Assembly (NCBI RefSeq): GCF_021216655.1
Contig: NZ_CP080437.1
Location: 558,001-622,000 of the forward strand
Reading direction: 5' to 3'
Length of the DNA: 64,000 nt
From: Clavibacter michiganensis
GTDB lineage: Bacteria > Actinomycetota > Actinomycetes > Actinomycetales > Microbacteriaceae
Shown here: piece after piece, positions 1 to 64,000 of the stretch
Layout of the letters: every line of letters starts with the position of its first letter
How positions within the stretch are numbered: the stretch's first letter is position 1
Position numbers and translations under genes: made by a program
Notes under the pieces: model-generated
The model's database searches: none
What the model was told of the DNA's origin: nothing
The model's input: the letters and a program-made list of their open reading frames with translations, nothing else

Positions 1-340
1 CGTCCGCGTGCCGGATGCTCACGACCGGGCGATCCACGACCACACCGGCGAAGGAGACGGTCCCCGCGGCGGGAGCGCGGACCTCGTCGCCGGGGGCGAC
101 CGCGATGTCGATGCCCCGGTGTCCAGGACCGTACGCCGTGGTCGGCGCCTGGAACGGACGCGTGACCTGATGCGGCGGATCGACCGGCCACTCCCATCGC
201 GGCGTCGCGGCGTCGGACGACGACGCAGGCGGCGCATCCACCGAGGCCCGTGCGGTGAGGCCCGGCGTCATCCCGCCGGCGAGCAACCCCACGACGAGCC
301 CCGCCGCGCACGCCCTCCATCGTGCCGCTCCGCCGCGCAT
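1..340 (-). CDS. M23-family peptidase, N-terminal part (cut by window start)
   Basis: Truncated gene reading off the left edge. The visible 113 residues start with a signal-peptide-like stretch (Arg-rich start, then a Gly/Leu/Val hydrophobic run to about residue 25), a Pro/Ser linker, and the opening of an LytM/peptidase M23 domain with GHRGIDI, which supplies the first zinc-ligand His and Asp of the family. This predicts a secreted zinc endopeptidase acting on peptidoglycan cross-links. The start at 340 is chosen because AAGGAG (347-352) is six bases upstream; an ATG at 346 abuts that ribosome site. It diverges from the permease at 459. M23 genes next to rpsB are usual in this family of bacteria (known context). 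The catalytic HxH motif lies outside the window. Confidence 0.8.
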   Translation of the reverse strand, partial: MRGGAARWRACAAGLVVGLLAGGMTPGLTARASVDAPPASSSDAATPRWEWPVDPPHQVTRPFQAPTTAYGPGHRGIDIAVAPGDEVRAPAAGTVSFAGVVVDRPVVSIRHAD

Positions 341-458
341 GCGCATCTCCTTCCCCGGCGGCCGCGTCCTGCCCTCCGGTCGGCCGCATCATGCCCCCTG
401 CAACGCCGGATCCTCGCCCGGTGCCCGCCCCGGCGGAGAAGTGGCAGAGTGGTCCGTT

Positions 459-1916
459 GTGAACGAGACGACGACCACCCAGGATGACAAGAAGCTCCAA
501 CGACGCGCGATCGGCCTGGCCGTCTCGGCCGCGGTGGGGGGCTTCCTCTTCGGGTTCGACTCCTCGGTCATCAACGGCGCGGTCTCCGCGATCCAGGGCC
601 GGTTCGAGCTGAGCGAGACGCTCATCGGCTTCGCGGTGGCCAGCGCGCTCCTCGGTTGCGCGCTCGGCGCCTACCTCGCGGGTCGCATCGCCGACCGCAT
701 CGGCCGTCGCTGGACGATGATCATCGGCGCCGGCTTCTTCTTCATCAGCGCCTTCGGCTCCGGCTACGCGTTCAGCGTCTGGGACCTCACGATCTGGCGC
801 GTCATCGGCGGCCTCGGTATCGGCATCGCCTCGGTCGTCGCCCCCGCCTACATCGCGGAGATCTCGCCGAAGCTCCTCCGTGGCCGCCTCGCGTCGCTGC
901 AGCAGCTCGCGATCACGCTCGGCATCTTCACCGCCCTCCTCTCGGACGCCGTGTTCGCCGGAGCGGCGGGCAGCGCGTCGGCGGAGTTCTGGTTCGGCCT
1001 CGAGGCCTGGCGCTGGATGCTCCTCGTCTGCGCCATCCCCGCGGTGATCTACGGCGTCCTCGCGTACCGCCTGCCGGAGTCCCCGCGCTTCCTGGTCGAG
1101 AAGGGCCGCAAGGACGAGGCGCAGGCGATCCTCGCGAGCGTCTGGAAGCAGGAGGACATCGACCGCGCGAGCCGCGACCTCGAGCGCCAGATCGAGGAGG
1201 ACCGCGTCGCCAAGCGCACCGGAACGCTCCGCGGGAACAAGCTCGGCCTCCAGGGCATCGTCTGGATCGGCATCATCCTGTCCGTGTTCCAGCAGTTCGT
1301 CGGAATCAACGTGATCTTCTACTACTCCACGACGCTCTGGCAGGCCGTCGGCTTCGACGAGTCGCAGTCGCTGCTCACCTCGGTCATCACCGCGGTCACG
1401 AACGTCGCCGTGACCTTCATCGCCATCGCGCTCGTCGACCGCATCGGCCGCCGCCCTATCCTCCTGTCCGGCTCGCTGGCCATGGCCGTGTCCCTCGCCG
1501 TGATGGCGATCTGCTTCAGCCAGTCCTCGACCGTCGACGGCGAGGTGGCCCTGCCGCAGCCCTTCGGCGTCATCGCGATCATCGCGGCGAACGTCTTCGT
1601 CATCGGCTTCGGCGCCTCGTGGGGCCCGCTCGTCTGGGTGCTGCTCGGCGAGATCTTCCCGAACCGGATCCGCGCCAAGGCCCTCGGCGTCGCCGCGATG
1701 GCCCAGTGGATCGCGAACTTCGCCATCACCGTGTCGTTCCCGGCGCTGTCCGCCTTCTCGCTGCCGTTCACCTACGGCATGTACGCCGCGTTCGCCGCGC
1801 TGTCCTTCGTCTTCGTCCTGATGAAGATCCCTGAGACCAACGGGATGTCGCTCGAGGAGGCCGAGACGCTCTTCGTCGACAAGCCCACGAAGCGCTCGAA
1901 GGCCGCGCGCGCCTGA
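459..1916 (+). CDS. sugar-porter family MFS transporter
   Basis: 485-residue permease with about 12 hydrophobic segments. Sugar-porter signatures are visible: GFLFGFDSSVINGA in the first helix (about residue 25), DRIGRR in the loop after helix 2 (about 80), PESPRFL before the central loop (about 206), a second VDRIGRR (about 325) and PETNG at the C-terminus (about 457). The family moves monosaccharides such as xylose, glucose or arabinose with protons; the exact sugar cannot be read. The GTG at 459 is used because translation from it gives a normal cytoplasmic N-terminus; an in-frame GTG at 441 is a possible alternative, and neither has a well-spaced ribosome site (GGAG at 435-438). The gene stands alone, with rpsB's own promoter beginning 37 bases after its stop. 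Confidence 0.87.
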   Translation: MNETTTTQDDKKLQRRAIGLAVSAAVGGFLFGFDSSVINGAVSAIQGRFELSETLIGFAVASALLGCALGAYLAGRIADRIGRRWTMIIGAGFFFISAFGSGYAFSVWDLTIWRVIGGLGIGIASVVAPAYIAEISPKLLRGRLASLQQLAITLGIFTALLSDAVFAGAAGSASAEFWFGLEAWRWMLLVCAIPAVIYGVLAYRLPESPRFLVEKGRKDEAQAILASVWKQEDIDRASRDLERQIEEDRVAKRTGTLRGNKLGLQGIVWIGIILSVFQQFVGINVIFYYSTTLWQAVGFDESQSLLTSVITAVTNVAVTFIAIALVDRIGRRPILLSGSLAMAVSLAVMAICFSQSSTVDGEVALPQPFGVIAIIAANVFVIGFGASWGPLVWVLLGEIFPNRIRAKALGVAAMAQWIANFAITVSFPALSAFSLPFTYGMYAAFAALSFVFVLMKIPETNGMSLEEAETLFVDKPTKRSKAARA

Positions 1917-1952
1917 TCCGACGCGCCGCCCCGTCGGTCCTCCGGCGGGTGG

Positions 1953-1958
1953 TAGCAT
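1953..1958 (+). promoter_or_regulatory. -10 element of rpsB
   Basis: TAGCAT in the 238-base gap before rpsB. Transcription from about 1965 would give a roughly 190-base leader, unusually long for this window. Inferred from the hexamer only. Confidence 0.5.
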
Positions 1959-1965
1959 CGACCAG

Positions 1966-2146
1966 CACCCGATCCAGGTCGGGTGACTACGCGTGCCCAT
2001 CAGGCCGCCGCATCCACTCGGTCCCCTCGTGGCGATGATCCCTGTCGCCGAAGGGGCGGATGCGCGCCGGGCACCAGGATCAGCGGTCGTCCCGACCGCC
2101 GAGCGAACCGACGAGGCGCGCCGCGACAGCGCGCGCCGGAACAGGA
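1966..2146 (+). promoter_or_regulatory. structured 5' leader of rpsB
   Basis: The leader begins with a hairpin at 1966-1985 (CACCCGA, six-base loop, TCGGGTG) lying at the predicted RNA 5' end. It ends with a hairpin at 2115-2137 (GGCGCGC, nine-base loop, GCGCGCC) sitting four bases before the AGGAG ribosome site (2142-2146). That placement could control translation. S2 autoregulation through its leader is known in enterobacteria; its presence here is inference. The leader stays open in the rpsB frame, but no separate start with a ribosome site is convincing. Confidence 0.4.
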
Positions 2147-2154
2147 GTACGGCC

Positions 2155-3102
2155 ATGGCCGTCGTCACCATCCGCCAGCTGCTCGACTGCGGCGTCCACT
2201 TCGGTCACCCGAAGACGCGCTGGAACCCGAAGATGAAGCGCTTCATCTTCACCGAGCGCTCCGGCATCTACATCATCGACCTGCAGCAGTCGCTGGCCCT
2301 CATCGACAAGGCGTACGACTTCGTCAAGGAGACGGTCGCCCACGGCGGCACCATCCTCTTCGTCGGCACCAAGAAGCAGGCGCAGGAGTCCATCGCCGAG
2401 CAGGCGCAGCGCGTCGGCCAGCCCTACGTCAACCAGCGCTGGCTGGGCGGTCTGCTGACCAACTTCCAGACCGTGCACAAGCGCCTCAACCGCCTCAAGG
2501 AGCTCGACCTCGTCGACTTCGACGACACGACGCGCGGCTTCACCAAGAAGGAGCTCCTCATCCAGCGTCGCGAGCGCGACAAGCTGGAGAAGAGCCTCGG
2601 TGGCATCCGGAACCTGACCAAGACGCCGTCGGCGATGTGGGTCGTGGACACCAAGAAGGAGCACCTCGCCATCGACGAGGCGCGCAAGCTCGGCATCCCG
2701 GTCATCGGCATCCTCGACACCAACTGCGACCCGGACGAGGTCCAGTACCCGATCCCGGGCAACGACGACGCGATCCGCTCCGTCGCGCTGCTGACGCGCA
2801 TCATCGCCGACGCCGCGGCCGAGGGCCTCATCCAGCGCCACCAGAAGCCCGACGCCGAGGGCTCCGCCCCGGCCGAGCCGCTGGCCGACTGGGAGCGCGA
2901 GCTGCTCGAGCAGGGCGACGCCGCGAAGGCGGAGCTGCCCGTCGAGGAGAACGACGTCGACGCCGAGGTCTCCGCCAAGAACGAGGCGAAGTCCGAGGAC
3001 GAGGTCGCCGCGCCCGTCCACGCCCCCGAGTCCGACGACGCCACCGAGGCGAAGATCGAGGCCGAGGCGACCGAGTCCGAGAAGGCTCCCGTCTCCGAGT
3101 AG
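2155..3102 (+). CDS. rpsB: 30S ribosomal protein S2
   Basis: 315-residue S2 protein of the small ribosomal subunit. The N-terminus ([21 protein letters not shown]) and the segments [21 protein letters not shown] and [15 protein letters not shown] are the standard S2 core, ending near residue 230. Beyond it runs a Glu/Asp/Ala-rich acidic tail of about 65-80 residues, longer than in E. coli S2 but common in actinobacteria. The ATG at 2155 is preceded by AGGAG at 2142-2146. Codon use is strongly biased to C/G-ending codons with no GGATCC word, unlike most of the window, as expected for a highly expressed gene. It is followed by an 18-bp hairpin and tsf. Confidence 0.97.
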
Positions 3103-3120
3103 TCCGACCACACGCACCAT

Positions 3121-3159
3121 CCCGACGGGCGGGCGCGGGTTCCGCGCCCGCCCGTCGGG
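3121..3159 (+). terminator. rpsB-tsf intergenic hairpin
   Basis: Perfect 18-bp stem (CCCGACGGGCGGGCGCGG with its complement) and a three-base loop, without a U-run. It lies 18 bases after the rpsB stop and before the tsf ribosome site. It may be a terminator or a partial terminator/RNA stabiliser that sets the S2:EF-Ts ratio, because no clear tsf promoter is visible after it. Confidence 0.75.
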
Positions 3160-3212
3160 CACTCACCACCGGGAGACCCCCGGATCATCACCTACAGAAG
3201 GAGTCCATGAGC

Positions 3213-4040
3213 ATGGCGAACTTCACTGCCGCTGACGTCAAGGAGCTGCGCGACCGCCTCGGCGCCGGCATGATGGACAGCAAGAACGCGCTGGTCGAAG
3301 CAGACGGCGACATCGAGAAGGCCATCGAGATCCTGCGCCTCAAGGGCCAGAAGGGCAACGCCAAGCGCGGCGACCGCTCCACCGCCGAGGGCCTCGTGGC
3401 CGCGTCCACGCAGGACGGCGCCGCCACCCTCATCGAGCTCGCGTGCGAGACCGACTTCGTCGCCAAGAACGACAAGTTCATCGCACTGTCCGAGTCCGTC
3501 CTCGCCGCCGTCGTCGCGGCCGGCGCGTCCACCGTCGAGGAAGCCCTCCAGGCCCCCGCGGGCGAGCAGACCGTCGACCAGCTGATCAGCGACCAGGCCG
3601 CGATCCTCGGCGAGAAGATCGCGCTCCGCCGCGTCGCCCGCCTCGCCGGCGAGCACCAGGAGGTCTACCTCCACCGCACGTCGAAGGACCTCCCGCCCCA
3701 GGTCGGCGTCGTCGTCGACTACAGCGGCACGGACGCCGAGACCGCGCGCAGCATCGCCCAGCACATCGCGTTCGCCAACCCGGAGTACCTCGCCCGCGAG
3801 GACGTCCCGGCGGACAAGGTCGAGGCCGAGCGCGCGATCGTCACCGAGATCTCCCGCAACGAGGGCAAGCCCGAGGCCGCCCTGCCGAAGATCATCGAGG
3901 GGCGCCTCACCGGCTTCTTCAAGCAGGTCGCGCTCCTCGAGCAGGACTACGCGAAGGACAACAAGCAGTCCGTGAAGAAGGTCGTCGAGGCCGCTGGCCT
4001 CACGGTCACGGGCTTCGCCCGCTTCAAGGTCGGCGCCTAG
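3213..4040 (+). CDS. tsf: translation elongation factor Ts
   Basis: 275-residue EF-Ts, the guanine-nucleotide exchange factor that regenerates EF-Tu-GTP. The N-terminal UBA-like domain reads MANFTAADVKELRDRLGAGM, and the conserved core ETDFVAKN is at about residue 78. The two dimerisation subdomains follow, with the usual C-terminal segment containing EQDYAKD. Two ATGs are available: the one at 3207 is only three bases from AAGGAG (3198-3203), whereas 3213 is nine bases away and gives the typical MANF start, so 3213 is preferred. It is probably cotranscribed with rpsB through the 18-bp hairpin. A strong hairpin follows the stop. No GGATCC occurs in the coding region, consistent with high expression. 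Confidence 0.96.
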   Translation: MANFTAADVKELRDRLGAGMMDSKNALVEADGDIEKAIEILRLKGQKGNAKRGDRSTAEGLVAASTQDGAATLIELACETDFVAKNDKFIALSESVLAAVVAAGASTVEEALQAPAGEQTVDQLISDQAAILGEKIALRRVARLAGEHQEVYLHRTSKDLPPQVGVVVDYSGTDAETARSIAQHIAFANPEYLAREDVPADKVEAERAIVTEISRNEGKPEAALPKIIEGRLTGFFKQVALLEQDYAKDNKQSVKKVVEAAGLTVTGFARFKVGA

Positions 4041-4050
4041 CACCACCACG

Positions 4051-4082
4051 GGGAGCCCGGGTCGCATGCGACCCGGGCTCCC
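4051..4082 (+). terminator. terminator after tsf
   Basis: 32-base perfect palindrome with arms GGGAGCCCGGGTCGCA and its complement, beginning ten bases after the tsf stop and followed by TTCTCC. It most likely ends the rpsB-tsf transcript. Confidence 0.82.
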
Positions 4083-4140
4083 TTCTCCATGTCCGGGCGG
4101 GGCGGCCGCCATACGCCGCCGTCCCCGCCGGACGTCACAG

Positions 4141-4146
4141 TAGATT
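4141..4146 (+). promoter_or_regulatory. -10 element of pyrH
   Basis: TAGATT, 50 bases before the pyrH start and downstream of the tsf terminator, giving a leader of roughly 45 bases. Confidence 0.5.
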
Positions 4147-4196
4147 GGACCGGGGCCGGATCCGGCGACCGGAACGCGAGGACGGGAACAGCACCT

Positions 4197-4913
4197 ATGA
4201 CCGATCAGACCACCACCCGCCGCGTCCTCCTCAAGCTCTCCGGGGAGTCCTTCGGCGGCGGCCAGATGGGCGTGGACCCGGACGTCGTGAGCGCGCTCGC
4301 GCGCGAGATCGCCGAGGCCGCGAAGACCGTCGAGGTCGCGATCGTGGTCGGCGGCGGCAACTTCTTCCGCGGCGCGCAGCTGTCGCAGCGCGGCATGGAC
4401 CGGGGCCGCGCGGACTACATGGGCATGCTGGGCACCGTCATGAACGCCCTCGCCCTGCAGGACTTCCTCGAGCAGGCCGGCGCCGCGACCCGCGTCCAGT
4501 CGGCCATCTCCATGACCCAGGTCGCCGAGCCGTACATCCCGCGCCGCGCCGTCCGGCACCTCGAGAAGGGGCGCATCGTGATCTTCGGCGCCGGTGCAGG
4601 CCTTCCGTACTTCTCGACCGACACCGTGGCCGCGCAGCGCGCCCTCGAGATCCAGGCCGTCGAGGTCCTCGTCGCCAAGAACGGCGTCGACGGCGTCTAC
4701 ACGGGCGACCCGCGGACGGATCCGTCGGCCACGCTCCTCGACACCGTCACCTACCAGGACGCCCTGCAGCGCGGATTGAAGGTCGTCGACTCGACCGCCT
4801 TCAGCCTCTGCATGGACAACGACATGAAGATGGTCGTCTTCGGGATGGAGCCGGGCGGCAACGTCACCCGCGCGATCCGCGGCGAGCGCATCGGCACCAT
4901 CGTCTCCAACTGA
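4197..4913 (+). CDS. pyrH: uridylate kinase (UMP kinase)
   Basis: 238-residue bacterial UMP kinase of the amino-acid-kinase fold. It phosphorylates UMP to UDP with ATP in pyrimidine nucleotide synthesis, in the cytoplasm, usually as a hexamer under GTP/UTP control. Visible features are the phosphate-binding KLSGESFGG near residue 15, [19 protein letters not shown], the acceptor-binding region around GLPYFSTDT, and the C-terminal [11 protein letters not shown]. The ATG at 4197 has only a weak ribosome site (GGACGGGAA). It has its own promoter after the tsf terminator, and frr follows after a 113-base gap with a hairpin. Length and motifs match the family; no oddities. Confidence 0.96.
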
Positions 4914-4919
4914 CGACCC

Positions 4920-4964
4920 GCGCTCCGCCGCCGGCCCCGACGGGCCGCGTCTCGGCCGGAGCGC
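4920..4964 (+). terminator. possible terminator between pyrH and frr
   Basis: Outer arms GCGCTCCG and CGGAGCGC enclose a second small stem (CGGCCC/GGGCCG). It starts just after the pyrH stop and precedes a new -10 for frr. There is no U-run, so the call is tentative. Confidence 0.5.
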
Positions 4965-4978
4965 CTCCCCATCCGCGT

Positions 4979-4984
4979 TAAGAT
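4979..4984 (+). promoter_or_regulatory. -10 element of frr
   Basis: TAAGAT, 42 bases before the frr start, after the pyrH hairpin. Confidence 0.45.
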
Positions 4985-5026
4985 CGACCGGGCGCCCACC
5001 GCGCCCGCGCTACCGAAGGAGAACCC

Positions 5027-5584
5027 GTGACCGTCGCCGAAGTCCTCGCAGATGCCCGAGACCGGATGGGCAAGGCCGTCGAGGCGGTGAAGGAGGACTT
5101 CGGGAGCGTGCGCACGGGCCGTGCCAACCCCGCCCTCTTCCAGAAGGTCATGGTCGAGTACTACGGCAGCCCGACGCCGCTCGGCCAGCTCGCGAGCATG
5201 AACAACCCCGAGGCGCGCACGCTCATCGTCACGCCCTACGACAAGACGGCCCTCAAGGAGATCGAGAAGGCCCTCGTCAACGTCCCGAACCTCAGCGCCA
5301 CGGTCGGCAACGACGGCGAGATGGTGCGCCTCACGCTCCCCGAGCTCACGGAGGACCGCCGCAAGGAATTCGTCAAGATCGTCCGCGGGAAGGCGGAGGA
5401 GGGTCGCGTCAGCGTCCGCAACATCCGCCGCCGCTCCAAGGACGAGCTGGACGCGCTCAAGGGCGAGGTCGGCGACGACGAGGTCGCGCGCGGTGAGAAG
5501 GAGCTCGAGTCCCTCACCAAGACGCACACCGACCAGGTCGACGACGCGCTGAAGCGCAAAGAGACCGAACTCCTCGAGGTCTAG
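5027..5584 (+). CDS. frr: ribosome recycling factor
   Basis: 185-residue RRF, which with EF-G splits the post-termination ribosome. Diagnostic pieces are [15 protein letters not shown] near residue 25, [22 protein letters not shown] in domain II, and [14 protein letters not shown] near residue 130. The GTG start at 5027 is supported by AAGGAG at 5016-5021. The stop (5582-5584) touches the GTG of cdsA directly, so the two are almost certainly cotranscribed and perhaps translationally coupled. Length is exactly that of the family. Confidence 0.97.
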
Positions 5585-6625
5585 GTGGCCAGCCCCGAGG
5601 ATCCCGCCGAGCGGGCGCCCGTCGTGCCGCCCGCGTCAGGCCCCGACGGCGCTCCGCGGATCCGGCGGCACCGCGGCCGCGTGACGCGCGCCGAGTTCGA
5701 GGCGCAGGTCCAGGCCACGCGTGCCGACCTGACGGCGCAGGTCCGGGCCACCCGCGCCTCGCTCGAGGCGACGAACGACCGCATCAACGCCCGCACGGGG
5801 CGCAACCTGCTCTTCGCGGTGAGCGTCGGCCTCCTCCTCGGCGGGGTCGTCCTCGTGAGCCTCGTCGTCGTCAAGCAGCTCTTCCTGGTCATCGCCGTCG
5901 CCCTCGTCGCATTCACCGCGTACGAGCTCGCCACCGCGCTGCGCCAGGCCGGCCGCCGAGTGCCGCGCGTGGGCTCGGTGATCGCGGTCGTCGTGCTCAT
6001 GCCGATCACGTACTTCGGACGGCCCGACGGGCAATGGCTGGGCCTCCTCGGGGCCATGGGCTTCGTCGCGCTCTGGCGCGTGGTGGAGCAGGCGCTGCCC
6101 GCCCGGCGGACGTCCGCGCGCGCGCTCGTCGGCGACATCGGCTCGAGCGTCTTCCTGCTCGGCTACGTGGGGCTGCTCGGCTCCTTCGCCGTGCTGCTCA
6201 CCGCGGGCGACGGCGGCGAGTGGTGGACCCTGGCCTTCCTCATCCTCGTGGTCTGCTGCGACACGGGTGCGTACGTCGCGGGGCTCAACTTCGGGAAGCA
6301 CCCCATGGCGCCCACGATCAGCCCCAAGAAGACGTGGGAGGGCTTCGCCGGCGCGGTCGTCGCCGCGGTGCTCGCCGGGATCCTGCTCTCGCTGTTCATG
6401 ATCCAGCAGGAGTGGTGGTTCGGCGTCGTGCTCGGCCTCGTCATCGTGGTGACCGCGACCCTGGGCGACCTGGCCGAGTCGCTCATCAAGCGCGACCTCG
6501 GCGTCAAGGACATCAGCTCCTGGCTGCCGGGCCACGGCGGGTTCCTCGACCGCCTCGACTCCGTGCTGCCGTCCGCGGCGGTGGCCTATGCGCTGTTCCT
6601 CATCGTCACGGGAGCTTCCTCGTAG
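5585..6625 (+). CDS. cdsA: phosphatidate cytidylyltransferase
   Basis: 346-residue membrane enzyme converting phosphatidate and CTP to CDP-diacylglycerol, the precursor of all phospholipids. The first 70 or so residues are soluble and charged, with a helix containing repeated QA/VRATRA motifs (about residues 36-65). About eight membrane segments follow from residue 76. The C-terminal family signature is clear: CDTGAYVAGLNFGKHPMAP, SPKKTWEGF, and GDLAESLIKRDLGVKD followed by PGHGGFLDRLDS with the catalytic Asp residues. The GTG at 5585 immediately follows the frr stop, and its ribosome site must lie inside frr (GAGGTCTAG region). The N-terminal extension is longer than in E. coli CdsA but usual in actinobacteria. 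Confidence 0.94.
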   Translation: MASPEDPAERAPVVPPASGPDGAPRIRRHRGRVTRAEFEAQVQATRADLTAQVRATRASLEATNDRINARTGRNLLFAVSVGLLLGGVVLVSLVVVKQLFLVIAVALVAFTAYELATALRQAGRRVPRVGSVIAVVVLMPITYFGRPDGQWLGLLGAMGFVALWRVVEQALPARRTSARALVGDIGSSVFLLGYVGLLGSFAVLLTAGDGGEWWTLAFLILVVCCDTGAYVAGLNFGKHPMAPTISPKKTWEGFAGAVVAAVLAGILLSLFMIQQEWWFGVVLGLVIVVTATLGDLAESLIKRDLGVKDISSWLPGHGGFLDRLDSVLPSAAVAYALFLIVTGASS

Positions 6626-6628
6626 GAT
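6623..6628 (+). promoter_or_regulatory. -10 of DivIVA-repeat gene (leaderless)
   Basis: TAGGAT overlapping the cdsA stop codon, seven bases before the ATG at 6636. Confidence 0.5.
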
Positions 6629-6635
6629 GTCCCGG

Positions 6636-7181
6636 ATGACCACCACCTTCCCGAGCGCCGGGCGCCGCGAGCGCGGCTACGACCCGGACCAGGTCGACGC
6701 CTTCCTGCGCGACGCGAGACGCTGCTACGACGACGAGGCCGACCGCTCCCTGACCTCCGAGACCATCCGCCGGGTGTCCTTCGACATGCGCCGCGGGGGC
6801 TACTCGGCCGCCGCCGTGGACCGCGTCCTCGAACGGCTGGAGGACGCGTTCGCCGTCCGGGAGCGCGACCGCACGGTGGCCCGGGTAGGCACCGACGCGT
6901 GGAACGCCGAGGCCCGACGCGCGGCGCAGGAGATCCTCGACCGGGTCAGCCGGCCCACGGGGGAGCGGTTCGACCGGGCCGGGTTCCTGACGACCGGGTA
7001 CGACCGACGCGAGGTGGATCGCTTCGCGGACCGCGTCGCCAAGTACTTCCGGGGCACCAAGCCCATGAGCGTCGACGACGTGCGCACGGTGGCGTTCCAC
7101 CCGCGCCGCGGCGGGTACCGGGAGGCGCAGGTCGACCTGCTGCTGGACGCCGTCATCGACGTCATGAACGCCGTCCGCTGA
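6636..7181 (+). CDS. DivIVA-motif repeat protein
   Basis: 181-residue soluble protein built from four copies of the short motif Gly-Tyr-(D/S/R)-x3-Val-Asp: GYDPDQVDAFL, GYSAAAVDRVL, GYDRREVDRFA and GYREAQVDLLL. The first two and last two form a pair, each separated by a segment ending in RRGGY, so the protein is an internal duplication. The motif is the start of the DivIVA/GpsB membrane-targeting domain, and a family of DivIVA-domain repeat proteins is known in actinobacteria; a role in cell-pole or division-site biology is inference. There is no coiled-coil tail as in true DivIVA. The start at 6636 is chosen because TAGGAT lies seven bases upstream (leaderless pattern); 6627 is an in-frame alternative. 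It begins right after cdsA. Confidence 0.75.
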   Translation: MTTTFPSAGRRERGYDPDQVDAFLRDARRCYDDEADRSLTSETIRRVSFDMRRGGYSAAAVDRVLERLEDAFAVRERDRTVARVGTDAWNAEARRAAQEILDRVSRPTGERFDRAGFLTTGYDRREVDRFADRVAKYFRGTKPMSVDDVRTVAFHPRRGGYREAQVDLLLDAVIDVMNAVR

Positions 7182-7267
7182 TCCCTCCGCCACTCCTCCC
7201 CGGCGCGATCCGCCTGGCAGGACGCCCCCGATCCGGTCCGGGAGTCGCCATCCGGGTAACGGTTGGG

Positions 7268-7273
7268 TAAAGT
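7268..7273 (+). promoter_or_regulatory. -10 of transglycosylase-like gene
   Basis: TAAAGT, 11 bases before the ATG at 7285. Two GGGTAA direct repeats (7254-7259 and 7265-7270) cover the promoter and could be regulator contacts. GGAG sits next to the start. Confidence 0.45.
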
Positions 7274-7284
7274 CGTGCGGAGCC

Positions 7285-7989
7285 ATGGGTAGACACACGA
7301 ACGATCTCGCTCCTCGCCAGCCGCTGACCACCGCTCCGAGGGCCGTCCCCCGACGGCGCTCCGCGTTCTCGCGCGTGGCCGCCCCCACCATCGCCTTCGG
7401 CGCGGCTGCGGCGTTCATGCTCGTCAACGTCGTGGATCCCACGTCCGGCGCGGTCGCGAACCCGCAGTACCAGGAGTACCAGGCCACGGTCGCCCAGCTC
7501 GCCCGCGCAGATGCGCAGAGCCTCACCGTCGCCTCCGCCGACACCGTCGTGGAGATCGAGCCCGGCTTCCAGTCCGTCGCGGCCCCGCCGCCCCCGCCGC
7601 CCGTCGTGGCCCCCGCGCCGTCCACCGGCTCGGGCTCCGGCGCGAAGTCGTCCGGCTCGGGCGGAGGCGGTGCCATCGCGATCCCGGATCCCGGCAGCGC
7701 CAAGGGAATCGCGCGGAGCATCCTCGCCTCGCAGGGAATGGGCGACGACCAGTACGCGTGCCTCGACTACCTCTGGACCAAGGAGTCCGGTTGGCGGGTC
7801 AACGCGTACAACCCCAGCGGTGCCTACGGCATCCCGCAGGCCCTCCCCGGCAGCAAGATGGCGTCCGCCGGGCCCGACTGGCAGACGAACCCCGCCACGC
7901 AGATCACGTGGGGCCTCGGCTACATCGACTCGCGCTACGGCTCGCCGTGCGGCGCGAAGGCGCACAGCGTCCTCAAGAACTGGTACTGA
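7285..7989 (+). CDS. secreted lytic-transglycosylase-like protein
   Basis: 234 residues. A basic N-terminus (about residues 1-32) is followed by one hydrophobic segment (about 33-48, APTIAFGAAAAFMLV) acting as signal or anchor. A Pro/Gly/Ser-rich linker (about 98-130) leads to a small C-terminal domain (about 137-234). The domain contains LWTKESGWRVNAYNPSGAYG, the lysozyme-like/SLT fold signature with the likely catalytic Glu at residue 167, then GIPQALPGSKM and WGLGYIDSRYG. The predicted role is cleavage of peptidoglycan glycan strands outside the membrane. Two cysteines (in YACLDY and SPCGA) could form a disulfide. Similar domains occur in resuscitation-promoting-factor-like proteins, but the SLT match is better. 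Confidence 0.82.
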   Translation: MGRHTNDLAPRQPLTTAPRAVPRRRSAFSRVAAPTIAFGAAAAFMLVNVVDPTSGAVANPQYQEYQATVAQLARADAQSLTVASADTVVEIEPGFQSVAAPPPPPPVVAPAPSTGSGSGAKSSGSGGGGAIAIPDPGSAKGIARSILASQGMGDDQYACLDYLWTKESGWRVNAYNPSGAYGIPQALPGSKMASAGPDWQTNPATQITWGLGYIDSRYGSPCGAKAHSVLKNWY

Positions 7990-8047
7990 CGACCGCACCG
8001 CACCTGACTCGGCGGTGACGCTGCGTCGGGTGCTCGTCCCGTCGGGC

Positions 8048-8053
8048 TAGCCT
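8048..8053 (+). promoter_or_regulatory. -10 of Na+/H+ antiporter (leaderless)
   Basis: TAGCCT six bases before the ATG at 8060; no ribosome site. Confidence 0.55.
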
Positions 8054-8059
8054 CTGAGC

Positions 8060-9790
8060 ATGGACTACGCGGCTCTCGGCGTCGCCGGGATCGCGACCCT
8101 CGTGGCCGTCACGCTCCTGGCGCGGCGCATCGGCGTGGCCACGCCCCTGGTCCTCGTGCTCGTCGGGGTCGGGATCTCTTACCTCCCGGGCGTGCCGCCC
8201 GTCGAGGTGCCTCCCGAGCTGATCCTCGCGGGCGTCCTGCCGCCGCTGCTGTACGGAGCCGCCGTGACGGTGCCGCTCGTGGACCTGAGGCGCAACCTCC
8301 GCACGATCGTCAGCCTCTCGGTGGTGCTGGTGCTCGTGTCGGCCTTCGGGATCGGCCTGCTGCTCTACGCGCTCTTCCCGAACCTGTCCTTCGCCGGCGC
8401 GCTGGCCCTCGGCGCCGTGGTCAGCCCGCCCGACGCCGTCGCCGCGACGAGCATCGCGCGCCGGCTCGGCCTGCCACCGCGCCTCGTCACCGTCCTCGAG
8501 GGGGAGGGCCTCGTGAACGACGCGACGGCGCTCGTCCTGCTGCGCACCTCGATCGCCGCCGTCGGCGCATCCGTCGACCTGTGGCAGGCCGCCGGGGGCT
8601 TCGTGCTCTCCGCGGTGGGCGCCCTCGCGATCGGCGTCGTCGTCGGCATCGTCACCACCGAGGTGCGTCGACGGCTCGACGACCCCGTCCTCGACACCGC
8701 GATCTCCTTCGCCGTGCCGTTCGTGGCCTTCATCCCCGCGGAGGAGGTCGGGGCGTCGGGCGTCCTCGCGGTGGTGGCGGCGGGCATCTGGTCGGGTCAT
8801 CGGAGCGCCTCGACCCTGTCGGCGCAGTCGCGCATCAACGAGCGGCTGAACTGGCGGACCGTGCTGTTCCTGCTCGAGAACGGCGTCTTCCTCGTGATGG
8901 GCCTGGAGCTCCGCGACATCATCGACGAGGTGCACGAGGCCGACCTCGGCGTGGGCACGGCGGTGGCCTACGGGATCCTCACGCTCGTCGTCCTGACGCT
9001 CATCCGCTTCGGCTTCCTGGTGCCGCTGCTGCTGGGCCTCCGGCGGCACGAGGAGCACGTCGCGGCGCGCACGCGTCGGGTGCGGCGGGGGCTCGAGCGG
9101 CTCCGCCGGGAGCGCGGCGACGATCGTCCGTCGCGGCGGGAGCGGGCCGCCGCGCGGATCCTCCGACGACGCCGGGCCGACCTGCAGGCCCTCCGCTCGC
9201 AGGGGCTCGGCTGGCGCGGCGGGCTCGTGCTCGGCTGGGCGGGCATGCGGGGCGTGGTGACGCTCGCGGCGGCGCAGTCGCTGCCGTCGGGGACGCCGTA
9301 CCGCGCGCAGCTCGTGCTCATCGCCTTCACGGTCGCGATCGTCTCGCTGCTCGTCAACGGCGGCACGCTACCCGCGGTCATCCGGCTGAGCGGGATCCGC
9401 GGCAGCGACGCCGTCGAGGACCAGCGGCAGCTCGCGGAGCTCGTCTCCGAGCTGGCCGAGGCGGGGATCCGCGCCGTCGACGAGGGCGTGCGTCAGCTGC
9501 CGGAGGGGACGACGGTGGACGACGAGGTCGTCGAGCGGGTGCGCCGCGACACGGCGCTGAAGGCCGAGTGGGTGACGGAGCGCGCGGACGCCATGGCGGC
9601 GGACGACGACGCGCCCCTCAGCCCCCGCGCCGCGTACCTGATGCTCCGACGACACGTCCTGGACGCCGAGCGCGCGGCCCTGCTCGAGGCGCGCGGCACG
9701 GGGGAGCATCCCTCACGCGTGCTCGCCCGGGCCCAGCGCATGCTCGACCAGGAGGAGGCCCGGCTCGGTCGCCAGGCGGACGCCGGCTGA
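8060..9790 (+). CDS. CPA1-type Na+/H+ antiporter
   Basis: 576-residue monovalent-cation:proton antiporter. About 12 hydrophobic segments occupy residues 1-315 and 385-440. Family residues include the early PPLLYGAAVTVPLVDLRR, SPPDAVAATSIARRLGLP with the ion-binding Asp-Ala pair, and EGEGLVNDATALVLL with a conserved Asn-Asp pair. A charged Arg-rich loop (about 325-385, RRVRRGLERLRRERG) sits between membrane segments. The cytoplasmic tail of about 130 residues is charged and helical and may regulate pH response. It is a predicted plasma-membrane protein exporting sodium for pH or salt homeostasis. TAGCCT lies six bases before the ATG, with no ribosome site, suggesting a leaderless message. Confidence 0.88.
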   Translation: MDYAALGVAGIATLVAVTLLARRIGVATPLVLVLVGVGISYLPGVPPVEVPPELILAGVLPPLLYGAAVTVPLVDLRRNLRTIVSLSVVLVLVSAFGIGLLLYALFPNLSFAGALALGAVVSPPDAVAATSIARRLGLPPRLVTVLEGEGLVNDATALVLLRTSIAAVGASVDLWQAAGGFVLSAVGALAIGVVVGIVTTEVRRRLDDPVLDTAISFAVPFVAFIPAEEVGASGVLAVVAAGIWSGHRSASTLSAQSRINERLNWRTVLFLLENGVFLVMGLELRDIIDEVHEADLGVGTAVAYGILTLVVLTLIRFGFLVPLLLGLRRHEEHVAARTRRVRRGLERLRRERGDDRPSRRERAAARILRRRRADLQALRSQGLGWRGGLVLGWAGMRGVVTLAAAQSLPSGTPYRAQLVLIAFTVAIVSLLVNGGTLPAVIRLSGIRGSDAVEDQRQLAELVSELAEAGIRAVDEGVRQLPEGTTVDDEVVERVRRDTALKAEWVTERADAMAADDDAPLSPRAAYLMLRRHVLDAERAALLEARGTGEHPSRVLARAQRMLDQEEARLGRQADAG

Positions 9791-9813
9791 CCGGACCCAC
9801 GCGCGACGCCGCC

Positions 9814-9819
9814 TAGGAT
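9814..9819 (+). promoter_or_regulatory. -10 of small Zn-ribbon-like gene (leaderless)
   Basis: TAGGAT six bases before the ATG at 9826. Confidence 0.55.
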
Positions 9820-9825
9820 CGGAAC

Positions 9826-10122
9826 ATGCCGCGCAGCAATCGACCCCGGGGGAGACGCGCGCGTGAGGAGGACGACGAGGACGTGCTCACGCGCCTCCTC
9901 AGCGGCTCGCAGCACACCGAGACCCGCCGCGGCCGCGTCTGGAACGTGCAGCCCGTCTCGGCGACGCGTGCCCTCAAGGTCTACCGCTGCCCCGGCTGCA
10001 CCCTCGACATCGAGCCCGGCCACGCGCACGTGGTGGCCTGGCGCGCCGACGGCATGATGGGCGAGCAGAGCGACCTCGCCGCCCGCCGCCACTGGCACAC
10101 CCACTGCTGGAAGGTCTCATGA
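9826..10122 (+). CDS. small conserved protein with CxxC motif
   Basis: 98 residues with a basic/acidic N-terminus (RGRRAREEDDEDV). The C-terminal half carries CPGCTLDIEPGHAHVV and ends in HWHTHCW. The CxxC pair with downstream His and Cys residues looks like a single zinc-binding site. I do not recognise a named function; proteins of this type are conserved in actinobacteria and are often annotated as hypothetical or misnamed ATP/GTP-binding. It overlaps the next gene by four bases (ATGA), so the two are coupled. Nucleic-acid or protein binding is possible but only a guess. Confidence 0.72.
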   Translation: MPRSNRPRGRRAREEDDEDVLTRLLSGSQHTETRRGRVWNVQPVSATRALKVYRCPGCTLDIEPGHAHVVAWRADGMMGEQSDLAARRHWHTHCWKVS

Positions 10123-10853
10123 CGGACACCGCGCCCCGCCCCATCACCAGCTCGACCGAGCTACCCGCTCGTCGCGAGGACGTCGAGCTCGTCACCGCCG
10201 ACGGACTGCGGCTCGTGGGGGAGCTCGCGCTGCCCGCCGACCGGGAGCCCGTGGCGACGCTCGTCACGCTCCACCCGCTGCCCACGGCCGGCGGCTTCAT
10301 GGACTCGCACGTCCTCCGGAAGGCCGCGCTCCGCCTGCCCGCGATGGCCGGGCTCGCGGTGCTGCGCTTCAACACGCGCGGCACGACGTCGGCCCGCGGC
10401 ACGAGCGACGGCGCATTCGACGGCGGGGACGCCGAGCGGTTCGACCTGGCCGCCGCCATGGACCTCGTGGCGGCGCGCGGCCTGCCCGCTCCGTGGATCG
10501 TCGGCTGGTCCTTCGGCACGGAGATCGCGCTGAAGCACGGTCGCGCGCACCCGATCGAGGGCGCGATCCTGCTGTCGCCGCCCCTGCACCGCGCGACGGC
10601 CGACGAGGTGGCCGCGTGGCACGGCGACCCGCGTCGCCTCGTGATCCTCGTCCCCGAGCATGACGACTTCCTGCAGCCGGCCGAGGCGCGCGAGCGGTTC
10701 GCGTCGGTGCCGGAGGCCGAGCTCATCGCGGTGGACGGCGCCAAGCACCTCTGGGTGGGAGAGACGCAGGTCTCGCGCGTGCTCACGGAGATCGTGCGCA
10801 CGGTCGCCCCGGACGCGCTGCCGCTGCCGACGGAGTGGCCGATCGCGCGCTGA
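10119..10853 (+). CDS. alpha/beta-hydrolase
   Basis: 244-residue cytoplasmic serine hydrolase of the dienelactone/YfhR-like group. Features are the oxyanion segment LHPLPTAGGFMDSH near residue 50, strand LAVLRFNTRGTTSA near 85, the nucleophile elbow GWSFG with Ser131, a late Asp (PEHDDFLQP, about 178) and a final His (GAKHLWVG, about 208), forming a plausible Ser-Asp-His triad. The substrate is unknown. It starts inside the preceding gene (ATGA overlap) with GGAAGG upstream, so the pair is one transcript. It converges on the AI-2E-type permease. Confidence 0.83.
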   Translation: MTDTAPRPITSSTELPARREDVELVTADGLRLVGELALPADREPVATLVTLHPLPTAGGFMDSHVLRKAALRLPAMAGLAVLRFNTRGTTSARGTSDGAFDGGDAERFDLAAAMDLVAARGLPAPWIVGWSFGTEIALKHGRAHPIEGAILLSPPLHRATADEVAAWHGDPRRLVILVPEHDDFLQPAEARERFASVPEAELIAVDGAKHLWVGETQVSRVLTEIVRTVAPDALPLPTEWPIAR

Positions 10854-10881
10854 GCCCGCGGAGGATCCCCGCGAGCGGCGG

Positions 10882-11940
10882 TCAGCGCTCGTTCTGCAGC
10901 GGGACCGCGACCTGGCGGATGATGAGCAGCACGGCGGCGGCCACCGGCACCGCGATGAGCGCGCCGAGCACCCCGAGCAGCGTCCCGCCCGTGAGCGCCG
11001 CGATGACGACCACGACGCCGGGCACCTTGACCGCCCGGTTCATGATGTTCGGGCTCAGGACGTAGGCCTCGATCTGCATGTAGACGAGGTAGTAGATCGC
11101 CACCGCGATCCACGTGTTCATCGACTCCGGCAGCAGCACGATCTGGCCGAGCACGATGAGCGCCGAGCCCGTGATCGTGCCCACGAGCGGCAGCAGCGAG
11201 AACAGGAACGCGATGAACGCCCAGACCGCGGGCAGCGCGGCCCCGACGATGCTGAGGTAGACGAAGCTGAGCACGCCGTTGCAGAGCGCGAGGCCGACCT
11301 GGCCCATGACGTAGCGGCCGACCGACTGGGTGATCTGCTCCGCGATGTCGGCGAAGCGCGCCCGGCGGGTGGCCGGCACGAGCTTGTACAGGCCGCTCTT
11401 GAAGGAGTTGAGCGAGGCCGTGAAGTACATCGTGAGGATCACGACGATCACGAGGCCGAAGAGGAAGTTGCCGATCGTGAAGGCCACGGTGATGACGTTG
11501 CCCGTGATGGTCGCGACGTTCGAGGCGTTGGAGAGGTACTGGACGAGCTGGTCGGCGCCGGTCTGCACGTCGAAGACCTCGCGCGGCACGAACGACTGCA
11601 GGTTCTCGATGAACTGGTCGCCGCTCACGCTCTGCGCGTACTGGACGATCTGGGTGACGAGGGCGCTCGCCTGGTTCACGACGACGGGGATGACCGCCAG
11701 CAGCACGCCGGCGAGGGAGCCGAGCAGCACCAGGAAGATGACGAGGATCGCGACCGGGCGCGGGACGCCCTTGCGCTCGAGGAAGGTCACGAGCGGGTCG
11801 ATGCCGAGGGCCAGGAAGATGGCCGTGCCCACGTAGGTGAGGACGGTGCCGAGCGACACGAGCGCGCCGCCGATGACGAGAGCGGTGAGCACGCCGAGAC
11901 CGGCCAGGAGGCCGAGGCGGTAGGGGTTCTGGATCTTCAC
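10882..11940 (-). CDS. AI-2E family transporter (TqsA/YdbT-like permease)
   Basis: 352-residue polytopic protein with about eight hydrophobic segments: a pair at residues 10-45, one near 65-85, a large loop containing a short helix (about 90-145), then segments to residue 345. The late motifs PLVGTITGSALIVLGQI and AYVLSPNIMNRAVKVPGVVVVIAALTGG match the AI-2 exporter superfamily (DUF20). Members export autoinducer-2 or act as Na+/H+ antiporters; the substrate here is unknown. The GTG at 11940 has a weak GAGAAG upstream. It starts 29 bases after the coiled-coil gene on the same strand, so probably shares its transcript. Confidence 0.86.
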   Translation of the reverse strand: MKIQNPYRLGLLAGLGVLTALVIGGALVSLGTVLTYVGTAIFLALGIDPLVTFLERKGVPRPVAILVIFLVLLGSLAGVLLAVIPVVVNQASALVTQIVQYAQSVSGDQFIENLQSFVPREVFDVQTGADQLVQYLSNASNVATITGNVITVAFTIGNFLFGLVIVVILTMYFTASLNSFKSGLYKLVPATRRARFADIAEQITQSVGRYVMGQVGLALCNGVLSFVYLSIVGAALPAVWAFIAFLFSLLPLVGTITGSALIVLGQIVLLPESMNTWIAVAIYYLVYMQIEAYVLSPNIMNRAVKVPGVVVVIAALTGGTLLGVLGALIAVPVAAAVLLIIRQVAVPLQNER

Positions 11941-11969
11941 GTCTCAGGGCTTCTCGAGTCGGCGCGCGC

Positions 11970-13745
11970 TCAGCGCGCGGTGCGGGTTTCGTCGTCGTCG
12001 GATGAGGAGTCGTCCGCCTGGGTCAGCACGCCGCGGACGTTCTCGAGGTACGCGGCCACCGACTCGCGCTCGATCCTAATGCGGTCGAGGCGCTCCTCCG
12101 CGTCGGCGAGGGTCTCGCGTGCGCGGCGCTCCGCGTCGGAGACGGTGTCGCGGGCGCGGCGCTCCGCGTCGGCGATGGCGGCTCGCGCGTCGTGGTCGGC
12201 GTCCTCCCGGGCCTTCCGCGCGGCGTCGCGGCTCTCCTTCGCGAGCGCCTCCGCCTCCTCGCGCGTGGAGGCGAGGAGAGCGGTGACCTCCTGCAGCCGC
12301 ACCTCCGCCTCGCCGAGGTAGGCGGCCGTGCGCTCGGCGGCCTCGCGCTGGCGCTCGGCTGCGTCGCGGGCGTCGTGGTCGCGACGGGCGGTGATCTCGG
12401 CGTCGAGGTCGAGGTGGCCCTGCTCGATCTCGCGGCTGAGCAGCAGGCGCGCCTCGTCGGCCTCCGCCGCGAGCTCGCGCCGGGTCTCGGCGGCCTCGCG
12501 CTCGAGACGGAGGCGCTCGGCCTCCCGACGGTCGGCTTCGAGCGCCTCGGCCTCGGCGATCTCCCGCTCGAGAGCCGCCCGGGCGGTGACGGCCTCCAGC
12601 TCGAGCTGGGCGCGCGTCGCCCGGGTCTCGCGCTCCAGGCGCTCGGTGCCCTGGGCGACGTCGCGGGCGAGGTCGGTGCGGGCCTCCTCGACATCTCGCG
12701 CGAGGTCGCCGCGCGCGGTCGCCAGCTCCAGCTCGAGCGCCTCGCGCGTCTCGGCGATCTCCCGCTCGAGGGCGGCGCGGGTCTCCTCCACGTCGCGGTC
12801 GAACGCCGTGCGCTCCGCGTGGATCCGTCGGTCGAAGTCGTCGCGCGAGCCCTGCAGCTCGCGGTCCCAGTCGGTGCGCGCCTGCTCGATCTCGCGGTCG
12901 AGGTCGGCGCGGGTCTGCTCCTCGAGCTGGGTGAGGGCGATGCGCCGGGTCTCCTCGTCGAGCCGCAGCCGCTCCTCCGTCTCCCGCATGTCGCGGTCGA
13001 GCTCCGCGCGCTCCTCGGCGACCGACTCGTCGTGCCGGGCACGCGCGTCGGCGAGCTCGCGCTCGAGGGCGCCTCGGGCGAGGACGGTGTCGCGGGCCAG
13101 GTCGGCGGCGTCGCGGCGCGCCTCGTCGGTCTCGCGGTCCACGCGCGCGCGCAGCTCGGCGACCTCGCGGGCCGCCTCGGCGCGCTGGGCGTCCGTCTCG
13201 CGCTCCGCGGTGGCGCGCAGGTCGGCCACCTCGGTGCGCGTGCGGAGGAGGAGGGCGGCGGCCTCGCGCTCGGCGTCGCTGCGGAGGCCCTCGGCGCGGT
13301 CGTCCGCTCGCTCGTGCAGGTCGTCGGCCTCGCGGCGCGCGGCGTCGAGGATCTGCGCGGCCTGCGCTCGCGCGGAGTCCACGAGGTGGCGGGCGGTCGC
13401 CTCGGCCTCGGCGCGCTGCGCGTCCGTCTCCTCCTGCGTGGCGCGGCGGAGCCGGCCGGCGTCCGCGTCCGCCTGGGCGACCAACCGGGTCGACTGCTCC
13501 TCGGCGACGCGGAGCGTGGCCTCGAGCCGGCTGCCGAGCCCGGCGAACGTGGGGCTGCCGACCTCATCCAGCTCGTCGCGCAGCTCCTGCTCGCTGCGGC
13601 GGAGGCGCTCGGCCTCGGCACGCAGCTCGGCGCCCTGCTGGTTCGAGCGGATCAGCTCGCGGCGCAGGTCGGCGACGGCCCGGTCGACCTCGTCGCGGTT
13701 GTAGCCGCGCATGGCGGGGCTGAACGGCGTGTCGTCGTGGGGCAC
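11970..13745 (-). CDS. giant hendecad coiled-coil protein with DivIVA-like N-terminus
   Basis: 591 residues, no signal peptide or membrane segment. Residues 1-40 contain FSPAMRGYNRDEVDRAVADL, the Gly-Tyr...Val-Asp start of DivIVA-type membrane-targeting domains. From Leu74 to residue 568 the whole protein reads as 45 consecutive 11-residue units without a single insertion or deletion (for example DRDVEETRAAL, EREIAETREAL, ELELATARGDL); a 23-residue acidic/polar tail follows. Eleven-residue repeats form long, nearly straight or right-handed coiled coils, so this should be a rod tens of nanometres long. By analogy with Scy/FilP/DivIVA polarity proteins of actinobacteria, a cytoskeletal or cell-pole scaffold is plausible but inferred. 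GTG 13745 has AAGGAG five bases upstream and TAGGAT about 55 bases upstream. Confidence 0.82.
   Translation of the reverse strand: MPHDDTPFSPAMRGYNRDEVDRAVADLRRELIRSNQQGAELRAEAERLRRSEQELRDELDEVGSPTFAGLGSRLEATLRVAEEQSTRLVAQADADAGRLRRATQEETDAQRAEAEATARHLVDSARAQAAQILDAARREADDLHERADDRAEGLRSDAEREAAALLLRTRTEVADLRATAERETDAQRAEAAREVAELRARVDRETDEARRDAADLARDTVLARGALERELADARARHDESVAEERAELDRDMRETEERLRLDEETRRIALTQLEEQTRADLDREIEQARTDWDRELQGSRDDFDRRIHAERTAFDRDVEETRAALEREIAETREALELELATARGDLARDVEEARTDLARDVAQGTERLERETRATRAQLELEAVTARAALEREIAEAEALEADRREAERLRLEREAAETRRELAAEADEARLLLSREIEQGHLDLDAEITARRDHDARDAAERQREAAERTAAYLGEAEVRLQEVTALLASTREEAEALAKESRDAARKAREDADHDARAAIADAERRARDTVSDAERRARETLADAEERLDRIRIERESVAAYLENVRGVLTQADDSSSDDDETRTAR
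12042..13526 (-). repeat. 45 x 33-base (11-residue) repeat array
   Basis: Nucleotide span coding residues 74-568 of the coiled-coil protein. Each 33-base unit encodes one hendecad. Units 17-34 most often begin (D/E)RE(I/V/L) and end in Leu/Phe/Trp; units 1-12 have Leu or Ile at position 4. The repeat is clear in protein and diverged in DNA. Confidence 0.8.
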
Positions 13746-13799
13746 GGGGACTCCTTCGCGGGCGGCTCGCGGACGCCGGGCGGGGCGCAGCAGGTGCCG

Positions 13800-13805
13800 A
13801 TCCTA
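13800..13805 (-). promoter_or_regulatory. -10 element of coiled-coil gene
   Basis: TAGGAT on the minus strand, giving a leader of roughly 48 bases that carries AAGGAG. The 282-base gap 13746-14027 holds this and a divergent promoter (13883); no further gene is seen in it. Confidence 0.5.
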
Positions 13806-13882
13806 CCGAGTCGGCGGCCCGCGACCCGGTCCGTCTCCCGGCGCCGACGGCTCCCGGGGCAGGCGCTCCCAGGGTCGTCCGG

Positions 13883-13888
13883 TATCCT
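13883..13888 (+). promoter_or_regulatory. -10 element of membrane/lipobox gene
   Basis: TATCCT, giving a leader of about 130 bases to the GTG at 14028. An ATG three bases after it opens only a run-on frame and is not called. Confidence 0.4.
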
Positions 13889-14027
13889 TCGATGTCGTCG
13901 TCCGCCGCCGGTCCGCCTGCAGCACGGCGGAGCGTCGCGAGAGCACCCGTGCTCGTCGGCCGCCGCGGTCGTCATCCGATCGCTGCTCATGCGGCCGCCG
14001 CCCGCGACGACACGAGAGGAGACACCC

Positions 14028-15887
14028 GTGCGATTCGTCCTGGCGATCGCGACCTTCGTGGTCGCGGCCCTCATGATCGGGCTGGGGATCGCCCAGCACA
14101 CGTTCCTGGCGGGACCCGACCGCATCACCGCCGCCACGTCGTCCACCGGCGACGCCGCGTACGCGATCGTCGACGGGAAGACGCTCAACGCGCACCCCGG
14201 CCTGCAGGACACGGTCGTCCGCGGCGACGGCGAGGTCTTCGCGGCCTACGGCCCCACCACGGACGTCGAGGCGTGGGTGGGCAGCAGCCCGTACACGCGC
14301 ATCGCCATGGACGACCAGGGCGCGCTGACCAGCCAGGTCGTGCAGCCGGAGGCGACCACGCCGACCCCCACGCCGAGCCCCACCGCGGGAGCCTCGGGCA
14401 CCGACGCGTCGGGCACGGCGGCCGCGGCGACCTCCACGGTGACCGATCCCCGCGGATCCGACCTCTGGCTCTCCGAGCAGACCGGCCAGGGCGAGGTGTC
14501 GCTCAGCACGCGCCTCCCGGACGACGTCAGCCTGATCCTCGCCACCGACGGGCAGGCGGCCGCGCCGGCCGACGTCGAGCTGTCCTGGCCGTCCGAGGGC
14601 GAGTCGCCCTGGGTCGTGCCGCTCGTGGTCGGCGGCATCGTGCTGCTCGTCGTCGGGCTCGTCCTCTACCTCCTCGCGCTCCGTCACCTGCGCCGCAGCC
14701 GCGGACCGCGCCGCAACCTGCCGCCGCGCGGCGGTCCGCGCATCCCGCGCATCGGCCCGGCAGCCCGTCGAGCGGCCTTGACGGCCGGCAGCGGCGCCGC
14801 ACCCGTGACGCCCCGCGGCCGTGGTCGTCGCAGCCGCATCGCGCTGCCCGTGCTCGTCGTCACCGGCCTCGCGCTCAGCGGGTGCACCGCCCAGGGCGCG
14901 CCGGCCGACCTCGCCGCTGGCGTGGGATCCACCGCGACGCCCACCCCGACCTCGTCGCTCGACGCCGCCCGCCAGGCGGAGGACGCGGATCCGCCCGTGG
15001 TGACGCAGGACCAGGCGGAGCGCATCGTGTCCCGCGTCTCCGAGGTCGCGACCGCGGCGGACCAGTCGCTCGACGCCGCCGCCCTCGCGCCCCGGTTCGC
15101 CGGACCGGCGCTCCAGGAGCGCACCTCGGACTACCAGGTGCGCAAGGCGAAGCCCGACATCGCCGCAGTCCCCGCGATCCCCGCCGGCGACCTGCAGCTG
15201 ACGCTGCCGCAGGCCACGGTGGCATGGCCGCGCACGGTCGCGGCCGTCGTCAAGGACCCGGACACGGAGGACGCGCCCACGCTGTCGCTCACGCTCGTGC
15301 AGGACAGCCCGCGCGACAACTACCGCGTGCTCTACGCGATGCCCATCTCGACCACGGCGGCGCTCCCGGACGTGGCGCCTGCGGCCATCGGCGCGGCCCG
15401 GCTCGCGGCGGACGTGAAGCTCCTGGCCGTGCAGCCGGACCAGCTCTCCGCGGCCTACGCGGACGTGCTGAACAACGGCGACGCCAGCCAGTACGCCGCC
15501 CTCTTCGACCCGACCGACGACGGCGTGCGGGCGCAGGACGCCAAGCGCAAGGTGGACTTCCCGGCGTCCATCGGGGAGACGGGCACGGTCGAGTTCGCGG
15601 CCACGGCAGACTCCGCCACTCCCGTCGCCATGTCGACCGTCGAGTCGGGGGCGCTCGTCAGCGTGACCGTGCAGCTCGGCATCGTCGCGAAGCCGACCGC
15701 GGAGGGCGCGAAGGTCAACGCGAACCCCGAGGTCCAGGCGATCACCGGGCTCACGGACTCGGCCAAGGGCTTCGACACCGTCCGCACGGCGCAGATGCTC
15801 ATGTACGTGCCTCCCGTGAACTCGGGCGAGAAGATCCGCCTGTACGCCTCCAGCACCCACATCACCTCGGCCAAGGAGCTCCCATGA
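14028..15887 (+). CDS. membrane protein with internal lipoprotein-like signal
   Basis: 619 residues in one open frame. A hydrophobic N-terminus (about 1-25) is followed by an extracytoplasmic domain (30-195) with a Thr/Pro/Ala stretch, a membrane segment (about 205-230), and a basic Pro/Arg/Gly linker (about 232-280). Then comes RIALPVLVVTGLALSGC, a textbook lipoprotein signal with the lipobox Cys at residue 286. The C-terminal part (about 290-619) is a soluble domain without recognisable motifs. The GTG at 14028 has GAGAGGAG upstream. An in-frame GTG at 14805 would give a free-standing lipoprotein starting TPRGRGRRS. Function unknown; the layout suggests either a fused pair or two products from one gene. 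The stop overlaps the next gene by ATGA. Confidence 0.72.
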   Translation: MRFVLAIATFVVAALMIGLGIAQHTFLAGPDRITAATSSTGDAAYAIVDGKTLNAHPGLQDTVVRGDGEVFAAYGPTTDVEAWVGSSPYTRIAMDDQGALTSQVVQPEATTPTPTPSPTAGASGTDASGTAAAATSTVTDPRGSDLWLSEQTGQGEVSLSTRLPDDVSLILATDGQAAAPADVELSWPSEGESPWVVPLVVGGIVLLVVGLVLYLLALRHLRRSRGPRRNLPPRGGPRIPRIGPAARRAALTAGSGAAPVTPRGRGRRSRIALPVLVVTGLALSGCTAQGAPADLAAGVGSTATPTPTSSLDAARQAEDADPPVVTQDQAERIVSRVSEVATAADQSLDAAALAPRFAGPALQERTSDYQVRKAKPDIAAVPAIPAGDLQLTLPQATVAWPRTVAAVVKDPDTEDAPTLSLTLVQDSPRDNYRVLYAMPISTTAALPDVAPAAIGAARLAADVKLLAVQPDQLSAAYADVLNNGDASQYAALFDPTDDGVRAQDAKRKVDFPASIGETGTVEFAATADSATPVAMSTVESGALVSVTVQLGIVAKPTAEGAKVNANPEVQAITGLTDSAKGFDTVRTAQMLMYVPPVNSGEKIRLYASSTHITSAKELP

Positions 15888-16888
15888 CGAACGTGCCCCC
15901 CTCCGCCGCCAGCCTCCGCGGCGCCGTCGACCTGTCCTCGCTCGTGAACCGCGCGCAGGCGCCTGCCGCGCCCGCGGGAGCGTCGGCCGGAGCCGCTGCG
16001 GCCGGAGCGCCCGGCGCTCCGGTCCCCGATGCAGGAGCGGCGGGCACCCCGCAGACGGTCGACGTCCCCGGCCTCGTGCTCGCGGCCGACGACGCCTCGT
16101 TCACGCAGTTCCTCGACATCTCGTCCGTGGTGCCCGTGATCGTCGAGCTCGTCTCGACGGGACTCGCCTCGAGCCGCGAGCTGTCGCCCGTGCTCGAGCG
16201 CGTCGTCACGGAGCAGGGCGGACGCGTGCTGCTCGTGCGCATCGACGTGGACCAGAGCCCGCAGCTCGGGCAGGCGTTCCAGGCGCAGACCGTCCCCACG
16301 GTCGCGGCGCTCATCGGCGGACGTCCCGTCGGCCTCTTCGCCGGCGTGATCCCGGAGGACCAGGTGCGCGACGTCATCCAGCAGGTGCTGGAGCTGGCGC
16401 AGCAGAACGGCGTGACCGGCCAGGCCGTCGCCCCCGACGCATCCGCCGCTCCGGCCGCTCCGGTCGAGGAGCCGCTGCCGCCGCACCACGCGGAGGCCTA
16501 CGCCTTCATCGAGCAGGGCGACTACGCGTCCGCCGCCGCCGAGTACCGCACCGCCATCGCGCAGAACCCGCGCGACGCCCTCGCGGTCGCGGGGCTCGCG
16601 CAGGTCAGCCTCCTGGAGCGGCTCGACGGGAAGGCGGCCGACGAGATCCGCGGCGCCGCCGCGGCCGCGCCCGATGACGTGGACGCGCAGCTGCTCGTCG
16701 CCGACCTCGACCTCTCCGGCGGGCACGTCGAGGACGCGTTCACCCGCCTGCTGGAGCTGTTCCCGTCGGCCGACGCCGCCGGTCGCGAGGCGGTCCGCCA
16801 GCGCCTGCTCGAGCACTTCGAGGTGGTCGGCCTGGAGGATCCGCGGGTCGCCGTGGCACGTCGCCAGCTCACGCGCCTCCTCTACTGA
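15884..16888 (+). CDS. thioredoxin-fold/TPR protein (YbbN/CnoX-like)
   Basis: 334 residues. An Ala/Pro-rich N-terminal linker (about 25-65) is followed by a thioredoxin-like domain (about 65-180, with QTVPTVAALIGGRPVGLFAG carrying the cis-Pro loop). A TPR-like helical region follows (about 205-334, EAYAFIEQGDYASAAAEYRTA and EIRGAAAAAPDDVDAQLLVADLDL). The active-site CxxC is replaced by non-cysteine residues around LVSTGLASSRELSP, so it cannot do dithiol chemistry. This matches the YbbN/CnoX co-chaperone plan, which holds clients for chaperones. AAGGAG precedes the ATG, and the start overlaps the stop of the membrane protein, so they are coupled. A strong bidirectional hairpin follows. Confidence 0.85.
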   Translation: MTNVPPSAASLRGAVDLSSLVNRAQAPAAPAGASAGAAAAGAPGAPVPDAGAAGTPQTVDVPGLVLAADDASFTQFLDISSVVPVIVELVSTGLASSRELSPVLERVVTEQGGRVLLVRIDVDQSPQLGQAFQAQTVPTVAALIGGRPVGLFAGVIPEDQVRDVIQQVLELAQQNGVTGQAVAPDASAAPAAPVEEPLPPHHAEAYAFIEQGDYASAAAEYRTAIAQNPRDALAVAGLAQVSLLERLDGKAADEIRGAAAAAPDDVDAQLLVADLDLSGGHVEDAFTRLLELFPSADAAGREAVRQRLLEHFEVVGLEDPRVAVARRQLTRLLY

Positions 16889-16907
16889 CGCGCCTCCCGC
16901 CCGCGCG

Positions 16908-16947
16908 ACGACGGCGCCGCATCCCCGAGGGGATGCGGCGCCGTCGT
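16908..16947. terminator. bidirectional terminator between YbbN-like gene and glgB
   Basis: Nineteen-base arms (ACGACGGCGCCGCATCCCC and complement) with a two-base loop, centred between convergent stops at 16888 and 16964. Confidence 0.85.
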
Positions 16948-16963
16948 CATGTGCGCGGTCCGG

Positions 16964-19543
16964 TCAGACCGTGGGCACCCGCGGGGTGCCGTCGTCGGAG
17001 CCGGGCGCGTCGTCCGTCGCGGACAGCCCCTCGACGGGCGGCTGCGCGTCGGGCGACTGCGGCAGCACGGGCAGGGCGTCCGGCTCGGCGAACGGCGTGC
17101 CGTCGGCGCGCGACTCGTCCGCGTCGGGTGCCGCGTGCGCGGGCGCCTCGACGGGGCGGAGGTCGGCCGGGTCCTGCTTCATGCGCAGCCAGAGGCCCGC
17201 GAGCGGCGGCAGCGTCAGCTCCGCCGACGCGGGCCGGCCGTGCCAGCCCTCGTCGCCCGCGTGCACGGCGCCGAGGTTGCCCACGCCCGATCCGCCGAAC
17301 TGCTCGGCGTCCGTGTTGAGGATCTCCTCCCACACGCCCGCCTGCGGCAGCCCCAGCCGGTAGCCCTGGATGGGCGCCCCGGAGAAGTTGTGCACGACGG
17401 CGACCTGGTTCCCGTCGCGGTCGCGGCGGAGGAACGCGAGCACGTTGCGCCCGGCGTCGCCCGCGTCGATCCACTCGAAGCCGGCCGGGTCGTTGTCGAG
17501 CGCCCACAGCGCGGGCGTGTCGATGTAGGTGCGGTTGAGCGACCCGACGAGGTCGAACAGGGCGCGGTGCACGGGCTGGTCGAGGATCCACCAGTCGAGC
17601 CCGCGCTCCTCGCTCCACTCGGACGGCTGCCCGAACTCCTGACCCATGAAGAGCAGCTGCTTGCCGGGGTGCGACCACATGAACGAGAGGTAGGCGCGCA
17701 CGTTGGCGAGCTTCTGCCAGTGGTCGCCCGGCATCTTGCCGACGAGCGATCCCTTGCCGTGCACGACCTCGTCGTGGCTGATGGGGAGGAGGAAGTTCTC
17801 TGTGTACGCGTAGACCATCGAGAACGTGATCTGGCCGTGGTGGTACGAGCGGTACATCGGGTCCTCGGCCGCGTAGTCGAGGGTGTCGTGCATCCAGCCC
17901 ATGTTCCACTTGAGCCCGAAGCCGAGGCCGCCGTCGCTCGTGGGGCGCGTGACGCCGGGGAAGCTCGTGGACTCCTCCGCGATCATCACGATGCCGGGGT
18001 GGGTGCGGTACGCGGTGGCGTTGACCTCCTGCAGGAAGCTGATCGCCTCGAGGTTCTCGCGGCCGCCGTGCACGTTGGGGAGCCACTGGCCCTCCTCGCG
18101 CGAGTAGTCGAGGTACAGCATCGAGGCCACGGCGTCGACCCGGAGGCCGTCGATGTGGAACTCCTCGAACCAGTACAGGGCGTTCGCGACGAGGAAGTTC
18201 CGCACCTGCGAGTGGCCGAAGTCGAAGACGAGCGTGCCCCAGTCCTGCTGCTCGCCGCGGCGCGGGTCGGTGTGCTCGTACAGCGGCTGGCCGTCGAACT
18301 GCGCGAGCGCGAAGGCGTCCTTCGGGAAGTGCGCCGGGACCCAGTCGACGATGACGCCGATGCCGGCGCGGTGCAGCGAGTCGATGAGGAACTTGAGGTC
18401 GTCGGGGGAGCCGAACCGCGACGTGGGCGCGTAGTAGCCGGAGACCTGGTAGCCCCAGGACCCGCCGAACGGGTGCTCCGCGAGCGGCAGGAACTCGACG
18501 TGCGTGTAGGAGAGCTCCTGGAGGTAGGCGACGAGCTCGCCGGCGACCTCGCGGTAGCCGAGGCCGGGACGCCAGGATCCGAGGTGCATCTCGTACACGC
18601 TCATGGGGGAGTCGTGCGGGTCGCGCGCGGCCCGCTCCTCGAGCCAGGCGGCGTCGTCCCACTGGTAGCCGCTCGTCTCGACGCGCGACGCGGTCGCCGG
18701 AGGGACCTCGGTCATACGGGCCATGGGGTCGGCCTTCTCGATCCACTGCCCGGCCTGCGTGAGGATCTCGAACTTGTACGAGACGCCCGGCTCGACGCCC
18801 GGCACGAAGAGCTCCCAGACGCCGTTCCCGTCGAGGCGGCGCATCGCGTGCTGCACGCCGTCCCAGCCGTTGAAGCCGCCGATGACGCGGACGGCGCGGG
18901 CGTGCGGCGCCCAGACCGAGAAGGAGACGCCCCAGTACGTCTGCGCGACGCCCCAGTGCTCCCGGTGGTGCGCGCCGAGGACGTCCCAGAGGCGCTCGTG
19001 GCGGCCCTCGCCGAAGAGGTAGAGGTCGAGGTCGCCCACGGTCGGGAGGAAGCGGTACGGGTCGTCGCTCGTCCAGGTGCCGCCGTCGGAGTAGCGCGCC
19101 TCGACCTGGTAGTCCTGCAGGCCGAGCACGTGCGCGCCCTGCCAGACGCCGTGGGCCACGTGGGCGAGCGCGACGCGGGCGCCGGTGGAGAGGATCACGG
19201 ACACGGCCTCCGCCAGGGGGCGGAGCGCGCGGACGACGACGAGGTCGTCGTCGACGCCGTCGATCGCGACGGGGTGCTGGCCGAGGACCGAGTGAGGTCC
19301 GGAGTGGACGCCCTCGGCGACGGCGCGCAGATCGTCGTCGGCGACCTCGGGGAGGCGGATGGGGCCGGAGGCGGATGCGGACGCGGAGGCGGGCGCCTCG
19401 TCCGCCGCGCCGTCCTCGGCGGGCACGACCACGTCGGCGCCCTGCTCGATGTCGGCGTCGGCGGCCGGCGGCACGATCACGTCGGCGCCGGGCAGCTCGC
19501 CCTGGGGGTCCTGCGGGTCGTCCTGGGGGGTGGTGTCTGTCAT
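16964..19543 (-). CDS. glgB: 1,4-alpha-glucan branching enzyme
   Basis: 859-residue GH13_9 branching enzyme that moves alpha-1,4 chains to alpha-1,6 positions. A low-complexity acidic/Ala/Ser N-terminus (about 1-62) precedes the N-terminal beta-sandwiches, with [19 protein letters not shown] and FNGWDG. The catalytic barrel shows [34 protein letters not shown] (nucleophile Asp about 470), AEEST (Glu about 523) and [13 protein letters not shown] (about 589). The C-terminal all-beta domain is followed by about 65 extra Pro/Glu/Asp-rich residues. Canonical length is about 730, so both ends are extended. Its start overlaps the glgE stop: ATG 19552 forms ATGA but abuts GAAGGG, whereas ATG 19543 is nine bases away and is preferred. 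Operon with glgE. Confidence 0.95.
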
Positions 19544-19548
19544 GTCCG

Positions 19549-22026
19549 TCATCCCTTCGATGCGGTCGGGGTGACCCGGAACACGTGCACGGGGTGCGTG
19601 AACGCGTCGAGCCGGACGAAGTTGGAGGTCGACCACGTGTAGACGTCGCCCGTGAGGAGGTCCTCGACGTCGAACACGGCGTCCTCGGCGAGGCCCCAGC
19701 GGGTCGGGTCGAGGTGGACCTGGGTCTCGCGCGCGGAGTGCGGGTCGACGTTGGCGACGACGAGGATCGTGTCGGCCTGGCCCGTGCCCGTGTGCTCGGC
19801 CGCGAGGTGCTTGGAGTACACGAGGATCGAGTCGTCGTCGCTCCAGTGCACGTCGAGGTTGCGCAGCTGCCGGAGCGCGGGGTGCTGGCGGCGGATCTCG
19901 TTGAGGCGCGTGATCTCCGGCGCGATGGATCCGCCGAGCTCCTCCTGACGGGCCCAGTCGCGCGGCTTGTACTCGTACTTCTCGTTGTCGATGTTCTCCT
20001 CGGCGCCGGGGCGCGCGACGTTCTCGATCAGCTCGTAGCCCGAGTAGATGCCCCACGACGGCGACGCGGTGGCGGCGATGGCCGCGCGGATCCGGTACGC
20101 CGCGCGCCCGCCGAACTGCAGGTACGGCGTGAGGATGTCGTGCGTGTTCGCGAAGAAGTTCGGGCGCAGGTAGTCGCTCGTCTCGTGGCTGACCTCGGTG
20201 AGGTACTCCTCGAGCTCCTCCTTCGTGTTCCGCCAGGTGAAGTACGTGTACGACTGCTGGAAGCCGATCTTGGCGAGCGTGCGCATCATCGCGGGGCGCG
20301 TGAACGCCTCGCTGAGGAAGATCGCGTCGGGCTCGTCGCGCATCACCTGGTGGATGAGGCGCTCCCAGAACACGAGCGGCTTGGTGTGCGGGTTGTCGAC
20401 GCGGAAGATCTTGACGCCGAGGCCCAGCCACACGCGCATCACGCGGAGCATCTCGCGGTACGAGCCTTGCGGGGCGTTGTCGAAGTTCAGCGGGTAGATG
20501 TCCTGGTACTTCTTCGGCGGGTTCTCCGCGAAGGCGATCGACCCGTCGGGCAGCGTCGTGAACAGCTCCGGGTGCGTCGTCACCCAGGGGTGGTCGGGCG
20601 AGGCCTGCAGCGCGATGTCGATCGCGAGCTCCATGCCGTGGTCGGCTACCGCCTGGACGAAGGCGCGGAAGTCCTCCGCCGTGCCGAGCTCGGGGTGGAT
20701 GGAGTCGTGACCGCCGTCCTCGGAGCCGATGCCGTAGGGCGAGCCCGGGTCGTGAGGGCCGGCGGTGAGCGTGTTGTTCGGGCCCTTGCGGTTGGTGCGA
20801 CCGATGGGGTGCACCGGCGGGATGTAGACGACGTCGAAGCCCATGTCGCGGATCGCGGGGAGCCGGCGGGCTGCGGTCCGGAAGGTGCCGCTGGTCCAGG
20901 AGCCGTCCTCGTGCTCGACCGCGCCTTCGGAGCGGGGGAAGAACTCGTACCAGGATCCGACCGCGGCGCGCTCGCGCTCGACCACGATGGTCCGCTCGGG
21001 GGAGAGGGTGACGAGGCTGCGGAGGGGGATGCGGTCGATGGCCGCGAGGACCTCGGGGGTCGTGGCGGCGGCGAGGCGGGCGTCGGGCCCGGCGTCGGCG
21101 TCGGAGATGCCGGCGAGGGCGGCTCGGAGCACGCCGCGGTCGGCGGCGTCCCGGGTCTCGTCGGCGGACGCGCGCTCGAGCGCCTCGGCGCCGAGGGCGA
21201 GCATCACGTCGACGTCGAGGCCCGCGGGGACCTTGATCTCCGCGTTGTGCAGCCACGTGCCGAAGTCGTCCGACCACGCGCTCACGCGCCAGGTCCAGAC
21301 GCCCTGCGTCTCGAGCTGGGCCGTCGTGATCCAGCGGTCGAGGCCGGGCTTCGTGGCGTCGAGGGACATGCGGTGCGCGGTGACGGCACCGGTCGGGTCG
21401 GTGAGGAGCACGTCGGCGCCGATGAGGTCGTGGCCCTCGCGGAAGATCGTCGCGCCGAACGGCACCACGTCGTGGACGAAGCTCTTGGCGGGCCAGAGGT
21501 CGTCCTCGATCTGCGGGGTGAGCGACAGGATCGGGATGCGGCCGATGACGGGGACGTATCCGTCGGCCTCGGGCTCAGCGGGCTGCGCAGGCTCGGCGGA
21601 GGGTGCCGGCGCCGCGGCCGGCGTCGGCTCGGCGGCCGGCGTGGCGTGGCGGGGAGCGGACGGCGCCGACGCGACGGGCTCCGGCACGGATGCGACCGGC
21701 GCGGCGGGATCGACGGAGGCGGCGGGAGCCGGATCACGCGTCGGCGTCGGTCCCGTCGCCGCCGCGGGAGCGGGCTCCGGAGCGGCGGGCGGCTGCGGGG
21801 CCGCGGGCGGCTGCGGGGCCGCGGGCACCGGCGGGATCACGGGGGCCTCGGGCTCCGCCGCGGCGGGCGCGGGCGACGTCTGCGCGGGCGCCTCCGGGAT
21901 CAGCGGGAGGCGGGGCTCGGGCGGCTTCTGGGCGTCCTGGAGCTTCTGGGCCTTGGCGGCCTTGCGCGCTGCACGGCCGCGCACCGGGCGGGGGAGGGGA
22001 TCGGGTCCGTCCTGGGGTGTGGTCAC
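19549..22026 (-). CDS. glgE: alpha-1,4-glucan:maltose-1-phosphate maltosyltransferase
   Basis: 825-residue GH13_3 enzyme that adds maltose from maltose-1-phosphate to the non-reducing end of alpha-glucan. Residues about 1-165 are an unusual Pro/Ala/Glu low-complexity extension ([11 protein letters not shown] and similar), rising from a basic start. The catalytic part begins at [13 protein letters not shown]. Signatures: [32 protein letters not shown] (nucleophile Asp about 544), [13 protein letters not shown] (Glu about 573), [17 protein letters not shown] and [11 protein letters not shown], all specific to GlgE rather than ordinary amylases. The GTG at 22026 has TACGGT six bases upstream and no ribosome site (leaderless). 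It overlaps glgB by four bases and diverges from glgP. No TreS-Pep2 or GlgM to supply maltose-1-phosphate is in this window. Confidence 0.94.
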
Positions 22027-22032
22027 TGTTCG

Positions 22033-22038
22033 ACCGTA
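22033..22038 (-). promoter_or_regulatory. -10 of glgE-glgB (leaderless)
   Basis: TACGGT on the minus strand, six bases before the GTG at 22026. Confidence 0.55.
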
Positions 22039-22185
22039 GCCCGTGCGCCGTCCGGCTGTCGCTCGCCGCGGCGGTGGCCTGCGCCGCGCGGATGCCCGAC
22101 GCCCGGCCTTCACCGTCCGTCCGGCAGGCGTCCACGGAGCCTCCACGCGCCGGCAGGACCCTGGTGCCCTGCCACCCCGCGGCCC

Positions 22186-22191
22186 TAGGCT
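22186..22191 (+). promoter_or_regulatory. -10 element of glgP
   Basis: TAGGCT, giving a leader of about 46 bases with GAGGGAG before the GTG at 22244. The 217-base divergent region 22027-22243 holds this and the glgE promoter. Confidence 0.5.
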
Positions 22192-22243
22192 CGGGAGCCA
22201 TCCGCGCGGGCCCGCCCGCCGCCGTCCGGTCCGAGGGAGTCCC

Positions 22244-24799
22244 GTGAAGGCCATCCGCAGATTCACCGTCCGTGCCGTCCTCCCGGAGGAGCTGTCCGCG
22301 CTGGACGAGCTCGCCGGGAACCTCCGATGGTCCTGGTACGAGCCCACCCGCCGCGTATTCGCGCATGTGAGCCCCGAGCTGTGGGAGGGGACGGGCCACG
22401 ATCCGGTGGCGCTGCTCGGCGCGGTCGACCAGGAGCGGCTCCGGGAGCTCGCGGCCGACGAGGGCTTCGTCGCATGGGCCGAGGAGCAGCGGGCGGACCT
22501 CCGCGCGTACGTCCGCGAACCGCGCTGGTACCAGCAGCTGGAGGGCGACGTGCCCGAGGCGATCGGCTACTTCTCGCCCGAGTTCGGGATCGCGGCCGCG
22601 CTGCCGCAGTACTCGGGCGGCCTCGGGATCCTCGCGGGCGACCACCTGAAGAGCGCCTCCGACCTCGGCGTCCCGCTCGTGGGCGTCGGCCTCTTCTACC
22701 GCTCCGGCTACTTCCGCCAGGGGATCTCCTCCGACGGCTGGCAGCAGGAGACCTACCCCGTCTTCGACCCCGACGGACTGCCGCTCCAGGTCCTGCGCGA
22801 CGCCGACGGCGCGCCCGTCCACGTCGCCCTCGAGCTGCCCGCCGACCGCACCCTGCACGCGCGGATCTGGCAGGCGCGCGTCGGCCGCATCCCGCTGCTC
22901 CTCCTCGACACCGACGTGCCCGAGAACGACGACGACCTCCGCGGCGTCACCGACCGGCTGTACGGCGGCGGCGGCGAGCACCGCCTGCACCAGGAGCTGC
23001 TGCTCGGCATCGGCGGCGTGCGCGCGATCGCCGCGCACGCCCGCGTCACGGGTGCGCCCGTCCCGCGCGTCTTCCACACCAACGAGGGCCACGCGGGCTT
23101 CCTCGGCGTCGAGCGGATCTCCACCCTCATGGCCGACGGCCTCGACTTCGACGAGGCGCTCCAGGTGGTGCGCGCGGGCACGGTCTTCACGACGCACACG
23201 CCCGTGCCCGCGGGCATCGACCGGTTCGACGTCGGGCTCGTCCGGAAGCACGTGACCGAGCGGCTGCTGCCGGGCGTCCCGCCGGAGCGCGTGCTCGGGC
23301 TCGGTGCCGAGGCCCACGACGGCGGATCGCCCGACGTCTTCAACATGGCGCTCATGGGCCTCCGCCTCGCGCAGCGCGCCAACGGCGTCTCGCAGCTGCA
23401 CGGCGAGGTCAGCCGCGGCATGTTCGCCGGGCTCTGGCCGGGGTTCGACACCGACGAGGTGCCGATCACGAGCGTGACGAACGGCGTGCACGCGCCGACG
23501 TGGACGGATCCGATGCTCATGTCGCTCGCGCGCGAGCGCCTCGGCACGTGGGACACCACTGCGGCCGACTGGTCTTCGCCGGCCGTGACCGACGGCGACC
23601 TCTGGGACGTGCGCGGCCGGATGCGCCGCCAGCTCGTCGAGGACGCCCGCCGCCGCGTCGTGCGCGCCTGGCGCGAGCAGAACCCGGGCGCCGTCGAGCC
23701 GGCGTGGCTCGAGGACGTGCTCGACCCCGAGGTCCTCACGATCGGGTTCGCCCGGCGCGTGCCGACCTACAAGCGCCTCACGCTCATGCTCCACGACCGG
23801 GAGCGGCTCCGCCGGATCCTCACCGACCCGGAGCGGCCCGTGCAGATCGTGGTCGCGGGCAAGTCGCACCCGGCGGACGATGAGGGCAAGCGCCTCATCC
23901 AGGAGCTGGTGCGCTTCGCGGCCGAGCCCGGGATCCGCGGCCGCCTCGTCTTCCTGCCCGACTACGACATCGGCATGGCGCAGCTGCTCTACCCGGGCAC
24001 CGACGTGTGGCTGAACAACCCGCTGCGCCCGCTCGAGGCGTGCGGCACGTCCGGCATGAAGGCGGCGCTCAACGGCGCGCTCAACCTGTCGATCCTCGAC
24101 GGCTGGTGGAACGAGTACTTCGACGGCGGCAACGGCTGGGCGATCCCGTCGGCCGACCGCGCGCACGACGGCGCCGAGCGCGACGCGATGGAGGCGACCG
24201 CGCTGTACGACCTCATCGAGAACCGGATCGCCCCGCGCTTCTACGACCGCGACGCCGACGGCGTTCCCGTCGGCTGGGTGCACGACATCCGGCACACCCT
24301 GCGGACGCTGTCGCCCGAGCTCAGCGCCGACCGCATGGTGCGGCAGTACGTGGAGCGGCTGTACGTGCCCGCCGGGCGTGCGCAGGCCGTCGTCGCGGCG
24401 GACGGATCCGCCCGGGCGCGCGAGCTGGCGGCCTGGCGCGGCCGCGTCGTCGCCGCATGGCCGTCGGTGCAGGTGGCCCACGTCGAGTCGGAGGGCGTCG
24501 AGCACCAGGCGCAGGTCGGCGACGAGCTGCGCGTGCGCGCGTGGGTCGCGCTCGGCGGCCTCGGCGTCGGCGACGTGACGGTCGAGGTCGTTCACGGGCG
24601 CACGGGCGAGGGCGACGTGCTGACGGACGTGGTGCGGCACGCGCTCGAGCCCGTGGGCGGATCCGGCGGGCAGCAGGAGTACGCGGGCACCGTGCGGCTC
24701 ACCGCCGCGGGGCCGTTCGGGTACACCGTGCGCGTCGTGCCGCGGCACGAGCTGCTGGCGTCGAGCGCGGAGCCCGGGCTGGTCGCGGTCGCCAGCTGA
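22244..24799 (+). CDS. glgP: alpha-glucan phosphorylase (GT35)
   Basis: 851-residue phosphorylase that releases glucose-1-phosphate from alpha-1,4-glucan using PLP. It opens with LSALDELAGNLRWSWYEPTRR, the DUF3417 N-terminal domain of the Thermotoga/actinobacterial phosphorylase type. Then come YFSPEFGIAAALPQYSGGLGILAGDHLKSASD, RVFHTNEGHAGFLG, TVFTTHTPVPAGIDRF, FARRVPTYKRLTLML, and GTSGMKAALNGALNLSILDGWW near residue 610, the conserved PLP-site region. A C-terminal domain of about 120 residues (FGYTVRVVPRHEL near the end) completes it. GTG 22244 is supported by GAGGGAG. It is divergent from glgE-glgB, so synthesis and breakdown can be controlled from one region. The gene ends at a convergent hairpin. 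Confidence 0.93.
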   Translation: MKAIRRFTVRAVLPEELSALDELAGNLRWSWYEPTRRVFAHVSPELWEGTGHDPVALLGAVDQERLRELAADEGFVAWAEEQRADLRAYVREPRWYQQLEGDVPEAIGYFSPEFGIAAALPQYSGGLGILAGDHLKSASDLGVPLVGVGLFYRSGYFRQGISSDGWQQETYPVFDPDGLPLQVLRDADGAPVHVALELPADRTLHARIWQARVGRIPLLLLDTDVPENDDDLRGVTDRLYGGGGEHRLHQELLLGIGGVRAIAAHARVTGAPVPRVFHTNEGHAGFLGVERISTLMADGLDFDEALQVVRAGTVFTTHTPVPAGIDRFDVGLVRKHVTERLLPGVPPERVLGLGAEAHDGGSPDVFNMALMGLRLAQRANGVSQLHGEVSRGMFAGLWPGFDTDEVPITSVTNGVHAPTWTDPMLMSLARERLGTWDTTAADWSSPAVTDGDLWDVRGRMRRQLVEDARRRVVRAWREQNPGAVEPAWLEDVLDPEVLTIGFARRVPTYKRLTLMLHDRERLRRILTDPERPVQIVVAGKSHPADDEGKRLIQELVRFAAEPGIRGRLVFLPDYDIGMAQLLYPGTDVWLNNPLRPLEACGTSGMKAALNGALNLSILDGWWNEYFDGGNGWAIPSADRAHDGAERDAMEATALYDLIENRIAPRFYDRDADGVPVGWVHDIRHTLRTLSPELSADRMVRQYVERLYVPAGRAQAVVAADGSARARELAAWRGRVVAAWPSVQVAHVESEGVEHQAQVGDELRVRAWVALGGLGVGDVTVEVVHGRTGEGDVLTDVVRHALEPVGGSGGQQEYAGTVRLTAAGPFGYTVRVVPRHELLASSAEPGLVAVAS

Positions 24800-24803
24800 T
24801 GCA

Positions 24804-24834
24804 GGCGGGCGGCGTCCGCGGTGCGCCGCCCGCC
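24804..24834. terminator. terminator between glgP and GDSL hydrolase
   Basis: Perfect 11-bp stem (GGCGGGCGGCG with complement, nine-base loop) between convergent genes. Confidence 0.75.
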
Positions 24835-24838
24835 CACC

Positions 24839-26137
24839 TCAGGCCGGGGTGGCCTGGAGCTTCGCGGCGAGCACCTCGGCGAACCGGGCGTACCCGCGGT
24901 CGTTCGGGTGGTTGTCCGGGCCCATCCAGCCGTACGGGTCGGACGCGCCCTCGCCGACCATGCGCGGGATGTACGCGCCGATCTCGAAGACGTCGGCGAG
25001 GGGATCCGCCGATGCCGCGTCCCGCAGCGCGCCGATGTAGTCCGCCCAGGTCGTGCCGCGGATCGGCAGCGTCGTCCGCTCGTAGGGCGGCGGGAAGAGG
25101 ATGGGCGCGTCGCTCGTGGTGCGGATCAGCTCGATGAGCACCGCCGCGTCCGAGCGCACCTGCTCGGGCGTGCGGACGACCACGTCGTTGATGAGGTGCT
25201 CGGGCATCCAGAGGTCGAGCTCGAAGCGCGGGGCCGAGCGGATCCACGTGCTCACCCCATCGGGACGCGCCTTCTCCGAGAGCTGCCAGAGCTGCGACCC
25301 GGAGTTGCCGCCCTCGATGACGTGGACGCCGCGGTCCTCGTCGCCGTCGAACAGCCATGCGCCCTCGAGCTCGGGCTTGCCGCCTGCCCACGCCACCGTG
25401 ATCGCGTGCTCGGCGGAGTCCATGGCCGGGCTCGTCCAGGTGAGGGATCCGCCGACGTCGGCGCGCACCGTCTCGGGCTCGCCCTCGTCGACCTGCACCG
25501 TGATGGCGGCGTCGAGGCCGGGCGCCCACCAGCAGACCCGCGCCGAGGTCATGCGCGCGGTGTACGTGCCGGGACCGGACGCCTCGGTGAGCATGACCAC
25601 GCGCCGCCCCCAGCCGTGCCGCCCGCCCGCGGCGGGCGTCCCGGCGAACGCGAAGCCCTGGTCGGCCGGCACCGTGATCTGGTGCCGGGAGGCGATGTAG
25701 TCGAGGCCACCCCGCGCGCCCGAGGGGAGCGCGCCGCGCAGCCGGTCGCGGAGCTGGGCGGGGTAGGCGTGCTGCAGCGTGGTGGCGCCCTGGCCCTCGG
25801 TGATGCTGTCGCCGAGCACGCCGATGGTCAGGCGGCGTTCCCGCACCTGCTCCCGGAGCGCGTAGAAGCCCGCGAGCGCGTCGTCGGGGGCGTAGGTCAT
25901 GGGGTCGATCGGCGGGCCGCCGGACGCGGTGACGGCGGGTGCCGGCGGATCGCCGGGATCCGTCGTCGGGGTGGCGGTCGTGCCGCCCGTGGGCGGGGCC
26001 GGGCGGGGCGTCGTGGTGCAGCCCGCGACGGCGGCCACCGCGGCGAGTCCGCCGCCCGCGACGAGCGCGCGCCGCGTGAGCGTGCGGCGTCGATCGGTGG
26101 GGCGGCCCGCGGGCGGGGCGGGGGACTCGTCGGTCAT
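24839..26137 (-). CDS. lipidated SGNH/GDSL hydrolase
   Basis: 432 residues. The N-terminus has a twin-arginine-like RRRTLTRRALVAGG followed by a hydrophobic run ending in AVAGC, a lipobox with Cys near residue 40, so it is probably a Tat-exported lipoprotein. A Thr/Pro linker follows. The hydrolase domain has GVLGDSITEG (nucleophile Ser near 115) and the C-terminal DNHPNDRGYARF supplying Asp and His. Between them lies about 120 residues of beta-rich sequence (AARVCWWAPGLDAAITVQVDEG region) resembling an inserted carbohydrate-binding or beta-sandwich module. Family members deacylate or de-esterify polysaccharides and lipids; the substrate is unknown. It sits amid glucan genes but faces the cell exterior, so a link is not implied. 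The ATG follows GAGGA. Confidence 0.83.
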   Translation of the reverse strand: MTDESPAPPAGRPTDRRRTLTRRALVAGGGLAAVAAVAGCTTTPRPAPPTGGTTATPTTDPGDPPAPAVTASGGPPIDPMTYAPDDALAGFYALREQVRERRLTIGVLGDSITEGQGATTLQHAYPAQLRDRLRGALPSGARGGLDYIASRHQITVPADQGFAFAGTPAAGGRHGWGRRVVMLTEASGPGTYTARMTSARVCWWAPGLDAAITVQVDEGEPETVRADVGGSLTWTSPAMDSAEHAITVAWAGGKPELEGAWLFDGDEDRGVHVIEGGNSGSQLWQLSEKARPDGVSTWIRSAPRFELDLWMPEHLINDVVVRTPEQVRSDAAVLIELIRTTSDAPILFPPPYERTTLPIRGTTWADYIGALRDAASADPLADVFEIGAYIPRMVGEGASDPYGWMGPDNHPNDRGYARFAEVLAAKLQATPA

Positions 26138-26230
26138 GTGCGGCGTCCTCGGGAGCTCTGGGCGCGGCGGTGCGCGGCGGATCGTGCGGGCGCATCCAGG
26201 AGAGCACACGAGCGCCGCGCGATGCGAACC

Positions 26231-26275
26231 CGGCGCGGCCCCCGTCCGGGACGGCACGCCGCGTCGGCCGCGCCG
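26231..26275 (-). terminator. terminator after glgX
   Basis: Outer arms CGGCGCGGCC and GGCCGCGCCG enclose a small inner stem (CCGTCC/GGACGG) in the 156-base gap downstream of glgX. Confidence 0.6.
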
Positions 26276-26293
26276 CATCCCGGCCGGACGGGG

Positions 26294-28351
26294 TCAGCGG
26301 GCGCGGTAGATCCGCAGCGCCGGTCCGTCGACCTCGACCCGGTCGCCGGGCGCGTCGTCCGTCGCCACGACCTCGGGCCGCTCCCACTCGCTCGACCACA
26401 GGAGGCGCCAGCGCACCACCCCGTCGTGCTCCGGCAGCGTGACCTCCGCGCGGGACTCCTGGCCGTGGACCACGACGAGCACCGTGTTCGGGTCCTCCGT
26501 CTCGGGGGTGGATGTGGTGATCCACTGCAGGGTGCGGGTGCCCGTCGACTCCCAGGCCGCCTCGGTCATGGGCGCGCCGTCCGCGTCGCGCCAGGCGAGG
26601 ACCGAGGCGCTCGGCACGTGCGCGTCGGGCTCCGCGTAGCGGACGGGCCGGAGCGCCGGGTTCTCCCGCCGGATGCGGAGGAGGTGGCGCGTGGTCGCGT
26701 GCAGGTCCATCCGCCACGCGTCCTCGTCCCAGCGCATCCACGTGGCCGCGTTGTCGAGGCAGTAGCCGTTGTTGTTGCCACGCTGCGTGCGGCCGCGATC
26801 GTCGCCCATCGTGACCATGGGGATGCCCGCGGAGACGAGCAGGGTGCCGAGCAGGTTGCGCGAGGTGCGGCGTCGGGCCGCGAGGATGGCGGCGTCGCGC
26901 GTCGGGCCCTCCACTCCGTGGTTCCAGGAGCGGTTCGCGTCCGTGCCGTCGCGGTTGGACTCGCCGTTGCCGCTGTTGTGCTTGCGGTCGTACGAGGTGA
27001 GGTCCGCGAGCGTGAAGCCGTCGTGCGCGGTGACGAAGGAGACGGAGGCGAGCGGGCCGCGATCGGCGGCGAACGTGCCGGAGGATCCCGCGAGGCAGGA
27101 GGCGAGCGCCCCCACGCCGTTCGGGGCGCGGCCGCTGCGGCGGGTCTCGGCGACGTCGGCGAGCCAGAAGTCGCGCACGACGTCGCGGTAGCCGTCGTTC
27201 CACTCGCTCCAGCCGGATCCGAACCCGCCCGTGCGCCAGCCGCCCATGCCCACGTCCCACGGCTCGGCGATCATGAGGAGCCCCTCGAGCGCCTCGTCCT
27301 CGACGATGGCGCGCAGCAGCGGGTGCGCGGGGTCGAAGTCGACGCGCTCGTCGCGCCCGAGGGTCACGGCGAGGTCGAAGCGGAAGCCGTCGACGCCCAT
27401 GACGTCGGACCAGTGCTCGAGCGAGTCGAGCACGAGGCGCTGCGCGTCGGGCCGGGACAGGTCGACCGTGTTGCCGCAGCCCGTCACGTCGATGGGCGTC
27501 CCATCCGGCGTGTGCCGGTAGTACCGCGAGCCGTCGATGCCGCGGAGGCTCGTGACCGGGCCGTCGGCTCCCTCCTCGGCGGTGTGGTTGTAGACCACGT
27601 CGAGCACGACCTGGATCCCGGCGGCGTGCAGCGCGTCGACCATGCCGCGGAACTCGGCGGCGACCGCGTCGGCCCCGGCGTCGCGCGCGGCGCGGGTGGC
27701 GTAGGGCGCGTGCGGGGCGAGGTAGGCGAGCGTGTTGTAGCCCCAGTGGTTGATGCGTCCCTGCGCGCGCAGCCGCTCCTCGCTCGTGGACGCGTGCACG
27801 GGCAGGAGCTCGACCGTCGTGATCCCCAGGTCGACAAGGCGCTCCACCGTGGTCGCGTGCCCCAGCCCCGCGTACGTGCCGCGCAGCTCCTCGGGCAGCC
27901 GCTCGTCGAGCTTGGTGAAGCCGCGCACGTGCAGCTCGTAGAGCACCTGGCGGTCGCGCGGCACGACCGGTCGCGCGGCACGGCGGGCGGCGCGCTCCTC
28001 GGCGGGCACCTCGCTCGTGACCACCGAGCGCCACGCGGCGGGACCGACCTGCACGAGGCCGCGCGCGTAGGGATCCAGCAGGTGCCGCGTCGGGTCGAAG
28101 GAGTCGCCGGGCGCGGGGTCGCCGTCGACGCGCACCGAGTATGCGGTGCCGGGGACGAGCCGGGCGCTGGATCCCGTCCAGACGCCCTCGTCGCCCCGCT
28201 CCATCGCCACGACCTCCACCACGCGGCGCGGGTCGTCGACGGCCGAGACGGTGAGCTCCACGGCGGACGCGCCGTGGCTCACGACGCGCAGCGTTCCGCC
28301 CTGGTCATGGAGCGTCAGCCCCAGGGGCACGGGCGGTCCGGGGCGCGGCAT
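26294..28351 (-). CDS. glgX: glycogen debranching enzyme (isoamylase type)
   Basis: 685-residue GH13_11 enzyme hydrolysing alpha-1,6 branches of phosphorylase-limited glycogen (in other bacteria also called TreX). An N-terminal beta-sandwich (about 1-120) precedes VLYELHVRGFTKLDERLP, GINHWGYNTLAYLAP, VLDVVYNHTAEEG, MGVDGFRFDLAVTLG (nucleophile Asp), LMIAEPWDVG (acid Glu) and SFVTAHDGFTLADL. TQRGNNNGYCLDN is the usual GlgX loop. It can feed linear glucan to TreY/TreZ and GlgP encoded nearby. ATG 28351 is chosen because the minus-strand TACCCT ends seven bases before it, matching the leaderless pattern; no ribosome site exists. It is divergent from and only 19 bases from the cysteine desulfurase start. 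Confidence 0.93.
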   Translation of the reverse strand: MPRPGPPVPLGLTLHDQGGTLRVVSHGASAVELTVSAVDDPRRVVEVVAMERGDEGVWTGSSARLVPGTAYSVRVDGDPAPGDSFDPTRHLLDPYARGLVQVGPAAWRSVVTSEVPAEERAARRAARPVVPRDRQVLYELHVRGFTKLDERLPEELRGTYAGLGHATTVERLVDLGITTVELLPVHASTSEERLRAQGRINHWGYNTLAYLAPHAPYATRAARDAGADAVAAEFRGMVDALHAAGIQVVLDVVYNHTAEEGADGPVTSLRGIDGSRYYRHTPDGTPIDVTGCGNTVDLSRPDAQRLVLDSLEHWSDVMGVDGFRFDLAVTLGRDERVDFDPAHPLLRAIVEDEALEGLLMIAEPWDVGMGGWRTGGFGSGWSEWNDGYRDVVRDFWLADVAETRRSGRAPNGVGALASCLAGSSGTFAADRGPLASVSFVTAHDGFTLADLTSYDRKHNSGNGESNRDGTDANRSWNHGVEGPTRDAAILAARRRTSRNLLGTLLVSAGIPMVTMGDDRGRTQRGNNNGYCLDNAATWMRWDEDAWRMDLHATTRHLLRIRRENPALRPVRYAEPDAHVPSASVLAWRDADGAPMTEAAWESTGTRTLQWITTSTPETEDPNTVLVVVHGQESRAEVTLPEHDGVVRWRLLWSSEWERPEVVATDDAPGDRVEVDGPALRIYRAR

Positions 28352-28357
28352 GCGACC

Positions 28358-28364
28358 TAGGGTA
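28358..28364. promoter_or_regulatory. shared divergent -10 element, glgX and desulfurase
   Basis: TAGGGT (28358-28363) reads rightward and TACCCT (28364-28359) leftward. The two hexamers overlap by five bases, and each is exactly seven bases from its start codon (28371 and 28351). Confidence 0.6.
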
Positions 28365-28370
28365 GGGGGC

Positions 28371-29572
28371 ATGACGGTCTACCTCGACCACGCCGCGACG
28401 ACCCCCATGCGGCCGGAGGCGATCGCGGCGCTCGCCGGGGCGCTGACCCTGGTGGGCAACCCGTCCTCCATCCACTCGCACGGCCAGGAGGCCAGGCGCG
28501 TGCTCGAGGAGGCGCGAGAGGCCATCGCCCGCGCGCTCGACGCGGACCCGGTCGAGGTCGTCCTCACCTCCGGCGGCACGGAGTCGGTGAACCTCGGGAT
28601 CAAGGGGCTGCACGGCGCGCGCGTCGCGGCCGACCCCCGGCGCACGCGGATCCTCGTGCCCGACGGCGAGCACCACGCCACGGTCGACACGGTCGAGTGG
28701 CTCGAGCGGCGCGGCGCCGTCGTGGAGCGGCTGCCGATCGACGAGCTCGGGCGCATCCGGGTCGACCGGGTCGCCGCCGCGCTCGCCGCGGATCCCGGAT
28801 CCGTCTCCCTCCTCACCTTCCTCGCCGCGAGCAACGAGGTCGGCACGATCCAGCCCGTCGAGGAGCTCGCCGCCCTCGCCCGGGCGCACGGCGTGCCCGT
28901 GCACGTCGACGCGGTCGCGGCGCTGGGCCACATGCCCGTCCCGTCCCGGCGCTGGCGCGACGCGGGCGTCCATGCCGTCAGCGTGTCGGCGCACAAGGTC
29001 GGCGGGCCCGTCGGAAGCGGCGCGCTCGTGCTCGCGCGGCAGGCCGCCGTGGATCCGCAGATCCACGGCGGCGGCCAGCAGCGGCAGGTGCGCTCCGGCA
29101 CGCAGGACGCCGCGTCCGCGGTCGCCTTCGCGGCGGCCGTCACCCTCGCCGTCGCGGAGCTCGACGCCGAGGCGGTGCGCGTGGCACGGCTCCGCGACCG
29201 CCTGGTCGAGTCCGTGCTCCGCGACGTGCCCGGAGCCGTGCTCCGCGGCGACCCGGATCCCGCCGGCCGCCTCCCCGGCAACGCGCACCTCACCTTCGCG
29301 GGCTGCCAGGGCGACTCGCTCCTGCTCCTGCTCGACATGGCCGGCGTCTCTGTGTCGACGGGATCCGCGTGCCAGGCCGGCGTCCCCGAGGTGTCGCACG
29401 TGCTGCTCGGCATGGGGATCCCGGATGGCGAGGCCCGCGGCGCGCTCCGCTTCACGCTCGGCCGCACGACGACGGACGCCGACGTCGACGCGCTCCTGGC
29501 GGCGCTGCCCGACGCCGTCGCGCGCGCCTCCCGGGCGGGCCTCGCGGGTCGCGCGGCGCGTAGGCTCGCGGA

Positions 29573-29576
<4 letters not shown>
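28371..29576 (+). CDS. cysteine desulfurase (NifS/IscS-like)
   Basis: 401-residue PLP enzyme releasing sulfur from cysteine as an enzyme-bound persulfide. [17 protein letters not shown] starts the family; [14 protein letters not shown] binds PLP phosphate; [10 protein letters not shown] and [14 protein letters not shown] hold the PLP Lys at residue 209; [17 protein letters not shown] gives the active-site Cys334 and a class I (IscS/NifS) SGSAC-type loop. The start codon sits seven bases after TAGGGT, with no ribosome site. It overlaps mnmA (GTGA), so its likely job is to donate sulfur for tRNA 2-thiouridine, possibly also Fe-S clusters; no scaffold gene is nearby. Confidence 0.92.
29561..29566 (+). 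promoter_or_regulatory. possible internal -10 for mnmA (leaderless)
   Basis: TAGGCT within the last codons of the desulfurase gene, six bases before the mnmA GTG at 29573. It would let mnmA be made independently. Confidence 0.45.
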
Positions 29577-33305
<3,729 letters not shown>

Positions 33306-33335
33306 TCGGGCCTCCCGCCCGACACCCCGCGTCGA

Positions 33336-33341
33336 TAGCAT
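33336..33341 (+). promoter_or_regulatory. -10 element of DUF1023-type gene
   Basis: TAGCAT about 77 bases before the GTG at 33418, in the gap after ligA. A GGGGGAT ribosome-site-like stretch lies at 33404-33410. Confidence 0.45.
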
Positions 33342-33417
33342 GGAGCCACGCGTCGGCGCGGGGCGCGCCGATCTCGGTCGCCGGCCCTCCCACGCCGCCT
33401 TCTGGGGGATCTGAACC

Positions 33418-34800
33418 GTGACGACTCGCGTGCGCGCGCTGCTCACCGCCTCGGCCATCGCCTACGCGCTGGTCGGGGCGCTCGTGGCACCCGCGGCCCC
33501 GGTCGTCGCGGCGACGCGTCCGCCCGCGGTCCTCGCCGGGCCGGACGCGGCGGATCCGACCACGGGCGCGCACCTGCCGAGCCCCGCGCGCGTGGTCCAG
33601 CAGCTCCGCGACGAGGGCGTCTCCGACCGGGCGCTCCGCGACACGGCCCCCGTCGCGCTCCTGGGCGCGCTGCCCGCGCTCGACGTGCCCGAGCTCCGGC
33701 GGCTCGCCCGCGCCATCCCGGCGACGATCCGCGAGATCATCCGCCGTCCGCCCTCCGTGTCCGGCGTCGCCGCCTGGTGGTCGGGTCTCGCGCAGGCGGA
33801 GCGCCTCGAGCTGGCGGAGGGGATCCCCGAGCTCGTGGGCAATCTGGAGGGCATCCCCGTCATCGAGCGCGACGCCGCCAACCGCCGCCTCCTCGACCAG
33901 CGCGAGCGCGAGCTGCACGCCCGAGCCGCCACGACGCCGGGTCGCGGCGCGCAGCAGGAGCTCGGGCGCGACATGGACATGCTCGCCGAGGTGCGTCGGG
34001 CGCTGGAGCCCGCGGCGGGCGGCCCGGCGCGGTCGCTGCTCACGCTCGACACGACGTGGCCGGGACGCGCCGGCGTGGTGCTGGGCGACCTCGACACCGC
34101 GGCGTACGTCTCGATCGTCGTGCCCGGGATGTTCTACTCCGTGTCCGACCGCCTGGTCGACTGGACGGACGTCGCCGCGCGCCTCCAGCAGCAGCAGACC
34201 ACGCTCCTCGGCGCACGCGCGGGCGCGGAGGCGGGCGGGGCCGGCGTCGCGACGATCGCGTGGATCGGCTACCGCACGCCCGACCTGCTGGGCATCGGGA
34301 CCCTCGACCTCGCGCACGAGGGCGCCCAGTACCTGGAGGACGCGATCCAGGGCATCCAGGGCCTGCGCCGCGACGACCCGCCGTACCTCGCCGTGATCGC
34401 GCACTCCTACGGGTCGACGGCGGCGCTGCTCGCGCTCTCGAGCGGTCGGGCCTCCGTCGACGCCCTCGCCATGGTCGGGTCGCCGGGAGGCGCCGTCCGC
34501 GACGCCGCGGAGCTGGACGTGCCCGTCGGCCGCGTGTTCGTGGGCGAGGCGGCGTGGGATCCCGTGGTCGGGTCGTCGTACTTCGGGTCGGACCCGGGTA
34601 GCGCGTCGTTCGGCGCCGAGCACTTCGGCGTCGCCGGCACGGGCACCGCATCGGGCGTCTCGGCCGACGGCTCCCTCGCGGGCGTCGTCGGGCACAACAG
34701 CTACTTCGACCGCGGCACGGAGTCCTTCCGGAACCTCGCGCTCATCGGGATCGACCGACCGGTCGCGCACGACGTCCTCTCGGACGCCAGCGGCAGGTAG
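33418..34800 (+). CDS. secreted alpha/beta-hydrolase, DUF1023 type
   Basis: 460 residues. N-terminal hydrophobic signal (about 8-33, ending VVAATRPP). A helical region (about 50-200) includes DAANRRLLDQRERELHARA. A C-terminal hydrolase domain reads YVSIVVPGMFYSVSD near residue 235, TIAWIGYRTPD, and YLAVIAHSYGSTAALLAL with the nucleophile Ser near 330; the late VGHNSYFDRGTES supplies the His. This is the DUF1023 plan common in actinobacterial secreted or surface esterase-like proteins. Substrate unknown. The GTG at 33418 is preceded by GGGGGAT. Its stop is ten bases from that of the convergent META-type gene. Confidence 0.82.
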   Translation: MTTRVRALLTASAIAYALVGALVAPAAPVVAATRPPAVLAGPDAADPTTGAHLPSPARVVQQLRDEGVSDRALRDTAPVALLGALPALDVPELRRLARAIPATIREIIRRPPSVSGVAAWWSGLAQAERLELAEGIPELVGNLEGIPVIERDAANRRLLDQRERELHARAATTPGRGAQQELGRDMDMLAEVRRALEPAAGGPARSLLTLDTTWPGRAGVVLGDLDTAAYVSIVVPGMFYSVSDRLVDWTDVAARLQQQQTTLLGARAGAEAGGAGVATIAWIGYRTPDLLGIGTLDLAHEGAQYLEDAIQGIQGLRRDDPPYLAVIAHSYGSTAALLALSSGRASVDALAMVGSPGGAVRDAAELDVPVGRVFVGEAAWDPVVGSSYFGSDPGSASFGAEHFGVAGTGTASGVSADGSLAGVVGHNSYFDRGTESFRNLALIGIDRPVAHDVLSDASGR

Positions 34801-34811
34801 CGGACGCGCGG

Positions 34812-35258
34812 TCAGCCGCGGCTGCGCTCGGCGTACTCCAGCCGCACGTCGTCCGGTCCCGTGGCGACGAGGTGGCCGTCGTCCACCTGCAGCGACGAGA
34901 CGACGGCGAGGTCCTGGAAGTAGCGGGCCTCGAGGCCGCCGTCCTCGCACGGGAGCGTGCCGGGGGCCACCGCGCTGAGCATCCCGTCGCCCCGCTCGGC
35001 CATCCGCCCGGAGTAGTCGTTGCAGGGGCCGCGTCCGCTGATCTCGCCGCCGCCGACGCGCATCGTGATGAGCGTGTCGCCGACGCCGAGGTCGCCCGAG
35101 GAGTCGGATCCGGACACCAGGTGCCAGTTGCCGCGCACGTCGCTCACGGGGGCGCATCCGACGAGCGGCACCAGGGCGAGCGCGGCGAGGGCGGCGACCG
35201 CGGCCCCGCGGGGGCGCCAGGATCGACGGCGGGCGGGGATCCGGGCTGCGGTGGGCAT
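34812..35258 (-). CDS. META-domain-like lipoprotein
   Basis: 148 residues from ATG 35258. An Arg-rich start is followed by a hydrophobic stretch ending LVPLVGC (lipobox, Cys about 34). The mature part is a small beta domain with VRGNWHLVSG, ISGRGPCNDYSG and YFQDLAVVSSLQVDDGHLV, matching the META/HslJ domain core (G..W.L...; G.GCN.Y.G). It is likely membrane-anchored on the outside; function unknown. TAGCGT seven bases upstream of 35258 (leaderless) decides this start over a GTG at 35267. Confidence 0.78.
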   Translation of the reverse strand: MPTAARIPARRRSWRPRGAAVAALAALALVPLVGCAPVSDVRGNWHLVSGSDSSGDLGVGDTLITMRVGGGEISGRGPCNDYSGRMAERGDGMLSAVAPGTLPCEDGGLEARYFQDLAVVSSLQVDDGHLVATGPDDVRLEYAERSRG

Positions 35259-35265
35259 GGGGGTC

Positions 35266-35278
35266 ACGCTAATAGAAT
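35266..35278. promoter_or_regulatory. divergent -10 elements, META lipoprotein and gatC
   Basis: TAGCGT on the minus strand (35271-35266) serves the lipoprotein; TAGAAT on the plus strand (35273-35278) serves gatCAB, leaving a 30-base leader with TTTGGAG. Confidence 0.55.
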
Positions 35279-35314
35279 CTCCCGGTACCCCCGCACACAG
35301 TCCTTTGGAGACGC

Positions 35315-35683
35315 ATGCCCGACACCCGGCCCGAGCCCGCCGACGCGACCAGCGGGGACGAGACCCCCCAGGCGCCGACCACCACGGAGCAGATCAGCCG
35401 GGAGCAGGTGGAGCACCTCGCGGGCCTCGCGCGCATCCGCCTGAGCCCGGAGGAGATCGACACGCTCACCACCGAGCTCGGCCTCATCGTCGAGTCGGTC
35501 GCGAAGGTCACCGCGGTCGCCGGCCCCGACGTCCCGGCCACGAGCCACCCGATCCCGCTGGTGAACGTCTACCGGCCCGACGTCCCGGGCCAGACGCTGA
35601 CCACCGCCCAGGCGCTCGCGGGCGCACCCGAGCACGACGGATCCCGCTTCAAGGTGTCGGCGATCCTCGGCGAAGAGCAGTAG
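35315..35683 (+). CDS. gatC: Asp/Glu-tRNA amidotransferase subunit C
   Basis: 122-residue small subunit that stabilises GatA-Gat[23 protein letters not shown] is the conserved GatC helix; the C-terminal segment contains [15 protein letters not shown] Thr/Pro/Glu-rich N-terminal extension of about 30 residues precedes it. ATG 35315 follows TTTGGAG. First gene of gatCAB, with gatA eight bases downstream. Confidence 0.94.
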
Positions 35684-35690
35684 GAGCACC

Positions 35691-37238
35691 ATGACCGACG
35701 ACCTCACGCGCCTCAGCGCCGCCGACCTCGCCGACCGCCTCGCCTCCCGCGAGGTCTCCAGCGTCGACGCCGTGCGCGCGCACCTCGACCGCATCGACCA
35801 CGTCGACGGCGACGTCCACGCGTTCCTCCACGTCTCCGGTGAGCGCGCGCTCGGGCGCGCCGCCGAGATCGACGCGCAGCGCGCCGACGGCGCCCCGCTC
35901 GGGCCGCTCGCCGGCGTGCCCATCGCGATCAAGGACGTGCTCTGCACCATCGACATGCCGTCCACCGCGGGCTCGCGCATGCTCGAGGGCTGGACCCCGC
36001 CCTACGACGCCACGGTCGTCCAGCGGCTCCGCGCTGCGGGTCTCGTGCCGCTCGGCAAGACCAACATGGACGAGTTCGCGATGGGCTCCTCCACCGAGCA
36101 CTCCGCGTTCGGCGCGACGCACAACCCGTGGGACCTCGACCGAATCCCCGGCGGCTCGGGCGGCGGATCCGCGGCCGCGGTCGCCGCGTTCGAGGCGCCC
36201 GTCGCTCTCGGCTCCGACACGGGCGGCTCCATCCGCCAGCCCGCCGCCGTCACCGGATCCGTGGGCGTCAAGCCCACCTACGGCGGCGTGAGCCGCTACG
36301 GCGCCATCGCGCTCGCCTCGAGCCTCGACCAGGTGGGCCCCGTCTCCCGCACGGTGCTCGACTCGGCGCTCGTGCACGACGTCATCGGCGGGCACGACCC
36401 GCGCGACTCCACGTCGCTGACCGACGCGTGGCCCTCGTTCGCCGAGGCCGCGCGCGCAGGGCAGCGCGAGGGATCCGTGAAGGGCCTCCGCATCGGCGTC
36501 GTGAAGCAGCTCGACGGCGAGGGCTTCCAGGCCGGCGTCACGCAGCGCTTCCGCGAGGCGCTCGACCTGCTCGAGCAGGCCGGCGCCGAGATCGTCGAGG
36601 TGAGCGCGCCGAACTTCGAGCACGCCATCGCCGCGTACTACCTGATCCTCCCCGCCGAGGCATCGAGCAACCTCGCCAAGTTCGACTCGGTGCGCTTCGG
36701 CCTCCGCGTGAACCCGCCCGGCGGCGGCACCGTCGAGGACGTCATGGCGGCGACGCGCGAGGCCGGCTTCGGCCCCGAGGTCAAGCGCCGCATCATCCTG
36801 GGCACCTACGCGCTGAGCGCCGGCTACTACGACGCCTACTACGGCAGCGCGCAGAAGGTCCGCACGCTCATCCAACGCGACTTCGACGCCGCGTTCCAGC
36901 AGGTCGACGTGCTGGTCACGCCGTCCGCGCCCACCACGGCGTTCAAGCTCGGCGAGAAGCTCGACGACCCGCTGGCGATGTACCTCAACGACCTCACGAC
37001 GATCCCGGCGAACCTCGCGGGCGTCCCCGGCATCGGCCTCCCCATCGGGCTCGCGCCCGAGGACGGCCTCCCCGTCGGGATCCAGTTCATGGCGCCCGCC
37101 CGCGCGGACGCGCGCCTCTACACGGTCGGCGCCGCGCTCGAGGGGATCCTCGAGCGGCAGTGGGGCGGACCCCTGCTCGCCCAGGCACCCGAGCTCGCGC
37201 GCGCCGCATCGCGCACCACGGACGGAGACACGCACTGA
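35691..37238 (+). CDS. gatA: Asp/Glu-tRNA amidotransferase subunit A
   Basis: 515-residue amidase that hydrolyses glutamine to supply ammonia for amidating misacylated Glu-tRNA(Gln) or Asp-tRNA(Asn). The Ser-cisSer-Lys triad is visible: Lys81 in [10 protein letters not shown], the Gly/Ser loop [13 protein letters not shown], and [15 protein letters not shown] 35691 follows TAGGAG. Its stop TGA shares a base with the gatB ATG (TGATG), so translation is coupled. Full family length. Confidence 0.96.
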
Positions 37239-38740
37239 TGGCCAAGGCCGAGCTGATGGACTACGACGAGGCCATCGAGATGTTCGAGCCCGTGCTCGGG
37301 TTCGAGGTCCACGTGGAGCTGAACACGCGCACGAAGATGTTCTCCGACGCGCCGAACTTCTTCGGCGGCGAGCCCAACACCAACATCACACCCGTCGACC
37401 TCGGTCTCCCGGGCTCGCTGCCCGTCGTGAACGAGCAGGCCGTCAAGCACTCGATCAGCCTGGGCCTCGCGCTCGGCTGCGAGATCGCGCCCAGCTCGCG
37501 CTTCGCCCGGAAGAACTACTTCTACCCGGACCTCGCGAAGAACTACCAGATCAGCCAGTTCGACGAGCCCATCGCGTTCCGCGGCTCCGTCGAGGTGGAG
37601 ATGCCCGACGGCCGCATCGTCACGGTGCCGATCGAGCGCGCGCACATGGAGGAGGATGCCGGGAAGCTCACGCACGTGGGCGGTGCGACGGGCCGGATCC
37701 AGGGCGCCGACCACTCGCTGGTCGACTACAACCGCGCCGGCGTGCCGCTCGTGGAGATCGTCACCGACATCATCTACGGCGCGGAAGGCGAGGCCCCCGA
37801 GCTCGCGAAGGCGTACGTGTCGACCATCCGCGACATCGTCGTGGCGCTCGGCATCTCCGACGCGAAGATGGAGCGCGGCAACCTCCGCTGCGACGCGAAC
37901 ATCTCGCTGAGCCCGCGCGGATCCGGGAAGCTCGGCACCCGCACGGAGACGAAGAACGTCAACTCGCTCCGTTCGGTCGAGCGCGCCATCCGCTACGAGA
38001 TCCAGCGCCAGGCGGCCATCCTCGCCGCGGGCGGCACGATCACTCAGGAGACGCGGCACTGGCACGAGGACACCGGCCGCACGTCGGCCGGCCGGCCGAA
38101 GAGCGACGCCGACGACTACCGCTACTTCCCCGAGCCCGACCTGCTGCCCGTGCAGCCGAGCGCCGAGCTGATCGAGGAGCTGCGGGCAGCGCTCCCCGAG
38201 GCGCCCGCGATCCGCCGCCGCCGGCTCAAGGGCGAGTGGGGCTTCACCGACCTCGAGTTCCAGGACGTCGTGAACTCGGGGCTCCTCACCGAGCTCGTGG
38301 ACACGGTCGAGGCCGGCGCCGCACCCCAGGCGGCGCGCAAGTGGTGGACGGGCGAGATCGCCCGCATCGCCAACGCGCGCGGCGTGGACGCGGCGACGCT
38401 CATCAGCCCCACGCAGGTCGCGTCCGTCATCGAGCTGGTCGAGGCCGGCACGCTGACGAACCGCCTGGCGCGCGACGTGATCGAGGGAGTCATCGACGGC
38501 GAGGGCACGGCGCAGGAGGTCGTGGACGCCCGCGGCCTCGCGGTCGTGTCCGACGACGGCCCGCTCATCGAGGCGATCGACGCGGCGCTGCAGGCGCAGC
38601 CCGACGTGCTCGCGAAGATCCGCGACGGCAAGGTGCAGGCGGCCGGCGCCGTCATCGGCGCCGTGATGAAGGCCATGCGCGGCCAGGCGGACGCGGCCCG
38701 CGTCCGCGAGCTCGTGCTGGAGCGCGCGCAGGCCTCGTGA
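37238..38740 (+). CDS. gatB: Asp/Glu-tRNA amidotransferase subunit B
   Basis: 500-residue subunit that binds the tRNA and activates the aminoacyl group with ATP. Typical segments: [93 protein letters not shown], and the C-terminal YqeY-like helical tail. GTG of the ABC-F gene overlaps its stop (GTGA). No GlnRS is visible here, so whether the complex serves Gln, Asn or both cannot be told. Confidence 0.96.
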
Positions 38741-40374
38741 CCGCGACCCTCGTCGCCCGCGGCCTCGCCGGAGGACACGGGCACCGCACGCTGTTCTCCG
38801 GGCTCGACCTCACGGTCGCGCCCGGGGACGTCGTCGGCCTCGTCGGCGCGAACGGCGCGGGCAAGAGCACGCTGCTCCGGCTCCTCGCCGGCGTCGACGC
38901 GCCGCAGGACGGCCGCGTGCTGCTCTCGCCCGCGGACGCGTTCATCGGCTGGCTGCCGCAGGAGCACGAGAGGATCCCGGGCGAGACCGTCGCGGGCTAC
39001 GTCGCCCGCCGCACCGGCTGCGCCGAGGCCTCGGCCGAGCTGGATCGCACGGCCGTCGCGCTCGGCGAGGGCCTGCCCGGCGCCGACGACGCGTACGGCA
39101 CGGCGCTCGACCGCTGGATGGCGAGCGGCGCGGCCGACCTCGACGAGCGCCTCCCCGTGACGCTCGCGGAGCTCGGGCTCGACCTCGATCCGGAGCTCCC
39201 CACCGCCGGCCTCTCCGGCGGGCAGGCTGCCCGCGTCGCCCTCGCCGCGCTGCTGCTCAGCCGCTTCGACATCGTGCTCCTCGACGAGCCCACCAACGAC
39301 CTGGACCTCGACGGCCTCGCGCGCCTGGAGTCGTTCGTCCGCGGCCTGCGCGGCGGCGTCGTGCTCGTCTCGCACGACCGGGAGTTCCTCGCGCGCTGCG
39401 TCACGACCGTCGTCGAGCTCGACCTCGCGCAGGACAGCGTCCGCGTGTACGAGGGCGGCTACGACGCGTTCCTCGAGGAGCGCCAGGTCGCGCGCCGCCA
39501 CGCTCGCGAGGCCTACGAGCAGTTCGCCGACACCAAGGCGGACCTCGTGTCCCGCGCCCGCACGCAGCGCGAGTGGTCGTCGCAGGGCGTCCGCAACGCG
39601 ATGCGCAAGTCGCCCGACAACGACAAGATCCGGCGCAAGGCGTCCGTCGAGTCCAGCGAGAAGCAGGGCCAGAAGGTCCGACAGATGGAGAGCCGCATCG
39701 CGCGCCTCGAGGAGGTCGAGGAGCCGCGCAAGGAGTGGGAGCTCGCCTTCACCATCGGGCAGGCGCCGCGCTCGAGCGCCGTGGTGGCGACGCTGCGCGA
39801 GGCGACCGTCACGCGCGGCGGGTTCACGCTGGGACCCGTGTCGCTGCAGGTGGACGGCGGCGACCGCATCGGGATCACCGGCCCGAACGGCGCAGGCAAG
39901 TCGACGCTGCTCGGGCTGATCCTCGGCCGCATCGCGCCGGACGCGGGCGATGCGTCGCCCGGCCGCAGCGTGCAGGTGGGCGAGATCGACCAGGCCCGCG
40001 CGGCCCTCCGCGGTGACGCGCCCCTCGCCGAGTCGTTCGCGGAGCAGGTGCCGGACATGTCGCCCGCCGAGGTCCGCACGCTGCTCGCGAAGTTCGGGCT
40101 GCGCGCCGACCACGTCACGCGTCCCGTCGACGGCCTCTCGCCCGGTGAGCGGACGCGCGCGGGCCTCGCGCTCCTGCAGGCCCGCGGCGTCAACCTGCTC
40201 GTGCTCGACGAGCCGACCAACCACCTGGACCTGCCCGCCATCGAGCAGCTCGAGCAGGCGCTCGACTCCTACGACGGCACGCTCCTGCTCGTGACCCACG
40301 ACCGTCGGATGCTCGACGCCGTGCGCCTCGACCGGCACTGGCACGTGGACCGGGGCGGCGTCACCGGGTCCTGA
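38737..40374 (+). CDS. ABC-F family ATPase
   Basis: 545-residue soluble protein with two ABC domains and no membrane part. First Walker [10 protein letters not shown] (about residue 41), signature [12 protein letters not shown], Walker [15 protein letters not shown]; a charged linker of about 80 residues ([19 protein letters not shown], the P-site tRNA-interacting region in this family); second Walker [10 protein letters not shown] (about 385), signature [12 protein letters not shown], Walker [19 protein letters not shown] proteins act on the ribosome to rescue stalled translation, some giving antibiotic resistance; which type this is cannot be decided. Cotranscription with gatCAB fits a translation role. 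Confidence 0.92.
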
Positions 40375-40398
40375 CGCCCGCCCGGTCGGGCCCCGCCG

Positions 40399-42048
40399 CT
40401 ACTGGTAGGTGACGAGGTCCGGCACCGGCGACACGTCGCGCATCGTCTGCTCCGGTGTGAGCATCGGCGTGTCCTCGTCGATGAAGTTCTTCCAGCCCCA
40501 GGCCAACCCGGCCGGCGCGTCGGCGTGCAGGGCGCGCCAGGTGGCCTGCTTGTCGGGCTGGCCGCCCTGGCCGTCCGCGTGGACGAGCATCGCGAGCTCC
40601 GGGTGGTCCATGTCGAGCGACGCGCGGTCCTGGATCATGCTGAGCCGGAACTGGTGGAGCACGAGCATCTTCTGCGGTAGGCCCTTCTCGCGCACGACGC
40701 CCGCGAGCCAGTCGGTCGTGGCGTCGACCTCGGCCGCGCTCACGCTCCCGATCTGCTTCAGCGGCACCTGGTCCGGGCCGAGCCGCCACTCGGGGTCGAG
40801 CGCGAGGCCCACGCCCGGCTGCGCCAGCACGGACTCGTAGCGCTTCGCCTGCGTGAGGAAGTCGGTGCGGCCGGGCTGGAGGTCGATGACGACGTAGACG
40901 CCCGCGTCCCGGGCCGCGTCGATCCACGGCTGCAGCGTCTCGACGGGGACCTCGGAGGAGTAGTCGCCGTCGGGGCCGGCCGAACCGGCGGCGACCGTGG
41001 CGATGAGCTCGAACATGGGGATCACGGGCTCGTCGGAGTACGGCTGGTACTCCGCGGCCTGCGCCTTCGCGCGAGCCACGGCGTCCGCGGGCCCCTGCTC
41101 GCCCAGCACGCCGAGCGCGCCCGTGCCGGCGGCGCCGTAGAGCGCGACGTAGCGCTTGCCGGGGAGCACGAGCTGGCCGCCGCCCGGGAGCTGGTCGCCC
41201 GCGGCCGCGGTGCGGATCCGCCCCTCGAGCGAGGCGTCGTCCGCGTAGGCGGCACCGACGGCGATGGTGCTCGTCGCGCCCGCGTCGTGCAGCGCGGAGA
41301 CCGCGTCGGCGGAAGCGCGGGGATCCGGGGAGGCCTCGGGCAGGACGGTCACGCCGACGCCGGCCGCGCGCGCCGTGGCGACCGCGGCGAGGGAGGACGC
41401 GGCGTCGGTCGCGAGCGCGTGGGCACCGGTGAGGGCGGCCGCGGGTGCCGTGGCGGGGAGGGCGTCGTCGCCGGATCCGGTGGGCGGGGCCGCCGAGGAC
41501 GCGTCGCCGTCGGGCGCGGCGAGCCCGGCGACGCGCGAGACGGCCGTGGACGGATCCCGGTCCGTGGCGTCCGCGACGTCGGTTCCCGTGAGGCGGGCGA
41601 CGTCCGCGGCGCGGTCGGCCCGCACGACCGTGGTCGACCCGGGCAGCGCGGAGGTGACGTCGTCCCCGAGGTCGCCGACCGCGAGCACGCCCGAGGAACC
41701 CAGGCGCTCGATCTCGGACTCCGCGCCCTGGCCCTGGACGAGGAGCGGCGCGCCGAGCGCGACCGCGGCCTCCGCACCGAGCTCCTGCGCGGCGACGTCC
41801 CCGGCGGGTGCCAGCACCGCGACGGGCGCCTGGCGGAAGAGGCTCCCGCTCATGGCGATGGACGCGTCCGAGTCGTCGGCCTGGCCCACGACCGTGAGGG
41901 GCGCGTCGGGCGCGGCGGTCACGGGTCGGAGGATCCCGAGCGCGTCCTGCTGGGTGGTGCAGGCACCGAGGCCGACGGCGAGGCCGACGACGGCGAGGAG
42001 GGAGACGGAGGTGCGGATGGACCGGGGGAGGGGGATCGAGGACGGCAC
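40399..42048 (-). CDS. large lipoprotein of unknown function
   Basis: 549 residues. Signal with lipobox LAVGLGAC (Cys about 30). The N-terminal half (about 45-290) contains repeated Rossmann-like pieces rich in Ala/Asp/Gly, such as PVAVLAPAGDVAAQELGAEA and LLVQGQGAESEIERLGSSGVLAVG, recalling cell-wall-binding repeat 2 domains. The C-terminal half (about 330-549) has DAGVYVVIDLQPGRTDFLTQAK, GVGLALDPEWRLGPDQ and KMLVLHQFRLSMI, the strand/loop layout of a TIM-barrel glycosidase-like domain. I do not recognise a named family. The GTG at 42048 lies six bases after TAGCGT with no ribosome site. A surface polysaccharide-related role is only a guess. Confidence 0.72.
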   Translation of the reverse strand: MPSSIPLPRSIRTSVSLLAVVGLAVGLGACTTQQDALGILRPVTAAPDAPLTVVGQADDSDASIAMSGSLFRQAPVAVLAPAGDVAAQELGAEAAVALGAPLLVQGQGAESEIERLGSSGVLAVGDLGDDVTSALPGSTTVVRADRAADVARLTGTDVADATDRDPSTAVSRVAGLAAPDGDASSAAPPTGSGDDALPATAPAAALTGAHALATDAASSLAAVATARAAGVGVTVLPEASPDPRASADAVSALHDAGATSTIAVGAAYADDASLEGRIRTAAAGDQLPGGGQLVLPGKRYVALYGAAGTGALGVLGEQGPADAVARAKAQAAEYQPYSDEPVIPMFELIATVAAGSAGPDGDYSSEVPVETLQPWIDAARDAGVYVVIDLQPGRTDFLTQAKRYESVLAQPGVGLALDPEWRLGPDQVPLKQIGSVSAAEVDATTDWLAGVVREKGLPQKMLVLHQFRLSMIQDRASLDMDHPELAMLVHADGQGGQPDKQATWRALHADAPAGLAWGWKNFIDEDTPMLTPEQTMRDVSPVPDLVTYQ

Positions 42049-42054
42049 CCGACC

Positions 42055-42060
42055 ACGCTA
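42055..42060 (-). promoter_or_regulatory. -10 of lipoprotein gene (leaderless)
   Basis: TAGCGT on the minus strand, six bases before the GTG at 42048. Confidence 0.5.
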
Positions 42061-42182
42061 CGCGACCCCCGGCGGGGGCGGGCGGACACGGCGGAGGCGT
42101 CCCCGAGGGGGCGGCCGCATCGTCGGGACGTCGCGGGGCATCCGCGAGGCGTCGCCGCCGGGACCCGACTCGAGCCGCCCGG

Positions 42183-42188
42183 TACCGT
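42183..42188 (+). promoter_or_regulatory. -10 of DedA gene (leaderless)
   Basis: TACCGT six bases before the GTG at 42195. The 146-base divergent gap holds this and the lipoprotein promoter. Confidence 0.5.
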
Positions 42189-42194
42189 GTCCGG

Positions 42195-42911
42195 GTGACC
42201 GCTCTCCTGCCGCCGACCCTCCTGCCGACGACGATCGCCGGTGCCCGTCCCGCCGCGACCGGCGCGGATCCGCTCCAGGGCCTCGACGGGCTCGTGGGCG
42301 CCGCGGCCCGCGTGATCGAGGCGCTCGGCGAGGTGGGCGTGGGCGCCATGACGTTCGTCGAGACGGTGTTCCCGCCGATCCCGAGCGAGGTGGTGCTGCC
42401 GCTGGCCGGCTTCGTCGCCGCCACGGGACGCATGAACCTGGTGCTCGTCATCGTCGCCAGCACGCTCGGGGCGTACCTCGGGGCCCTCCTCCTCTACTGG
42501 CTCGGCCGGAGGGCGGGGGAGGAGCGGACGATCCGCGTGCTCGCGAAGCTGCCGCTCGTGGAGCGTCACGACTTCGAGGTCGCGGCTGCCTGGTTCCACC
42601 GCCACGGCCGCTCGGCGGTGTTCTTCGGCCGTCTCGTGCCCGGCGTCCGCAGCCTGATCTCCCTGCCTGCCGGTGCCGCCGGCATGCCCATCGGCCAGTT
42701 CAGCTTCTACACGATCGCCGGCAGCGGCCTCTGGAACGGCGCCCTCATCGGGCTGGGCGCCGCCCTCGGCAGCCAGTACGAGCTGATCGACGCCTACGCG
42801 CACTATCTCGACTACGCGGTGTACGCCGTGCTCGGGATCCTGCTGCTCGTGCTGGTCGGCCGCGCCGTGCGCCGCCGCGCCCAGCGGGGCAGGGGGTCGA
42901 GCGACCGCTGA
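42195..42911 (+). CDS. DedA family membrane protein
   Basis: 238-residue polytopic protein of the DedA/VTT (SNARE-associated) family. Signatures: FVETVFPPIPSEVVLPLAGF near residue 60, ASTLGAYLGALLLYWLGRRAGEE, and FFGRLVPGVRSLISLPAGAAGMP near 155 with the paired Arg residues. Members help flip or recycle lipid carriers such as undecaprenyl phosphate. The start at 42195 follows TACCGT by six bases. Ends with a basic tail (RRRAQRGRGSSDR). Confidence 0.88.
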   Translation: MTALLPPTLLPTTIAGARPAATGADPLQGLDGLVGAAARVIEALGEVGVGAMTFVETVFPPIPSEVVLPLAGFVAATGRMNLVLVIVASTLGAYLGALLLYWLGRRAGEERTIRVLAKLPLVERHDFEVAAAWFHRHGRSAVFFGRLVPGVRSLISLPAGAAGMPIGQFSFYTIAGSGLWNGALIGLGAALGSQYELIDAYAHYLDYAVYAVLGILLLVLVGRAVRRRAQRGRGSSDR

Positions 42912-42971
42912 CGCGTGGCATCGCGCGGGCGATGCGCATCCGCCTCCCACGGGGCTCCCGGGCCCGCCGCG

Positions 42972-42977
42972 TACGGT
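42972..42977 (+). promoter_or_regulatory. -10 element of Gly/Asp-rich protein gene
   Basis: TACGGT about 60 bases before ATG 43038, with GAGAGG before the start. Confidence 0.4.
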
Positions 42978-43037
42978 GGCCGGAGGCTGATGCGGTCGGC
43001 GACACCCGCCGATCCGGCCGCGGCGAGAGGCACCACC

Positions 43038-43706
43038 ATGGGATTCCTGGACAGGCTCCTGGGCCGCGACGAGCAGCCCGACGGACGAGACCGCTCATCG
43101 GGCGGCACCCCGCGCGAGCGCAGCGCCGACGAGGTAGCCGTCGAGCGCTACCGCTACCTCCTCCGGACCGCGCCGCCGGAGCGGATCGAGGAGGTGCACC
43201 TCGAGGCGTTCCGGAAGCTCACCCCGGAGCAGCGCGAGATCCTCTTCCGCCAGCTGAGCTCGGACGCCGCCGAGGGCGACGCGCCCGTGGACGACCGCCC
43301 CGAGTCCCTCGCACGCTCGGCCACCCGCTCGGAGATGCGCGCGCCCGGCACGCTCGAGCGCACCCTCGGTCCCCGCGGCGGCCTCGCGGGCGGCGGAGGC
43401 GCCGGGATGGGCATGGGCGGCATGATCGCCGGATCCATGCTCGGCACCATCGCCGGCGTCGTGGTCGGCTCGGCCATCGCGCAGGCGCTCATCCCGGACG
43501 CGGTCGGGCAGGACCAGGCCGGTGCGGACGGTGCCGACGGCGGTGCCGACGCGGGCGCCGACGGCGGCGCGGACGCGGGCGCGACGGACGCGGGCGGTGC
43601 CGACGCGGGCGCCGGCGACTTCGGCAGCGGCGACTTCGGTGCGGGCGACTTCGGCGGCGGCGCCGACATGGGCGGCGGGGACTTCGGGGGCGGCGACTTC
43701 TTCTAG
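43038..43706 (+). CDS. Gly/Asp-rich protein with conserved N-terminus
   Basis: 222 residues. The N-terminus MGFLDRLLGRDEQ is an amphipathic helix, followed by a helical domain (about 30-85, VERYRYLLRTAPPERIEEVHLEAFRKLTPEQR). A hydrophobic Gly/Met/Ala segment (about 118-155, GGMIAGSMLGTIAGVVVGSAIA) resembles a membrane-interacting glycine-zipper. The end is an Ala/Gly/Asp repeat stretch closing in six GDF/ADM-type units (GDFGSGDFGAGDFGGG). Function unknown; the domain with PERIEEVHLEAF occurs in actinobacterial hypothetical proteins. ATG 43038 is preceded by a weak GAGAGG. Confidence 0.72.
   Translation: MGFLDRLLGRDEQPDGRDRSSGGTPRERSADEVAVERYRYLLRTAPPERIEEVHLEAFRKLTPEQREILFRQLSSDAAEGDAPVDDRPESLARSATRSEMRAPGTLERTLGPRGGLAGGGGAGMGMGGMIAGSMLGTIAGVVVGSAIAQALIPDAVGQDQAGADGADGGADAGADGGADAGATDAGGADAGAGDFGSGDFGAGDFGGGADMGGGDFGGGDFF
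43517..43703 (+). repeat. low-complexity Gly/Ala/Asp repeat region
   Basis: Degenerate short repeats encode GAD(G/A) units, then GDFG units to the stop. Simple-sequence coding repeat, likely variable in copy number between strains. Confidence 0.7.
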
Positions 43707-43753
43707 CGCGTCGCCGCGTCGGCGCAGCCCGGGCGGGGCGGGACGCCGGGCGC

Positions 43754-45442
43754 CTAGCCCGCCTCGACGATCCCCTCGCGCACCTTCCGGCGCAGCACCT
43801 TGCCGAGGAGCGACGTCGGCAGCTCGTCGAGCACCACGATCCGCCTCGGCACCTTGTAGGCCGCGAGCTCGGCGCGCAGCGTCGTCCGCCCGGCCTGCTC
43901 GTCGAGCGTCGCGCCCTCCTCGAGCACCACGGCCGCGACGACCTCCTCGTCGCCGCCGTCGCGCGGGATCCCGACGACCGCCGCGTCCCGCACGCCGTCG
44001 AGCTCGCGGACGGCGTCCTCGACCTCGCTCGGCGAGACGTTGAACCCGCCGGTGATGATGAGCTCCTTGATCCGGTCGGCGATGCGCACGAAGCCGTCCT
44101 CGTCGATCGTCACCACGTCGCCCGTGCGGAACCAGCCGCCCTCGAGCAGCACGGCGGCGGTCTCGTCGGGGCGGCCGTGGTACCCGCGGAACACCTGGGG
44201 CCCGCGCACGAGGAGCTCGCCGGGCTCGCCCGCGGGCCGGTCGATCGTCGGGTCCTCGGGATCCACGACGCGCACCTCGGTGTTCGGCAGCGGCAGGCCG
44301 ACCGTCCCGGCGCGACGCGTGTCGCCGACCGGGTTGGCCATCAGCACGGGCGAGCACTCCGAGAGGCCGTAGCCCTCGACGAGCCAGCCGCCGGTCTGCT
44401 CCTCCCACGGCACGACGACCGACTCGGGCAGCGCCATCGCGCCGGAGATGGAGATCGAGATGCCGGCGAGCGACACGCCCTCCGCCTCGGCGGCCTCGCG
44501 CAGCCGCCTGTAGATGGGCGGCACCGCGGGCAGGAACGTCGGCGGGTGGCGGCGGATCGCCTGCAGCACGAGGTCGGGCTCGAAGCGGGGGAACAGCACG
44601 AGGCGCGAGCCCATGCTCATCGCGAAGGTGAGGCAGAGGGTCAGCCCGTACGCGTGGAACATGGGCAGCACGGCGTACACGACGCTCGTGCCGCGCGACA
44701 CCGTGGGGACCCACGCGCGGGACTGGGCGGCGTTCGCGCTGAGGTTGAGGTGCGTGAGCTCGGCGCCCTTCGGCGCGCCCGTCGTGCCGCTCGTGTACTG
44801 GATCACCGCGAGGTCGGTCGCCGCCGGGCGGGGGTGGTCGACGGGCAGGGGCGCGGCGGCGGAGATCCGCTCCCAGGTGATCGTGCCCGTGACCTTCGCG
44901 GCGATCGCGGCGCGGGCTGCGCGGGCCTTCGGGACGGGCAGACGCAGGAGCAGGCGCGTGCGCCGGGGCATGGCGCGCGTCACGTCGACGGACACGATGC
45001 GCTCGGGCCGCACGTCCTCGGGCAGCGCCTGGATCGTCGCGACCGACTTGTCCCACGCGATCACGGTGCGCGCGCCGTGGTCCTCGAACTGGTGCTGCAG
45101 CTCGCGCGGCGTGTAGAGCGGGTTGTGCTCGACGACCACCGCGCCCAGGCGCAGCGCCGCGTAGAACGCGACGACGTGCTGCGGGCAGTTGGGCAAGACG
45201 ATCGCGACGGGATCCCCCGCGCGCACGCCCGCGTCGGCGAGCCCCTGGGCGGCGCGCGCGATCTGCTCGCCGAGGTCGCGGTAGCTCGTCTCCGCGCCGA
45301 GGAAGTCGAGCGCGGTGCCGCCGGGGAAGCGCAGCACGGACTGGTCGACGATGTCGACGAGCGATCCCTGCGGCAGATCGATCTCGTGCGGGACGTCGGG
45401 CGCGTAGCTGGCCAGCCAGGGCCGCTCGGTGGGGGTGGTCAC
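43754..45442 (-). CDS. long-chain acyl-CoA ligase (paralog 1)
   Basis: 562-residue AMP-binding enzyme activating a fatty or related acid to acyl-CoA via acyl-AMP. Motifs: VLPNCPQHVVAFYA, the P-loop YTSGTTGAPKGAELTH (about residue 212), EGYGLSECSPV (about 355), GWFRTGDVVTIDEDGFVRIADR, ITGGFNVSPSEVED, and the C-terminal Lys region LLGKVLRRKVRE. It has the same length as, and visibly high identity to, the gene at 48613, so the two are duplicates. GTG 45442 lies seven bases after TAGGGT with no ribosome site. Substrate chain length is unknown. Confidence 0.9.
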   Translation of the reverse strand: MTTPTERPWLASYAPDVPHEIDLPQGSLVDIVDQSVLRFPGGTALDFLGAETSYRDLGEQIARAAQGLADAGVRAGDPVAIVLPNCPQHVVAFYAALRLGAVVVEHNPLYTPRELQHQFEDHGARTVIAWDKSVATIQALPEDVRPERIVSVDVTRAMPRRTRLLLRLPVPKARAARAAIAAKVTGTITWERISAAAPLPVDHPRPAATDLAVIQYTSGTTGAPKGAELTHLNLSANAAQSRAWVPTVSRGTSVVYAVLPMFHAYGLTLCLTFAMSMGSRLVLFPRFEPDLVLQAIRRHPPTFLPAVPPIYRRLREAAEAEGVSLAGISISISGAMALPESVVVPWEEQTGGWLVEGYGLSECSPVLMANPVGDTRRAGTVGLPLPNTEVRVVDPEDPTIDRPAGEPGELLVRGPQVFRGYHGRPDETAAVLLEGGWFRTGDVVTIDEDGFVRIADRIKELIITGGFNVSPSEVEDAVRELDGVRDAAVVGIPRDGGDEEVVAAVVLEEGATLDEQAGRTTLRAELAAYKVPRRIVVLDELPTSLLGKVLRRKVREGIVEAG

Positions 45443-45449
45443 CCCTCCC

Positions 45450-45455
45450 ACCCTA
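45450..45455 (-). promoter_or_regulatory. -10 of acyl-CoA ligase 1 (leaderless)
   Basis: TAGGGT on the minus strand, seven bases before GTG 45442. Confidence 0.55.
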
Positions 45456-45538
45456 GGCCGCGTGCGTGTCGTCGCCGGTGACGCGGAGGCGACCGTGCGG
45501 GGATGCGGACGGCGTCGCACCCGCGGTCGTCGTGGCGA

Positions 45539-45985
45539 TCAGCCCCGGCCCGCGTGCCGCCCCTCGGCGAGGTAGGCCAGTCGGCGCAGCGTCTCCACGT
45601 TGCGCGCGTGCAGCAGCACGTCCATCACGGGCGCCGGCACGAGGCGACCAGGCCCGCGCACGGCCTCCTCGGTCATGCGCACCTCGCAGCCGTCGGGCAG
45701 CGTGCGCACCTCGAGGGTCACGCGCGCCTCGCCGATCGGCCAGCCCTTCGGCTGCATGACCACGCGGCGCGGCGGATCCCACTCGAGCATCGTGGTCTCG
45801 TCGTCGATGAGGACGGGCCAGGAGCCGAACGAGTGGTGCAGCTGCGCGCCGACCGCGGGCCACGCGTCGTCGACGGCCCGCATCCGGGAGGCGCCGACGA
45901 CCCACGAGGGGAACAGCCAGCCGTCGGCCACCACCTCGGCGACGTCGGCGGGGGAGCACTGCATGCGGCGGCGGGTGACGGACAT
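45539..45985 (-). CDS. SRPBCC/START-like domain protein
   Basis: 148-residue protein of the Bet v1-like hydrophobic-ligand fold: VADGWLFPSWVVGASRMRAVDDAWP at the N-terminus, LEWDPPRRVVMQPKGWPIGEARVTLEV in the sheet, and a long C-terminal helix (PVMDVLLHARNVETLRRLAYLAEG). Such proteins bind lipids, polyketides or similar ligands, or act as cyclase/aromatase-like helpers. The ATG lies six bases after CAGACT. It sits between acyl-CoA ligase and oxidoreductase genes, which hints at lipid-type substrates (inference). Confidence 0.8.
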   Translation of the reverse strand: MSVTRRRMQCSPADVAEVVADGWLFPSWVVGASRMRAVDDAWPAVGAQLHHSFGSWPVLIDDETTMLEWDPPRRVVMQPKGWPIGEARVTLEVRTLPDGCEVRMTEEAVRGPGRLVPAPVMDVLLHARNVETLRRLAYLAEGRHAGRG

Positions 45986-45991
45986 GGGTCC

Positions 45992-45997
45992 AGTCTG
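45992..45997 (-). promoter_or_regulatory. weak -10 of SRPBCC gene (leaderless)
   Basis: CAGACT on the minus strand, six bases before ATG 45985; matches the consensus only at positions 2 and 6. Confidence 0.3.
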
Positions 45998-46058
45998 GTG
46001 GGCGCGTCCAGGCCCGCGTAATCAGGGCAGCGGGGCTCGACGCCCGGAGACCGCCCTG

Positions 46059-47507
46059 CTACAGCGAGAGATCCGGCCCGCGGTCGATCCCGAACTCGTG
46101 CCGCAGCGCGCTCCGGGCGGCCTGGTACCCGGCCATGCCGTGCACGCCGGGGCCCGGGGTCGCCGAGCTCGACGCGAGGTAGACGCCCGCGGCCGGCGTG
46201 CGCCACGGATCCGGCGACAGCACCGGGCGTGCGAGCAGCTGCCAGACGCTCGCGGCACCGGCCGCGATGTCGCCGCCGATGTAGTTGGGGTCGTGCTCCT
46301 CCATGCCGACGGCGTCGATGCTGGAGGAGGCGAGGATCAGGTCGCGGAAGCCCGGGGCGAAGCGCTCGATCTGCCGGGTGATGGCCTCGGTCTGGTCGAC
46401 CGTGGATCCCGCCGGCACGTGCGTGTACGCCCACAGCACGTGCTTCCCCGCGGGCGCGCGGCCCGGGTCGTCGATGGAGGGCTGGGCGACGAGCACGTAC
46501 GGGTCGTCGCTGTGGCGGCCGGCGGCGACATCCCTCTCGGCGCGCTGGATCTCGGCCCGGGTGCCGCCGACGTGCAGCGTGCCCGCCTTCCGGAGCTCGG
46601 GATCGGTCCACGGGACAGGTCCGGAGAGCGCGAAGTCGACCTTGGAGGCGGCGTTGCCGTAGCGGAAGCGGCGGAGAGCGCGGAGGTAGCGCGCGGGCAG
46701 GCGGTCGCTCGCGATGCGCGAGAGGGCCCGGGCGCTGGTGTCGAGGAGCACCGCGCGGGCGGCAGGCAGCTCGCGCAGCGTCCGGACCTCGGATCCCGTG
46801 ATGACCTCGCCACCGTGCGCCCGCAGGTCGTCGACCATCGCGTCGACGATGGACTGGCTGCCGCCGATCGGCACCGGCCAGCCGCGCGCGTGGGCGTAGG
46901 CGCCGAGGGAGAGCGCGGCGGCGGCCGTCGACACGCTCGGCATGGTCTGGATCGCGTGGGCGGCGACGCCGGTGAACATGGCGGGCGCCACGTCGCCCCG
47001 GAAGCGCGCGTTCCAGGCGGGCGAGCCCTGCTCGAGCGCGCGGAGGCCGAGGCGGATGGCGGTCGGCGGATGCCGCGGGACCTGCAGCAGCGGGCCGTTC
47101 GTGAACTGGGCGACCCGGTCGGCCGATGCGGAGAGCGGCCCCATCAGCTGCCGCCACGCCCGGCCGTCCACGCCGAGCCCGTCGGCCGTGCGGTCGATGT
47201 CGCGGTAGGCGATGCCCGAGACGCCGCCGTCGAGCGGGTGCCCGTAGGAGATCTCCGGCACGACGAGGTCGATGCGCCGGTCGAGCTGGAACGCCCGGAA
47301 GAACCCGGACGCGAGCGCCATCGGGTGCACGGCGGAGCAGATGTCGTGGTGGAAGCCGGGGAGCGTGAGCTCGGCAGTGCGGCTGCCGCCGCCGATCGTG
47401 TCGGCCCGCTCGTGCACCTCGACCCGGAGGCCCGCGCGCGCCATCGTCACGGCCGCGGCCAGCCCGTTCGGTCCGGATCCGACCACGATCGCGTCGATGT
47501 CAGCCAT
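46059..47507 (-). CDS. FAD-dependent oxidoreductase (phytoene desaturase-like)
   Basis: 482-residue flavoprotein. The N-terminal dinucleotide-binding motif is DAIVVGSGPNGLAAAVTMARAGLRVEVHE, followed by GGGSRTAELTLPGFHHDICSAVHP, typical of the CrtI/NAD(P)-binding Rossmann group that includes carotenoid desaturases and all-trans-retinol saturases. The C-terminal FAD segment reads GVYLASSSATPGPGVHGMAGYQAA. No carotenoid synthesis genes are nearby, so the substrate is open. ATG 47507 lies six bases after TAGCCT, which overlaps the upstream SDR stop codon. Confidence 0.84.
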   Translation of the reverse strand: MADIDAIVVGSGPNGLAAAVTMARAGLRVEVHERADTIGGGSRTAELTLPGFHHDICSAVHPMALASGFFRAFQLDRRIDLVVPEISYGHPLDGGVSGIAYRDIDRTADGLGVDGRAWRQLMGPLSASADRVAQFTNGPLLQVPRHPPTAIRLGLRALEQGSPAWNARFRGDVAPAMFTGVAAHAIQTMPSVSTAAAALSLGAYAHARGWPVPIGGSQSIVDAMVDDLRAHGGEVITGSEVRTLRELPAARAVLLDTSARALSRIASDRLPARYLRALRRFRYGNAASKVDFALSGPVPWTDPELRKAGTLHVGGTRAEIQRAERDVAAGRHSDDPYVLVAQPSIDDPGRAPAGKHVLWAYTHVPAGSTVDQTEAITRQIERFAPGFRDLILASSSIDAVGMEEHDPNYIGGDIAAGAASVWQLLARPVLSPDPWRTPAAGVYLASSSATPGPGVHGMAGYQAARSALRHEFGIDRGPDLSL

Positions 47508-47513
47508 GCGTCG

Positions 47514-47519
47514 AGGCTA
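47514..47519 (-). promoter_or_regulatory. -10 of FAD-oxidoreductase gene (leaderless)
   Basis: TAGCCT on the minus strand, six bases before ATG 47507, overlapping the last codon of the SDR gene. Confidence 0.5.
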
Positions 47520-48515
47520 TCGGCGACGCAGCGCGGCGGTGCCGGCGATGACGCCCGACAGGAGCGCGCCCGCGCCGATGGCGACGGTCTTCGCGCGGTT
47601 GCGGACGATCCACACCTGCGGGCTCATCATGCGCGCGCGGTCGCTGAAGATGCCGCGCGCGCCCTGATCGCCCGCGGTCGGCGTGTAGAGGTTGGTCGTG
47701 AGCATGGGCTGCGTCTTGTCCTCGGCCTGCTGGCCGGTGTACCCGGTCTTGGCGAGGTAGCCGTCGAGCCAGTTCGCGACGAAGCGGTTCCCGAGCACGG
47801 TCATCACGGTCGGCTCGCCGACCCAGTTGCGGCGCTTCGGCTTCTCGGCGACCGCGGCGATGGCCTGCGCGCCCACCTCGGGCTCGAAGATCGGCGGCAC
47901 GGGCTGCGGGTGGTGCGGAAGCTGCGACTTGACCCAGTTGAACTGGATCGTGTTGAGCGCCGGCATGTCGACGGTGGAGATGACGACCTTGCTCCCGTTG
48001 TGGATCAGCTCGGTCGTCACCGACTCGGTGAAGCCCTGCACGGCGTGCTTGGCGGCGCAGTACGCGGCCTGCAGCGGGATGCCGCGGTGGGCGAGCGCGG
48101 AGCCGACCTGGATCACGTGGCCGCGGTCGCGCGGCACCATGCGCGAGAGGGCCGCGCGCGTGCCGTTGACGAAGCCGAAGTAGTTGACCGCGGTGGCGCG
48201 CTCGAAGTCGGCCGGATCCGTGGTGAGGAACTCGCCGAAGACGCCGACCATGGCATCGTTGACCCACAGGTCGATGGGGCCGAGCTCGTCCTCGACGCGG
48301 TCGGCCGCGGCCTCGACGGCGAGGCGGTCGGCGACGTCGGTGGAGATGCCGAGGCCGCGGCGTCCGCGCGCCTCGATGTCGGCGACGGCGCCCGCGAGGC
48401 CGTCCTCGCCGCGCGCGAGGACGGCGACGTCCCAGCCGCGGTCCGCGAGCTCCCGCACGGTCGCTCGGCCCAGTCCGGCCGATCCTCCGGTGACGACGGC
48501 GATGCCTCGAGTCAT
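47517..48515 (-). CDS. short-chain dehydrogenase/reductase
   Basis: 332-residue SDR with an extended C-terminus. Rossmann motif VVTGGSAGLGRATV near residue 10, DLWVNDAM in place of the usual NNAG, and the catalytic Ser, Tyr and Lys in VGSALAHRGIPLQAAYCAAKHAVQG. A C-terminal hydrophobic helix (about 310-325, AIGAGALLSGVIAGTAAL) may anchor it to the membrane. Substrate unknown. The ATG at 48515 has AAGGAG seven bases upstream. The stop is ten bases from the FAD-oxidoreductase start on the same strand. Confidence 0.85.
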   Translation of the reverse strand: MTRGIAVVTGGSAGLGRATVRELADRGWDVAVLARGEDGLAGAVADIEARGRRGLGISTDVADRLAVEAAADRVEDELGPIDLWVNDAMVGVFGEFLTTDPADFERATAVNYFGFVNGTRAALSRMVPRDRGHVIQVGSALAHRGIPLQAAYCAAKHAVQGFTESVTTELIHNGSKVVISTVDMPALNTIQFNWVKSQLPHHPQPVPPIFEPEVGAQAIAAVAEKPKRRNWVGEPTVMTVLGNRFVANWLDGYLAKTGYTGQQAEDKTQPMLTTNLYTPTAGDQGARGIFSDRARMMSPQVWIVRNRAKTVAIGAGALLSGVIAGTAALRRR

Positions 48516-48536
48516 GTGGCTCCTTCGATGGTTGGT

Positions 48537-48561
48537 GCACGAAACGTGCTCTTCCACCGTA
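48537..48561 (-). promoter_or_regulatory. promoter and operator-like palindrome of the SDR gene
   Basis: TACGGT (48561-48556, minus strand) is followed at the predicted transcription start by the inverted repeat GCACG-AAA-CGTGC (48537-48549). A dyad at +1 is a likely repressor site; no regulator gene is adjacent. Confidence 0.4.
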
Positions 48562-48612
48562 GGACCGTCGCGCCCGCCGGCCCGGCCAGGGGCGCGTCCT
48601 GCCAGGCGGCGG

Positions 48613-50301
48613 TCAGCCTTCGCGCTGCAGCTCCTCGCGCACCTGGCGGCGGAGCACCTTGCCGATGAGGGAGGTGGGCAGCGCGTCCACCTGGATCACG
48701 CGACGGGGGACCTTGTAGGCGGTGAGGTGCGCGCGGCAGTAGGCGCGGACGGCGGCCTCGTCGAGCGTGGCACCCGGATCCAGCACGACCGCGGCCGTGA
48801 CGTCCTCGCCGCCGTCCGCGGACGGGAGCCCGACGACAGCCGCGCCCTGCACGCCCGGCGCGCCGCGCACGACGTCCTCGACCTCGCTGGGGGAGACGTT
48901 GAAGCCGCCCGTGATGATGAGCTCCTTCATCCGGTCGACGATGGTCGTGAACCCGTCGGCGTCGACGCGCACGATGTCGCCCGTGCGGAACCAGCCGCCG
49001 TCGAAGAGCGCCGCGCGCGTCTCGTCGGGGCGGCGCCAGTAGCCCTGGAACACCTGCGGCCCGCGGATGAGCAGCTCGCCCTCCTCGCCGGGCTGGCGGT
49101 CGACGGTGGGATCCTCGGGATCCACGACGCGCACCTCGGTGCTCGGGAACGGGACGCCCACCGTGCCGGGCCGGCGAGACGGCCCGATGGGGTTGCCGAG
49201 CGCCACGGGCGACGTCTCCGTGAGGCCGTAGCCCTCCACGAGGTACCCGCCGGTGAGGCCCTCCCACAGCTCGACGGTGGAGACCGGCAGGTTCATGGCG
49301 CCGGAGATCGCGAACCGCACGCCCGTGAGGTCGACGCGCTTCTCCTTCGCGCCGCGGGCCAGCCGCTCGTAGATGGGCGGGACGGCCGGCAGGAACGTCG
49401 GCGGGTGCTTCCGCGCGGCGGCGAGCACGAGGTCCACGTCGAACTTCGGGAACAGCACGAGGCGGGCGCCGATCGCCATGGCGAAGGTGAGGCAGAGCGT
49501 GAGGCCGTAGGCGTGGAACATCGGCAGCACGCCGTAGACCGTCTCGCCGCCGTCCGCGAGGCCGGGCACCCAGGCGCGGCCCTGCATGGCGTTCGCGTGC
49601 AGGTTGCGGTGCGTGAGGATCGCGCCCTTGGGGCTCGCCGTCGTGCCGCTCGTGTACTGGAGGATCGCGACGTCGTCGAGCTCGGGCCTGGGGCGGGACG
49701 CGGCGATGCGGCGGTGGTCCACCAGCGTCTCCCACGTGACGGTGTCCTTCACGGGCGCGGTGATCGCGGCGCGGGCGCGACGCGCGGCGGGAACGGGGAG
49801 ACGCAGCTTCAGGCGCGTGGCGAGCGGCATGGCGGCGGGGAGGTCGACCGAGACGATCGTGTCGACGGGCACGTCCCGCGGCATGTCCTGGATGGTGCCG
49901 ACGACCGTGTTCCAGGCGATGACGACGCGGGCGCCATGGTCCTCGAACTGGTGGCGGAGCTCCCGCGGCGTGTACAGCGGGTTGTGCTCGACGACGATCG
50001 CGCCGAGCCGCAGCACGGCGTAGAAGGCGACGATGTGCTGCGGGCAGTTCGGCAGCACGAGCGCGACGCGGTCGCCCTTGCGGACGCCGAGGCGGCGGAG
50101 GCCCTCGGCGGCGCGCGCGATCTGGTCGCCCATCTCGCGGTACGTCGTCTCGCGCCCGAAGAACTCGAGGGCGACGGCCTTCGCGTGCCGCTGGATGGAG
50201 CGCTCGACCATGTCGACCAGGGATCCGATGACGGGCGGGATGTCGGCCGACACCCCGTCCGCGTAGCTGCGTACCCAGGGGCGGTCGGCGTCGATGCTCA
50301 T
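48613..50301 (-). CDS. long-chain acyl-CoA ligase (paralog 2)
   Basis: 562-residue AMP-binding enzyme with the same motif order as the gene at 43754: VLPNCPQHIVAFYA, YTSGTTASPKGAILTH, EGYGLTETSPVALG, GWFRTGDIVRVDADGF, ITGGFNVSPSEVEDVV, SLIGKVLRRQVREE. The two proteins share most residues in these blocks and identical length, so they arose by duplication. It differs in the first 35 residues, near the acyl pocket and in the linker around residues 160-200. ATG 50301 lies six bases after TATGGT, with no ribosome site. Confidence 0.9.
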   Translation of the reverse strand: MSIDADRPWVRSYADGVSADIPPVIGSLVDMVERSIQRHAKAVALEFFGRETTYREMGDQIARAAEGLRRLGVRKGDRVALVLPNCPQHIVAFYAVLRLGAIVVEHNPLYTPRELRHQFEDHGARVVIAWNTVVGTIQDMPRDVPVDTIVSVDLPAAMPLATRLKLRLPVPAARRARAAITAPVKDTVTWETLVDHRRIAASRPRPELDDVAILQYTSGTTASPKGAILTHRNLHANAMQGRAWVPGLADGGETVYGVLPMFHAYGLTLCLTFAMAIGARLVLFPKFDVDLVLAAARKHPPTFLPAVPPIYERLARGAKEKRVDLTGVRFAISGAMNLPVSTVELWEGLTGGYLVEGYGLTETSPVALGNPIGPSRRPGTVGVPFPSTEVRVVDPEDPTVDRQPGEEGELLIRGPQVFQGYWRRPDETRAALFDGGWFRTGDIVRVDADGFTTIVDRMKELIITGGFNVSPSEVEDVVRGAPGVQGAAVVGLPSADGGEDVTAAVVLDPGATLDEAAVRAYCRAHLTAYKVPRRVIQVDALPTSLIGKVLRRQVREELQREG

Positions 50302-50307
50302 GTCCCC

Positions 50308-50313
50308 ACCATA
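50308..50313 (-). promoter_or_regulatory. -10 of acyl-CoA ligase 2 (leaderless)
   Basis: TATGGT on the minus strand, six bases before ATG 50301. Confidence 0.55.
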
Positions 50314-50365
50314 GGGAATGCGCCCGGGGGGATCCCGGGCGCATCGGCCGTGCATCGGCAGCGGG

Positions 50366-51295
50366 CTAGGCGGGGTACACGACCCCGGTCAGCTGCTCGG
50401 ACGCGTCCCAGAGGCGGCGCGCGAGCTCGGGGTCCTTCGACCACGGGCTCGACGCGGCCAGGTGCGGCATGCCGCTCATCCCGCCGGGGCCCGCGGGACC
50501 GTAGTAGTCGCCCGGGTGGACGCCGAGGCCGGTCGCGGCCTGGATCTGCGGGAGCGCGCCCACGCGCACGTCCTGCCCCAGCGCGGCAGGACCGAACCTG
50601 GCCGCCAGGTCGCTCATCACGCCCTGGGGTCCGGAGCCCGGACCGTTCTTGGCGAGGTTCGTGGACGTGACGCCGGGGTGGGCGGCGACGGCCGTGAGCC
50701 CCCAGCCGCGCTCCTCGGAGAGCGCCTGCAGGCGACGCATGAAGAGGAGGTTCGCGAGCTTCGCCTGGCCGTACGCCGCCCAGGCGCTGTACCGCCGCTC
50801 GGACTGCAGGTCGCCGAACGCGATGCGGCCCATCCAGTGCGCGAGGCTCGAGACGACGACCACGCGGGGCGCGTCGGCCGCCTGCAGCGCGGGCAGGAGC
50901 AGCCCGGTCAGCGCGAAGTGGCCGAGGTGGTTCGTGCCGAGCTGGATCTCGAAGCCGTCGGCCGTCTCGCGCCGGTCCGGCGGGGCCATGACGCCGGCGT
51001 TGTCGACGAGGATGTCGATCGGCCCGCGCTCGATCTCGCGGTCGGCGAAGGCGCGCACGGAGGCGAGGTCGGCGAGGTCGAGGGATCCGACCTCCACGTG
51101 GACGCCCGGGTGGCGGTCACGGATGGTGCCGGCCGCGTCCTCGCCGCGCTCGGGGTCGCGCGACGTGAGGACGACGGAGGCGCCGGCCGCGGCGAGCCGG
51201 CGCGCGGTCTCGAGGCCGAGGCCGCTGTTGCCGCCGGTGACGACGGCGCGCTTCCCGTCGAGCGGGCTGATGATGATGTCGGTGGGACGGGGCAC
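50366..51295 (-). CDS. short-chain dehydrogenase (retinol dehydrogenase-like)
   Basis: 309-residue SDR. AVVTGGNSGLGLETARRLAAAGA binds NAD(P), VDNAGVMAPP is the NNAG-type loop, and SSLAHWMG...AYGQAKLANLLF holds Ser, Tyr and Lys. The segment LTAVAAHPGVTSTNLAKNGPG is typical of WW-domain oxidoreductase/retinol dehydrogenase-like SDRs. GTG 51295 has AGGAG five bases upstream. Last of the six minus-strand genes, by position the first to be transcribed. Confidence 0.87.
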   Translation of the reverse strand: MPRPTDIIISPLDGKRAVVTGGNSGLGLETARRLAAAGASVVLTSRDPERGEDAAGTIRDRHPGVHVEVGSLDLADLASVRAFADREIERGPIDILVDNAGVMAPPDRRETADGFEIQLGTNHLGHFALTGLLLPALQAADAPRVVVVSSLAHWMGRIAFGDLQSERRYSAWAAYGQAKLANLLFMRRLQALSEERGWGLTAVAAHPGVTSTNLAKNGPGSGPQGVMSDLAARFGPAALGQDVRVGALPQIQAATGLGVHPGDYYGPAGPGGMSGMPHLAASSPWSKDPELARRLWDASEQLTGVVYPA

Positions 51296-51323
51296 GCGGA
51301 CTCCTCTTGCGGGTGGGATCCCC

Positions 51324-51329
51324 ACGCTA
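51324..51329 (-). promoter_or_regulatory. -10 element of second SDR gene
   Basis: TAGCGT on the minus strand; leader of about 22 bases carrying AGGAG. Confidence 0.5.
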
Positions 51330-51416
51330 GCGACGTCGGCCGGACGTCGCCCGTGCGGGTGGCGCGGGGCCGCGCGCCGGACGGCCGTCGGAGGCCGCCG
51401 ATGGGAGGATCGGGGC

Positions 51417-51770
51417 ATGTGGATGAGACGCGGCCGGGACGGATCCGAGGGCGAGCGGGGGAGCGACGGGACGCACGCGATCGGGGTCGGGGCCGTCGTC
51501 GTGATCCTCGACGGCGCCGCCGCCACGGGCGACCCCGCGCTCGACGGCGAGCCCGTCGGCCTCGTGGTCGCCTCCGCCTCCGACGGCCTGCGCAGCGTCA
51601 GCCCCGTGCCGACCGCGCGCGGCCGCGCGTGGGTCGTGGAGCTCGGCTCCGACGACGACGGGACGGCCGGTCGCCGGGTCGTGGTGCCGCAGAGCGCCCT
51701 GCGCCTGGTGGACGACGCCGACGAGACGGCGTCCGCGCTGCCTGTCGACGACCTGCCGCCGCACGCGTGA
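51417..51770 (+). CDS. small hypothetical protein
   Basis: 117 residues; charged N-terminus (RRGRDGSEGERG), then a possible beta-rich core (AIGVGAVVVILDGAA, GLVVASASDG, AWVVELGSDDDG, VVVPQSALRLV) and an acidic end. No recognised domain. GAGGAT lies six bases upstream of the ATG and could serve as a -10 or a poor ribosome site. Its stop overlaps the start of the M20 peptidase (GTGA), so it is made with it. Confidence 0.62.
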   Translation: MWMRRGRDGSEGERGSDGTHAIGVGAVVVILDGAAATGDPALDGEPVGLVVASASDGLRSVSPVPTARGRAWVVELGSDDDGTAGRRVVVPQSALRLVDDADETASALPVDDLPPHA

Positions 51771-52996
51771 CCGGCACCGTGACGGGACCCGACGCGGGCG
51801 TCGCGGGGATCGTGGATCCCGTCGACCTCGCCGCCGAGCTGATCCGCATCGACTCGACCAACCCCGACCTCGTGCCGGGCGCAGCGGGCGAGACCGCCGT
51901 CGCCGCGCACGTCGCGGCATGGCTCCGCGCCCGTGGCTTCGACGTCCGCGTCCTCGAGGGGACGCCGGGTCGCCCGACCGTCCTCGCCACCGCGCGCGGC
52001 ACGGGCGGCGGCCGCACGATCCTCCTCGACGGGCACCTCGACACCGTGCCGCCCGGCGACCTCGAGCGCGGCGGCCTGCTCCCGCGGATCGAGGACGGAC
52101 GCCTCCACGGCCGCGGCGCCTTCGACATGAAGGCGGGCCTCGCCGCGATGATGGTCGCCGCCGACCGCGCCCGGCGGGTCGGCACGCGCGGCGACGTCGT
52201 GCTCGCGCTCGTCGCCGACGAGGAGTTCGGGAGCCGGGGGACCGAGGAGGCGCTCCGTGCTCTCGCCGCAGACGGCAGGCGCATCGACGGTGCCGTGATC
52301 TCCGAGCCCAGCCAGTCCGAGGCGATCGTCGCCCACCGCGGATTCGGCTGGTACGGGATCCGGCTGCGCGGGCGCGCGGCGCACGGGTCCATGCCCGAGC
52401 AGGGCGTCGACGCCATCGCGCACGCCGGCCTCGTGCTCCGCGAGCTCGACGCGCTGGCGGGGCGCCTCGCCGCGGGTCCCCGCCACCTGCTGCTCGGCAC
52501 GGGTGCGGTGCGCGTCTCCCGGATCCACGGCGGCTCGGACGCGGCCACGGTCGCCGACTCCTGCGTCCTCACGATCGAACGCCGCTTCTTGCCCGGCCAG
52601 TCGACGGCCGACGTCGAGGCCGAGCTGCGCGCGGCGCTCGACGCGGTGGCCGCGCGCACGCCGGACATGGACGTCGAGCTCGAGGTGCTCGTCGCCCGGG
52701 CGGCCTTCGAGGCGGACGTCGACGGACCGCTCGCGCGCGCCGTGCTCGACAGCGGCGCGCGCGTCGCGGGCTCGCCCGTCCCGCACCGCGGCGAGCCGTT
52801 CTGGACCGACGCCGGCCTCGTGCACGAGGCCGGGATCCCGTGCATCCTCCTGGGCGTCACCGGCGGCGGCGCGCACGCGGACGAGGAGTGGGCCGAGGTC
52901 GACTCGATCCGGCGGCTGGCCGACGTGCTCGAGGGCGCGATCCTCGACTTCTGCGGCGGCGACCGCATCGTGCCGACGAGCCGCCCGATCGCCTAG
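51767..52996 (+). CDS. M20-family metallopeptidase (ArgE/DapE-like)
   Basis: 409-residue zinc amidohydrolase of the ArgE/DapE/CPG2 family. Zinc and catalytic motifs: DGHLDTVPPGD (His, Asp), GRGAFDMKAGLAAM, VADEEFGSRGTEE (base Glu and zinc Glu), ISEPSQ and a final GGGAHADEEW. The dimerisation domain carries GFGWYGIRLRGRAAHGSMPEQGVDA. It removes an acyl or aminoacyl group from an amino acid or peptide; the substrate is not readable. GTG 51767 overlaps the preceding stop. Its stop shares the four bases CTAG with the convergent phosphoesterase. Confidence 0.88.
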   Translation: MTGTVTGPDAGVAGIVDPVDLAAELIRIDSTNPDLVPGAAGETAVAAHVAAWLRARGFDVRVLEGTPGRPTVLATARGTGGGRTILLDGHLDTVPPGDLERGGLLPRIEDGRLHGRGAFDMKAGLAAMMVAADRARRVGTRGDVVLALVADEEFGSRGTEEALRALAADGRRIDGAVISEPSQSEAIVAHRGFGWYGIRLRGRAAHGSMPEQGVDAIAHAGLVLRELDALAGRLAAGPRHLLLGTGAVRVSRIHGGSDAATVADSCVLTIERRFLPGQSTADVEAELRAALDAVAARTPDMDVELEVLVARAAFEADVDGPLARAVLDSGARVAGSPVPHRGEPFWTDAGLVHEAGIPCILLGVTGGGAHADEEWAEVDSIRRLADVLEGAILDFCGGDRIVPTSRPIA

Positions 52997-53499
52997 TCGC
53001 GCGTCGCCGACCGGTGCAGCTCCACGTCGAGCCGCCCCGCGTCGGCCGTCGCGGTCATCCAGGTGAAGTCCGGCTGACGGCGCCGGTCGGTGGGGGAGCC
53101 GGGGTTGAGGAGCCGGATGCCCGCGGGCGTCACGGTGTCCCAGGGGATGTGGCTGTGGCCGAAGACGAGCACGTCGACGTCCGGGAACGCGGCGTCCATC
53201 CGCCGCTCGCGGCCCGTGGACGCGCCGGTCTCGTGCGTGACGGCCAAGCGGATCCCCTCGATCACCGCCCGCGCCGTCTCCGGCAGCCGCGCCTGCAGCC
53301 CCGCGGGGTCGTTGTTGCCCCAGCACGCGAGCAGCCGGGCGGATCTCGCCTCGAGCACGTCGAGGGCGGGCTCGTCGACCCAGTCACCCGCGTGGATCAC
53401 GACGTCGGCGACGTCGATCGCGCGCCAGAGCGCCTGCGGCAGGTCCTTGGCGCGCTTCGGGAGGTGGGTGTCGCTGAGGAGCACGAGCGATGCGGTCAC
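52993..53499 (-). CDS. YfcE/MJ0936-type metallophosphoesterase
   Basis: 168-residue calcineurin-like phosphodiesterase. Metal-binding motifs appear in order: LLSDTHL, HAGDWVD, WGNNDPAG, VTHETG and FGHSHIPW. A cytoplasmic Mn2+/metal-dependent phosphodiesterase with unknown physiological substrate. GTG 53499 lies seven bases after TACCGT (53512-53507), without a ribosome site. Confidence 0.88.
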   Translation of the reverse strand: MTASLVLLSDTHLPKRAKDLPQALWRAIDVADVVIHAGDWVDEPALDVLEARSARLLACWGNNDPAGLQARLPETARAVIEGIRLAVTHETGASTGRERRMDAAFPDVDVLVFGHSHIPWDTVTPAGIRLLNPGSPTDRRRQPDFTWMTATADAGRLDVELHRSATRD

Positions 53500-53506
53500 C
53501 CGGGCA

Positions 53507-53512
53507 ACGGTA
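53507..53512 (-). promoter_or_regulatory. -10 of phosphoesterase (leaderless)
   Basis: TACCGT on the minus strand, seven bases before GTG 53499. Confidence 0.5.
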
Positions 53513-53552
53513 CGCGGGCGCCGGGCCGGCCGGTCCGGTCGCCCGGCTCCCG

Positions 53553-53558
53553 TACCCT
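53553..53558 (+). promoter_or_regulatory. -10 of GNAT pseudogene (leaderless)
   Basis: TACCCT six bases before GTG 53565; the promoter of the broken gene appears intact. Confidence 0.45.
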
Positions 53559-53564
53559 CGATCC

Positions 53565-54107
53565 GTGACCCCCGCCACCCGCGACCTCGTGCCCGCCGAC
53601 CTCGCCTGGATGGTGCCGCTCAACAACTCGGCCGTGCCCGCGGTCCCGGCGATGGACGCCGCGTCCCTCGGCGAGGTGCTCGGCCGCGCCGACCTCGCGA
53701 TCGCCGTCCTCGACGTGGACGCGCCCGACGCGGCACCCGTCGGCATGCTCCTCGCGATGCAGCCGGGCGGAGCCTAAGACAGCCCGAACTACCGCTGGTT
53801 CGCCGAGCACGGGGTCGACGGCCTCTACGTCGACCGGATCGTGGTCGCCGATGGCCATCGCGGGAGCCGGCTCGGGCAGGTCCTCTACGCCCGCGTCTTC
53901 GCCGAGGCCAGGCGCACCGGGCGCGCGGCCGTCACGTGCGAGGTCAACACGCTCCCGCCGAACCCCGGGTCGCTCGCCTTCCACGGCCGGCTCGGCTTCG
54001 TCCGCCTCGCCGAGGTCGTCGACCCCGACGGGCTGCACGCGGTCGCGATGCTGTCCGCCCCCGTGGATCCGGACCCGTCCGACCCGTCCGACCCGTCCGC
54101 CCGCTGA
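53565..54107 (+). pseudogene. GNAT acetyltransferase interrupted by in-frame TAA
   Basis: Reading from GTG 53565 gives TPATRDLVPADLAWMVPLNN... to residue 70, then TAA at 53775-53777. The same frame then continues without a break for 110 codons with DSPNYRWFAEHG, VDRIVVADGHRGSRLG (the acetyl-CoA pyrophosphate loop, Q/RxxGxG/A-like) and LGFVRLAEVV to 54107. Changing TAA to TAC or TAT (Tyr) would restore a normal 180-residue GNAT with YDSPNYRWF. No other gene here ends in TAA. The split separates the substrate half from the acetyl-CoA half, so the product should be inactive unless the stop is read through or is a sequencing error. Confidence 0.78.
54072..54098 (+). repeat. 3 x 9-base tandem repeat
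   Basis: GACCCGTCC three times in a row, encoding DPS units at the tail of the GNAT pseudogene. Confidence 0.85.
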
Positions 54108-54165
54108 TCCAGCGCGCCATGATGGACGGGACCCCGTCCACCGCCCGCCCCTGAAGGAGGCGCCC

Positions 54166-54792
54166 ATGACCGGCATCACCCGCGGCTTCGTCGGCCGCCC
54201 GCGGAAAGGCCCGGCCGACCGCCTCCCGCCCGGCCAGTACGACACCCAGTACGACACCCAGGGCGGCTGGCCCGTCCTCACCGCCGAGGCCGTCCCGAAC
54301 CTGCCGGAGTCGCGCTGGTCGATCGCCGTCGACGGCCTCGTCGAGCGCCCGACGACGTGGGACTGGGACGAGGCGCACGCGCTGCCCCGATCCGAGTACG
54401 CGGGCGACATCCACTGCGTCACCACGTGGACCCGGCTCGACACGCGGTTCGCGGGCGTCAGCGTCGACACCCTGCTCGAAGCCGCGGGGCCGCTCCCGGA
54501 GGCGCGCTTCGTCCTCGCGACCTCGCACTCCGGCTACACGACGAACCTCCCGCTGGAGGACCTCCGCGGCGGCCGGGCGTGGATCGCGTGGGAGGCCGAC
54601 GGCCGCCCGCTCACGCCCGACCACGGCGGACCCGCGCGGCTCCTCGTGCCGCACCTCTACTTCTGGAAGAGCGCCAAGTGGATCGCCCGCCTCACGCTCC
54701 TCGACCGCGACCAGCAGGGCTTCTGGGAGCGCAACGGCTACCACGACCGCGGCGACCCGTGGCGCGAGCAGCGCTACCAGGGGGACCGCTGA
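54166..54792 (+). CDS. sulfite-oxidase-like molybdopterin oxidoreductase
   Basis: 208-residue protein of the sulfite oxidase catalytic fold. RLPPGQYDTQ...GGWPVLTAEAVP is the family opening; GDIHCVTTWTRLDTRFAGV has the Cys (near residue 85) that ligates molybdenum; ATSHSGYTTNLPLEDLRGG and GGPARLLVPHLYFWKSAKWI match the rest. There is no signal peptide, so it is cytoplasmic, unlike YedY/MsrP. A 12-base tandem duplication (54235-54258) adds YDTQ near residues 25-32. AAGGAGG precedes the ATG. The next gene, three bases on, is a flavin reductase, probably its electron partner. Confidence 0.87.
   Translation: MTGITRGFVGRPRKGPADRLPPGQYDTQYDTQGGWPVLTAEAVPNLPESRWSIAVDGLVERPTTWDWDEAHALPRSEYAGDIHCVTTWTRLDTRFAGVSVDTLLEAAGPLPEARFVLATSHSGYTTNLPLEDLRGGRAWIAWEADGRPLTPDHGGPARLLVPHLYFWKSAKWIARLTLLDRDQQGFWERNGYHDRGDPWREQRYQGDR
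54235..54258 (+). repeat. 2 x 12-base tandem duplication
   Basis: CAGTACGACACC twice in a row inside the molybdopterin oxidoreductase gene, followed by a third CAG. Confidence 0.9.
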
Positions 54793-54794
54793 GC

Positions 54795-55517
54795 GTGCCC
54801 GCGCGCGAGCCCGCCGCCCCGGCCTCCGTCGGCGGCGAGTGGCGGACGGCGACGATCACCGCGCTCGAGCACCCCACGCGCACCACCGTCCTGCTGCGGT
54901 TCGACGTGCCCGACCGGATCCCGCACCTGCCCGGCCAGCACTGCGTGGTGCGGCTGCGCGCGGAGGACGGGTACACGGCCCAGCGCTCGTACTCGATCCT
55001 CTCCGCGCCGCACGAGGACGGCGTCGAGCTGCTGATGGAGCGCTACGAGGACGGCGAGGTGAGCGGCTTCTTCGCCGACGTCGCCCGGGTCGGCGACGCG
55101 ATCGAGATGCGCCTGCCCATCGGCGGCTTCTTCGTCTGGGACGGGGCGACCCCCGCGGTCGCGCTCGGCGGCGGCACCGGCGCGGTGCCGCTCGTGTCGA
55201 TGGTCCGCCACGCGCGGCACCTCGGCGTCCCGCACCTCGTCCGCGTTGCCGTCTCGGCGCGCACGGCGGCCGACGTCCCGTGCCGCGCGGAGCTCGAGGA
55301 CACCGCCGCGCTCATCGTCACGACCCGGGAGCGGCACGGGGCGCGCGGCTTCGGGCGCCTGCGGGCCGACGAGGTCGCGGGGCTCGCGGCGGGCGCGCGG
55401 GTGGCGCTCGTGTGCGGATCCACCGCGTTCGCCGGCGGGGCCACGCGCCTGCTGCTCGACGCCGGCGTCGGCCGCGACGCGATCCGCATCGAGCAGTTCG
55501 GCCCGTCGGGGGAGTGA
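54795..55517 (+). CDS. FAD-binding ferredoxin-NADP reductase-like protein
   Basis: 240-residue reductase. The FAD domain has HLPGQHCVVRLRAEDGYTAQRSYSILSAP (RxYS flavin motif), then GFFVWDG, the NAD(P) domain VALGGGTGAVPLVSMVRHAR, and VALVCGSTAFAGGATRLLLDAGV near the end; the C-terminus IRIEQFGPSGE is family-like. No 2Fe-2S domain is attached. Starting three bases after the molybdopterin gene with AGGGGGA before the GTG, it forms a two-protein unit that likely passes electrons between NAD(P)H and the Mo centre. Confidence 0.87.
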   Translation: MPAREPAAPASVGGEWRTATITALEHPTRTTVLLRFDVPDRIPHLPGQHCVVRLRAEDGYTAQRSYSILSAPHEDGVELLMERYEDGEVSGFFADVARVGDAIEMRLPIGGFFVWDGATPAVALGGGTGAVPLVSMVRHARHLGVPHLVRVAVSARTAADVPCRAELEDTAALIVTTRERHGARGFGRLRADEVAGLAAGARVALVCGSTAFAGGATRLLLDAGVGRDAIRIEQFGPSGE

Positions 55518-55581
55518 CGGCGGCGTCCCGCCGGGCCACACTGGGGCGGACGGCGACGGAGCCGCGGGGAGCGGGTGCCGC

Positions 55582-56115
55582 ATGGAGCGATCGGTCGTGC
55601 TGCTGCGGGGGATCAACGTCGGGCGGGCCAAGCAGGTGCCCATGGCGCAGCTGACCGCGGCGCTCGAGGGCCTCGGCTACCTGCGTGTCCGCACCCACCT
55701 GCGGAGCGGCAACGCCGTCGTCGACCACGAGCGGCCGGTCGGCCGCGGCGCGGCGGTCGCGATCGAGGACGCGGTGCGGCTCGCCACGGGCGTGACCGCG
55801 GACGTCCACCTCGTGCCCGCGGACGACTTCCGGCGCAGCGCTGCCGGCATCCCTTTCGGCCCGGTCGCCGACGACCCGTCCCGCCTCCTCGTCTCGTTCC
55901 TCGACCGGCCGCTGGACCCGCTGCCCGCACCGCCACCGGCGGCGCAGATCGCCCCCGACCTGGTCGCGGTCGGCCGCGACGCCGTGTACTCCTGGCACCC
56001 CGACGGCGTCTCGGCGTCGCGCGTGCCCCCGGCGTTCTGGCGCGGGCTCGGGGCATCCGTCACCGCGCGGAACGCCCGCACCGTCGCCGCGCTCGTGGCG
56101 CTCCTCGACGCCTGA
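55582..56115 (+). CDS. DUF1697 family protein
   Basis: 177 residues. The start VVLLRGINVGRAKQVPMAQLTAALEGLGY and the later THLRSGNAVVDHE are the DUF1697 signature; the middle has PFGPVADDPSRLLVSFLDRP. Small soluble proteins of this family are widespread and uncharacterised. ATG 55582 lacks a convincing ribosome site (GGGAGCGGG upstream). A nested hairpin follows. Confidence 0.83.
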   Translation: MERSVVLLRGINVGRAKQVPMAQLTAALEGLGYLRVRTHLRSGNAVVDHERPVGRGAAVAIEDAVRLATGVTADVHLVPADDFRRSAAGIPFGPVADDPSRLLVSFLDRPLDPLPAPPPAAQIAPDLVAVGRDAVYSWHPDGVSASRVPPAFWRGLGASVTARNARTVAALVALLDA

Positions 56116-56122
56116 CGCCCGC

Positions 56123-56162
56123 GCCCGGCACGCGTCCCCCAGTACGGGGGTGATGGCCGGGC
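56123..56162 (+). terminator. terminator after DUF1697 gene
   Basis: Nested stems: GCCCGGC/GCCGGGC outside, CCCCC-AGTAC-GGGGG inside, starting eight bases after the stop. Confidence 0.55.
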
Positions 56163-56224
56163 ACCCGAGGGGATCCAGCCCGCATCGGGGGTGCCGCGGC
56201 CTCCTCACGGCGCGGGCAGGGGGA

Positions 56225-56230
56225 TAGGTT
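56225..56230 (+). promoter_or_regulatory. -10 of MpaB-like gene (leaderless)
   Basis: TAGGTT seven bases before GTG 56238. This distance selects 56238 over the upstream in-frame GTG at 56232, which would be one base from the hexamer. Confidence 0.55.
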
Positions 56231-56237
56231 CGTGGAC

Positions 56238-57230
56238 GTGAGCAGATTCGCGGACCGCTGGAAGTCCCACATCCTGGAGACGTTCTCCGCGGACTCCGAG
56301 GGGCGACCCCAGTGGATCCAGGACCTGGAGGACGGCGACGACGCCGGCTGGTTCGGGCCCGGCTCCGCGGTCTGGGCCGTGCACGGCGGGATGCCGACGC
56401 TCGTCGCGGGGATCCGCGCCCTCCTCATGCAGACGCTGCACCCGGGCGCCATGGCCGGGGTCCACGACTGGTCGCGCTACCGCGAGGATCCGCTCGGCCG
56501 GCTCGCCGGCACCGTGCGCTGGGTCATCACCACCTCGTTCGGCGACCGGGACACCGCCGTCGACGTCAGCCGGCGCGTCCGCGGCTACCACCGCAAGGTG
56601 CAGGGCACCTACGTCGACGGCCACGGCGTCGAGCGCCCCTACAGCGCGAACGACCCCGACCTGCTCGCCTGGGTGCACATGGTCTTCACCGACGCGTTCC
56701 TCAGCACGCACATGCAGTGGGGGCCGCCGATCCCCGGCGGGCCCGACCGGTACGTGGCCGAGTGGGCCAAGGCGGGCGAGCTCATGGGCGTCGAGGCGCC
56801 GCCGCGCTCGCACGCCGAGCTGCACGCGCAGATCGACGCCTTCCACGACCAGGGCCTGCTCCGCGCCGACGAGCGCACCCGCGAGACGATCTCCTTCCTC
56901 CGCGAGCCGCCGCTCCGCGCCTCCATGCTGCCGGCCTACCGCGTGCTGTTCGCGGGCGCCGTCGCCTCCCTCGAGCCGAGGTACCGCCAGCTCCTCGGGC
57001 TCGACCGGGCGTCGTTCGGCCCGTTCCCGCTGCCGGCGCTCGCGTCGACCCGGGTGATGCTCGGCGTCGCCGGGCGCGTGATGGGCGAGCAGTCCACGAG
57101 CCACGAGGCGGCGCTCAAGCGCATCGCGCGGCTGGAGGGCGGGTCGAGCGCGTCGGCGCCCGACGGCGCGGCGGAGCCGTGCCCCGGCCGCGGCGACGAC
57201 ACCGGCCACCGCGCCCAGCCCGCGGCCTGA
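56238..57230 (+). CDS. MpaB/DUF2236 oxygenase-like protein
   Basis: 330 residues of the ER-bound oxygenase/MpaB (DUF2236) family, relatives of the rubber-cleaving latex clearing protein. Conserved pieces are GGMPTLVAGIRALLMQTLHPGAMAGVHDWSRY, RLAGTVRWVITTSFGD, VRGYHRKVQG, and LLAWVHMVFTDAFLSTHM, with His residues able to bind heme or metal. A disordered Gly/Ala/Pro tail ends it. Function in most members is unknown. Start chosen from the leaderless promoter spacing. Confidence 0.84.
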   Translation: MSRFADRWKSHILETFSADSEGRPQWIQDLEDGDDAGWFGPGSAVWAVHGGMPTLVAGIRALLMQTLHPGAMAGVHDWSRYREDPLGRLAGTVRWVITTSFGDRDTAVDVSRRVRGYHRKVQGTYVDGHGVERPYSANDPDLLAWVHMVFTDAFLSTHMQWGPPIPGGPDRYVAEWAKAGELMGVEAPPRSHAELHAQIDAFHDQGLLRADERTRETISFLREPPLRASMLPAYRVLFAGAVASLEPRYRQLLGLDRASFGPFPLPALASTRVMLGVAGRVMGEQSTSHEAALKRIARLEGGSSASAPDGAAEPCPGRGDDTGHRAQPAA

Positions 57231-57297
57231 TCCTGCGGGTCTCCCGGCCGGCACCCGTCGCAGTCCGGCTCGCGCGGCCGATGTCGGCGGCCCGGGC

Positions 57298-57303
57298 TAG
57301 CGT
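57298..57303 (+). promoter_or_regulatory. -10 of dinB
   Basis: TAGCGT nine bases before ATG 57313, near-leaderless. Confidence 0.45.
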
Positions 57304-57312
57304 GGGGACGAC

Positions 57313-58605
57313 ATGAGCAGGCAGGACGGATCGACCAGGCGCACGTCCGACGCGAGCGCGGACGACTCCGAGGCGACCATCCTGCACATCGACATGGACG
57401 CGTTCTTCGCCGCCGTCGAGCTGCTCGAGCGGCCGGAGCTGCGCGGCACGCCGGTCATCGTCGGCGGGTCATCGGGCCGCGGCGTGGTCACCAGCGCCAC
57501 CTACGAGGCCAGGCGCTTCGGTGTCCGCTCGGCCATGCCCATGGCCCAGGCGCTGCGCCTCTGCCCGCAGGCCACCGTCATCGGCGGACACATGGAGAAG
57601 TACGCGCACTGGTCGCGCGTGGTCATGGGCATCTTCCGCGACGTCACGCCGCTCGTGGAGCCGCTCAGCATCGACGAGGCGTTCCTCGACGTGGCGGGAG
57701 CCCGCGGGCTCTTCGGCTCGCCCGCCGAGATCGGCGCCATGATCCGCCGCCGCGTGCACGCCGAGACCGGCCTCACCTGCTCGGTCGGGGCGGCCTCCAC
57801 CAAGTTCGTCGCCAAGCTCGCGAGCACGCGCTGCAAGCCCGACGGCCTGCTCGTCATCCCCGCCGCCGAGACCCTGCCGTTCCTGCACGCTCTGCCGGTC
57901 GGCGCGCTCTGGGGAGTGGGGAAGACGACCGAGGAGGCGCTGCTCCGCCGCGGCCTCCGCACGGTCGCCGACATCGCCGACACCCCGCTTCCCGCGCTGC
58001 AGTCGATGCTCGGCGAGTCCGCGGGCGCCCGGCTGCACGACCTCTCCTGGGGGCGGGATCCGCGGCGCGTCAGCACACACCGCGAGGAGAAGAGCATGGG
58101 GCACGAGAACACGTTCCACGACGACGTGACGGATCCCGAGATCGTCCGCCGCGAGCTCCTCGGCCAGGCCACGCGCGTGGCCGAGCGGCTGCGGCGCGCG
58201 GGGCTCACGGCGCGCACCGTCTCGCTCAAGCTCCGCTACTCCGACTTCCGCACCATCACGCGATCCCGCACGCTGTCGGAGCCCACCGACGTCGCGCGCC
58301 GCATCTACGACGAGATCCGCGACGTCTACGAGCAGGTCGCTCGACCCGGCGACCGGATCCGTCTGGTGGGCGTGCGGGCCGAGCAGCTCGACGACGCCGA
58401 CAACCGCGCCGTCGCCCTGTGGGACGCGGACGAGGGCTGGCGCGAGGCCGAGCGCACGGTCGACCAGGCGGCGCAGCGGTTCGGCCGCGGCGCCATCGGG
58501 CCGGCGTCCCTCCTGCGCAAGCCCGGGGCGAAGCGGGCGACGGTGTCGGATCCGCGCACGGAGGCGGCCTCCCGCGGTACCCTCCCCGGACACCCGCCCG
58601 ACTGA
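57313..58605 (+). CDS. dinB: DNA polymerase IV (Y family)
   Basis: 430-residue translesion polymerase. The catalytic motif HIDMDAFFAAVE (about 26-37) and LSIDEAFLDV (about 117) hold the metal-binding Asp/Glu residues; YEARRFGVRSAMPM is the fingers loop; TCSVGAASTKFVAKLAS and the HhH VGALWGVGKTTEEAL follow; the little-finger domain ends near residue 355. A non-conserved tail of about 75 residues lacks an obvious QLxLF beta-clamp motif, which is the only oddity. Near-leaderless start. Confidence 0.94.
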   Translation: MSRQDGSTRRTSDASADDSEATILHIDMDAFFAAVELLERPELRGTPVIVGGSSGRGVVTSATYEARRFGVRSAMPMAQALRLCPQATVIGGHMEKYAHWSRVVMGIFRDVTPLVEPLSIDEAFLDVAGARGLFGSPAEIGAMIRRRVHAETGLTCSVGAASTKFVAKLASTRCKPDGLLVIPAAETLPFLHALPVGALWGVGKTTEEALLRRGLRTVADIADTPLPALQSMLGESAGARLHDLSWGRDPRRVSTHREEKSMGHENTFHDDVTDPEIVRRELLGQATRVAERLRRAGLTARTVSLKLRYSDFRTITRSRTLSEPTDVARRIYDEIRDVYEQVARPGDRIRLVGVRAEQLDDADNRAVALWDADEGWREAERTVDQAAQRFGRGAIGPASLLRKPGAKRATVSDPRTEAASRGTLPGHPPD

Positions 58606-58616
58606 CGAGGACCCCC

Positions 58617-59120
58617 ATGACCGATCCCGCCGCGCCCGCATCCGACGACCACAGCCCCGCGGCGGAGGGAGGGGCGCCGACGCCACCGGCCGCCACACCG
58701 CCGGCCGCCACGCCGCCGGCCACCTACGCGCCGGCCCCGACCCCTCCGGCCCCGACCCCGCCGCCCGCCGCCCATCCGGCTGCCGCCCCCTACGGCCTGG
58801 CCCCCGCGCCGGTCCCGCCCTCCCCGGCGGCGGTCGCCTGGGGCCAGCCGGTCTACGCGGCCGCGCCGCCCAAGGGCCTCAGCCTGACGTCGATGATCCT
58901 CGGCCTCGTCTCGGTGTTCTTCTTCTGGACGTTCCTCTGCCCGCTCATCGGGCTCGTGTTCGGCATCATCGGCTTCAGGAAGGAGCCGGCCGGCCGCGGC
59001 TTCGCCATCACCGGCCTCATCCTCAACGGCCTGCTGCTGCTCATCCCCGTCGCGTTCGTGCTCTCGATCGTCATCGCGGGCGGCACCCTCTTCGGCATCG
59101 CGGCCACCACCCCGCGCTGA
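58617..59120 (+). CDS. Pro-rich DUF4190 membrane protein
   Basis: 167 residues. An Ala/Pro low-complexity cytoplasmic N-terminus (about 1-85, repeats such as TPPAATPPAAT) precedes two or three membrane helices (LTSMILGLVSVFFFWTFLCPLIGLVFGIIGF and GFAITGLILNGLLLLIPVAFVLSIV), the DUF4190 hairpin. Function unknown. GAGGA precedes the ATG, 12 bases after dinB, so probably cotranscribed. A terminator shared with ugd follows. Confidence 0.8.
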   Translation: MTDPAAPASDDHSPAAEGGAPTPPAATPPAATPPATYAPAPTPPAPTPPPAAHPAAAPYGLAPAPVPPSPAAVAWGQPVYAAAPPKGLSLTSMILGLVSVFFFWTFLCPLIGLVFGIIGFRKEPAGRGFAITGLILNGLLLLIPVAFVLSIVIAGGTLFGIAATTPR

Positions 59121-59126
59121 CCCGCG

Positions 59127-59164
59127 CCGGCGCCGCCTCGGACCCGGTCGCGGGGCGGCGCCGG
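59127..59164. terminator. bidirectional terminator, DUF4190 gene and ugd
   Basis: Perfect 11-bp stem CCGGCGCCGCC/GGCGGCGCCGG with a 16-base loop between convergent stops. Confidence 0.7.
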
Positions 59165-59168
59165 ACGG

Positions 59169-60482
59169 CTAGGGCCGGCCCATGCCGCGGTAGCGCCACC
59201 CGGCGGCGCGCCACGCGACGGGATCCAGGCAGTTGCGGCCGTCGACGATCACGGGCGTCGTCACGATGGCCTTGAGCTCCGCGGGGTCGATGGCCCGGTA
59301 CTGCTTCCACTCGGTGAGCACCATCACGGCGTCCGCGTCGCGCGCCGCCTCCTGCCAGGTGTCGACGTAGGTGAGCTCCGGGAAGCGGCGGCGCGAGTTC
59401 TCGTTGGCGTACGGATCCGTCGCGAGCACGCGCGCGCCCTGCAGCTGCAGCTGCGCGGAGATGCTGAGCGCGGGGGAGTCGCGCACGTCGTCCGACTCGG
59501 GCTTGAAGGCGAGGCCCAGCACGGCGATGTTGCGGCCGAGCAGGGATCCGCCGCACACCTCGCGCGCCACGTCGACCGCGCGCACGCGTCGGCGCATGTT
59601 GATGGAGTCGACCTCGCGCAGGAACGTGAGCGCCTGGTCGGCGCCGAGCTCGCCCGCGCGGGCCATGAAGGCGCGGATGTCCTTGGGCAGGCAGCCCCCG
59701 CCGAAGCCGATCCCGGCGTTGAGGAATCGGCGGCCGATGCGGTCGTCGTACCCGATGGCGTCCGCGAGCTGCGTGACGTCGGCACCCGTGGCCTCGCACA
59801 CCTCCGCCATGGCGTTGATGAAGGAGATCTTCGTGGCGAGGAACGCGTTCGCCGACACCTTCACGAGCTCGGCGGTCTCGTAGTCGGTCGTGACGCGCGC
59901 CGTGCCGGTCGAGAGCGCGGTGGCGTAGACCTCGTCGAGCGCGGTGCGCGCGGCCTCACCGGCGTCGCCCGCGGGCAGGCCGTAGACGAAGCGGTCGGGC
60001 GTGAGCGTGTCCTCGACGGCGAAGCCCTCGCGCAGGAACTCCGGGTTCCACACGAGCGTCGCCCCGGGAACGCGCGCCTCGATGCGCTCTGCGAGCCGGC
60101 GCGCGGTGCCCACGGGCACGGTGGACTTGCCCGCCACGACGTCGCCCGGCGCGAGGTGGGGGATCAGCGCGTCGACCGCGGCGTCGACGTAGGTCATGTC
60201 CGCCGCGTTCTCCCCGCGCTTCTGGGGCGTGCCGACGGCGATGAAGTGCACGCGGGATCCGGCGGCCTCGGCCGTGTCGGTGGTGAAGCGGAGGCGGCCG
60301 GTCGCGAGCTGCTCGGTGAGGAGATCAGGCAGGCCCGGCTCGAAGAACGGGGCGACGCCGGTCTGCAGCGTCGCGATCTTCGCGGCGTCCACGTCGATGG
60401 CGACCACGTCGTGCCCGAGGCGGCTCATGCACGCGGCGTGGACGGTGCCGAGGTAGCCGCAGCCGATGACGGAGATGCGCAC
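59169..60482 (-). CDS. ugd: UDP-glucose 6-dehydrogenase
   Basis: 437-residue enzyme making UDP-glucuronate from UDP-glucose with two NAD+. ISVIGCGYLGTVHAACMSRLGH binds NAD; VGTPQKRGENAADMTYVDA, PVGTARRL, NPEFLREGFAVEDTLTPDR and NAFLATKISFINAMAEVCE are family motifs; FGGGCLPKDIRAF contains the catalytic Cys264; the C-terminal NAVLGLAFKPESDDVRDSPAL-type segment is present. GTG 60482 has AGGA seven bases upstream. It supplies acidic sugar for envelope or capsule polysaccharide, but no glycosyltransferase is adjacent. Confidence 0.94.
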   Translation of the reverse strand: MRISVIGCGYLGTVHAACMSRLGHDVVAIDVDAAKIATLQTGVAPFFEPGLPDLLTEQLATGRLRFTTDTAEAAGSRVHFIAVGTPQKRGENAADMTYVDAAVDALIPHLAPGDVVAGKSTVPVGTARRLAERIEARVPGATLVWNPEFLREGFAVEDTLTPDRFVYGLPAGDAGEAARTALDEVYATALSTGTARVTTDYETAELVKVSANAFLATKISFINAMAEVCEATGADVTQLADAIGYDDRIGRRFLNAGIGFGGGCLPKDIRAFMARAGELGADQALTFLREVDSINMRRRVRAVDVAREVCGGSLLGRNIAVLGLAFKPESDDVRDSPALSISAQLQLQGARVLATDPYANENSRRRFPELTYVDTWQEAARDADAVMVLTEWKQYRAIDPAELKAIVTTPVIVDGRNCLDPVAWRAAGWRYRGMGRP

Positions 60483-60565
60483 GGGGGAGTCCTTCGCGTC
60501 GTGGGGAGGGCCGCCGAACGGGCGCCGGACGACGATCGAGCGGGTCGCCGGGCGGCGGCGTGGGC

Positions 60566-60571
60566 ACCGTA
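60566..60571 (-). promoter_or_regulatory. -10 of ugd
   Basis: TACGGT on the minus strand preceded by TGA (extended TGATACGGT); leader of about 75 bases. Confidence 0.45.
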
Positions 60572-60592
60572 TCACGGTGATGTGACGCGCCA

Positions 60593-60639
60593 GGGGCGGG
60601 GCCCGGCGTGCACTCGCACGCCGCGTCGGACCCCGCCCC
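60593..60639 (-). terminator. terminator after treZ
   Basis: Outer stem GGGGCGGGG/CCCCGCCCC and inner stem GGCGTGC/GCACGCC, beginning 13 bases after the treZ stop. Confidence 0.65.
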
Positions 60640-60651
60640 GTGTGCGGTGGA

Positions 60652-62454
60652 TCAGGCCAGCAGCGCCTCCGCGGAGTCCGCGACCGGGACCAGGATCGCG
60701 GCGGATCGCGCGGGCAGCACGACCTCGTCGTCGCCGAGCGCGACGCCCGGTGCCGTCGCGAGCAGCAGCGCGGGGCGCTCGCCCACCACGGGCACGCGCC
60801 GCTCCTCGTCGGACAGGTTGACGACGATGGACAGCTCGCCGCGGTCCATGACGAGCAGGCGCGCCTCCTCGTGCACCTCGACCTCGACCTCGGCGAACCG
60901 GGGGTCGGTGAGGTCGGGGTGCGCGCGGCGCAGGCGGATCAGCTCGGAGTAGAGCGAGAACAGCCGCGCGTGCTGCGACTCGGCGGCCTCGGTGCCGTAG
61001 AGCTCCGACCAGTCGAGCTTCGAGTCCTGGAACGTCGAGAGGTCCTGCGGGTTCGGCACGACCGACTCGTCCCAGCCCATCTTCGCGAACTCCGCGATGC
61101 GGCCCTTGGCGGTCGCCTCGCCGAGGTCGTGCTCCGGGTGCGACGTGAAGAACTGCCACGGCGTCGTCGCGCCCCACTCCTCGCCCATGAAGAGCATCGG
61201 GGTGAAGGGCGACGTCAGCGTGAGGACGGCGGCCAGCGCGAGCCCGCCCTCGTCGAGCGTCGCCGTGAGGCGGTCGCCCGTCGCGCGGTTGCCGATCTGG
61301 TCGTGGTTCTGGTTCGCGACCACGAGGCGGTGCGCCGGGATCCGCTCGGTGTCGAGCGGCCGCCCGTGCACGCGGCCGCGGAACGACGACCAGGTGCCGT
61401 CGTGGAAGAAGCCGCGCGTGATCACCTTGGCGAGGGCCCCGAGCGACGCGAAGTCCTCGTAGTAGCCGGTCGTCTCGCCCGTGAGCGCGACATGGACGGC
61501 GTGGTGGAAGTCGTCGCTCCACTGCGCGTCGAGCGCGTAGCCGTGCGCCTCGCGCGAGGTGATGAGCTTCGGGTCGTTGAGGTCGGACTCCGCGATGAGC
61601 GTGAGCGGACGCCCGACGTGCGCGGACAGCACGTCGACCTGCACCGCGAGCTCCTCGAGGAGGTGCGTCGCCGTGTCGTCCACGAGCGCGTGCACCGCAT
61701 CCAGGCGCAGCGCGTCGACGTGGTAGTCGCCGAGCCACATGAGCGCGTTGTCGATGATGTACTCGCGGACGGGGCCGGAGTCCTCGCCGTCGAGGTTGAG
61801 GCTGGATCCCCACGTGTTCGCCGACGCCTCGTGGAGGTACGGGCCGTAGACGGGCAGGTAGTTCCCCGACGGGCCGAGGTGGTTGTAGACGACGTCCTGC
61901 ACCACGCCGAGGCCGCGGGCGTGGCACGCGTCGACGAAGCGCTGGTAGGCCTCGGGTCCGCCGTAGGTCTCCTGCACCGTGTACCAGAGGACCCCGTCGT
62001 AGCCCCAGTTGTGCGTGCCGTTGAAGCCGTTGACCGGCAGCACCTCCACGAGGTCGACCCCGAGCGCGACGAGGTGGTCGAGGCGGTCGATCGCGGAGTC
62101 GAGCGTGCCGTCGGGCGTGAAGGTCCCGATGTGCATCTCGTAGATGACGGCGCCGGCGAGCTGGCGACCGGTCCACGCCTGGTCGGTCCAGGCGAACGAC
62201 GACGGGTCGTAAGTCCGCGAGCGGCCGTGGACGCCCTCGGGCTGGCGACGCGAGCGCGGATCCGGCAGCGGCGTCTCCGCGTCGTCCACGAGGTAGCCGT
62301 AGTCGAGGTCGCCGGAGGGCAGGGCCTCGGCGCGGTCGGCGTCGAGGGTCCACCAGCCGTCGCCGACGGGCGAGAGCGGCAGGCGCTCGTCGCCCACGGA
62401 GAGCGCGAGGGTGCGGGCCTTCGGGGCCCAGATGTCGAAGCGGTCGTCGGTCAT
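60652..62454 (-). CDS. treZ: malto-oligosyltrehalose trehalohydrolase
   Basis: 600-residue GH13_10 enzyme releasing trehalose from maltooligosyl-trehalose. An N-terminal beta domain (about 1-100, [20 protein letters not shown]) is followed by [61 protein letters not shown] (nucleophile Asp), [10 protein letters not shown] (acid Glu), and [17 protein letters not shown]. The N-terminal carbohydrate-binding domain and these loops identify TreZ rather than other amylases. ATG 62454 overlaps the treY stop (ATGA), so the two are coupled, as in most treYZ operons. A terminator follows. Confidence 0.94.
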
Positions 62455-64000
62455 GCTCGGCTCCCGGGGGTGAGGTCGGCTGCGGTGGATGCGGGCGCGA
62501 GGATCGCGACCGGGTAGTCGGCGAGGAGCGCGGCGACGGACACGCGCCCGCCGTCGAGGCGCCGACCGCTGACGTGGTCGACGAGCTCGCCCTCGGGGAG
62601 CGTGATGGTGGTGGATCCCCATCCGCCGCCCGTCTCGAGCCCGACGGGCAGGCGGGTCGCGACGGTGATCGCCCCGCCGCGGTCGAACGCGATCACGTGG
62701 GCCGCGGCGTCGCCTGTCGCGCGCACGGGCTCGTAGCCCGTGAACAGCTCCGGGTGCTCGCGGCGGAGGCGGAGCGCGCGCGCCGTGACGAGGAGCTTGG
62801 CGGCCCCCGTCTCGTCGATGGCGGGCTCGGCGCCCTTGAGCACGGCGTCGAGGGCGGCGCGGCGCATGCCGAAGTCGACCTCGCGGCGGTTGTCGGGATC
62901 CACGAGGCTCGTCTCCCACAGCTCGCTGCCCTGGTAGACGTCGGGCATGCCGGGGGCCGTGAGCTGGATGGCCTTGGCGGCCAGCGAGTTCGACCAGCCC
63001 GGGCCGGAGAGCCGGTCGTAGAGCCCGGCGACGATCGTGCGGGCGCGCGGGTCGTCGAAGGCCGCGTCGACGAGCGCGTGCATGCGCTCCTCGAACGCCT
63101 CGTCGGGCGCGGTCCACGTGGTCGAGTCGCCGGCCTCGCGCGACGCCTTCTCGGCGTACGCGTGCAGGCGCTCGCGCGACGCGGGCCACGTGCCGACGAG
63201 CGTCTGCCAGAGCAGGTTCTCGAACGGGCCGTCGCCGGTCGGGGCGACCTCGCGGAGCTGTCCGAGCGCGTCGCGCCAGGCCTCGGGCGTCTCGGAGAGC
63301 ACGTCGATGCGGGCGCGGACGTCCTCGCCGCGCTTCGTGTCGTGCGTCGAGAGCGTGGTCATGGCGTGCGGCGCGATGCGGTGCCGCTCCTGCTGGCGCG
63401 CGTGGAAGTCGTCGACGTCGATCGCGAAGATCGACGGGTCGGCGCCGACCTCGTTGAGCGAGACGAGGCGCGAGTAGCGGTAGAACGCCGTGTCCTCGAC
63501 GCCCTTGGCCATGACCATGCCGCTCGTCTGCTGGAAGCGCTGGGCGACCGCCGTGGACGGGTCGGACAGCTGCGGCATGAGCGCGTCGATGGTGGCGACC
63601 AGGTCGGGGCGGCTCGCGCGCGCGGCCTCGGCGGCCTCCTCGAGGTGATGCAGCCCGCCGGGCAGGTAGCTGCGGTAGACGGGGAAGGTCGCGAGGAGCT
63701 CGGCGAGCGCGTCGGCGGCGTCCGCCGGGGCGTCCTCGACGAGGCGCTCGAGGCGGAGGACCTCGCTGCGGAGGATCCCGTCCGCGATGCCGCGCTTCGT
63801 GCCGCGGATCATGTCGGCCCAGCTGGTGAGCTCGCCCTGCGGCAGGCCGCGCAGCGACGCCTCGAGGTGGTCGAGCTCGACCTGGCCGTCGGGGTCGACG
63901 AGCACGCGGTCGATCTCGGCGAGCGCGTCGTACCCGGTGGTGCCGGCGGTCGCCCAGTCGGTGGGGAGGGTCTCGCCGGGCTCGAGGATCTTCTCGACGA
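62451..64000 (-). CDS. treY: malto-oligosyltrehalose synthase, C-terminal part (cut by window end)
   Basis: About 516 C-terminal residues; the start lies beyond 64000. The visible frame at the edge is [24 protein letters not shown], typical TreY sequence. Later pieces: [56 protein letters not shown] and [22 protein letters not shown], all TreY motifs. The enzyme turns the reducing-end maltose of a glucan chain into a trehalose unit by transglycosylation. Ends in ATGA overlap with treZ. Confidence 0.93.

What the first reader, a model, noticed from the sequence alone, without database searches (positions are those of the whole stretch)
11970..13745. A rod made of 45 uninterrupted 11-residue repeats behind a DivIVA-like head
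The 591-residue protein divides exactly into a 73-residue head, 45 x 11 residues (74-568) and a 23-residue tail, with no insertion or deletion anywhere. Examples: DRDVEETRAAL, EREIAETREAL, ARDVEEARTDL. The core register drifts from position 4 in the first 12 units to positions 4 and 11 in units 13-34. Hendecads favour long straight or right-handed coiled coils, unlike heptad DivIVA or the 51-residue pattern described for Streptomyces Scy. Together with the Gly-Tyr...Val-Asp head this suggests a membrane- or pole-targeted cytoskeletal rod; the function is inferred.
Basis: partly seen in the sequence, partly recalled or inferred. Interest (0 to 1): 0.78.

Follow-up and report, generated by a model that had tools for sequence, protein, structure and literature searches.

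The report
Register-locked eleven-residue rod, FilP family
This Clavibacter gene encodes a long bacterial filament-type rod built of eleven-residue repeats, and in the related proteins sampled the rod grows and shrinks almost only in whole eleven-residue steps, which points to a strictly kept helical register.

Summary
The minus-strand ORF 11970-13745 encodes 591 residues: DivIVA-like head, 495-residue rod with period near 11/3, acidic tail. The hendecad signal is strong mid-rod, borderline in 74-205 and not significant in the last 11 units. The protein is a FilP-family rod, sharing two N-terminal motifs and a C-terminal motif with FilP-sized proteins of a Streptomyces-like genus. FilP/Scy hendecads are in print, so the kind is known. 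What I did not find in print is the quantisation. Between two conserved ends, 83 sampled family rods measure 277 to 1010 residues, yet 67 of 70 distinct genus x length cases fall in two residue classes modulo 11. A tree of the ends needs at least 59 length changes but 4 register changes. Of 17 within-genus length differences 16 are multiples of 11. Seventeen Clavibacter copies have no rod indel. A second DivIVA-superfamily gene, PolyDIV, lies convergently 3-8 kb away in 99 of 99 genomes with both genes typed on one contig. Best reading: a dimeric, straight, roughly 80 nm cytoskeletal rod whose ends assemble and whose length changes by whole hendecads.

The parts
11970..13745 (-). FilP-family rod protein, 591 aa, GTG start
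   Evidence: ORF list; conserved start, Shine-Dalgarno and coding pattern; one match in the genome
13751..13756 (-). Shine-Dalgarno-like AAGGAG, 5 nt before the GTG
   Evidence: sequence printed
13683..13706 (-). first conserved motif, GYNRDEVD (residues 14-21), DivIVA-like domain
   Evidence: TIGR03544 22.4 bits against a cut-off of 22 and 25.9 bits; invariant R13 G14 Y15 V20 D21 in nine family heads; PDB profile hits to GpsB 4ug3, DivIVA 2wuj and Wag31 6lfa
13491..13556 (-). second conserved motif, residues 64-85, border between head coil and rod; helix break at residues 63-64 in the model
   Evidence: alignment; FilP-size proteins; AlphaFold2 model
12042..13526 (-). rod, 45 x 11 residues (74-568)
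   Evidence: Fourier and unit table; continuous helix 65-579 in the model
12405..13130 (-). most regular hendecad stretch by composition of units, 13-34 (residues 206-447)
   Evidence: ILVFM power 13.3 at 5.5 and 13.1 at 3.67; R/K 20.1 at 2.75; position table
12021..12074 (-). conserved C-terminal anchor, residues 558-575
   Evidence: found in 98 of 103 parsed rods; similar motif in FilP-size proteins
11973..12041 (-). acidic tail, residues 569-591; the only part with indels among 17 Clavibacter copies
6588..7181 (+). PolyDIV gene (tandem DivIVA-like domains), convergent neighbour
   Evidence: TIGR03543 200.8 bits against a cut-off of 154.2; convergent within 12 kb in 99 of 99 typed genomes with both on one contig
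10882..11940 (-). AI-2E family transporter, gene directly downstream of the rod gene
   Evidence: PF01594 2.4e-55

Best explanation
The gene is the single FilP-family (intermediate-filament-like) protein found in this Clavibacter genome. Two chains pair in parallel through the DivIVA-like head and a short heptad coil. They then continue as a nearly straight hendecad coiled coil of about 80 nm whose core alternates large residues with small ones (Ala/Thr/Ser/Gly), so that two helices can pack. The conserved ends carry the assembly contacts; the middle is a stiff spacer. Whole hendecads can be gained or lost because this keeps the hydrophobic stripe in phase, while other changes break the rod and are removed by selection. 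The likely role is stiffening or organising the growing pole or septum together with the genome's DivIVA and perhaps the neighbouring PolyDIV. Shown here: family membership by motifs, the periodicity, the register-locked length changes, the gene neighbourhood. Inferred: dimerisation, straightness, filament formation, location, partners.
For: Periodicity near 11/3. Conserved ends, variable middle: first to second motif is 55 residues in 66 of 70 cases, 62 (one heptad more) in 3, 91 in 1; second motif to C-terminal anchor modulo 11 is 2 in 46, 9 in 21, 6 in 2, 8 in 1. Among moduli 5-30 only 11 and 22 stand out; 62 of 69 in two classes in the first count, maximum 31 in 20000 random draws. At least 59 length changes but 4 register changes on a tree made without the rod. 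16 of 17 congener length differences, and 30 of 31 alignment gaps, are multiples of 11. No rod indel in 17 Clavibacter genomes. FilP kinship: the head profile finds FilP-size frames (322-380 aa, 83-87 bits) in 10 of 10 genomes of genus g125, next to frames of about 1290-1400 aa in 5 of them, and nothing else in the own genome; both N-terminal motifs and the C-terminal motif are shared. Helix 65-579 in the AlphaFold2 model. Literature: hendecads with Ala-rich cores in dimeric FilP/Scy (PMC9858780); a Janibacter FilP-family protein forms filaments in vitro (PMC2680258).
Against: No experiment on this protein. The model came from one sequence (mean pLDDT 73.7, pTM 0.24, under 50 around residues 453-460) and no dimer could be folded. 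The last 121 residues of the rod have a weak hendecad signal, and windows between about 353 and 495 are weak. Two paralogs in one genome (332 and 313 residues between first motif and anchor) differ by 19, not by a multiple of 11. Of 85 family genera sampled 15 gave no match (at most 14 candidates scored per genome), and in 12 of 12 genomes checked (10 genera) the gene is absent from its address, so the function is dispensable or replaceable. That genus g125 is Streptomyces rests on gene sizes and adjacency only.
Confidence: 0.65

Rival explanations
1. A divergent DivIVA/Wag31 polar scaffold that has lengthened its coil, rather than a FilP-family protein.
For: DivIVA-like head; weak NF050102 Wag31 hit, 24.5 bits.
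Against: 24.5 bits against the equivalog cut-off of 260. The genome has a separate, stronger DivIVA-domain gene elsewhere (55.6 bits), which the rod-head profile does not pick up at E <= 0.001. The second motif and the C-terminal motif match FilP-size proteins. None of the 10 neighbours scanned is ftsZ, sepF or yggT.
Confidence: 0.08
2. The 11-step ladder reflects a mutational bias (slippage or unequal exchange between 33-bp DNA repeats) rather than selection on the helical register.
For: 310 of 392 tandem-repeat arrays of period 15 or more in 83 loci have periods that are multiples of 33 bp (some loci include neighbouring genes); 33-bp arrays lie at two places in the window gene.
Against: By argument, not by test: slippage supplies 33-bp steps, but other in-frame indels should also arise over at least 59 length changes and are nearly missing. 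The DNA repeats may themselves be a by-product of the protein repeat. Both may act: bias makes the steps, selection keeps the register. I did not map indels against DNA repeats.
Confidence: 0.25
3. An ordinary low-complexity, charged helix; the 11-residue pattern is a by-product of composition without a structural constraint.
For: Simple composition, high GC (GC3 0.96); weak regularity in units 35-45.
Against: 100 shuffles with the same composition never reach the rod-wide peaks; register kept through at least 59 length changes; no rod indels in Clavibacter.
Confidence: 0.02

Closest known systems
FilP (Streptomyces; family of Bagchi 2008, PMC2680258)
   Same: Head motif, second motif at the start of the next coil, C-terminal motif, no other domain over its cut-off but the DivIVA-like one
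   Different: The three FilP-size proteins compared are about 310 aa with periods near 3.5 and 3.63 and one interval, 258 residues, in 3 of 3; this family has longer, nearly pure hendecad rods of widely varying length
Scy (Streptomyces)
   Same: Very long coil, DivIVA-like motif, hendecad-rich (PMC9858780)
   Different: The one Scy-size protein tested has period 51/14, and Scy starts at the motif according to PMC9858780; here near 11/3 and 12 residues before R13
DivIVA / Wag31
   Same: DivIVA-like head
   Different: Wag31 equivalog cut-off missed by far; separate DivIVA-domain gene in the genome
PolyDIV (PMC9858780; TIGR03543)
   Same: Same superfamily, gene neighbour
   Different: Tandem domains and no rod; it is the neighbour, not this protein

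Membership tests
FilP family | DivIVA-like motif RGY[DN]xxEVD near the N-terminus | tested here: met
   residues 13-21, RGYNRDEVD; TIGR03544 over its cut-off
FilP family | second conserved motif at the N-border of the second coiled-coil segment (hallmark pair in PMC2680258) | tested here: met
   shared with FilP-size proteins of genus g125; the letters of the paper's Fig. 2 were not seen
FilP family | rod without other known domains | tested here: met
   Pfam and NCBIfam scans show nothing over its cut-off but the DivIVA-like domain
FilP family | hendecad-containing coiled coil with small core residues (PMC9858780) | tested here: met
FilP family | filament formation in vitro | not testable with these tools
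   needs purified protein
FilP family | reported context of some clusters (crotonyl-CoA reductase, methylmalonyl-CoA epimerase); not a defining feature | tested here: not met
   none among the 10 neighbours scanned
Scy | 51-residue repeat (period 51/14) | tested here: not met
   power at 11/3 is 17.3, at 51/14 10.4, best 3.655; Scy-size protein 38.5 at 51/14
Scy | N-terminus truncated just before the motif; gene next to filP | tested here: not met
   12 residues before R13; one match in the genome
DivIVA/Wag31 | Wag31 equivalog score (NF050102, cut-off 260 bits) | tested here: not met
   24.5 bits
PolyDIV | two or more DivIVA-like domains in one chain | tested here: not met
   one domain hit in this protein; the neighbour at 6588-7181 has several

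The most novel reading that the evidence does not exclude
The rod is a register-locked molecular ruler: evolution sets its length in 1.6 nm hendecad clicks over roughly 40-150 nm while freezing both ends, so that rods pack side by side in register, with the convergently encoded PolyDIV as dedicated partner or cap.
Probability: 0.25. Interest if true: 0.75.

Novelty: new variant of a known kind. Interest (0 to 1): 0.52.

Why it matters
This is a natural series of 54 rod lengths with the same two ends, nearly all n x 11 plus one of two constants. It allows a direct test of how bacterial intermediate-filament-like proteins assemble: if ends or overlaps set the filament repeat, the repeat must change by about 1.6 nm per unit. 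It also gives a large set of probable hendecad rods, a coiled-coil type that PMC9858780 calls largely unexplored, and ties two DivIVA-superfamily proteins to one conserved locus.

Tried and rejected
DivIVA or Scy proper as the identity: rejected on scores and periodicity. Heptad rod: rejected (ILVFM power at 3.5 and 7 was 0.8 and 0.0). Foldseek of the AlphaFold2 model against the PDB: no match at E <= 0.001, uninformative for a single long helix. The rodless genomes might have hidden a shorter relative at the address: no such motif or coil frame in 12 of 12 loci. The protein-database search could not be made. A multimer model was not available. The same length statistic was not computed for another coiled-coil family, so there is no negative-control family. 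In the PDB profile search, coils unrelated in name scored near Wag31 (8qox 0.002, 2zqm 0.005), so only the GpsB and DivIVA hits carry weight.

Rows dropped: of 110 loci parsed, 7 gave no motif with the pattern used and 5 no C-terminal anchor (four from other families, one cut by a contig end); one more, from another family, was left out. One search prints 52 genera, but one label is the second copy of one genome, so 51. Three of the 7 were read later, from larger regions, and added; a protein in which the second motif was not matched was left out there. One of the 7 (L104) lies in two separate frames and was not counted. The 73 regions were picked by hand, at most two per genus, nearly always the first two that one search printed; they are not all 234. 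The 105 genomes are those typed from the printed parts, both cut by the tool; PolyDIV rows of genomes without a printed rod were not typed.

Full report
WHAT IS THERE. The minus-strand ORF 11970-13745 encodes 591 residues from a GTG. AAGGAG lies five bases upstream, and 16 Clavibacter relatives differ mostly at third codon positions (for example 44 synonymous and 9 non-synonymous codons in L002; 124 and 63 in L017). The genome gives one match to the protein. The five named relatives, 89-96% identical, are Clavibacter records.

PERIODICITY. Over residues 74-568, I/L/V/F/M shows peaks at 3.66, 10.85 and 5.5 residues (23.1, 19.2, 17.1) against a maximum of 9.2 in 100 shuffles; heptad periods are absent; power at exactly 11.00 is 4.0. 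Residues 206-447 give the clearest unit table; 74-205 is borderline; 448-568 is not significant alone. In 77-residue windows the signal is best around 243-385 and weak between about 353 and 495. The cut into 45 units gives a sensible hendecad: in units 13-34, position 11 is large in 20 of 22, position 7 small in 17, position 4 large in 13, position 8 Arg in 17. Positions 4, 7, 11 are thus the a, d, h core of a hendecad with one small core residue; units 1-12 use positions 1, 4, 8 (mostly small, Leu, Ala). The stripe slides by three positions along the rod, which is why the best period (3.655) is slightly below 11/3. A single-sequence AlphaFold2 model has helices 17-62 and 65-579 and a short one at 585-590 (mean pLDDT 73.7, low near 453-460).

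FAMILY. Pfam DivIVA is below its cut-off (15.1 against 28). TIGR03544 is just over it (22.4 against 22) and (25.9). Wag31 scores 24.5 against 260. A profile of nine heads has as invariant residues, among others, R-G-Y, V-D and the G-x-G of a second motif near residue 70. In 148 genomes of the class it matches 110. In genus g125 it finds FilP-size frames (322-380 aa, 83-87 bits) in 10 of 10 genomes, in 5 of them next to a frame of 1289-1399 aa: the arrangement of FilP and Scy as PMC4255298 and PMC9858780 describe it, so I take g125 to be Streptomyces, by inference. The three FilP-size proteins read share the second motif and the C-terminal motif with the window protein; the one Scy-size protein read has its main period at 51/14, not at 11/3. 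Structural relatives by sequence are GpsB 4ug3 (5e-6), DivIVA 2wuj (4e-4) and, weakly, Wag31 6lfa (3e-3). PMC9858780 (parts 1 to 3 of 4 read) defines the DivIVA-like domain shared by DivIVA, GpsB, FilP and Scy, describes hendecads in FilP and Scy with Ala-rich cores, and names PolyDIV. PMC2680258 (section 5 and passages read) defines the FilP family by a pair of N-terminal motifs and reports filaments of a Janibacter member. PMC4255298 (passages read) lists a Clavibacter among its genomes and calls FilP orthologues very widespread, so a FilP in Clavibacter may be implied there already. The kind is therefore known.

THE LADDER. Seventeen Clavibacter copies (the window's and 16 others, 88-98% identical to it) have no indel in residues 74-568; every indel begins at residues 582-586, in the tail. 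The family search gave matches in 234 of 299 genomes and 70 of 85 genera. I fetched 73 regions, at most two per genus, plus earlier ones. With both anchors found, 97 proteins of 51 genera give 69 distinct genus x interval cases from 313 to 1065 residues; modulo 11, 46 are in class 2, 16 in class 9, 7 elsewhere; in 20000 random draws the top two classes held at most 31 of 69. Of moduli 5 to 30 only 11 and its double 22 stand out. Splitting at the second motif (one Clavibacter row, three proteins added, one left out; 83 rows, 70 distinct cases), the head distance is 55 in 66, 62 in 3 and 91 in 1, and the rod distance modulo 11 is 2 in 46, 9 in 21, 6 in 2, 8 in 1. The heptad head coil thus mostly keeps its length, with one heptad more in three cases, while the rod changes by hendecads. 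Class 9 is class 2 plus 7 (or minus 4), steps that keep a helical stripe nearly in phase. Against the rule stand the three cases in classes 6 and 8, the seven outside the two classes in the whole-interval count, and two paralogs of one genome that differ by 19.

INDEPENDENCE. In all 17 genera with two sampled members of different length, the difference is an exact multiple of 11 in 16 (11 to 385 residues); the exception is 271 = 24 x 11 + 7. Of 31 alignment gaps 30 are multiples of 11; gap placement depends on penalties, total differences do not. A tree of the conserved ends without the rod needs at least 59 changes of length (54 distinct lengths, 83 rows) but only 4 changes of register class (shuffled mean 25.7; 24 of 81 inner branches are poorly supported). 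If register were free, about ten in eleven length changes would alter it.

HOW STEPS ARISE. In the DNA of 83 loci, 310 of 392 tandem arrays of period 15 or more have periods that are multiples of 33 bp (some loci include neighbouring genes, and the strongest single array lies outside the rod gene). Unequal exchange or slippage between 33-bp units is a natural source of whole-unit steps. Whether bias alone could make the ladder is left open as a rival.

LOCUS. Gene order is pyrH, frr, cdsA, PolyDIV, a transglycosylase-like gene, a Na/H exchanger, a 98-aa gene and a 244-aa gene (no Pfam family; called a hydrolase by eye), then convergently AI-2E transporter and rod, then one or two genes in the frame 13980-15884 without a Pfam family, and a thioredoxin-TPR gene (the exchanger is found in only some relatives). 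Of 13 family loci with a rod compared (L036-L046) keep PolyDIV on one side and the membrane gene and thioredoxin-TPR gene on the other; two of these 11 (L044, L045) show no AI-2E or hydrolase match; L047 (a second copy) and L048 differ. In the Streptomyces-like locus L188 only the 98-aa gene is found near. PolyDIV is in 295 of 299 genomes, 274 over the cut-off. In 105 genomes typed for both genes, 99 have both on one contig, and in 99 of 99 they are convergent and 3.2-7.9 kb apart; in 6 they are on different contigs. Twelve genomes of 10 genera without a rod match keep PolyDIV; in 11 the AI-2E and membrane genes lie 0.16-1.1 kb apart with no rod found between, in 1 the AI-2E match is missing too. 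So the rod is a removable module at a fixed address.

MECHANISM. Committed reading: a parallel dimer held by head and heptad coil, continued as a straight hendecad rod. At 0.1485 nm per residue (textbook value, recalled) the 495-residue rod is about 74 nm, the whole helix somewhat over 80 nm; family rods of 277-1010 residues would be about 41-150 nm. Frozen ends and a free-length middle suggest that ends do the work and the middle is spacer. PMC6599971 (passages read) reports Streptomyces FilP bundles with about 54-60 nm bands and proposes that N-termini lie in the major band, which fits end-determined assembly. Polar or septal location, filaments and contact with DivIVA or PolyDIV are inferred.

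NOVELTY. Searches of the held library: hendecad with DivIVA (1 paper, PMC9858780), hendecad with coiled coil (34 papers, 30 listed), PolyDIV (1 paper), FilP with Microbacteriaceae (0 papers), 'multiples of 11' or 'rod length' with coiled coil (13 papers, 10 listed, none on this by title). Most were seen as listings only. Walshaw 2010 and Holmes 2013 were not seen (Holmes not held), so an earlier mention of length steps there cannot be excluded. Verdict: known family, apparently new quantitative property.

Noticed in passing
window 6588-7181 (+): PolyDIV gene (TIGR03543) directly after pyrH-frr-cdsA, convergent with the rod gene in all 99 typed family genomes with both on one contig; two DivIVA-superfamily genes share one locus.
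   Followed up: yes
L164-L175 (12 genomes, 10 genera): The rod gene is absent from its conserved address while PolyDIV and most flanking genes remain; these genera could be compared for cell shape.
   Followed up: partly
L046 and L047 (one genome, G027): A small-genome family member carries two rod paralogs, about 15 kb apart, with 332 and 313 residues between the first motif and the C-terminal anchor.
   Followed up: no
L178 / L104 (G303): The rod of this genome lies in two separate frames (429 and 230 codons), broken gene or assembly error; described only.
   Followed up: no
L042-L045: A well-supported clade of four genera with long rods, all in register class 9; head distances are 62, 55, 62 and 91 residues.
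   Followed up: partly
L096, DNA 2839-3180: The strongest tandem array in the set has period 152 bp (98% match), not a multiple of 33; by its coordinates it lies beyond the rod gene.
   Followed up: no
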